A DNA stretch of 33,602 nt from Deltaproteobacteria bacterium (lineage in GTDB: Bacteria > Myxococcota_A > Polyangia > JAAYKL01). The stretch covers positions 1 to 33,602 of the forward strand of contig JAUXHN010000025.1 of NCBI GenBank assembly GCA_030621515.1. The letters are read 5' to 3'. Position numbers and translations under genes: made by a program. Numbering within the stretch: the first letter of the stretch is position 1; each line of letters begins with the position of its first letter. Shown piece after piece: positions 1-33,602 of this stretch. The notes under the pieces were generated by a model. The model searched no databases and had not been told where the DNA came from. It saw only the letters and a program-made list of their open reading frames with translations.

Positions 1-639
1 CATGAGCCCTGACCCCAGCGGGAATGATTGCTCCACGGCTACCAGGATGGTCATGGGGCTCCCGCTCAGGTTGGGATAGGCTATCCGGCCGCTGCCGGAA
101 AGCAGACATGAGGTGTCGGCGCAGTCGGTTATATAGTTGATGGCGATGGACGGCCCGCTCAGGGCCTCCACCTCCAGATTCTCACCGTCGGGAACGTTCA
201 CCTCGAACCAGATCGTGCCTCCTCCCGCAGTCGTACACCCCGGAAGGCTGTCGTCGAAGGAGTCGGCCACAAAGTTGGACCAGTCATCGAGGAAATTGTA
301 GAACGCCGGCGAGTCGGGAACCACTATGGGATTGCCGCAAGTTGCCCCCAGCCCCGTGTCGGTATCAGTATCCGTGTCGGTATCAGTATCCGTGTCGGTA
401 TCAGTATCCGTATCGGTATCAGTATCCGTGTCGGAATCCGTGTCCGTGTCGGTGTCGGAATCCGTGTCGGTGTCGGAATCCGTGTCAGAATCTGTATCAC
501 TGTCCGTATCGGAATCGGAATCCGTGTCATTTCCGGCGTCGTCATCGTCGTCACGAGCGTCAATGCTCTCGGCACAGGACGATAACGCCCAGACCATGGC
601 CGATCCGATAAACAAATGTAAAAAAAATCTTTGCAACAT
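1..639 (-). CDS. Surface lipoprotein with Asp-Ser/Thr linker, C-terminus outside window
   Basis: This is a predicted secreted lipoprotein; only its first 213 codons are in the window and the frame is still open at base 1. The ATG at 639 is preceded by AAAGGAG seven bases upstream. A signal peptide ends in a lipobox (ALSSC, Cys22), followed by an acidic stretch and then 58 residues of alternating Asp with Ser or Thr. After the linker comes a globular part containing the line GTIWFEVNVP, the same signature repeated six times in the next gene (732-3893), so the two are paralogues. The repeated module resembles bacterial pre-peptidase C-terminal (PPC-like) beta domains, which is inference from pattern only. 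The position after Cys22 is Ala, so by the E. coli Lol rule it would go to the outer membrane. No enzymatic motif is visible. It is probably co-directional with the paralogue 92 bases upstream. Confidence 0.8.
   Translation of the reverse strand, partial: MLQRFFLHLFIGSAMVWALSSCAESIDARDDDDDAGNDTDSDSDTDSDTDSDTDSDTDTDSDTDTDTDSDTDTDTDTDTDTDTDTDTDTDTDTDTGLGATCGNPIVVPDSPAFYNFLDDWSNFVADSFDDSLPGCTTAGGGTIWFEVNVPDGENLEVEALSGPSIAINYITDCADTSCLLSGSGRIAYPNLSGSPMTILVAVEQSFPLGSGLM
355..528 (-). repeat. Hexanucleotide coding repeat, (Asp-Ser/Thr)29 linker
   Basis: This is a 174-base tract with a 6-base period, read on the minus strand as 58 residues of alternating Asp with Ser or Thr. Synonymous codons are mixed (GAT/GAC; ACA/ACC/ACG; TCC/TCT/AGT), so units are similar but not identical. 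It is the longest of seven such tracts in the window. Confidence 0.9.
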
Positions 640-731
640 GCCAGGGCTCCTTTGTCTTATGCATTCACCAAATATCAGAGTGTATCCGAATGTTATTTTG
701 CCATATCATAGATATTCATTGTTAGAAAAAA

Positions 732-3700
732 TTAAATTCTGGAAAACCAGACATGCAGGTCATCAGTGATGATCGGATCGTCATTGGAAAATAACAGATG
801 CTCATCGAAGTTCCCCTGAATACCGACGGATGCGGTGGCACCGTTATCCGCGCTGTCCCCGATTGACATATTGTCATAACAAAAATGGATCAGGCCTGTG
901 TTTCCATCAATGACCACGGTGAAAACATATTCGCCGAGCCCGGAACTCGCCCACGGGGGGGCATTCCACTCGACGGTGAATATGCTGCCGCCCGACTGTG
1001 CGTAAACCCCGGCGGGATTCGCCGCGCCGGGATACAGGTCATCCCAAAAGGGCGAGACGATCGGCGGATCGTGGCCGAATATACTTTCATAGGGGATGGT
1101 TCCACCCGAGGGCTCCGCGCTGGGGGTGGGGCCGAAAGTGATCTGTCCGTTCGCCCCTACCCACATGGAGTCGTGCGTATTTCCGAAGAAAGGAAAGTCG
1201 AATCCCAGGCTGACGAGGACGCTGTCCGTGTCGGTGAGCCCCAGGTTGTTGGCGGGGGTGATTATATCCTGACAGATGGACAGATCGGAATCCGTGGCCC
1301 CGAAATACCAGCCGGTCAAAGAGGACGGGCCGGTGGACGGAAACATGGTGGATGGAGGTGTGGTCGCTTCGAAGCTGACGTTGAGCGGGCCCGTCGATAC
1401 TCCGTTTCCCTCCACTGCCACCCAGACAACGGTCGCTGACGCCGTGTCCGCGTTGTACCAGCCGGCCGCAGGTCCACAAGAGCGTATGCAATCGGTACCG
1501 ACGCACGAACTCTTGATCACGATTTCCGTCTCGGTTCCTCCCGTGTCCTCCACCAAAAGGAAGCTGGCGGCCGGAACGGATATCTCGAACCACACCTCAG
1601 AGCCGGATCCCATGGTCGGCGCGCAGCCGGGGCTCCCGGTGAAGCCGTTGGAGAAGGTCGAGAGATCTCCGGTCCACACGTAGGGTCCCAGCCCGAGATC
1701 CGGCACCGTGTGGGCGTTGGTACAGAAGTCGAATGGGATAGCGGGCTCGACGTCGATCTCCACGTCGAGGTCGGCGAGGTTGTCCAGGGGATCCTCGGCC
1801 TTGACGACCGCGTAGACCGTCGCGGCGGAGGTTCCGTCATTGTGCCAGGCGGCGTGCTCCGGTTCATTGGAGCCGGCAATACAACCGACAACCGGGCAGG
1901 AATCGGCGATGTACACGGCGGCCTCGGTCGACGAAGTTTCCCCCACGAAGATCGCCTCGTTCGGAGGCACGCTCACCTCGAACCAGATATCGCTGCCGGC
2001 GGCCGCGGCGCACGAGGGATCGAACCGCCACGCCGGGTTGTAACCGGAAAGGTTCAGGGTCTGGGAATAGGGGAAAGACACCGCGTGGGCTGTGGTGCAC
2101 GCGTCCCCCGGTCCGATGGGTTGAGACGAGAAAGTCAGATCGATGACGCCCGATGGGGCCGGATCCACGGCCTCCAGGGCGATCATGACAGTTGCCGTCG
2201 TCGCCGGATCTTCATTGGGAAAAGACAAGGTTCCGGCGCCCCAAAAAGGACAGACCGAGGTATCGGCGCATCCGTCGACCACGTGCAGGACCGTGGGTGG
2301 GCCGGTTGCTATCAGGTTGTCGGTCACGGTCAGGATGGAGCTCGCGGGGATGATCACCTCGAACCAGACGTCGGGGCCGTTCGCCACAGCGCAACCGCTG
2401 GTGATATCGAGGGTCAGGGTGTCGCCGTAATCCGACCAGAGGCCGGACCAGGTGTCGCTTCCCGCGCTGACGTCCAGCGACGTGATCGGGAAGGTGCAGA
2501 AATCGCCCGCTGTTGGAGAATGCAGGGAAAACTCGAATTGGGCGTCGGTGAGATCCTCTGTGATGCTCATGGCTCCCGTCGCCACCAGGATCACCTGATC
2601 CGAGCCGGTCGAGTTGTGCCATGAAAGGGCTTCCGGATCGGGAGCGGCGGCATAACTCCATACAACGGGAGATCCCGTGCAATCGCCCAGGGCGGCGATG
2701 AACGCGTTCGCGGTGCCGGCAACCTTGCTCACCGAGAGGACCTGGTTGTCGCTCACCGTTATCTGGTGCCATACATCCGGCCCCGTGGCGCCCGTGCAAA
2801 CAGGACAGGTGGGGGTGAGCAGCGGGTTCAAGTCGGACCACGTGTACGTGGGCGTCATCATTGTCCCGTCGGTGGGGATGGCGTCCGGGCACGCGTCGCC
2901 CTCCGGAAGATCCGTCAGGGTCACAGTAACCTCGAACTCGCCGGTGCTCATGTGGTCGTAGTTCTGAATGAATGCATACACGGTCACATCCAGAAGGGTG
3001 TCGTTGGCGTGGGTCACGGAGCTCCCAACGTGGTTGTCATTGGACACCGGGCACGAGATGCAATCCTGCGAGTAACCCAGGTGAAACGAGTAGTCCGGAC
3101 TCCCCGCATGGAAGGTCAGAAGGGTCTGCGCGGGAACGGTGATCTCGAACCAGATGTCCTGCCCGAGGGAGTAGACACTCCCGCACCCCGAGGGCATCGG
3201 GTTGATCTGAAAATCCGTGACGGCGAAGGTTTCGGTCTGAGGGGTTGTGACGGTCACCAGGTTCAGTACAAACGGATCGATGCAGGTTTCCCCGTGTCGC
3301 TCGTAGCGATCGAAGGTCAGCTCGAAGGGCGCGGAGGCGAAGGGGATGTCTGCCTCGACGGCGATTATCACGGTCTCGTCGGCCAGGGCGGCGTTGTAGT
3401 GCAGAACGCTGCTTGTGTCGGACACAATGCCCGATCCGAGACATTCATCGGCCGAGCAATCACTCAGGAAGTTGACGTAGTGAATCTGATCCGACTCTAC
3501 CGAGAGATATTCTCCGGCCGGTACGGCAATGTCGAACCAGACCGTGTTGCCCTCATCGTCGTCGCAGTTGGGCATGCCGCCGTCGAAGTTGTCTTCCTGA
3601 AAATACATCCAGTCGCTGGAGAAGACGAACCCGGGCGGATCGTCCGGAACGATGATCGGATCGGAACACTCCCAGCCGCCGCCCGGATCTCCATCGTTCG

Positions 3701-3893
3701 CGCCCGCGTCCGGCTCGGTATCCGTATCGGTGTCGGAATCGGTGTCGATGTCGGTGTCGGTGTCGGTGTCCGTGTCGGTATCGCCATCCGAGTTCGAGTC
3801 GTCGTCCCGATGGTCATTGCCTTCGATGCAGGAAACCTGCGTGGCCGCCGCCAGGAGAAGCAATAAGAGATAAATCCATGTGGATGACCGCAT
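732..3893 (-). CDS. Large lipoprotein with six repeated beta domains and a nidogen-like C-terminal domain
   Basis: Predicted 1053-residue outer-membrane lipoprotein. The frame extends to an ATG at 3932, but the ATG at 3893 has AAGGA six bases upstream and begins a clean signal peptide ending at Cys22 (QVSC), so 3893 is chosen. A linker of alternating Asp/Thr follows (about residues 36-59). Next come about six modules of 110-125 residues, each centred on a line like DIWFEVSVPA and usually holding paired cysteines. The last 190 residues differ: a pattern of FFG, GANGQITFG, PFWDDL, VEWN and GLIHFCYDN resembles nidogen-like extracellular domains, a pattern-based call. No catalytic residues are recognised; adhesion or a structural surface role is inference. 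It is flanked by an acyltransferase gene 48 bases upstream and a paralogue downstream. Confidence 0.85.
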   Translation of the reverse strand: MRSSTWIYLLLLLLAAATQVSCIEGNDHRDDDSNSDGDTDTDTDTDTDIDTDSDTDTDTEPDAGANDGDPGGGWECSDPIIVPDDPPGFVFSSDWMYFQEDNFDGGMPNCDDDEGNTVWFDIAVPAGEYLSVESDQIHYVNFLSDCSADECLGSGIVSDTSSVLHYNAALADETVIIAVEADIPFASAPFELTFDRYERHGETCIDPFVLNLVTVTTPQTETFAVTDFQINPMPSGCGSVYSLGQDIWFEITVPAQTLLTFHAGSPDYSFHLGYSQDCISCPVSNDNHVGSSVTHANDTLLDVTVYAFIQNYDHMSTGEFEVTVTLTDLPEGDACPDAIPTDGTMMTPTYTWSDLNPLLTPTCPVCTGATGPDVWHQITVSDNQVLSVSKVAGTANAFIAALGDCTGSPVVWSYAAAPDPEALSWHNSTGSDQVILVATGAMSITEDLTDAQFEFSLHSPTAGDFCTFPITSLDVSAGSDTWSGLWSDYGDTLTLDITSGCAVANGPDVWFEVIIPASSILTVTDNLIATGPPTVLHVVDGCADTSVCPFWGAGTLSFPNEDPATTATVMIALEAVDPAPSGVIDLTFSSQPIGPGDACTTAHAVSFPYSQTLNLSGYNPAWRFDPSCAAAAGSDIWFEVSVPPNEAIFVGETSSTEAAVYIADSCPVVGCIAGSNEPEHAAWHNDGTSAATVYAVVKAEDPLDNLADLDVEIDVEPAIPFDFCTNAHTVPDLGLGPYVWTGDLSTFSNGFTGSPGCAPTMGSGSEVWFEISVPAASFLLVEDTGGTETEIVIKSSCVGTDCIRSCGPAAGWYNADTASATVVWVAVEGNGVSTGPLNVSFEATTPPSTMFPSTGPSSLTGWYFGATDSDLSICQDIITPANNLGLTDTDSVLVSLGFDFPFFGNTHDSMWVGANGQITFGPTPSAEPSGGTIPYESIFGHDPPIVSPFWDDLYPGAANPAGVYAQSGGSIFTVEWNAPPWASSGLGEYVFTVVIDGNTGLIHFCYDNMSIGDSADNGATASVGIQGNFDEHLLFSNDDPIITDDLHVWFSRI
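3717..3788 (-). repeat. Hexanucleotide coding repeat, Asp-Thr linker
   Basis: A 72-base tract on the minus strand encodes 24 residues, mainly Asp-Thr pairs with single Gly, Ile and Ser substitutions. It lies 14 residues after the lipidated cysteine of the large lipoprotein. Confidence 0.88.
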
Positions 3894-3941
3894 TTGACGT
3901 CCTTCACGAATCTTCGATCGCGATCCCGACATTGGGACATT

Positions 3942-4835
3942 CTAGTCCCAGTACTTGAAAAAATTGTACCATTGCTCCGGATATCTTCGAACCATCGATT
4001 CCAACCGGTCGAAACACTCCTGTGCGACGGCCTTCATCGTGGCTTCGCGCTCGCTTCGTTTCGAGAGATCCACGTTGATGGGGCTAAGCGCGACGAAGCG
4101 ATAGGCCAGCTTGCCCACCCTGATTCCGAAGATGGGGATAAGTGGCGCCTTTGAGAGTCCGGAGAGCACGTACGGTCCTTTTGGAACGCGACATTCATGT
4201 CCCATGAAGCTCACATTAAGGTGCTGCTGGTCCTCGTCGAAGAGCCGATCTCCGGAGATTGCCACCAGCTCCCCTTTGCGCAGAGCCTTCATCACCTCCA
4301 TGACCCCCATGTCCCTCTCCTTCTGAACGATGACCACCTTCACCCGGCCGGCCTCGAGCTGCGCCCGCTGGAGGGCTTCTACCTGCTCCCCCGCGTACTT
4401 CCCGATGATCAGGGTGATGGGCACGTCGTATTTCTTGAGGCAATGGACGGCCACCTCCCAGTTTCCCAGGTGCGCCATCCACAGGATCGCCGGGCGCCGC
4501 TCCTTCGCCGCGTCGGTCAACGATTCCAGCCCCTCGTGGGTGAGACTGAACCGATCCTGCCGACCGCTCTCGATGAGGAAACGGTCCAGGAAAACCGTGG
4601 TGAAGCTCTTGAACTGATTCCAGGCCATCTTTTTCCAGGTGGAACGATCTGCGTCCGGGTGCATCGCGCGATAGAAATCGATGGAGGACTTCACCTCCCG
4701 GCGGTGAAAAACATAGTAGTAGAAAACTATGAATCGCGCGAACAGAGACACGAACCAGTATCCGAAAATCCGGTAGAAGATCCCGATGATTCTGTAACCG
4801 AACCTGGATCCTCGGGGTGTTTCATCGGAGTTCAT
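3942..4835 (-). CDS. LpxL/HtrB-family lysophospholipid acyltransferase
   Basis: This is a probable membrane-associated acyltransferase of the lipid A biosynthesis (LpxL/LpxM/HtrB) family, which adds a secondary acyl chain to a lipid A precursor at the cytoplasmic face of the inner membrane. Evidence is the length (297 residues, family about 300), an N-terminal hydrophobic stretch around residues 15-42, and the catalytic H-x4-E motif in AHLGNWEVA (His122, Glu127). The later lines ISGDRLFDED and PKGPYVLSGLSKAPLIPIF also fit the family. The frame stays open to a TTG at 4871; neither start has a strong ribosome site and the ATG at 4835 is preferred. It precedes the two large lipoprotein genes on the same strand but no functional link is evident. 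The actual acceptor and acyl chain cannot be told; other lipids such as ornithine lipids are possible. Confidence 0.85.
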   Translation of the reverse strand: MNSDETPRGSRFGYRIIGIFYRIFGYWFVSLFARFIVFYYYVFHRREVKSSIDFYRAMHPDADRSTWKKMAWNQFKSFTTVFLDRFLIESGRQDRFSLTHEGLESLTDAAKERRPAILWMAHLGNWEVAVHCLKKYDVPITLIIGKYAGEQVEALQRAQLEAGRVKVVIVQKERDMGVMEVMKALRKGELVAISGDRLFDEDQQHLNVSFMGHECRVPKGPYVLSGLSKAPLIPIFGIRVGKLAYRFVALSPINVDLSKRSEREATMKAVAQECFDRLESMVRRYPEQWYNFFKYWD

Positions 4836-4959
4836 GTGGGGGAATATAGTGGCGACCGGTGATCCCCGCAACCATGAGATGGGATAGGGTCTTCAAGGTT
4901 ATATTTGTAAGACTATTTTTCGGTGCGACAGGTAGTCGCGGATCTCCCTGAACCCGGGG

Positions 4960-6633
4960 CTACTCGAGGGGGTTGATGGTCGCGGTTCCGGTGCCGCCGA
5001 GGTAGGCGTAGCTATCGTCGTCGTCGTAGCCGACCACGATCACGGCGATGCCCTCGTCGCCGGCAAAGGTATGGACCCCGTCCGCGATCGAAACCCGCGC
5101 CACCTCGTGGTCGTTGCCCACCGGGATGAACTCGGCGTTGTCGATCGGCGCGCCGTCCACCAGGACTTCGATGCCGGCAGGACGGACCACGGTGACCACG
5201 TCGTACATCCAGTGCTCGGGCACGAGCAGCACGTAGCGATCGAGGTACTGCTCCACCGGCGAGATCTGCACCTGGGAGGGATCGCCCAGAGTGGGCTCCA
5301 CATTTGGGTTGACCTGAGACGACCCGGTCATGTAGTTGCACACGCCGATCGGCTTGTCCGCCGTGATGTAGAAGTCGCCGGGATCGTCCATCGTGCCGTT
5401 GACGAACGCCTCCCAGACCTCCCCCTGGTTCAGCGTCACCGCCACCGAGGGCAGGCCGGTCACGGCGAATGAAGCATCGAACTCGATAGTGGTGCCGTCC
5501 TCACTGGCCACGATCTGCCACAGGGTCGACTCGATCGGCGAGAGCGTGGAGCGCACCGGCATCCGGGCGGCCACGAACTCCCGGCCCCACTTCTGTACGC
5601 CGGTCAGCTGCTCGTGCAGGTGGTCGCATGCGCTGGAACCCAGCGGGATCGTCGTTCAGGTGTTGCCGCTGAACACCGCGATCGGGTGATCTTCGTCCGA
5701 GGTAATCCTTGTTCCCGTCAGGCTCTGGTTGGAGATCGCGACCTCGAACTGGGCCACGTCCCCCTGGTTCATGGTGACATTGAACGGCACGCCGGGCGAC
5801 CCGGCCGGGATGTTCACGGCCGAAACCGTGCTAACGCTCGGGGTGACCTCGATTACGGTGCCGTCCTCGGCCGCGATCACGGTCGCATAGACGTCCTGGG
5901 CATCGTTGATCTTCTCGGCGCCGAACACGTAGTGGATCGAGTCCCAGGCCCAGACCTGGTACAGCAGGGTGGCGTCCGAGGTGTACGACTCGTCGGCCTC
6001 GTAGGGGTTGACCTGGTAGGCCACGATCGGCACGTCCGAAGTGATGCGGTAGGCCCCGCCGCTGTGGAAGCCGCTGCCGTTGACGTGCTTGTCCGGAACC
6101 GTGAATATATGCAGGTTCATCGGGTCGATCGCGACCGGTCCGCCGTTGACGGCGGCGGTCCAGGTGGCGCCGACCTTCTCCTCCACGACCACATTGGCCA
6201 CGCTGCCGAGCTGCACGTTGGAGACGAAGATCGCGTACTGGTCGGTGTCGTAGGAGATCACCAGGTCCGAGTCGATCGCGTAAAACAGGCAACCCACCGA
6301 GGAGTGCCCCTGCTCGGCCTCCTCACAGGTCTCTGGGATGGCGTGGAGATCCCCGTCGTAGACGCACTCGCCGTCAACGCACTTGTACGGATCCTCACAG
6401 GTCTCCACATACTCACTCTCGTTGTCGGGACCGATGCACTCGTGGACGTCGTCGCCCACGCAGAACATCTCGCCCACGGTGCAGTCGGAATCGGAATCGC
6501 TGTCCGTATCCGTATCTGTGTCCGTGTCGCCGCCGGTGTCATCGCCCGACTCGGTTCTGGCGGCGGAAGAACAACCCCCGAAGCCAGAACAAAGCACCGA
6601 GAAAATCATGATCAGGATGAGTCTGATGGCCAT
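4960..6633 (-). CDS. IgGFc-binding-domain lipoprotein interrupted by one in-frame TGA
   Basis: Reading through one TGA (5658-5656) gives a continuous 557-residue protein. Start: GGAGG five bases before the ATG at 6633. The signal peptide ends at Cys21 (GFGGC), then an Asp-Thr/Ser linker (36-50), then a small Cys-rich region (about 51-91), then a domain that looks like the IgGFc-binding N-terminal domain found in many deltaproteobacterial lipoproteins. Lines such as YRITSDVPIVAYQVNP and, after the stop, SSACDHLHEQL and WGREFVAA are typical. In that family a cysteine usually sits just before the CDH motif, in a context like FSG-x-x-Cys; here the text reads FSGNT-stop-TTIPLGSSACDH, so TGA occupies the cysteine position. 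The 231 codons after it are open and family-like. Alternatives are nonsense mutation (pseudogene), sequencing error, readthrough, or selenocysteine. Its role, possibly adhesion, is unknown. Confidence 0.8.
5631..5658 (-). other. In-frame TGA followed by SECIS-like hairpin (candidate)
   Basis: On the minus strand the TGA at 5658-5656 is followed by a perfect 6-bp stem, CGCTGG pairing with CCAGCG (5645-5640 with 5636-5631), closing a three-base loop GTT (5639-5637). The first loop base is a G and lies 17 bases after the TGA, leaving 16 between. Bacterial SECIS elements are known to be short hairpins just downstream of UGA with a G at the start of the apical loop, and this fits at the near edge of the allowed spacing. 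GC-rich coding DNA makes such hairpins by chance, so this is only a candidate. Confidence 0.3.
6484..6528 (-). repeat. Hexanucleotide coding repeat, Asp-Thr/Ser linker
   Basis: A 45-base tract encodes 15 residues of alternating Asp with Thr, then Ser, directly after the N-terminus of the IgGFc-domain lipoprotein. It is the shortest of the seven linker tracts. Confidence 0.85.
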
Positions 6634-6797
6634 CTTATCCTCCGATTCGATTCATGAAATATTGTCGCATACATTATTGACCCTCGACACTGTTTAAACC
6701 AGCTCTTCGAAAGGGGGATTGTTCCTCTCCTTTTCTCCGGTGCCTCTTACCGATCAATGATAGGATAATCTCACGTTCAAAACGAAAGGGTTGGGGA

Positions 6798-7472
6798 ATG
6801 AGGTACTTGCTTTTGATGGTGCTGGCGGTCGCGCTGGTCTGCGCCGGGTGTGGTAACGATAGTCGCGGGGCTGGGGGAAGCGATTCGGATTCGGACACCG
6901 ATATGGATACAGACTCGGATACAGACACCGACACGGACACAGATACCGACACAGATTCAGATACCGACACCGATACAGATTCAGATACCGACACCGATAC
7001 CGACACAGACACCGATACCGACAGCAGCAGTGATTGCATTGCCTGCACTGCCTCACCCGCAGGCAGCTGTGCCTACAATGCAGTCGCGGTCGGCCACTAT
7101 CAGGGCGGCAATCGAACTGTCTGCATCGAAACGGGAGACGGCTCGTCGTTCTCGCTGGCTCTGCTGAGTTACGAGGTGACCGATTGGACCGTAATTGGTG
7201 CGACTTCTCGGATATCAGAAATCGCAGTGTACGGGTACGATGGTATTGGGACGATCAACGGCAACGGAGGGATCACTACCACCACATGGTTGGAAGGCAG
7301 CGCCGGTTGCAGCCCCTACATCTATTCGACCACTATGAGCGATTGCAACGGCCACCTGGACTTCGCGAGCTGTGTTTTTGGCGTGAGCCCATCCAACGTG
7401 TGCCACATGGAGATCGGCCTGCCGGATGCTTGCGGCTATCCATCATACTCTTGCTTGGGGATCGATCCCTGA
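6798..7472 (+). CDS. Small lipoprotein with long Asp-Thr linker, unknown domain
   Basis: Predicted 224-residue lipoprotein. The signal peptide ends at Cys18 (VCAGC). A 48-residue linker of Asp with Thr or Ser follows (28-75), then a compact Cys-rich domain of about 145 residues. This domain has at least eight cysteines (CIACTASPAGSC, VCIETG, GCSPY, SDCNGH, SCVFG, VCHMEI, ACGYPSYSC), suggesting disulfides in the periplasm or at the surface. I do not recognise the domain. A purine-rich AAAGGG lies nine bases before the ATG. The gene is divergent from the IgGFc lipoprotein across a 164-base spacer and convergent with the VWA lipoprotein, 44 bases away. Confidence 0.82.
   Translation: MRYLLLMVLAVALVCAGCGNDSRGAGGSDSDSDTDMDTDSDTDTDTDTDTDTDSDTDTDTDSDTDTDTDTDTDTDSSSDCIACTASPAGSCAYNAVAVGHYQGGNRTVCIETGDGSSFSLALLSYEVTDWTVIGATSRISEIAVYGYDGIGTINGNGGITTTTWLEGSAGCSPYIYSTTMSDCNGHLDFASCVFGVSPSNVCHMEIGLPDACGYPSYSCLGIDP
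6879..7022 (+). repeat. Hexanucleotide coding repeat, (Ser/Thr-Asp)24 linker
   Basis: A 144-base tract of period 6 encodes 24 Ser/Thr-Asp pairs (one Met-Asp). Codons alternate between GAT/GAC and between ACA/ACC/ACG/TCG/TCA, so the peptide pattern is stricter than the DNA pattern. Confidence 0.9.
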
Positions 7473-7516
7473 CATTCAGGGTTTTGTCTCATAGGGGAGT
7501 TAGGGGTTCAAAGAAA

Positions 7517-9694
7517 CTACCTCGGCGCGGCTATCTTCTTGGCGCTCGGCCAGGAGTCGTCGGTCTTGACGATCTGACGCTTGACGGGGTTGCGGGGGCG
7601 TTCGTAGCGCGAGCAGTATTTCTCCCACAGGTCGATCACCCGGGTGGACTCCCCGTCATCTTCGAGCCCCTCGTAGAGTTTACCCAACTCCACGCGACCG
7701 TCCTCGCAGGCGTTCCACCCGTCCGCATCCTCCCACGCTCCAAGTGAGTAACTGTACATGGCCGGAATGGGGCGCGCGGCCATCTGGGCCAGGAGATCAA
7801 CCCAGGCCATTATCAATCGCGCCTTGCGAACATTGTACGCATCGCCGTGGATCTCACCTAAATTGAAGGTGTAATCCTCGAACAGCTCGTCGCCGGTCTC
7901 CGGATCCTGGTACTCGATGGACAGCATCACGTCGTCCTGGGGACGAATCTCCCCTCCCCTGGCCATCAGATCCGACAGGAAGAGCTGGGAGGTGTTTGCG
8001 AAGTAGTGAATGGCCTGCACGTCTTCTTTGACGGTGGAACTCTCCTCTCCGTAAAAGACGTTCATCCTGAGTGATTCCGGCAGACGCAACAGGAAGTGCA
8101 CATCCAGCGCCGTGGTCTCTATAAGGGAGATGAAACGAGGACCGAAGACCGCGTCCACCTCGGCCTCCGAGCCCAGAAAGACGTAAGCGCCCTTGCCCCG
8201 CTCGGTCAGACGATCCAGCAGCGAGTCGTTGAAGTCCCTTCCCACGCCCACTCCCGAGAGCCGTATGCGGCGGCTGTCGTAGTACTTGGAGATCATGGAG
8301 ATCATGCGCTCGTCGGTGACTCCCGTGTTGGTGAGGGCATCGGTGATCAGGATCAGCCGGTTGGAATACTCCGCCTGGTATGTGCGGTCGGCGATCTCGT
8401 ACCCTCGGGAGAGCCCCTTGTGAATATCGGTGGCGCCCATGGGGCGAAGCGCGTCGATGGCGCGCTCGAGGTCGCTGATCTTGTCGCGGCCCACCACGAA
8501 GTTCTCCACCGGTACGCACACGCTGTGATCGAAGAGCACCAGGTGGACCATGTCGCCGTCCTTCAACTCTTTGACGCTGCGGCTCAGGCCTCGCTTGAGG
8601 TAGTCCATACGACCCTCGTCATGCATGGAGCCGGAACGATCGATGACCCATGTAAGGACCATGTTGCGCCTGCTCGCCTTGTCGACCGGACGACCGCGCA
8701 CGGACATGGAGAGCGAGTATATGCCGTCCTCGCGGGGATCGGAGGCAACGTCCGCGTGTACGGCGAAGTCGTCGTCACCGCCGACGGTGAGCGTCTCGAA
8801 CGAGAAGTAGTTGAGCAGCTCGTGGGGCCGGATGTGGTCGAGGGGCAAGGGCAGGAACTTGTCGATGGCGTAGATGACCCGCTGGGCGGAGGAGAGGCTC
8901 ATGGTGTCGTCGTTGGACAGGTAGATTTCCGCGCCCCAGTCCTCGTACTCGGATCCAATCTCATCTTCAATCGGCTCGCCCACATCGCCCGCGATCTGCA
9001 ACTCGGAATCGTCGTAATCGGCGCCGGCGATCTCTTCGGATTCGGCCATCTCCATCGCGGGTGCCGCCTCTCTCGATCTGTCGGGGCTGGATGACTGTGC
9101 GAAAGGCGCGGACGCAGAATCGGCCGAAGGAGCCGACGATGGAGGCGGCGGCTGTGCGGCCGACGGGGGCGGGCTCGCAGGTGAAGGTGTCGCACCGGGG
9201 GCGGGCGCCGATTTGGCCATTCCCGCAGAGCTTCCACCACCGGCCCCGGAGCCGAGCAGACCATCGAGGTTTGAGCCGGGTCGCTTGTACTTCTTGCCGC
9301 TTTTCTTTTTCTTGTATTTCTTTCCCTTGTATTTCTTTCCCCCGTTTTTCTTTTTGGGCCTTGGCTTTTTCATGACAGGGGGCCTAGGCTTCGCGCCGGA
9401 GGCGATCTTCTTTTCTTCCTTGTCATACATCCCGTAGCAGCGACCCATATCCATCTTGAGGGCCGGCAGGGAGCTGTAGTTCGGTTTGGGCACGGTCAGG
9501 GTTCGCCTGTGGGACGGATGGCGCCTGGCCTCGAACTTGTGCGCCGGAGCGTCGTATCCCCCCGGTGCTGTCTCCCCCGCGATCTTGGGATCCCCTTTTC
9601 CCGGTTCGCTCACGTCTCCCTTGATAGCCGGACCGCAGCTGATCGCGAGGAACAGGATCGGCCAGAAGAATTTGGATGCAAATATTCGTTTCAT
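7517..9694 (-). CDS. YfbK-like von Willebrand factor A lipoprotein
   Basis: Predicted 725-residue lipoprotein. Three in-frame ATGs compete (9721, 9700, 9694); the GGGAG on the minus strand sits six bases before 9694 but abuts 9700, so 9694 is chosen. Cys20 ends the signal peptide (LAISC). A very Lys-rich, Gly-Tyr-Lys segment (about 105-141) and a Pro/Ala/Ser-rich low-complexity segment (about 150-215) follow. From about 250 the protein matches the YfbK architecture: an N-terminal block with PHELLNYF, a VWA domain with a complete metal-ion site (DRSGS at 352, the Thr in MGATDIHKG, the Asp in LITDALTNTG), and a C-terminal block containing GDAYNVRKARLIMAW. VWA domains bind partners through the metal; the partner is unknown. 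The basic tract could contact anionic envelope polymers, which is speculation. Confidence 0.88.
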   Translation of the reverse strand: MKRIFASKFFWPILFLAISCGPAIKGDVSEPGKGDPKIAGETAPGGYDAPAHKFEARRHPSHRRTLTVPKPNYSSLPALKMDMGRCYGMYDKEEKKIASGAKPRPPVMKKPRPKKKNGGKKYKGKKYKKKKSGKKYKRPGSNLDGLLGSGAGGGSSAGMAKSAPAPGATPSPASPPPSAAQPPPPSSAPSADSASAPFAQSSSPDRSREAAPAMEMAESEEIAGADYDDSELQIAGDVGEPIEDEIGSEYEDWGAEIYLSNDDTMSLSSAQRVIYAIDKFLPLPLDHIRPHELLNYFSFETLTVGGDDDFAVHADVASDPREDGIYSLSMSVRGRPVDKASRRNMVLTWVIDRSGSMHDEGRMDYLKRGLSRSVKELKDGDMVHLVLFDHSVCVPVENFVVGRDKISDLERAIDALRPMGATDIHKGLSRGYEIADRTYQAEYSNRLILITDALTNTGVTDERMISMISKYYDSRRIRLSGVGVGRDFNDSLLDRLTERGKGAYVFLGSEAEVDAVFGPRFISLIETTALDVHFLLRLPESLRMNVFYGEESSTVKEDVQAIHYFANTSQLFLSDLMARGGEIRPQDDVMLSIEYQDPETGDELFEDYTFNLGEIHGDAYNVRKARLIMAWVDLLAQMAARPIPAMYSYSLGAWEDADGWNACEDGRVELGKLYEGLEDDGESTRVIDLWEKYCSRYERPRNPVKRQIVKTDDSWPSAKKIAAPR

Positions 9695-9814
9695 GCTCAT
9701 CTCCCTTGATTCGCGGAACATGGCCGAGAAAAAACGACCGTTGCCCGTACTGACGGTGTAATCGATAAAAGGATCTATATCATGATGCTGCGGGTCATGG
9801 CGATGGATTCCGGT

Positions 9815-10459
9815 CTAGCCGGCCAGGGCTTCGAGGATGCTTTCCTCCGCGATGGCGCCCGAACGCACCACCGAGACGGCGCCGTTGCTCACGTCCACCA
9901 GGGTGGATTTCTCACCCGGCGACAGATCGCCCGCGTCGATGAGGAGGTTCACCGTGCGGCCGAAGTTCTTCTTGACCTGAGCGATCGAGTGGGCACCCTT
10001 CTTCTTGGCCAGGTTGGCCGACGAGACGAGAACGGGCCCGCCGAAGGCCGCGATGACCCTGGAAGAAACGTCGTCCTCCGGCACGCGCACCCCGAGCCAG
10101 CCCTTTGCCTTTGTCAGCGGTTTTCTCACCTTGGGGTGAAGACTGTCGCCGGCCTTGAAGAGCAACGTGACAGGCCCCGGCCAGAAACGATCCATGAGCG
10201 TGCGCGCATCGGGTGAGATGACGGACGCCACCTTGTCCACCCAGCTTCGGTCCGGTACGAAGACCAGCGCCGGCGCGTTCTTGACCCGCCGCTTGGCGTG
10301 GATCATCGCCGTGACGGCCGACGGGGATCCCAGATCGGCCGCGAGCTTGTACCCGGACGGCGTCGGGATGCACACGAGTTCACCGTTCGCGAGAGCCTCT
10401 CCTATTTGTTTGTAGAGTTGCGGGTTGGATTGCAGTTCGGAAAACTTGATTGTTTTCAT
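9815..10459 (-). CDS. YrdC/Sua5-family protein (divergent threonylcarbamoyl-AMP synthase-like)
   Basis: A 214-residue protein of the YrdC/Sua5/YciO/YwlC fold. True TsaC/Sua5 makes threonylcarbamoyl-AMP for the t6A tRNA modification. Supporting lines are the basic KRR at 56-58, FWPGPVTLLF, LGVRVP, VLVSSAN (Ser147, Asn149) and STLVDVSNGAVSVVRSGAI, matching the family in order and spacing. The segment that is usually PTDT-x-YGL reads PTPSGYKL (32-39), losing the Asp and the Gly, so the substrate pocket may differ and YciO-like activity is possible. The start has GAAGGAG a few bases upstream. It lies 77 bases downstream of rsmI on the same strand and may be part of that transcript. Confidence 0.8.
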   Translation of the reverse strand: MKTIKFSELQSNPQLYKQIGEALANGELVCIPTPSGYKLAADLGSPSAVTAMIHAKRRVKNAPALVFVPDRSWVDKVASVISPDARTLMDRFWPGPVTLLFKAGDSLHPKVRKPLTKAKGWLGVRVPEDDVSSRVIAAFGGPVLVSSANLAKKKGAHSIAQVKKNFGRTVNLLIDAGDLSPGEKSTLVDVSNGAVSVVRSGAIAEESILEALAG

Positions 10460-10536
10460 TCACTCTCCTTCAATGTCTTACTACTATTTTGCAACAATTC
10501 GGGGCTTCGCGCCATTCCCGTATCGTGTAATGTTTT

Positions 10537-11391
10537 TTATTTTTCTTCGGAGATGGCCTCCACGGCTATCTCGTAGATTCTTTTCCTGGAGACGCCCAGA
10601 GCCCTGCTCAGGTTCGCCGCGACGTCCTTCGCCGATCCTCCGGCGCTCACCTGCGCAACGACGAGCTGCGTGAGGCGCGCGGTCGAGATCTCCTCCATTG
10701 TTTGTTCGTTTCCCGCCACGACGACGGTGATCTCTCCCCTGACCCGGTCCGAGAACCGGTCCGCCAGATCGTCGAGGCTTCCGCGGGCTATCTCCTCATG
10801 GATCTTGGTCATCTCCCGGAGCACCACGGCAGGTCTGTCCAGGCACACCCGGGCGAGATCCCCGAGGGTTCGTCCCAGGCGGTTGGGAGATTCGTACAGC
10901 ACCGAGATCGATGGGTCCACCGCGATGGCCTTGAGCCGATCTTCCCGCTTTTTTTTCGAACGGGGAAGAAAACCCACAAAGCGGACGCCTTCCCCTCGGA
11001 GGGCCGCCACTGAAATCGCTGCGGCGAGGGCGGACGGCCCCGGTATGGGCGAAACCGTTATGCCCGCTCGTGAAGCGGCGTCGACGAGTTGTTCGCCGGG
11101 ATCCGAAATGGAAGGAGTCCCCGCATCGCTGACGAGGGCCACGTCATCCCCGCCCTCGAGTCGGGCGAGAAGGGAAGGAACCGCGCGCCGCGCGTTCTGC
11201 TCGCGAAAACTGACGCAGGGAGTGGAGATATCGTATCGGCCCAGGAGCCTGGCGGTCACCCGGGTGTCCTCGGCGGCAATAACGGAAACGCTCCGCAACA
11301 CCTCGAGAGCTCTCACGGTGATATCTTTCAGGTTGCCGATGGGGGTTCCGACCACGAATAGAGTTCCCCCATCCCGCCCGCCCGAACTCAT
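10537..11391 (-). CDS. rsmI: 16S rRNA (cytidine1402-2'-O)-methyltransferase RsmI
   Basis: RsmI methylates the 2'-OH of C1402 in 16S rRNA using S-adenosylmethionine in the cytoplasm. The 284-residue length is typical. Characteristic tetrapyrrole-methylase-fold lines are present: LFVVGTPIGNLKDIT near the start, IAAEDTR at about 39-45, ALVSDAGTPSISDPGE, PIPGPSALAAAISV and GFLPR. The ATG overlaps the rpoH stop by four bases (ATGA, 11388-11391), with GAGGACGAGGA just ahead inside rpoH, so translation is probably coupled. The C-terminal tail (GSAKDVAANLSRALGVSRKRIYEIA) is the usual helical tail of the family. Confidence 0.96.
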   Translation of the reverse strand: MSSGGRDGGTLFVVGTPIGNLKDITVRALEVLRSVSVIAAEDTRVTARLLGRYDISTPCVSFREQNARRAVPSLLARLEGGDDVALVSDAGTPSISDPGEQLVDAASRAGITVSPIPGPSALAAAISVAALRGEGVRFVGFLPRSKKKREDRLKAIAVDPSISVLYESPNRLGRTLGDLARVCLDRPAVVLREMTKIHEEIARGSLDDLADRFSDRVRGEITVVVAGNEQTMEEISTARLTQLVVAQVSAGGSAKDVAANLSRALGVSRKRIYEIAVEAISEEK

Positions 11392-12311
11392 TCCTCGTCC
11401 TCTTCGAAGTACTCCGGCATCCCGGCGGTAAGGTAGGTTCGGAGCTTGGTGAGCAGGCGCTTCTCCACCTGGCGTATCCGTTCCCTGCTCACTGTGAACT
11501 CGTCACCGATCTCCTGGAGCGTCATGGGGTCGTTGCTCATCAACCGCTTGCGAAAGATGAACGCCTCCTTGTCGACCAGGGTCTTCCCGTACGCCTCCAG
11601 GTGATCGGACAGGGCGTCGTCGAAATGCGCCTCCATGAACAGCTCGTCCTGTAGCTCCCGGGGATCCGGCAGCATGTCCATGCGCGTGAGCGAGCGCCCC
11701 TCCCCGTCAAACATCTCCGCGTTCAGGGATACGTCGTCGCCCTTGAGCCGCTTGTCCATGTCGACCACTTCATTCTCGGAGACGCCGATGCGATCCGCGA
11801 GCATCGTGGTCGTCGGTTCTATACCCATGGCCTTGAGGCGCGCGCGCTCCTTGTTGAGATTGAAGAAGAGCTTGCGCTGGGCCTGGGTGGTCCCGAGCTT
11901 GACGAGCCGCCAGTTGTTGAGGACGAACCGGAGTATGTACGCGCGGATCCACCACGCGGCGTACGATGAGAGCTTGACCCCCCGCGAGGGATCGAACTTC
12001 TTGACCGCGTGCATGAGGCCGATGTTGCCCTCCTGGATGAGGTCCATGATGTTCCGGTAGGCCCGTCGGTATTCGAACGCAATCTTGACGACGAGGCGCA
12101 GGTTGGAAGTAACCAGGCGCGCCGCCGCCTGGACATCTCCGGTGGCGACATAGTGCTCGGCGAGGGTCTTCTCCTCAGCGGGATCGAGCAGGGGGTAGTT
12201 CCTGATCTCCCGCAGGAAAGCATCGAGTGGATCGTATTTGGTTACGTCGGCCGGCCTGGCGGGAGGCATCGAGGGCCTGTTGGGTTTGTTCTTTTTCTTC
12301 TTTGCTACCAT
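11388..12311 (-). CDS. rpoH: RNA polymerase sigma-32 factor RpoH
   Basis: Heat-shock-type sigma factor of 307 residues. Region 1.2/2 is clear (DAFLREIRNYPLLDPAEE, then NLRLVVKIAFEYRR, DLIQEGNIGLMHAVKKFDP and SSYAAWWIRAYI). The diagnostic RpoH box QRKLFFNL spans residues 145-152. Region 4 ends with TVSRERIRQVEKRLLTKLR, a helix-turn-helix for the -35 element. A Lys-rich N-terminus (residues 4-9) and an acidic C-terminus (FEEDEE) are unusual additions. No Shine-Dalgarno sequence is obvious before the ATG at 12311, and two direct GTGTTAAC repeats lie in the leader, so control at the mRNA or promoter level is plausible. It is translated just ahead of rsmI with a 4-bp overlap. Confidence 0.95.
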   Translation of the reverse strand: MVAKKKKNKPNRPSMPPARPADVTKYDPLDAFLREIRNYPLLDPAEEKTLAEHYVATGDVQAAARLVTSNLRLVVKIAFEYRRAYRNIMDLIQEGNIGLMHAVKKFDPSRGVKLSSYAAWWIRAYILRFVLNNWRLVKLGTTQAQRKLFFNLNKERARLKAMGIEPTTTMLADRIGVSENEVVDMDKRLKGDDVSLNAEMFDGEGRSLTRMDMLPDPRELQDELFMEAHFDDALSDHLEAYGKTLVDKEAFIFRKRLMSNDPMTLQEIGDEFTVSRERIRQVEKRLLTKLRTYLTAGMPEYFEEDEE

Positions 12312-12350
12312 GCGTACCGACGACTCTCGCTGGCCGTTCCCTGGTTTCTC

Positions 12351-12374
12351 GTGTTAACCTGAATTGGTGTTAAC
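12351..12374 (-). promoter_or_regulatory. Direct repeat GTGTTAAC-N8-GTGTTAAC upstream of rpoH
   Basis: Two identical 8-base units at 12351-12358 and 12367-12374 are separated by eight bases, i.e. a 16-base period. They lie 40-63 bases before the rpoH start, in the 129-base spacer divergent with the four-Cys protein gene. A TATATT-like stretch sits just upstream of them on the minus strand, without a convincing -35. The arrangement suggests a repressor or activator site, but the cognate regulator is unknown. Confidence 0.4.
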
Positions 12375-12440
12375 ATGCAAAATATAACTTGTCTCATCGG
12401 TACCCAAAAGACAGCATGAGCCTATCCCAGCAGGCACTAA

Positions 12441-12644
12441 ATGGAAGTTGATTACCGACCGGATTTCGAGGAACAAAGGGCCCGCTATTCCTTCTGCTTC
12501 ACCTGCGAGGACTGCGCCCACTTCGACGGCGAGACCGGCGAGTGCCTGCACGGTTTTCCAAACCGGCAGCACAGACTGAAATACTATATGAGCGAGATCC
12601 GCCCGGGCACCATTCTCTTTTGCAAGGACTTCGATCTGGCGTGA
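12441..12644 (+). CDS. Small four-cysteine protein (possible zinc-binding)
   Basis: A 67-residue cytoplasmic protein without signal peptide. It contains FCFTCEDCAHFD followed by GECLHGFP, giving Cys at 19, 22, 25 and 35; Cys-x2-Cys-x2-Cys plus a fourth Cys and nearby His residues suggest a metal site such as zinc or an Fe-S cluster. I recall similar short proteins as hypotheticals in myxobacteria but cannot name a function. The ribosome site is weak (AGG nine bases upstream of the ATG). It is divergent from rpoH and convergent with the basic-tailed protein, with a hairpin between the two stops. Confidence 0.7.
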   Translation: MEVDYRPDFEEQRARYSFCFTCEDCAHFDGETGECLHGFPNRQHRLKYYMSEIRPGTILFCKDFDLA

Positions 12645-12675
12645 TCCCTATTGAAGCTGGCCTCAAACATCTTCC

Positions 12676-12698
12676 CCTTCCCCTACATCAGGGGAAGG
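12676..12698. terminator. Candidate bidirectional hairpin between convergent genes
   Basis: A perfect 9-bp inverted repeat (CCTTCCCCT and AGGGGAAGG) with a five-base loop lies between the two convergent stop codons. Neither strand has a clear T-run after it, so an intrinsic terminator is only a moderate possibility. Confidence 0.4.
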
Positions 12699-12709
12699 CC
12701 GGGATGGGG

Positions 12710-13234
12710 TTATTTCTTCTTGCCCTTTTTACGACGCTTCTTGCGATCTCCCACCACTCCGGCGGACACCGCCTGCTTGTCGATCACAGAGATCATATCC
12801 ATCTTGAGCACCCGCCTGCCATCCACATTCTTGACCTTGCCCCTCAGTCGGACCCTCGCTCCGGGAAGGATCACTTCCTCTACTCCCTGGAACTGCTTGC
12901 CGTACTGCTTTGTCAGTTCCTGGTGATGTTCCCGCGTGAACTTCCCCGGTTTTGCCGGGACCACGGCGAGGATGCCGCCCTCCATCTCTAGCTCGAACGG
13001 AGAGTAGACCTCCGCCTCCTTGAGCTTGTGAATGGTGGGCTGCGGGTTGCGTCCGCCCGTCATCACCAGATACGATCGATAGAAGTACGCCACGCAGTTC
13101 TGCCCGCGAACCGGCGAGCGCAGGGGCTCCTCCACGCGGGCGATGCCCTCGACGATGTTCACCCCATTCTCCAGCTTATCGAATTTCCCGGTGGGCTCCG
13201 GATCCTTGAAGAATGTGGATATTGACCTGATCAT
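12710..13234 (-). CDS. Hypothetical basic-tailed protein, possible GIDE-like domain
   Basis: A 174-residue protein without signal peptide. The line GIARVEEPLRSPVRGQNCVAYFYRS, a central glycine-containing strand pattern, and VILPGARVRLRGKVKNV near the C-terminus suggest a small beta-rich fold similar to the GIDE domain of MULAN/GIDE-type proteins and their bacterial relatives. This is a weak pattern-based guess. The last 14 residues are almost all Lys, Arg or Gly. The start is supported by AAAGGGG five bases before the ATG. There is no transmembrane segment, although GIDE proteins usually have one, so the assignment is uncertain. It stands alone, convergent with the four-Cys protein. Confidence 0.7.
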   Translation of the reverse strand: MIRSISTFFKDPEPTGKFDKLENGVNIVEGIARVEEPLRSPVRGQNCVAYFYRSYLVMTGGRNPQPTIHKLKEAEVYSPFELEMEGGILAVVPAKPGKFTREHHQELTKQYGKQFQGVEEVILPGARVRLRGKVKNVDGRRVLKMDMISVIDKQAVSAGVVGDRKKRRKKGKKK

Positions 13235-13305
13235 TACGGCCCCTTTCGGTGGGGACCATAATGATCATTTAACCAAAGGGCAAGAAGCATGCGCGCGCGG
13301 AACCA

Positions 13306-14643
13306 CTAACGAGATGCTGCGGAGACGCTCCAGTCTGCGGCGAGGTAGACCGGTTGGGAACCGACGTTGGAGGTGTGGTAGTAGCTGTTTGCGTTATCAT
13401 CCGTGATCCCCGACAGGCCCGCCGGGCTGAAGGTGATTCCAGAGGGAAGCGTCGGGTGGGTTGCTCCCTCACTGAAGGCGACCATATCAATCCAGTTGGT
13501 CCCCGTGGAAAGATTGCAGGTGCCGGAGCAGAGCGCGACCCAACCTCCTCGCCCGTCGGAAAAGGGAATATTCTGTCCGGCGTCTATGTCGCCCGCGAGA
13601 GGTGTTTCGGCAACGTAGACCGAGCCTCCGGGCGCAAGGATGTGGGTCGGCAGGTCAATGGTGAAATCCGTATATGAAGTGCTGGAATCGTTGATGTACA
13701 GCGCCATCGGGTTCAGATCGATGCTGCTGCCGGTGGGATTGTAAAGAACAAGATAATCGTTGGTGCCGATGTAGAGCTCGTCGATGCGAACGCTGCTGCC
13801 TCCCAGGCTGACGTAAATATTGATGACAACTGCAGCTGCGATCGGATTGCCGCACGTGTCGGTGACGCCCGTGCCTACCGTGAGCTCATAGTGATCGCCG
13901 TCGGCGAGGCCCGACAGGGCAATGTCGTACGTGCTCGCGTTCACCGTGGTGATGGCGCCCATTGTGCCGGAGCCGGTGACGGCAGCCCACGTGACGCTGG
14001 TGGTATCGACGTTGAGCACGTCCTCCGAAAAAGTGAGGGTGTAAGTATCCGCAGTGGTACCCACGGGGAAGATATCATCGGCCGACGTGACGGTCGGATC
14101 GCCGGCGACGGGATCGACACAGACCTCGATTGTGATGGCAATATCCACTGTTGCGGCCAGGGTTTCACCGCAGGTGTCCTCCACGCCGGTGCCGACACTG
14201 AGCGTGTACTCGTCGCCCTCGGCGGCGCCCGAGAACGCGACCGTGTATTCGGATCCGCTCACCTCGGTGATGGAGTCCATCGTTCCCGAGCCGGTAACCA
14301 CGGTCCAGGTGATGTTGGTGGTGTCTGCGTTGAAGACATCTTCGTTGAAGGTCAGCGTGTAGGTGTCGTCAGTTGTGTCCCATGCGTACGCCTCGTCGCC
14401 GGAGGTGACAGTGGGAGCTCCGGTAACGGGATCGACGCACGGCCCGGTATCGGAATCGGTGTCGGAATCAGTGTCGGAATCACTGTCTGTGTCGCTGTCT
14501 GTGTCGGAGTCGGAATCCGAGTCGCTGTCGGAGTCGGAATCCGAGTCGCTGGAGGGGGGAGTCACGGTCGTGGTCGAACAGCCTGTGGAGAATACTCCAG
14601 AAGAAAGAACCATGACGCAGGCTAATACTGTGATTTGATTCAT
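13306..14643 (-). CDS. Lipoprotein with two Ig-like domains and a lamin-tail domain
   Basis: Predicted 445-residue lipoprotein. The frame extends to 14679, but the ATG at 14643 has AAGGAAGG directly upstream and starts a signal peptide ending at Cys22 (FSTGC). A Ser-Asp-rich linker (32-66) is followed by two homologous 100-residue modules, each starting near CVDPV-x-G-x-PTVTS and containing YTLTF-x-EDV-x-N-x-DTT and VGTGV-x-DTCG; these resemble the SbsA-type bacterial Ig-like domain. The C-terminal 150 residues (VRIDELYIGTNDYLVLYNP, ALYIND, ILAPGGSVYVAE, NWIDMVAFSEG) match the lamin-tail (LTD) domain, a beta-sandwich common in secreted bacterial proteins. No enzyme is attached. It is divergent from the parvulin gene across a 125-base spacer. 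Confidence 0.87.
   Translation of the reverse strand: MNQITVLACVMVLSSGVFSTGCSTTTVTPPSSDSDSDSDSDSDSDSDTDSDTDSDSDTDSDTDSDTGPCVDPVTGAPTVTSGDEAYAWDTTDDTYTLTFNEDVFNADTTNITWTVVTGSGTMDSITEVSGSEYTVAFSGAAEGDEYTLSVGTGVEDTCGETLAATVDIAITIEVCVDPVAGDPTVTSADDIFPVGTTADTYTLTFSEDVLNVDTTSVTWAAVTGSGTMGAITTVNASTYDIALSGLADGDHYELTVGTGVTDTCGNPIAAAVVINIYVSLGGSSVRIDELYIGTNDYLVLYNPTGSSIDLNPMALYINDSSTSYTDFTIDLPTHILAPGGSVYVAETPLAGDIDAGQNIPFSDGRGGWVALCSGTCNLSTGTNWIDMVAFSEGATHPTLPSGITFSPAGLSGITDDNANSYYHTSNVGSQPVYLAADWSVSAASR
14446..14550 (-). repeat. Hexanucleotide coding repeat, Ser-Asp-rich linker
   Basis: A tract of about 105 bases encodes about 35 residues. Ser-Asp dominates at the amino end (about eight consecutive pairs), then Thr-Asp and Ser-Asp alternate. 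It differs from the Thr-Asp-rich tracts elsewhere in the window. Confidence 0.87.
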
Positions 14644-14691
14644 TGCCTTCCTTTCATATGGATAAGGCAATAGTATCATTTTGAGAAAATA

Positions 14692-14720
14692 TCGAAATTG
14701 TTTTTAAAAACCCATATAGT
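14692..14720 (+). promoter_or_regulatory. Candidate sigma-70-type promoter for the parvulin-channel-murI gene run
   Basis: TCGAAA (14692-14697) and TATAGT (14715-14720) are separated by 17 bases, and lie 49 bases before the parvulin start at 14769. The -10 match is good and the -35 is moderate (four of six). The spacer is AT-rich compared with its surroundings. Confidence 0.45.
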
Positions 14721-14768
14721 ATCTGCCAGCCGGACAGGAGTTCGGCCAAACTAAAAATGGAGAAGACA

Positions 14769-15620
14769 ATGAATCGCTTTGCAATGGTAACAGCGGCCTC
14801 GATGCTCGCCCTGGGGCTTGTGGGTTGCGGCTCGCAGGACACGGACACGGACAGTACAATTGAGACTCTGAAGGTTGAAGACAAGGAGGCTCCGGGGCTG
14901 GCCGAGAATCAGACGGAGAAGGAAAGGGCGGGCGTGAAGACCGAAGTTCCCAGGCCGGTCAAACGGTCAAAAGAAAAGCTGTCGGCGTCGCATATCCTGC
15001 TCATGCACAAGGAGTCCAAGCGCGTTCCCCCGACGGTGACCCGCACGAAGGACGAGGCCAAAAAGCTGGCCGATGAGATCTACAAAAAGCTCAAGGGAGG
15101 CGCGGATTTCGCCGAGCTGGCACAGGAGCACTCGGATTGCCCATCCGGCGAGCGAAAGGGCGGCAACCTGGGCATCTTCCCGGCAAACCGGATGGCGCCC
15201 GAGTTCACGGAGGGGGTCAAGGGGATCGCCGTGGGTGAAATCACGGAGCCAGTCGAGACCCCGTTCGGCTATCACATCATCAAGCGCCAGGAGGTGGAGG
15301 AAGTTCACGCCAGACACATCCTGCTGATGCACGCGGAGTCCAAGCGAAAACCAACGTCCGTCACCCGCACAAAGGACGAGGCGAAAAAACTGATCGATGA
15401 AATCCAGAAGAAACTCAAGGACGGGGCCGATTTCGCCGAGCTGGCAAAGGAGTACTCGGATTGTCCGTCCGGCAAGAGCAGGGGCGGCGATCTGGGCACC
15501 TTCGGGAAAGCCCGGATGGCTCCTCCCTTCGAAAAAGCCGCGTTCGCCCTCGAGGAGAACGGTGTATCGGATGTTGTCGAGACCGAGTTCGGCTACCACA
15601 TAATCCAGCGACTTCCGTAG
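14769..15620 (+). CDS. Lipoprotein with two tandem parvulin (PpiC) domains
   Basis: Predicted 283-residue periplasm-facing lipoprotein, likely a peptidyl-prolyl isomerase/chaperone for exported proteins. The ATG at 14769 has GGAG six bases upstream and is preferred over the ATG at 14757. Cys20 ends the signal peptide (GLVGC) and is followed by GSQDTDTDS, a vestige of the Asp-Thr linker seen in neighbours. Two parvulin domains follow, each opening with HILLMH and closing with FGYHII; both contain TRTKDEAKKL, GADFAELA and SDCPSG. They are very similar to each other, pointing to internal duplication. Each has one Cys in the same loop. There is no SurA-like N-terminal chaperone domain. It heads a plus-strand run ending with murI. 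Confidence 0.9.
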   Translation: MNRFAMVTAASMLALGLVGCGSQDTDTDSTIETLKVEDKEAPGLAENQTEKERAGVKTEVPRPVKRSKEKLSASHILLMHKESKRVPPTVTRTKDEAKKLADEIYKKLKGGADFAELAQEHSDCPSGERKGGNLGIFPANRMAPEFTEGVKGIAVGEITEPVETPFGYHIIKRQEVEEVHARHILLMHAESKRKPTSVTRTKDEAKKLIDEIQKKLKDGADFAELAKEYSDCPSGKSRGGDLGTFGKARMAPPFEKAAFALEENGVSDVVETEFGYHIIQRLP

Positions 15621-15645
15621 TAACCGCGAAATCCACTATGCGCCG

Positions 15646-16146
15646 ATGAGGACAATCATTACCATCATCATTGCGACCGCTACCATCTCGCTTCTTGGGT
15701 GCGGATCGCTTCGGCCTCCGCCGTACAGCGAGCACCCGGTGGACTTTGCATACGAGATCGACGGGCAGGCGCACCATCTGTCACAGGCGCGTGGCCGGCC
15801 GGTGGTGCTGGTGCTCGTGCGAATCGCGGAACTCACCAGCGATCTCTTCATGAAACAGGTGGTGGACACATTCAACAGCACGGCAGGCAAGACGCTATTC
15901 CTGGTGCTGACCATCGCGCCCAATGAAGCGCCCATGCTCGATCAATACGCGGAGATCAAGGAGCTGCCCTTCTCCATCGGACTCGCGGACTGGTCCGTGG
16001 CGCAGGGCGAAACACGGCTGGGGCTCATTCCTGTGGTTCCTTCCACGTACTTGATCGGTCCGGATGGGCGCGTGCGGGACATGGCCCCGGGATTCGTTGC
16101 CGCCGACGTTCTGACCAGGGCAATCAAAAAGCAGGGATGGAGATAG
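15646..16146 (+). CDS. Lipoprotein with thioredoxin-like fold lacking the CxxC motif
   Basis: Predicted 166-residue lipoprotein; the signal peptide ends at Cys19 (SLLGC). The rest resembles redoxin/TlpA or SCO-type proteins: a first strand GRPVVLVLV, helices, a strand TLFLVLTIAP and the cis-proline-like line VVPSTYLIGPDGRV. At the position where a WCxxC active site would be expected, directly after the first strand, the sequence reads RIAELTSDLF, with no cysteine. Cys19 is the only cysteine in the protein, so thiol-disulfide chemistry is unlikely and a binding or scaffold role is more plausible. It lies 25 bases after the parvulin gene and 47 before larB. Confidence 0.78.
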   Translation: MRTIITIIIATATISLLGCGSLRPPPYSEHPVDFAYEIDGQAHHLSQARGRPVVLVLVRIAELTSDLFMKQVVDTFNSTAGKTLFLVLTIAPNEAPMLDQYAEIKELPFSIGLADWSVAQGETRLGLIPVVPSTYLIGPDGRVRDMAPGFVAADVLTRAIKKQGWR

Positions 16147-16193
16147 CAAGGGGTGTCCACACGGGCTTTCCCTTGTGATATGAAAGCTGAGCA

Positions 16194-16949
16194 ATGAATC
16201 CGAATAAACTCAAGGAACTGCTAAACGGTGTCCAGAGCGGCAAGATCGATGTCGCGGAGGCGATGGAAGAGCTCGCCCGTTTGCCGTTCGCGGATATCGG
16301 CGACGCGGTCATAGATCATCACCGGGCGCTGCGCACCGGCTTCCCCGAAGTCGTGCTGGGTGAGCCCAAGACCGAGGATCAACTGGTCGCCATCGTCGAA
16401 GAATTGGTAAAAGGCGGAGGCAACGTGCTCGTCACGAGGGTAGACGAGGAAAAGGCAGCGGCGGTCTGCGCCCGGGTAAGCGGGATGGTTTATCACGCGC
16501 AGGCCAGGTGCCTTGTTGTGGAACAGGCCCCCATCGAGCGCAGGGGTTTCGGCAAGATCCTCGTGGTCACAGCGGGCACCTCCGATCTTCCCGTGGCGCA
16601 GGAGGCGCTGCTCGTGGCGCGTCTCGCGGGAAATGAGGTGGCGCTGGTGAATGATGTGGGGGTCGCAGGCGTCCATCGCCTGTTGCATCGTCTCGACGAT
16701 CTGCGGAGCGCATCGGTGATCGTGGTTGTGGCCGGGATGGAGGGCGCGCTCCCGTCGGTGATCGGGGGACTCGTCTTGTGCCCGGTCATTGCCGTGCCCA
16801 CCTCTGTCGGGTACGGGGCGAACTTCAAGGGTGTGACTGCCCTGCTCGGGATGCTGAACAGCTGCGCTGCGGGCGTCACGGTGGTCAATATTGACAACGG
16901 TTTCGGAGCTGGCTACGCGGCTTCGCTCATGAATCGGATCAGAAACTAA
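16194..16949 (+). CDS. larB: Nickel-pincer cofactor biosynthesis protein LarB
   Basis: LarB carboxylates nicotinic acid adenine dinucleotide at C5 and releases AMP, the first step in making the nickel-pincer nucleotide used by lactate racemase (LarA) and related racemases or epimerases. The 251 residues show the typical LarB layout: an N-terminal helical part (KLKELLNGVQSGKIDVAEAM), PFADIGDAVIDHHRALRTGFPEVVLGEPKT, then an AIR-carboxylase-like core with VTAGTSDLPVAQEA, VVVAGMEGALPSVIGGLV and PTSVGYGANFKGVTALLGMLNSC near the end. It is followed by larC 13 bases later. No larA or larE is present in the window, so they must be elsewhere or absent. Confidence 0.93.
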   Translation: MNPNKLKELLNGVQSGKIDVAEAMEELARLPFADIGDAVIDHHRALRTGFPEVVLGEPKTEDQLVAIVEELVKGGGNVLVTRVDEEKAAAVCARVSGMVYHAQARCLVVEQAPIERRGFGKILVVTAGTSDLPVAQEALLVARLAGNEVALVNDVGVAGVHRLLHRLDDLRSASVIVVVAGMEGALPSVIGGLVLCPVIAVPTSVGYGANFKGVTALLGMLNSCAAGVTVVNIDNGFGAGYAASLMNRIRN

Positions 16950-16962
16950 AGGGGAACAAAAA

Positions 16963-18192
16963 GTGGAGATTCTGGAAAGAGGCGCGGGCAAAGGTTGCAT
17001 TCTGTATCTGGACTGCTTCAGCGGCCTTTCCGGAGATATGATCCTGTCGGCGTTGCTCGATCTGGGTATTCCCCTGGAGGTGGTGGAGTCGGCAGTGTCG
17101 TCGCTGCCCATCGAGGGCTATCGCATTCGCGTGGAGAAGGAGACCAGGCGTTCGGTCAGGGTCACTCGTTTCTTCGTGGACGTGGATGAAAAGGAGCAGC
17201 CCCATCGTCATTTCTCGGGCATTCGAGAGATGATCGAGCAGGCGAAGCTGGATCCGGGTATCGCAGATCTGGCCATCGACATTTTCAAGAACATCGCGCA
17301 GGCGGAGGCCAGGGTGCACGGTTCCACTATCGAGGAGGTGCACTTTCACGAGGTAGGCGCTGTCGATTCAATCGTGGATATTGTCGGGGTGGCCACCGCC
17401 CTGGATTATCTGGGCGCGCGACTCATCTGTGCGCCGGTGCCCCTGGGAAAAGGTTTCGTGAAAACGCAGCACGGCATGCTGCCCGTGCCCGCTCCGGCGA
17501 CCATGTTCATCCTGAAGGGGGTTCCGGTCGAGGGGACCGAAGTGGAATCGGAGCTCACAACTCCAACCGGAGCGGCGATAGTCAAGACAGCGGCACGCGC
17601 GTTCGGACCCATACCGAAGATGATCCCACAGCACGTGGGCTTCGGCGCGGGGGCCCGCAGCCACGAAAAGAGGTCCGGAATCTTGAGGGCCATCCTCGGT
17701 CTGCCGGTACCGGGTGAAGACGACGAGCCCCGGTGCTGGGTGATCGAAGCCAACGTGGATGACATCACCGGCGAGGTAGCGGCGAGCGCGATGGAGGGAT
17801 TATTCGAGAGCGGCGCACTGGACGCCTGGGTAGAAACCATACAGATGAAGAAGGGACGGCCGGCGCTCAAACTGTCGTTGCTCTGCAACAGGGAAGACCT
17901 GGAGTCCCTCGGGGCGCAGCTGATGCGAGAGACCACCACAATCGGCTTGCGGTACTACGCGGTGGGGCGAATGGAGATGTCCAGATCGGTGCACCGGGTG
18001 GACACTCCCTGGGGATCCGTGCGGGTGAAGGTAGCGCGTGGACCTGGAGGAAGCCTGAACGCCGCGCCGGAGTTCGAGGATTGCAAGCGGGCGGCGCTCG
18101 AACACCGGGTTCCGCTCAAGCGGGTGATGGCCGAAGTCGCGGGAATCGCGCAGCAGCTCCTGAATACTGAACGAGGTAGTGAGAAATGCTGA
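16963..18192 (+). CDS. larC: Nickel insertion protein LarC (nickel-pincer cofactor)
   Basis: LarC inserts nickel into the pincer nucleotide in a CTP-dependent reaction. The 409-residue protein is encoded as one uninterrupted frame, unlike Lactobacillus plantarum where larC is made from two frames by a programmed frameshift. Recognisable lines are YLDCFSGLSGDMILSALLDLG near the start, EEVHFHEVGAVDSIVDIVG (His-rich), CAPVPLGKG, LTTPTGAAI and the C-terminal CWVIEANVDDITGEVA. The start is a GTG at 16963 with AGGGG eight bases upstream. The stop overlaps the ATG of the channel gene by seven bases, so the two are probably translated together. Confidence 0.93.
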   Translation: MEILERGAGKGCILYLDCFSGLSGDMILSALLDLGIPLEVVESAVSSLPIEGYRIRVEKETRRSVRVTRFFVDVDEKEQPHRHFSGIREMIEQAKLDPGIADLAIDIFKNIAQAEARVHGSTIEEVHFHEVGAVDSIVDIVGVATALDYLGARLICAPVPLGKGFVKTQHGMLPVPAPATMFILKGVPVEGTEVESELTTPTGAAIVKTAARAFGPIPKMIPQHVGFGAGARSHEKRSGILRAILGLPVPGEDDEPRCWVIEANVDDITGEVAASAMEGLFESGALDAWVETIQMKKGRPALKLSLLCNREDLESLGAQLMRETTTIGLRYYAVGRMEMSRSVHRVDTPWGSVRVKVARGPGGSLNAAPEFEDCKRAALEHRVPLKRVMAEVAGIAQQLLNTERGSEKC

Positions 18193-19190
18193 AACTGTTC
18201 AGAAGAAGATCCGTGAAGATCGGTTCCAGGAGATCCGTAAAAAGCGTGACGAACGAGCCCATGGGGCCGATCCATGATCTCTCCAAAAAGATCACCGACG
18301 CGTCATGGTTTCAAAACGGCATCACCTTTGTGATCATTTTTGCGGGTATCCTCGTGGGCGTCGAGACCTATCAGGAGTTCGCCGCGAGGCACGGGCTCAT
18401 CATCCATTTCCTCGATCAGCTGGTCATATGGATCTTCGTGGCCGAGGTGATCATCAAGATGGCGGCCAATGGCAAGAGACCGTGGCGGTATTTCCTGGAC
18501 CCCTGGAACGTGTTCGATTTTACCATCGTTGCCGCGTGTTTCCTGCCGGTGGACGCCCAATACGTGATGGTGCTTCGGCTGGCCCGCCTCCTTCGGGTGC
18601 TCAAGCTGGTGAGGGCGCTGCCCAAGTTGCAGGTGCTCGTTGGCGCGCTGCTCAAATCGATCCCCTCCATGGCCTATGTCAGCTTGCTCCTGCTCATGCT
18701 GTTCTACGTCTACGCGGTGGCGGCCACGTTCATGTTCAGCGCAAACGATCCGGTGCATTTCGCGACCCTTCCATTGTCCATGCTGTCCCTCTTTCGCGCT
18801 GTGACCCTGGAAGACTGGACCGACATGATGTACATCAACCGCGACGGATGCGACGAGTACGGCTACAGGGGGATAGAGCACCTTTGCACTGCCCCCGAGG
18901 CATCTCCCATCGGAGCTCCGATCATTTTCGTCACGATCGTTCTTCTGGGCACCATGATCATCCTCAACCTGTTCATCGGTGTCATCATGAACGGCATGGA
19001 TGCGGCTCGCGAGGAGAACGAATTATTGGAGCGGGAGAGGAAGCTCGAAGCGGCAAAGGGCGCGGCGCCGTCCGTATCCGATCAGCTCCAGTCGCTGGCG
19101 CGAGAGCTCGATCGGGTTCACAATCGATTGATGAGTATTCAGATGTCGGCCCAGCGCTCCGAAGCGAATATCGCGCAAAAAGAGAGTTGA
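18186..19190 (+). CDS. Single-domain voltage-gated cation channel, TLEDWTD filter
   Basis: A 334-residue inner-membrane channel of the NaChBac/NavAb type, expected to form homotetramers. S1-S3 lie about 46-120; S4 (131-150, RLARLLRVLKLVRALPKLQV) has Arg/Lys every third position (131, 134, 137, 140, 143). S5 is about 160-185, the pore helix leads to the filter TLEDWTD at 207-213, and S6 is about 245-268. The C-terminus (275-320) is a heptad-rich coiled coil typical of tetramerisation. The filter has acidic residues in the positions that make engineered CavAb (TLDDWSD) calcium selective; as I recall, the Plesiocystis channel NavPp has this same filter and is sodium selective but calcium-blocked. 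Two cysteines (222, 234) in the loop after the filter might form a disulfide. The ATG overlaps the larC stop. Confidence 0.92.
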   Translation: MLKLFRRRSVKIGSRRSVKSVTNEPMGPIHDLSKKITDASWFQNGITFVIIFAGILVGVETYQEFAARHGLIIHFLDQLVIWIFVAEVIIKMAANGKRPWRYFLDPWNVFDFTIVAACFLPVDAQYVMVLRLARLLRVLKLVRALPKLQVLVGALLKSIPSMAYVSLLLLMLFYVYAVAATFMFSANDPVHFATLPLSMLSLFRAVTLEDWTDMMYINRDGCDEYGYRGIEHLCTAPEASPIGAPIIFVTIVLLGTMIILNLFIGVIMNGMDAAREENELLERERKLEAAKGAAPSVSDQLQSLARELDRVHNRLMSIQMSAQRSEANIAQKES

Positions 19191-19191
19191 T

Positions 19192-20025
19192 GTGAACACC
19201 TGCATAAATAGCGACCGTTCCGAGCTACCCATCGGAGTCTTCGATTCCGGACTCGGCGGGCTGACCGTCGTCCGCGAGATGCGGCGTCAACTTCCCGCCG
19301 AGAAGATAGTCTACCTGGGCGACAGCGCCCGCGTTCCATACGGGACCCGATCGGCGGCGACCGTGGAGCGATATTCCTGGAACTGCACGGAGCTGCTGCT
19401 CGAAAAAGGACTCAAGATGCTGGTGGTGGCGTGTAATACCGCATCGGCAGTCGCCCTGTCGTTCCTGCGGGATCGGATAGACATCCCCGTGCTCGGGGTG
19501 ATAACCGCCGGAGCGCGGGAGGCGTTGTCACAGCCGGGGGTGAGGCGCGTGGGAGTGATCGGTACTGTGGGCACGGTGGGCTCGGGGGCGTATCCCGCAG
19601 AGATCGGCGCCATCGACCCGGGCGTGATGGTTTTCCAGAATCCGGCGCCGCTCCTGGTGCCGCTGGCGGAGGAGGGCTGGACCGAGGGCGATGTTCCGCT
19701 CCTTTGCGCAAGGAAATATCTGACCCCTCTGGTGGCGAAGGGAATAGACGTCCTCCTTCTCGGATGCACCCACTATCCCCTTCTGCTGGATCCGCTGGGC
19801 CGCGCGCTTCGCGAGCTGGGCAGCTTTGCCTCGATGGTCGACTCGGCCACCGCGATGACCGCGGACGTGGCCCGTGCGCTCGATGAACACGCCCTCTCGC
19901 GACACCAACAGCGACGCGGCGAACTCACCTGCTACGTCACCGACCTTCCGTCCAGCTTTCAGGAAATGGCCGGCCGCTTCCTCGGCGAGCCGGTGGGGGA
20001 CGTGGAACAAGTGGATATTTCGTAA
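19192..20025 (+). CDS. murI: Glutamate racemase MurI
   Basis: MurI converts L-glutamate to D-glutamate for peptidoglycan synthesis, cofactor-independently, in the cytoplasm. The 277-residue protein has the family signatures: IGVFDSGLGGLTV near the start, YLGDSARVPYG, the catalytic cysteine lines ACNTAS (Cys81) and LGCTHYPLL (Cys192), and VDSATAMT. The start is a GTG at 19192, one base after the channel stop; its upstream ribosome site is only weakly purine-rich (AGAGAG), so translation may depend on coupling. The gene ends the plus-strand run that started with the parvulin lipoprotein. Confidence 0.95.
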   Translation: MNTCINSDRSELPIGVFDSGLGGLTVVREMRRQLPAEKIVYLGDSARVPYGTRSAATVERYSWNCTELLLEKGLKMLVVACNTASAVALSFLRDRIDIPVLGVITAGAREALSQPGVRRVGVIGTVGTVGSGAYPAEIGAIDPGVMVFQNPAPLLVPLAEEGWTEGDVPLLCARKYLTPLVAKGIDVLLLGCTHYPLLLDPLGRALRELGSFASMVDSATAMTADVARALDEHALSRHQQRRGELTCYVTDLPSSFQEMAGRFLGEPVGDVEQVDIS

Positions 20026-20032
20026 TACACGG

Positions 20033-20452
20033 TTAAGGTGTCCGGAATACGTGGTTGTCCGGATTGTCATACCAGCGCGTCACTTCATCCAGGTTTTCCG
20101 ATAACCAGGCCAGGAACGCCTCGGGGTCCATGGCGGTGACGATGGGCCACTTTCCCTTCTCGATCCGCAGTTTCTTGAAATTGATACTGGGCTTTGCCGT
20201 TGCAATAATCTGAACATCCTTTAGGAACCTGGCGGCATACTTCAGTTTCTTCTGCCTGCCGTGGGTTTCCTCCATCGTGGCCAGAGGGCTGGGGATGTTG
20301 TCGATTACCTCATATTCACCGGATCGAACCCGGCCCAAAATCATTCGGTCCGCATCACCAAAATGAGTGGGTGAAATTCGACCGTCTTTTGTAATTCCGA
20401 TAGCGACAACTTTCCAGATGGAATCGGCTCCGGCGCGGGAATTCTTCGGCAC
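20033..20452 (-). CDS. Dinitrogenase FeMo-cofactor (NifX/NifB C-terminal)-type domain protein
   Basis: A 139-residue cytoplasmic protein. The line VVAIGITKDGRISPTHFGDADRM and, later, KYAARFLKDVQIIATAKPS resemble the small NifX/NafY/NifB-C domain that carries metal-sulfur cofactor intermediates. It has no cysteine. The GTG start at 20452 is well supported by GGAGG five bases upstream. It is divergent from the ene-reductase with a 78-base spacer that contains both ribosome sites. No nif gene is nearby, so a nitrogenase role is unlikely; metal-cluster handling for the adjacent Fe-S flavoprotein is a guess. Confidence 0.72.
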   Translation of the reverse strand: MPKNSRAGADSIWKVVAIGITKDGRISPTHFGDADRMILGRVRSGEYEVIDNIPSPLATMEETHGRQKKLKYAARFLKDVQIIATAKPSINFKKLRIEKGKWPIVTAMDPEAFLAWLSENLDEVTRWYDNPDNHVFRTP

Positions 20453-20530
20453 GAAATCCTCCAGGTTGTGGCAAGGTTCCCATTCTGGAATTAGTGGTTA
20501 ACCTCATCAAGTAACAACGGGAGGTATACC

Positions 20531-22444
20531 ATGCGTTTCACCAATTCCTGCACGTTAGGAGCGCTTCATCTGAAAAACGGGTTTATCATGGCTCCGGTAA
20601 AAACCGCCTACGGTACGCCGGACGGCCGGGTAACCAAGCGCCATCTAACCTACCACGCCAACATCGCCCGAGGCGGCGCTGCCATGGTCATACTGGAACC
20701 GGTTTCTGTCACCCAGACGGGGAAAGAGCATCCCAAACAATTGACCATTCACCTGGATACCAGCGTCTCCGACCTGGCCGGAATCGTTTCAGTGCTGCAC
20801 GAAGAGGGATCCCTCGCCTGCCTCAACCTGAATCACGCCGGCCGTGCGGCCAACCCCAAGGCCACCGGCACACAACCGTCAGCTCCGTCCGCGGTCATCT
20901 GCCCCGCCACCGGACAAACACCGAAGGAGCTGACAATCCCGCAGATAAAGGAAATTCTGGCTGGCTACCGGACTGCCATGAAGCGCGCCAGGGAGGCGGG
21001 CTTTGACGCGGTGGAGATCCAGTGCGGGCATGGATACCTGGTCAGCCAGTTCCTGTCTCCCAGGACCAACCTTCGGAGTGATGCATACGGCAAGGACCGC
21101 ACACTGTTCCTGGACGAGTTATTCCGTATCGTGAAGCAGGAGCGTGACAGCATGGCGGTACTGATCCGAATATCGGGCAGCGAGTTCGCAGATGGGGGAT
21201 TGCAGCCCGAGGACAACCGGCCGATTCTGAAAATGGCAGAAGAAGCCGGCTTTGACGCGATACATTGCGGCAACGGCAGCGCGTGTGATTCACCCCCCTG
21301 GTACTACGCGCATATGGGCATTCCAGAAGACAAGCAGATCGCCGTATTCCGAAAAATTCGAGAAATGACCAATCTCCCCCTGATATTGACGGGACGCATG
21401 GCGGACATGGACAAACTCGCCCTGTTAGAGCGGGAAGACCTGGCTCAGGCGGTGGGGTTTGGCCGGGCCCTGATAGCTGACCCGAAACTACCTGCAAAAC
21501 TGGTGGAAAACCGTCCCGGAGACATCACGCTCTGCGGATACTGTTTACAAGGCTGCCTGGCCAACGTGAAGAATGGAACCGGTATTGGGTGCATCGTCAA
21601 TCCCGGGATCGACAGCGAACGCCCGATACCCCTTGAGAAACCGCTGAATGTGGCTGTGGTGGGGGGCGGACCCGCAGGAATGACTGCAGCAGCCACGCTG
21701 GCGGAAACAGGCGCGACCGTCACCCTGTACGAACAGGGGAGTGAGCTGGGCGGCCAGTTCCGGCTGGCGCCGCTGGCGCCTCACAAGGACACCATGAACC
21801 GTCCCCTGAACAGTCAGCTTCACCTGACAAACGACAGAGTGAAGAGTATTAAACTGAACACCCGTTTCACACCAAACATGGCCGATGCATATGACCATGT
21901 CATAGTTGCCAGCGGTTCCCGACAGAATCTTGCGGAAATTCAGAACCTGGATACTCAGCACTGGATGACCTCACTGGACTTTTTTGAGAATCGGAAGGAA
22001 GTACGGGGAAAGCGAGTACTCATCGTGGGCGCGGGAATGGTGGGGATGGAGGCTGCCGAAATCCTGACTGACCGCGGACTCCATGTGACCGCTACCAAGC
22101 GGACCGATACCATTGCCAACGACATGGAAATGGTGACCAAGAAAATGATGATGAACCGGCTCAAGGGAAACTCCAACATGATCATCATGCCGGAAACAAC
22201 TGTCCTGTCTTTCGGTGAAACCGGAATTCGGGTTCTTCATCAGGGCGTGGAAAAGACACTGGAGCCGGTAGATACCGTCATTCTGGCCTCGGGCATGCTC
22301 CCGGAAACCGAACTATTCGAGACACTGAAACAACAAGGAAAACCCGTGACGTTGATCGGTGACGCTGACCATCCCGCTGACATTTTCGCGGCCAGCCAGT
22401 CCGGCTATCGCGCGGCGTTGTCTATTACCAAGTGTCGTCGATAA
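20531..22444 (+). CDS. FMN/4Fe-4S/FAD ene-reductase (2,4-dienoyl-CoA reductase / old yellow enzyme family)
   Basis: A 637-residue cytoplasmic flavoenzyme with the domain order of bacterial 2,4-dienoyl-CoA reductase (FadH), 2-enoate reductase and trimethylamine dehydrogenase. Residues 1-330 form an FMN-binding TIM barrel (APVKTAYG, NHAGR, CGHGYLVSQFLSP). A 4Fe-4S motif Cys335-x2-Cys338-x3-Cys342-x11-Cys354 follows. The C-terminal half has a FAD/NAD(P) fold with GGGPAG at about 376 and VGAGMVGMEAA at about 493. NAD(P)H electrons would pass via FAD and the cluster to FMN. The substrate cannot be read from the sequence. GGGAGG lies six bases before the ATG. Codon choice looks less GC-skewed than in neighbouring genes (impression, not computed). 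The last 20 bases overlap the convergent lipoprotein gene. Confidence 0.9.
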   Translation: MRFTNSCTLGALHLKNGFIMAPVKTAYGTPDGRVTKRHLTYHANIARGGAAMVILEPVSVTQTGKEHPKQLTIHLDTSVSDLAGIVSVLHEEGSLACLNLNHAGRAANPKATGTQPSAPSAVICPATGQTPKELTIPQIKEILAGYRTAMKRAREAGFDAVEIQCGHGYLVSQFLSPRTNLRSDAYGKDRTLFLDELFRIVKQERDSMAVLIRISGSEFADGGLQPEDNRPILKMAEEAGFDAIHCGNGSACDSPPWYYAHMGIPEDKQIAVFRKIREMTNLPLILTGRMADMDKLALLEREDLAQAVGFGRALIADPKLPAKLVENRPGDITLCGYCLQGCLANVKNGTGIGCIVNPGIDSERPIPLEKPLNVAVVGGGPAGMTAAATLAETGATVTLYEQGSELGGQFRLAPLAPHKDTMNRPLNSQLHLTNDRVKSIKLNTRFTPNMADAYDHVIVASGSRQNLAEIQNLDTQHWMTSLDFFENRKEVRGKRVLIVGAGMVGMEAAEILTDRGLHVTATKRTDTIANDMEMVTKKMMMNRLKGNSNMIIMPETTVLSFGETGIRVLHQGVEKTLEPVDTVILASGMLPETELFETLKQQGKPVTLIGDADHPADIFAASQSGYRAALSITKCRR

Positions 22445-24482
22445 CTCCGAAGCGTCTGGCGAACCAGTACGCAAGAAGAAAGTCCACTCCCGGATTCTGC
22501 GTCGTCGTGGCCCCCGCTTCGAAGCTCATTGGATTCGACTTCCACTCGTACATATCCGGACCCCGCTCGAACAGCGGATAGGAAGTAATGGACTGGAAAC
22601 GACCGCCGTCCATCCAGTCGAACTTCCACGGAAGACTGGGGAACGGAGACATGCAGTACCTCGGGTTGATGCGCCAGTCCACGTGGTGGCTTTCCTTCGG
22701 GATGGGCATCTCCCTCATCACCCACAGGGCATCCTCCACCTCCGGAGGCGCGGTCGCGAAATCGCCCACGGCGCCGTAAATGAGTTGCAGCAACCCGATG
22801 CGCGTGTCCCGCATCCTCTCCAACCCGGTCGTCATGATCTCCTGATACTCCAAAACGTGATTTTCGAGGGGCACGAGTACGTTGTCGCCGTGGGTCGCGG
22901 TGAAGAGGAGGGTGAGCATGGTCTGGATGCCCAGGTGGTTGCCCGACCAGTCGCTGATCCCGTACTCATAGGTGTGACCGCCTCCCATGGTGGTCAGGTA
23001 CAGGCTGACCTCCGGGTACAGGGCCGTATACTCCAGGTAGGTGCCCGCATCCTGGTTCATCATGTAGTAGATGAGCAGGGCGATCATTCGATTGGATGTG
23101 TTCTGGATGTCGGCGACACCACTCACGTCGACCAGGGGACTGTCGTCGAGCAACCCCTCGATAACCGTCTGCATGTCGTTCAGAACAACGTCGTGGCCGC
23201 CGGCCTGCGAGAGCGCCAGAAAAACCCATGGGAACCCCACGAAGAAACCCTTGAGCATATCGTTGTTGGCGCCGACCTCCCAGTCGTAAGCCGAGTACAC
23301 TCCCAGGCCCTGGATCCAGTCCGGGTCGGTGTCGCCGGGGATGTGATCGCGAATGGTGCGCGCAAAGTCTCCGGGAGTCGGGGCGATGTCGTAGCACATC
23401 AACTGTCCGTGTACGGTGAGGAGCATGTTGTCGACGGCTTCCGGATCCCCGGTCTCCATGTAGCGCATGGCCTGGGTCGCGGCGTACACACCCGTCCACA
23501 GCATGGAGTCCCCGTTCGGCGTCTGCTGATCTCCGACGGGCAAGGTGGGATCGTAGCCGCAGACCATACCCACGGAGTTGAGGTTGTACTGGGGAACCAG
23601 CGGCTCAAAATGGGCTCGCTTCTGCGCGAGCGTGTTGCCGTAAGCCCGGGCGCGCTGACGGGTCTCCACCAGGCTGATCGCATCCACCACCTTCTGGATG
23701 ACCCGCAAGATCCCTGAATTCTGCTGATAGTAATCGTAGTCGGTGGGATCGAAAACGAAATGGTGAATGGCGTCCTGGAACTCCGGTCGCCCAACATAGG
23801 GCGCCACCTCGGGCATGCCGTGATACGTCGCGTAGGTGGCGAAAAGGGTCGCCAGCTCTGCGGGGTCGACGGGATCGTGCCCCGGTCGTATCTCCCGCTC
23901 GTTGCGCCATATCGGATCGTCTCCGGGGGGCGACGTCCAGGTCCATATCTCGCTGAACCCCAGCTCCCCGGGGCCGCTCACCGGTTGAAAGTCACCGGCA
24001 AGCTCGGCGGAGGAGGTCCGGGTGAACACTCCCTCGAACAAGATCGGGGCGTTGTTTGCGACATCCGTGTCGCGTGTTTCAGTTCCGTATTCCACGATGA
24101 ATCCGACCCGCCCGAGGGATACCTCGAAAGTAAACGGCTCATCATCGCTCGTCACCTCGCCGGTGAACGCCGAGGCGATCTCGTCTCCCTCGAAATCCGC
24201 GTCGGTCCAGTGTCGAAGGTGCACCAGGTACGGCCCGTCTCCATCGTCCCTCAACTCGGCGGTGCCCGTGTACTCACCCCACACGCCGTCCGATCCGGTC
24301 ATCGAGTAGATCCCGAGCAGCGGCGCATCACCCGTGTCGGTATCGCCGTCAGTGTCGGAATCGGTATCGGAATCCGTATCCGCATCCGTGCCAGCATCCG
24401 TGCTCTTGCTACCGGATCCGTCACAGGCGACCTGAAACATCGCAACAACCAGTGCCAGGATTGTCCCCCCGAAGATCCTCAT
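22425..24482 (-). CDS. Large lipoprotein with Asp-Thr linker, probable helical-toroid domain
   Basis: Predicted 685-residue lipoprotein; the signal peptide ends at Cys20 (FQVAC). The next residue is Asp, which in E. coli would retain a lipoprotein in the inner membrane, in contrast to the other lipoproteins here (Ala, Ser, Gly or Ile). A short linker (32-50) is followed by a beta-rich part to about residue 190. A long helical region has lines like MLWTGVYAATQAMRYMETGDPEA, reminiscent of alpha/alpha-toroid enzymes. No catalytic residues are recognised. AAGGAG lies seven bases before the ATG, and only 15 bases separate it from the PilZ gene, so it is likely the third gene of an operon with the PilZ and GT39 genes. 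Its 3' end overlaps the ene-reductase stop tail to tail. Confidence 0.82.
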   Translation of the reverse strand: MRIFGGTILALVVAMFQVACDGSGSKSTDAGTDADTDSDTDSDTDGDTDTGDAPLLGIYSMTGSDGVWGEYTGTAELRDDGDGPYLVHLRHWTDADFEGDEIASAFTGEVTSDDEPFTFEVSLGRVGFIVEYGTETRDTDVANNAPILFEGVFTRTSSAELAGDFQPVSGPGELGFSEIWTWTSPPGDDPIWRNEREIRPGHDPVDPAELATLFATYATYHGMPEVAPYVGRPEFQDAIHHFVFDPTDYDYYQQNSGILRVIQKVVDAISLVETRQRARAYGNTLAQKRAHFEPLVPQYNLNSVGMVCGYDPTLPVGDQQTPNGDSMLWTGVYAATQAMRYMETGDPEAVDNMLLTVHGQLMCYDIAPTPGDFARTIRDHIPGDTDPDWIQGLGVYSAYDWEVGANNDMLKGFFVGFPWVFLALSQAGGHDVVLNDMQTVIEGLLDDSPLVDVSGVADIQNTSNRMIALLIYYMMNQDAGTYLEYTALYPEVSLYLTTMGGGHTYEYGISDWSGNHLGIQTMLTLLFTATHGDNVLVPLENHVLEYQEIMTTGLERMRDTRIGLLQLIYGAVGDFATAPPEVEDALWVMREMPIPKESHHVDWRINPRYCMSPFPSLPWKFDWMDGGRFQSITSYPLFERGPDMYEWKSNPMSFEAGATTTQNPGVDFLLAYWFARRFGVIDDTW
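24333..24389 (-). repeat. Hexanucleotide coding repeat, short Asp-Thr/Ser linker
   Basis: A 57-base tract encodes 19 residues (Thr/Ser/Ala/Gly alternating with Asp) twelve residues after the lipidated cysteine of the large lipoprotein. Confidence 0.82.
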
Positions 24483-24497
24483 GACGACTCTCCTTCT

Positions 24498-24854
24498 TTA
24501 TTCCAGATAGGCGATTGTGCGTATCAGGGCCTTTATCTGCGCGCTGATCTCGGGGGTGGGATCGATGAACTTGACGCCCATCCCCGTCTCTCCCTCGCCT
24601 TCGCCGGTCTGAACCCACATGACCTGCCCGAAGACCACGATGGGCGCCTCGTTGCCCGGGATACTGAATCTGAGCTCCATTCTCGATCCGGCACAAAGCG
24701 GAGCAGGCGTGACGAGGAAGATCCCCATCTCGGAGATATTGCCGGACTTGCAAAAGAGATAGGTGTCGCCGTGCCGAAAATCGACGTCGACCTTGATGTC
24801 GTGCCTCTGCTGACTTCTGCGATCGGAAAAGGCCCTGGTGCTGTCGTCTGTCAT
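24498..24854 (-). CDS. PilZ domain protein (cyclic-di-GMP receptor)
   Basis: A 118-residue cytoplasmic stand-alone PilZ domain. Both cyclic-di-GMP contact motifs are intact: Arg13-x3-Arg17 (RSQQR) and Asn39-x-Ser-x2-Gly44 (NISEMG), followed by strands such as GSRMELRFSIPG and ETGMGVKFID typical of the fold. GAGG lies five bases ahead of the ATG. It starts seven bases after the stop of the GT39-type gene and is followed 15 bases later by a lipoprotein gene. This spacing suggests one operon, with the PilZ protein controlling the membrane glycosyltransferase or its partner in response to cyclic-di-GMP, which is inference. Confidence 0.88.
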   Translation of the reverse strand: MTDDSTRAFSDRRSQQRHDIKVDVDFRHGDTYLFCKSGNISEMGIFLVTPAPLCAGSRMELRFSIPGNEAPIVVFGQVMWVQTGEGEGETGMGVKFIDPTPEISAQIKALIRTIAYLE

Positions 24855-24861
24855 CGATGCC

Positions 24862-26988
24862 TCACTTTAATGATACCTTCCCCAAAATGATCGCGTTCTC
24901 CCTTGCCCGAGGCTCGTCCAGCACCTTCATCCTGGTGTTGCCGCGATACATGCCCAGGGTGACCTTGTACATACCCGCCTCCTGGTACGCCGGCACTTTT
25001 CCCCGGTGCACATCCACGATGTAGTCTCCGGGGCGCCACTCCTTTGTGGGGTAGATGCCCGAGACGGGCTCGTGATCCCCGTGAATCCTGGGGCCCGGTC
25101 CGTCGATATGGATGAATACCTTCCAGTTTGCCGACAGATTGTCGTCGCAACGCCAGTAGGTGATGAGATCGAACGCATTGCCCCTCTCGAGATGTTTTAC
25201 GCCCGAAACGGATGAGACCTCCCATCCGAGCATCGTTATCTTGTTATTGAAATTGATTTCTTTCTTGTGCCTCGGCGCCTTTTCAAACGGCTTGGAGAAG
25301 ACGAAGTTGACGATGGGGTTGTCGTTCTTCTCCTTGCTCTTCGGCTTGCTGACGGCCAGGAAGTGCCGATCGCTCCTGGCGTCCAGCACAAAGATGTGCT
25401 CGCCGGTTTTCCCTCTGTGTTCGCGGTCCAGGCTGGCCAGTTGTTTTGGAGGAAATAACGCGAAGGCGCGATCGCGGCGCTCCAACCACTTGAGCAATTC
25501 CGTACGACTCTTGAGAATGGTCGCCTCCGCCGGGAGTTGAACCGAGCCGAATACTGCGAGCGGTTCACCGTCATCGGCGAACTTCTCGTAGCTGCTCAAC
25601 ACGTGCTTGGAGGAAAGATCGATCGACAGTTGGGGCACGAGAATCATGGAGATGTAACCGCCGATACCGATAGCGGCCAGCGGTAACAGGATGCGCGCCC
25701 GAACCGGACGCCACCTGGATTTACCTTTTTCGCCGGCGCCGACGAAGCCCGAGAGGATAATCATGATCCCAAATGGTATCGAGGCGATGATGGCGTGAAC
25801 CACCGGCTTGAAGTCTTTGGGAGCCTTGAGATCGGACCATCCAAAGCCCTCCAGGATCGCCTCCGGGCGCTGGGCGAAATCGCGCAACATTATTGCCAAC
25901 AGTATGGCCGCCAGGAGGCCGCCGAGGAGATGGGGCACCACGCTCGACTCCAGATCTTCAATTGAGAGAGCGATGGCGAGGGCCACGGGGATCGGGAGGA
26001 ACAGGGGCGCCGGCCCGTGAAGACGAACGTAGAACGTGTGCACGAACAGACCGACGACGATGCCGGATATCGCCAGCAATCTCAGCCGGACGTGGGGGTC
26101 GTCATCGTACCGGGGATTGATGACTGTCGTCAGCAGGATCGGGACGAATGCAATCCAGGGGAACCAGCCGAAGGCCAGTCGCTCCAGCGAAAACGAGAAG
26201 CTCACAACCGCCACTTTTGCCGGAATACCGCCGGTGATCCACGGGATATCGGGCGAATCGGAAAGGATCGCGAAAACGAAACCCGAAACAGAGAGAATGA
26301 CCGCTGCCGCTGACGCATAAATCATGATCCGCCTGCGCGCGGGTACGTCGTCTCCGGCAAAGAAGATCTTCGATATGTCGCCGTTGAGGGCCAGGGTGAG
26401 AAGGATCGTGGCGGCAGGTACGGTCACGCCCACCAGCAGGCCGGCGGTAATCCAGCCGAGCGCCAGTCCGAGAACAGCCAGCGCGGCTCCTGCTACCGTG
26501 TTTTTTTTCCCCTCACAAAACGAGGCGAGCGCAAGGCCGCCAACGGAGAGAGTCTCCGCACACAGAAGCGGCATCCACGAGGTGACCTGTCTCCCGTGAA
26601 AGAGCAAAATGGGGGACGCGGCAAACGCGAACGCAGCGAAACCGGCTACGCGCGAGCCGACCAGTGGCGCGAGTAACAGCTGGAGAGCCAGCAGGGTGAG
26701 CAACGCGAGTAACGCGAGGGGGAGCCTGGCTGCAAGCTCGCTGTGCCCACCCAGGGACCAACCCAATGCGGAGAGGCGCTCACCGGGATAAAGTCTGGTG
26801 CCTCCGATCGCCGTTGGTTTTGCAAGAATCTGACCTTTTTGAAGCTGCTCACCGAGGTTGACGCGATCGATCTCCTGCGGCTCCCAGAGACCGAACTCGC
26901 CGAGACCCACAAAAAGAAAGACGGCAGCGAACAGGGCCGGCATGAATAACGCAGCTCGTTTGATGAAAGGTAAAGAGGGCGACGTCAT
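24862..26988 (-). CDS. GT39/ArnT-like membrane glycosyltransferase with C-terminal beta domain
   Basis: A 708-residue integral membrane protein resembling the GT-C fold family of ArnT and protein O-mannosyltransferases, which move sugars from polyprenyl-phosphate donors to lipid A or proteins on the periplasmic face. The first loop has LWEPQEIDRV, matching the catalytic acidic loop of ArnT-type enzymes (LWEPDEPRYA). About a dozen hydrophobic segments fill the region up to residue 460. The remaining 250 residues are soluble and end in a beta-sandwich-like block with LGWEV, FDLITYWRCDD, WKVFIHIDGPG, PTKEWRPGDYIVD and YKVTLGMY, a tail known on some GT39 proteins. No ribosome site is visible before the ATG, so the mRNA might be leaderless or the start may differ. 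It is the first gene of a probable operon with PilZ and a lipoprotein. Confidence 0.85.
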   Translation of the reverse strand: MTSPSLPFIKRAALFMPALFAAVFLFVGLGEFGLWEPQEIDRVNLGEQLQKGQILAKPTAIGGTRLYPGERLSALGWSLGGHSELAARLPLALLALLTLLALQLLLAPLVGSRVAGFAAFAFAASPILLFHGRQVTSWMPLLCAETLSVGGLALASFCEGKKNTVAGAALAVLGLALGWITAGLLVGVTVPAATILLTLALNGDISKIFFAGDDVPARRRIMIYASAAAVILSVSGFVFAILSDSPDIPWITGGIPAKVAVVSFSFSLERLAFGWFPWIAFVPILLTTVINPRYDDDPHVRLRLLAISGIVVGLFVHTFYVRLHGPAPLFLPIPVALAIALSIEDLESSVVPHLLGGLLAAILLAIMLRDFAQRPEAILEGFGWSDLKAPKDFKPVVHAIIASIPFGIMIILSGFVGAGEKGKSRWRPVRARILLPLAAIGIGGYISMILVPQLSIDLSSKHVLSSYEKFADDGEPLAVFGSVQLPAEATILKSRTELLKWLERRDRAFALFPPKQLASLDREHRGKTGEHIFVLDARSDRHFLAVSKPKSKEKNDNPIVNFVFSKPFEKAPRHKKEINFNNKITMLGWEVSSVSGVKHLERGNAFDLITYWRCDDNLSANWKVFIHIDGPGPRIHGDHEPVSGIYPTKEWRPGDYIVDVHRGKVPAYQEAGMYKVTLGMYRGNTRMKVLDEPRARENAIILGKVSLK

Positions 26989-27054
26989 CTAAAATAAGTC
27001 CGTTTTAGGTTTCTCTGATTCAAACAAACGAACCTTAACCAGACGATGCTGGTC

Positions 27055-27083
27055 TTGGCAAGGAAGTCCCCAGGATGTATAGT
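27055..27083 (+). promoter_or_regulatory. Sigma-70-type promoter for slyD
   Basis: TTGGCA (27055-27060), a 17-base spacer, and TATAGT (27078-27083) form a near-consensus promoter, five of six bases matching in each element. The predicted start point near 27090 gives a leader of about 50 bases before the slyD ATG at 27142. Confidence 0.7.
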
Positions 27084-27141
27084 CTCACTTTCTTATTCGT
27101 TGTCAGTGTCAATGTAAGGTCAATGGTTGCAGGAGGTTGCG

Positions 27142-27603
27142 ATGAAAGTTGAAGAGGGAAAAATAGTGACGTTGGAATACACCATCACCACGGAGAAGGG
27201 CGAGATGATTGAGTCTTCTGCGGGTCGTGGCGAACCACTTGTGTTCCTTTTCGGCAAGAGCGGGATGCTCCCGGGTCTTGACGAGGCGGTTCGCGGGATG
27301 GAGGTCGGCGATGAGAGAGAGTTCGATCTGCCGCCGGAAAAAGCCTTCGGCACCATCGACTCCGGCCCCACCATGGATATCCTCAAGACTCGTTTGCCTG
27401 ACGGCGCGGATATGAAAGTCGGCACCATGTTCGAAGCCGACATGTCGGGAAGCGGCCAGACGGTAAAGATGATCGTGCTCGAAGATCGCGTCAACGATGT
27501 GCAGGTCCGACTCATTCACCCGCTCGCCGGAAAGATCATCCACATCAAGGCCGAGATCGAGGCGCTTCGCGATGCCACAGAGGAAGAACTCAAGTCGAGT
27601 TAG
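27142..27603 (+). CDS. slyD: SlyD-type FKBP peptidyl-prolyl isomerase
   Basis: A 153-residue cytoplasmic prolyl isomerase/chaperone. The start at 27142 has a perfect AGGAGG five bases upstream; an upstream TTG in frame at 27127 is not used. The FKBP half (VTLEYTITTEKGEMIESS, PLVFLFGKSGMLPGLDEAVRGMEVGDERE) is interrupted by the flap-type insert domain (about 70-120) and resumes with IHPLAGKIIHIKAEI. The C-terminus lacks the His/Cys-rich nickel-binding tail of E. coli SlyD, so nickel delivery is not indicated. It is convergent with the M23 peptidase, 14 bases apart. Confidence 0.9.
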   Translation: MKVEEGKIVTLEYTITTEKGEMIESSAGRGEPLVFLFGKSGMLPGLDEAVRGMEVGDEREFDLPPEKAFGTIDSGPTMDILKTRLPDGADMKVGTMFEADMSGSGQTVKMIVLEDRVNDVQVRLIHPLAGKIIHIKAEIEALRDATEEELKSS

Positions 27604-27617
27604 CCCGGACTCAATTC

Positions 27618-29123
27618 TTAAAAATCGTCTTCAACGCCAAGCGCCCCGTCGTGTGTTTCGGGAACCTCGGCCAGGGGTTCGCTCGCGGGCCGAATGTGTT
27701 TATTGTCGAGCCTCTTACCGCGGTCCTTGATGATGGCCATGAGCGCAGCTCGGTGTTTGCGCGCAACAGGACGGCCGGGGCGGATCTTGTACTTGAGCGG
27801 ATCCAGAAACTTTCCGTTCTTCTTCAGGCCCCAGTGCAGGTGCGGACCCGTGGACCTTCCGGTGGAGCCCACGTACCCGATGACCCGTCGCTGCTTGACC
27901 TCGACACCTGTCTTGATGCCCGGACCGAACCTTGAGAGGTGAGCGTAGTGGGAAGTGAGACCCTCCCCGTGATCGATGCTGACCAGATTCCCATTTGCCC
28001 CGCGTTTGCTCGCGCATATGATCTTGCCGGCGGCGCATGACCAGACGGGCGTACCGTTAGGGGCGGCGAAATCGGTGCCGTTGTGAAGCTTCTTTCTCTT
28101 GAGAACCGGGTGAAAGCGCATCCCAAATGGTGAGCTGATTCGCGTGTAGTGAAGAGGAATAAGGATGGCGGATCGAGGAACGGACACTCCCTTGCTGTCG
28201 TAGTAGATGGGGTTTGCGTCTGCAGAGGCCGCAAACCTGAAGAAGCGCTTCTTTCCCGATTTGACACCGTTGTACTCCAGGGCCAGGACCGGCCCGTAGC
28301 TCAGGAAATTACCGTCAAGGCTCTCTTCCTCCACCATTACGCGAAAAGTATCGCCCGGACGCTGCTCCTTGTAGAAATTTACCTGGGTGGAAAGCACGTC
28401 CGCGATCTTGCCGGTCAGCGTGGGGCGCGCGCCCAGATCGGCCATGGCGGCGTACAGGGATCTTGCGATGGTGCCCGCGAACAGCCTGGTCTTCTTGACG
28501 GTCGGGACGTGGATCTTTTTCCCGTGAAAGGCGTCGTTGCGTTTCCTGACGAGGTAGATGTCCGTCACGGAGGCCTCGTAGCGAAAAGAAACGGGGCGAC
28601 CGGTGGTCTTGTCCATGTGAATTTCGAATTTGTGTCCGGGGCGAGCGCGTCTGAAATCGAAAAGTCCGTCCAGAGCATTGATGAGAAGTTGAGCGTCGCT
28701 CGCGGAGATGCCGAGCCCTGTAAGGTTCCTGATCACCGGTACGCCGCTTCTGACCTCGCCCCTGAGGACACGCGCGTCCGGTGGCCCCGGATCGCCCTCG
28801 TCGAGTTTTTCGGGCGCGGTGCGCTCTGGATCGGGAGATACGACCGGCGCTCCGGCATCAGCCGTTCCCCGGGCGATCCACTGTAAAGCCGATGCATCGA
28901 CCGACGCATCCGCGAGCACATCACTCGGTTTGCCCGACATGGCGACAAACATCCCGACGACCCCACCGAGAAGCCCCAGCAGCACCAGCGCCGACAAGGT
29001 TATGGACTTTCGGGAGGAAGATCCTTCCTCCTGGACCTCTTCCGGGGGTATTTCGGCAGCCGTTTCGGAATCAGAATCAGACATTGAGGTTGTGTTTATC
29101 ACGGTTGGACCAAGAGTTGTCAT
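27618..29123 (-). CDS. M23 family murein endopeptidase (MepM/Csd3-like)
   Basis: A 501-residue inner-membrane-anchored peptidoglycan endopeptidase. A cytoplasmic N-terminus is followed by one transmembrane segment (about 41-62) and a periplasmic region. An OapA/Csd3-like N-terminal part (GTIARSLYAAMADLGARP, NFYKEQRPGDTFRVMVEE) precedes the LytM domain with a full zinc site: HNGTD (His347, Asp351), HYAHL, and HLHW (His428, His430). The line RISSPFGMRFHPV is typical. The enzyme would cleave peptide cross-links of murein. The ATG at 29123 follows AAAGGAAAG; the downstream ATG at residue 14 has no ribosome site. The C-terminal 60 residues are basic and extend past the catalytic domain. Confidence 0.92.
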   Translation of the reverse strand: MTTLGPTVINTTSMSDSDSETAAEIPPEEVQEEGSSSRKSITLSALVLLGLLGGVVGMFVAMSGKPSDVLADASVDASALQWIARGTADAGAPVVSPDPERTAPEKLDEGDPGPPDARVLRGEVRSGVPVIRNLTGLGISASDAQLLINALDGLFDFRRARPGHKFEIHMDKTTGRPVSFRYEASVTDIYLVRKRNDAFHGKKIHVPTVKKTRLFAGTIARSLYAAMADLGARPTLTGKIADVLSTQVNFYKEQRPGDTFRVMVEEESLDGNFLSYGPVLALEYNGVKSGKKRFFRFAASADANPIYYDSKGVSVPRSAILIPLHYTRISSPFGMRFHPVLKRKKLHNGTDFAAPNGTPVWSCAAGKIICASKRGANGNLVSIDHGEGLTSHYAHLSRFGPGIKTGVEVKQRRVIGYVGSTGRSTGPHLHWGLKKNGKFLDPLKYKIRPGRPVARKHRAALMAIIKDRGKRLDNKHIRPASEPLAEVPETHDGALGVEDDF

Positions 29124-29287
29124 CTTTCCTTTATCCGAGGGTCTTGTGGTGACATTTTGTCCTTAATCCTGCGCTATCCCCCCTTCCCGACTCGGCCAAA
29201 TAGCTTTTGATAACAGGAGGTTGGGCAGCTCGCCCGGCAATGGCACACGGATTGCTCTCTCATCCCTCCGACTGGAGGGCGAGAAAA

Positions 29288-29482
29288 ATGGAAGCAAAAA
29301 TGAAAATCGTTGTGTCGGAGTTGGAACGGATCGACTGCATGGATCACGATATTACGTGTTCCGCGCTGGTTTCGAGAGTCAAGGCAAGAATCGTTCGCAG
29401 GCCGGGCCGGTGGCGTCACAAGATGCAACCGCACCATTTACGAGTTGTGGACTCGGAGCCGGTATTGCCTGACGCCGCATAA
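29288..29482 (+). CDS. Small hypothetical protein
   Basis: A 64-residue open frame from ATG at 29288, with GGAGG nine bases upstream; a second start at 29300 with GGAAG is also possible. The protein is basic (RVKARIVRRPGRWRHKM) with three Cys/His-bearing spots, and I do not recognise it. Its stop is followed six bases later by a strong hairpin. The frame extends upstream to 29207 without a better start. Coding potential is uncertain; it could be part of an untranslated region. Confidence 0.4.
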   Translation: MEAKMKIVVSELERIDCMDHDITCSALVSRVKARIVRRPGRWRHKMQPHHLRVVDSEPVLPDAA

Positions 29483-29488
29483 AAAAAA

Positions 29489-29520
29489 GGCTCATCGCTG
29501 AGGGCGGGCAGCGATGAGCC
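29489..29520 (-). terminator. Intrinsic terminator, minus strand
   Basis: A perfect 12-bp stem (GGCTCATCGCTG with CAGCGATGAGCC) and 8-base loop. On the minus strand it is followed by eight T residues (the A-run at 29481-29488), making a textbook intrinsic terminator for transcripts coming from suhB or an RNA in 29521-29839. On the plus strand there is no T-run, so it ends plus-strand transcription weakly at best. Confidence 0.85.
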
Positions 29521-29839
29521 AGACAAGAGAAGGAGCATTCACAAATCGCTAAGCAAAAATAAGCTAAGTCAAGGTCGGCATAATCTGGAAAAACTAACTA
29601 AGTTATGTAAGGCGGCTTAAATCAAAAATTCCTACCCTAAGAGCGCCGCGTTATGCAAACACACAGTGCAATGTCAGTGCCAAGGTGCACAATCATGCAC
29701 ACAGGAACAGCAAAACCCTGTAATAACGCATATATACGCAAACGGCTGTAATTGCCCATCGGCTTCGGATGGCGGGCCACCGAAGCCGACTTATCCCAAA
29801 CAATGACAATTCTGTCATGGAGCGCAGGGAACTATGAAA
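29521..29839. other. Gene-free, AT-rich spacer (possible 3' UTR or small RNA region)
   Basis: No supported coding frame. The stretch is much richer in A and T than flanking genes. It holds a second perfect hairpin (29759-29789), a short GTGCA/TGCAC inverted repeat near 29685-29700, and no recognised tRNA, riboswitch or other RNA. Read on the minus strand it runs from the suhB stop to the strong terminator, so it is either a long 3' untranslated region or encodes a minus-strand small RNA; a TTGACT at 29567-29572 lacks a good -10 partner. Confidence 0.5.
29759..29789. repeat. Perfect hairpin downstream of suhB
   Basis: A 10-bp inverted repeat (TCGGCTTCGG with CCGAAGCCGA) with an 11-base loop, in which TGG and CCA could pair further. 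It lies 51 bases past the suhB stop on the minus strand. No T-run follows on either strand, so it may protect a 3' end or act as a weak terminator. Confidence 0.6.
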
Positions 29840-30655
29840 TCAATGCGTACCTGTTTTTCGAGTGCGCTCGATTACCGCGAGCATCGATGAGTGGATGATG
29901 CCGTTGGAGGCAACCACCCAACCCCGGTGCACATCCAGATCCTCGCCCGAGTAGTCGGTTACGCGGCCCCGCGCCTCTCGAATAATCGCGGTGCCCGCCG
30001 CCAGATCCCAGGGTTGAAGCCTCGGCTCCCAGAATCCATCGTAGACACCTCTGGCGACCAGGGCCATGTCGACTGCGGCGGCTCCACATCTTCGCACGCC
30101 CAGGGCGCTCTTCATGAACGCCCTGTACTCCCTCGTGTTATCGTCATCGACCGTGCGACGGTCGTACGGAAAACCTGTGGCCACCAGCGACTTGTCGAGA
30201 TCCCGCGTCTGCGTAACCGAGATCGGCTCGCCGTTGCAAAAGGCGCCGCCCCCCTCCCGTGCCCAGACGGTCATACCGAGAGCGGGCATATTGATGACGC
30301 CAAGCACCTGGCTTCCCTCGTCCTGAAGCCCGATGGAAACAGCGAAGACGGGATGCCCGGCCGAGAAGTTCGTGGTGCCGTCCAGGGGGTCCACTATCCA
30401 CATAACGGAACCGTCGGTATTTCCTTTTTGGCCCCCCTCTTCGGCAAGCATTCCTATTTCCGGAAAGCTACTCAGGAGGGCCTCGCAGATCAGCTCCTCG
30501 GCCATCCGATCGTATTGCGTGACAAGGTCGACCTGTCCCTTGTGAACGATTTCCTTGGGTTTGTTCAACCCCTCGAGGAGCAGATCTCCGGCCTGCCCGG
30601 CCACGACCAGCGCCTTCTCCAGGATCTCGTCCAGCTGTGCGGGTGAGAGCGTCAT
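29840..30655 (-). CDS. suhB: Inositol monophosphatase family protein (SuhB-like)
   Basis: A 271-residue Mg2+-dependent phosphatase. Metal-binding motifs are complete: AEEGG (Glu72, Glu73), IVDPLDGTTNF (Asp87-89 region) and PWDLAAG near residue 217. It would dephosphorylate inositol-1-phosphate or related substrates; some members also act in rRNA processing or as 3'-phosphoadenosine phosphatases, so the exact substrate is open. AGGAAGG lies about seven bases before the ATG inside the mpl end, and the start overlaps the mpl stop by four bases (30652-30655), implying coupled translation. Confidence 0.92.
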   Translation of the reverse strand: MTLSPAQLDEILEKALVVAGQAGDLLLEGLNKPKEIVHKGQVDLVTQYDRMAEELICEALLSSFPEIGMLAEEGGQKGNTDGSVMWIVDPLDGTTNFSAGHPVFAVSIGLQDEGSQVLGVINMPALGMTVWAREGGGAFCNGEPISVTQTRDLDKSLVATGFPYDRRTVDDDNTREYRAFMKSALGVRRCGAAAVDMALVARGVYDGFWEPRLQPWDLAAGTAIIREARGRVTDYSGEDLDVHRGWVVASNGIIHSSMLAVIERTRKTGTH

Positions 30656-32064
30656 TCGAGCGCCTTCCTCAACGTGTTCAGGATTCCTCCGAAGGCGCCG
30701 TTGGACAGAATCGCAACGCCGTCCCCGGGCTCTGCCCGCCGGGTGATGAGGCCGACAACCTCATCGATGGTGGAAGCCGCAATCGCCTCGACGCCTCGAG
30801 CGCGTAGGTCGTCGGCAAGCCGCCCAGTGTCCAGCATCTCCTCCACCGCAAGATCTCTTCCGACCGGCGCGATGATCGCGAGATCCGCGGCGTCGAAGAC
30901 CTCCGCGTATCGCTGCTGATGAAGGCGCCTGCACGCGGTAGCCGATCTGGGCTCGAACGCGGCGATCAACCGGCTATCACGATGCAACCGTTTCAGGGCG
31001 CGCAATGTTTCATCGACGGCGGTGGGATGGTGGGCGAAGTCGTCGTACAGAGTGATCCCTCGCGGGCGCGCCACCACTTGTTGACGACGGGCGATCCCTC
31101 CGAACCCGGGCAGCGCGGTCGCCAGCTCGTCGAGCGGTACCCCGGCGGCGTGGTGCGCAAGGATCAGCGCGCCGAGCGTGTTGCGCAGGTTGTGAGTTCC
31201 GTGCATGACCGTCTTCCACGTGCCCTTTTCAGCACCGTCGATCAGAAGGTCGAAGTTTCCGTCGTCTCGATGAGCCGCTACCCAGTTGGTGTCGGGCGGC
31301 ATGGGATCTCCCTGCACGCCGTAGGTCACCACCCGGGCATCGAAGCCGCGCGCCGCATGAAGGGCGTCGGCATCCCCGGCGTACACCGCGAGGGGCCCCG
31401 GGTCGATCAGCCTCACAAGCTCATGGAATACATCCGTGTACGCTTCCGCCGTGGGGTAGATGTCAATGTGATCGTGCTCGACGGATGTGATCGCCGCCGA
31501 CGACGGGGCATACGAGAGGAACTTGGGCACCTTCTCGAAGTAGGCGCTGTCGTACTCGTCGCCTTCGATCACAAAGTCGGGGCCTTGCCCGAGCTTGTAT
31601 CCCGATCCGAAATCCGCTGTCACGCCTCCCACCAGCACGGAAGGATCGCGGCCGGTGGCCTCCAGCAGGTACGCGGTCAGAGCGGTCGTGGTGGTCTTTC
31701 CATGGGTGCCCGCGATGACGATGGAGCGCCGATCTCGAATGAAAAGATCGTGAACGGTCTTCGGCATGGACGCGAACTTCAGCCCCAACTTTTGTGCTGC
31801 GACCGCCTCGGGGTGATCCGCCCGGCAGACGTTTCCAACCACCACCAGGTCGGGGGCGTGATCCAGGTTGCTCGCCCGGTAGCCCTCCATGATATCGATG
31901 CCCAGGGACTTCAACTCGGTGCTCATCGGGGGGTAGGCGTGCGCGTCCGAGCCGGTGACCGTAAAACCGCGAGCAACCAGCAATCCCGCCAGCGCTCCCA
32001 TCCCCGTTCCGCAGATGCCTGTCAGGTGTACCGTCGCGGGTGGTTTTATGGATATTCTTTCCAT
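30652..32064 (-). CDS. mpl: UDP-MurNAc:L-Ala-gamma-D-Glu-meso-DAP ligase Mpl
   Basis: Mpl joins the recycled tripeptide L-Ala-D-Glu-meso-DAP to UDP-N-acetylmuramate in the cytoplasm. The 470-residue length is usual. Motifs are the N-terminal dinucleotide-type GICGTGMGALAGLL (about 17-30), the ATP P-loop GTHGKTTTT (119-127), EGDEYDSAYFEK, SVEHDHIDIYP, HNLRNTLGAL and DDFAHHPTAV. The EGDEYDSAYF line distinguishes Mpl from MurC. No good ribosome site precedes the ATG; the 144-base spacer upstream is shared with a divergent lipoprotein and has repeated TCCTGGGAGA units. It is translationally coupled to suhB. Confidence 0.94.
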   Translation of the reverse strand: MERISIKPPATVHLTGICGTGMGALAGLLVARGFTVTGSDAHAYPPMSTELKSLGIDIMEGYRASNLDHAPDLVVVGNVCRADHPEAVAAQKLGLKFASMPKTVHDLFIRDRRSIVIAGTHGKTTTTALTAYLLEATGRDPSVLVGGVTADFGSGYKLGQGPDFVIEGDEYDSAYFEKVPKFLSYAPSSAAITSVEHDHIDIYPTAEAYTDVFHELVRLIDPGPLAVYAGDADALHAARGFDARVVTYGVQGDPMPPDTNWVAAHRDDGNFDLLIDGAEKGTWKTVMHGTHNLRNTLGALILAHHAAGVPLDELATALPGFGGIARRQQVVARPRGITLYDDFAHHPTAVDETLRALKRLHRDSRLIAAFEPRSATACRRLHQQRYAEVFDAADLAIIAPVGRDLAVEEMLDTGRLADDLRARGVEAIAASTIDEVVGLITRRAEPGDGVAILSNGAFGGILNTLRKALE

Positions 32065-32125
32065 GTAGAAATAGGTACCGCATCAGCCTGGGGACTTACA
32101 AGACCATCCTGGCGTATAAACGATC

Positions 32126-32158
32126 TCTCCTGGGAGAATACGACCGCTTCCTGGGAGA
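32126..32158. promoter_or_regulatory. Two TCCTGGGAGA repeats spaced 21 bp, between divergent genes
   Basis: TCCTGGGAGA occurs at 32128-32137 and 32149-32158, exactly 21 bases apart, about two helix turns. Each is near-palindromic (first: TCTCC-TG-GGAGA). The outer GATCTC and GAGATC also form an inverted repeat. They lie between mpl and the divergent repeat lipoprotein and look like an operator, with no regulator known. Confidence 0.45.
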
Positions 32159-32208
32159 TCCCCACCTCGAAATAACTCTGACCCCTGAAAACAGGTATAC
32201 TGTGAGAG

Positions 32209-33602
32209 ATGGGATATTCAGGTTTGTCCACAAAAGAAGAAAGGCTGCGTATCTTGAAGCCGGCGGTCTTTTTATTGCTTTCAGCGGCGATTTGCGCCTG
32301 CTCGTCCGGCGGCGGCCATACATCCGTTCCGGACGCTGGTAGTGACACTGACATCGACATCGACACCGATACAGATACTGATACTGATACAGATACTGAT
32401 ACAGACACCGACACAGACACAGACACAAACACCGATACAGACACTGATACCGGTCCGATCGAGTGCAATCTGGGTAATTACAGCGGAGATTTCGAGATCA
32501 CCTCACAATCGGATGTATCAAACCTCGCGGGATACACCTCTTTCTCCGGAGATCTGATTGTCGACTGCCCTTTGTGCACAGACTTGAATGAGTTGATTTG
32601 CCTTACCTCGGTAGTTGGGGACCTGTCGATTGAAGACAGCGACGCCCTCACAAGCCTGGACGGCCTGGGCACCCTCACCTCGGTGGACGGCTTGTTTATC
32701 GAAGATAACTACCTCCTCGCCAATCTGGACGGTCTGAGCGCCCTTACATCGGTGGACGTGTTGTCAATCCACAAAAACCACCTGACAAACATCGACGGCC
32801 TGGGCGGCCTTACCTCGGTGGACGAATTGTCATTATACCTGAACCCATACCTGGCGAACCTGGATGGGCTCAGCGCTATCACCACGGTAGGTGAGGATTT
32901 GACCATCGATGACAACGGCTCTCTCACCGATTTAGCCGGCCTGGGCGCCCTCACCACGGTAGGTGGGGAGTTGTCTATCGATCACAACGACGGCCTCACC
33001 ACTCTGAACGGCCTGAGCGCCCTCACTTCGGTGGGCGACTTGTTTATCGGCTACAACGACGCGCTCACCAACCTGGACGACCTGAGCGGCCCCATCTCAG
33101 TGGGCTGGGACTTGACGATCAGTCACAACGACACCCTCGCCAACCTGGACGGGCTCAGCAACATCACGTGGGTGGGCGGAGCCCTGTCAATTGACACCAA
33201 CGCCTACATCACCAACCTGGACGGTCTTGGTTCCTTCACTGCGGCGAACGGGGCCTTGATTATCCACAATAATGATGCCCTCACCAACCTTGACGGTCTG
33301 AGTGGGATCACCTCGGTGGGAGGAGTGGGATTGCGGATCTACTTCAACGACGCTCTCACCAACCTGGATGGTCTTGACGCCCTCAATTCGATTGGTGGGT
33401 ACTTGTCGATCAGAAATAACGACGCCCTCAGCAGTCTGAACGGCCTGAGCAGCCTGACCTCAGTGTTGGGACGTTTAGATGTTCAATTTAACACCGCTCT
33501 GACAAACCTGGACGGGCTCAATTTTCTCACCACGGTGAGTGATGAGTTCTGGATCGTCGGCAACGACATTCTTCCCGATTGTGAGGCGTGCGATCTGCTG
33601 GA
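32209..33602 (+). CDS. Lipoprotein with leucine-rich-type repeats, C-terminus outside window
   Basis: A predicted surface lipoprotein whose frame is open to the window end (464 codons visible). An ATG at 32209 gives 17 residues before the hydrophobic part; a TTG at 32254 with AAAGG nine bases upstream would give a shorter, more typical signal peptide. Both lead to the lipobox ICAC. A 37-residue Asp-Thr/Ile linker follows. From about residue 140 the protein is a series of 23-24-residue repeats of the form ALTNLDGLSALTSVGGDLSI-x-x-ND, resembling leucine-rich or receptor L-domain repeats, about 13 in view. Such solenoids bind partners; the ligand is unknown. The visible end, LPDCEACDLL, looks like a cap as seen in related proteins. 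Confidence 0.85.
   Translation, partial: MGYSGLSTKEERLRILKPAVFLLLSAAICACSSGGGHTSVPDAGSDTDIDIDTDTDTDTDTDTDTDTDTDTDTNTDTDTDTGPIECNLGNYSGDFEITSQSDVSNLAGYTSFSGDLIVDCPLCTDLNELICLTSVVGDLSIEDSDALTSLDGLGTLTSVDGLFIEDNYLLANLDGLSALTSVDVLSIHKNHLTNIDGLGGLTSVDELSLYLNPYLANLDGLSAITTVGEDLTIDDNGSLTDLAGLGALTTVGGELSIDHNDGLTTLNGLSALTSVGDLFIGYNDALTNLDDLSGPISVGWDLTISHNDTLANLDGLSNITWVGGALSIDTNAYITNLDGLGSFTAANGALIIHNNDALTNLDGLSGITSVGGVGLRIYFNDALTNLDGLDALNSIGGYLSIRNNDALSSLNGLSSLTSVLGRLDVQFNTALTNLDGLNFLTTVSDEFWIVGNDILPDCEACDLL
32341..32451 (+). repeat. Hexanucleotide coding repeat, Asp-Thr linker
   Basis: A 111-base tract encodes 37 residues of alternating Asp and Thr (one Ser, two Ile, one Asn). The codons are mainly GAT/GAC with ACA, ACT or ACC. 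Confidence 0.9.
32623..33567 (+). repeat. Tandem ~72-bp coding repeats (leucine-rich-type)
   Basis: About thirteen degenerate units of 69-75 bases carry recurring cores such as CTCACCAACCTGGACGG. Conservation at DNA level suggests spread by tandem duplication. Unit lengths stay multiples of three. Confidence 0.85.

Follow-up and report, generated by a model that had tools for sequence, protein, structure and literature searches.

The locus considered here lies in a window of 33,602 nucleotides, by which we mean the whole stretch of DNA that was analysed, and centres on a minus-strand gene for a lipoprotein with an IgGFc_binding domain (Table 1). The frame runs from an ATG at 6633 to a TAG at 4960-4962, a length of 557 codons, and the TGA at 5658-5656 is its sole internal stop. 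Directly after this TGA the frame continues with TTIPLGSSACDH. The match to IgGFc_binding (PF17517) spans the TGA, covering residues 220-535 (E 5e-69; 233 bits against a curated cut-off of 25.6), and codon usage is coding-like both 5' and 3' of it. IgGFc_binding domains are extracellular and take their name from an animal mucus protein; the signal peptide and lipobox-like end read from the translation suggest that the window protein, too, is exported as a lipoprotein. Since most frames terminate normally at TGA, genome-wide recoding of this codon was judged unlikely, in keeping with what had been argued in an earlier reading of the sequence alone (the sequence-only reading).

Table 1. Features of the IgGFc_binding lipoprotein locus, in window coordinates.
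Feature	Position	Strand	Basis
IgGFc_binding-domain lipoprotein gene, 557 codons, TGA taken as selenocysteine (U326)	4960..6633	-	one frame, one TGA, PF17517 match
Internal TGA at residue 326, a putative selenocysteine codon in the conserved Cys column	5656..5658	-	Cys in homologues
SECIS-like hairpin CGCTGG-GTT-CCAGCG, starting 10 nt after the TGA	5631..5645	-	same GTT loop in deiodinase-like and cytochrome genes
TGC for Cys336 (ACDH), presumed to pair with residue 326	5626..5628	-	joint loss in homologues
Predicted signal peptide with lipobox-like end (MAIRLILIMIFSVLCSGFGGC)	6571..6633	-	read from translation
Variable slot, flanks 92-93% identical in two congeners, other genes inside	4872..7514	.	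congener comparison

Alignment of the window protein with its homologues, the nearest of which are about 50% identical to it, placed the TGA in a column that is occupied by cysteine nearly throughout the family members of the source genome and its relatives, in the context VFSGxxC...CDH. In the source genome itself, cysteine stands at this column in nine of the 11 other copies of the PF17517 domain, none of which contains a stop, and among the family matches listed (about 150 besides the window gene, from 96 genomes) not one has an internal stop. The homologues that lack cysteine here, carrying asparagine (L050), serine (L052) or tyrosine (L003) instead, have also lost the cysteine of the CDH motif, and because of this joint loss the columns of residues 326 and 336 look like a disulfide pair in the relatives; L013 is an exception, in a poor alignment. 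An AlphaFold model of the domain from single-sequence input had a pLDDT of 34, too low to judge the disulfide, and a search of solved structures found no relative.

The hairpin downstream of the TGA, at 5645-5631, consists of six perfect Watson-Crick base pairs closed by a GUU triloop 17-19 nt after the TGA (spacing 16 nt), and on its own has a folding energy of -7.9 kcal/mol. The published bSECIS model allows a loop of 3-9 nt with a G in its first two positions, a stem of 4-16 bp, a UGA-loop spacing of 16-37 nt and an MFE <= -7.5 (PMC13188914). With its 3-nt GUU loop, 6-bp stem, spacing of 16 and energy of -7.9 kcal/mol the window hairpin falls within these constraints, yet so do 7.3% of random codons, so that the fit has little weight by itself. 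Nor does general fold energy provide evidence for a SECIS element, since the whole 60-nt stretch folded no better than its shuffles (z 0.07). Within the source genome, a 6-bp stem with a GTT triloop at an offset of 6-17 followed none of 4,989 Cys codons and only four of 342,121 codons overall. As the GTT form was picked after the hairpin had been seen, a fairer chance figure is the 0.46% of Cys codons that are followed by a looser form of hairpin with a G in the loop. The sequence-only reading had described the locus accurately: a frame of 557 codons split by one TGA, this TGA in place of the family cysteine of an FSG-x-x-Cys context before CDH, and a perfect 6-bp hairpin with a GTT loop beginning 10 bases later.

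The genome encodes the machinery that such a reading requires. A search for selA, selB, selC and selD, as suggested earlier, recovered all four components: a tRNA-Sec with anticodon UCA, selB and selD, the latter two over their cut-offs, and the 5' end of selA, whose first 89 positions lie at the end of contig C184. The selD gene has an in-frame TGA of its own (GSGUASKLG), at the known selenium position.

We then scanned 1.61 Mb, about 35% of the genome, for stops inside coding frames that are followed by a strong hairpin. Such hairpins followed eight of 46 interruptions by TGA, as against two of 93 by TAA or TAG. One gene appeared in two overlapping stretches, and the eight matches correspond to seven unique genes: selD, a deiodinase-like gene, a multihaem cytochrome gene, a DUF1573/OS_HP2 gene, a gene for a 68-residue membrane protein, the window gene and L125:2832. 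Five of the six besides the window gene are supported selenoprotein genes that share its architecture, the sixth, L125:2832, being probably noise. In four of these five (all except selD) the TGA is kept across relatives, pointing to a lineage with several, probably exported, proteins that bear a conserved in-frame UGA. The GTT loop is common to the window, cytochrome and deiodinase-like genes, and recurs in one selenoprotein gene of another genome (G038); the remaining loops in the source genome are GGA (selD), GGTC (68-residue protein) and TTT (DUF1573).

Several of these genes are of interest in their own right. The deiodinase-like gene (L001:115-942; source genome, G000, contig C184), of an exported type, lies upstream of selA with a gene for a CxxCH-containing lipoprotein between them, and its TGA is conserved in five genomes. 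Its hairpin competes with an alternative pairing, which is the RNAfold optimum for the stretch in the source genome; in the orthologue of congener G002 the GTT hairpin is itself the optimum. The multihaem CxxCH lipoprotein (L147:19162 / L185:163; G000:C61) carries the TGA (GEGUAGELPP) in four genomes, with a GTT-loop hairpin, and had no match in NCBIfam; it may or may not be related to the ExtKL cytochrome. The DUF1573/OS_HP2-type selenoprotein (L152:19576; G000:C235) has TGA in seven genomes and Cys in others, and the loop of its hairpin, TTT or similar, does not begin with G. The 68-residue membrane protein (...AGSTUGLLCSPVVAG...; L089:15348-15551; G000:C4) has TGA in all ten genomes in which it was found, with a loop that is mostly GGTC or similar; it too was without a match in NCBIfam, and is possibly an undescribed selenoprotein family.

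The window gene has a narrower distribution. It is absent from two congeners (G001 and G002), where the slot carries a different lipoprotein gene and other genes (in G001 split over two contigs); their nearest IgGFc_binding family members are 47-49% identical to the window protein, and no orthologue was found. A TGA at the column occurs in the window alone among 318 genomes of the class, and a GTDB-wide pattern scan for it returned no true match, both scans having kept the distance to the CDH motif constant and so being liable to miss variants. A match to the pattern in Treponema (L060:3446-3502) was dismissed as chance because no coding frame runs across it, and viral contigs gave no match. 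UGA-containing homologues in other organisms, which the field uses as a confidence filter rather than to define selenoproteins, were accordingly not found for the window gene. As the congeners lack the gene altogether, conservation of this particular TGA is not thereby refuted.

Taken together, these data lead us to read the TGA as a selenocysteine codon within a full-length, 557-residue exported lipoprotein bearing U326, with a probability of roughly 0.87. The mechanism is ordinary bacterial selenocysteine insertion: SelB with Sec-tRNA(UCA) would read the UGA, steered by the GUU-loop hairpin, and the ribosome would complete a protein with U326 where other IgGFc_binding members have Cys. U326 would then probably bond with Cys336 as a selenenylsulfide, at the position of the disulfide in relatives. 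Against this reading count the lack of a TGA at the column in the other genomes examined and the fact that IgGFc_binding is not known to be a redox enzyme.

The sequence-only reading had raised selenocysteine in a secreted lipoprotein as a possibility and preferred a nonsense change or a sequencing error as simpler; the former suggestion is now well supported by the machinery, the conserved cysteine and the like hairpins, and the preference has become less likely. A recent change of TGC or TGT to TGA, leaving a decaying gene or a truncated product, would account for the TGA being found at this column in no other genome, and would suit a variable locus whose gene may be dispensable. Such an event would have had to strike a conspicuous place, however: a single change can create a stop at 152 places in the gene, and 13 of these changes affect Cys codons, two of the 13 lying in this Cys pair. 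It would also leave the hairpin as a separate coincidence, of about 0.5% or less, in a gene whose coding codon usage persists on both sides and whose family is free of stops in the other matches listed, and we consider it improbable. The assembly is fragmented (346 contigs), and this lends some room to a sequencing or assembly error, but the error must have hit a conserved Cys codon that has a matching hairpin behind it, in a contig that is not foreign, given flanks 92-93% identical to the congeners; it seems very improbable indeed. Finally, a frame of 204 residues with a GTG start lies downstream of the TGA, so that a separate protein might be made from it, or the UGA might be read through by a near-cognate tRNA without selenocysteine. 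As the PF17517 match crosses the TGA, and neither the Cys column nor the hairpin would be explained, we give this hardly any credence.

Selenocysteine at residue 326 can be compared with several known systems. The SECIS element of E. coli fdhF has a short stem and a small G-U-containing loop downstream of the UGA; the window hairpin is shorter and has a triloop. PF17517 proteins resemble the window protein in the domain and in the remaining sequence, and all the others examined have Cys or another sense codon at the column. The DUF1573/OS_HP2 protein (NF041425) is alike in belonging to the same genome, in carrying selenocysteine at a conserved Cys that is not part of a thioredoxin-type domain and in having Cys in some relatives; it differs in that its TGA is present in seven genomes and that its U is directly followed by GC, whereas U326 is 10 residues from its likely partner. 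If confirmed, the window gene would extend the selenoproteins by a family that does not belong to the usual redox enzymes, and would make it testable why selenium is invested in a lipoprotein of the cell surface, perhaps at a disulfide with a structural role. Because gene callers cut at UGA, exported proteins of this kind are lost or called pseudogenes, and the finding draws attention to a little-studied bacterial lineage with conserved in-frame UGA genes, including that of the 68-residue membrane protein. Among the papers listed by a literature search for IgGFc together with selenoprotein, none is related as far as titles and abstracts tell, and IgGFc_binding is not among the 119 prokaryotic selenoprotein families of a 2026 inventory, which are mostly thiol oxidoreductases or metal and electron-transfer proteins (PMC13188914), so it is probably a new selenoprotein family. 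Like bacterial selenoproteins with Cys homologues (PMC13188914), it combines a TGA at a conserved Cys with a bSECIS-type hairpin downstream and Sec genes in the genome. On balance we favour the view that this is the first IgGFc_binding selenoprotein, with selenocysteine replacing one of the two cysteines of a conserved structural disulfide, from a lineage that places selenocysteine in exported non-enzymes as well as in redox enzymes.
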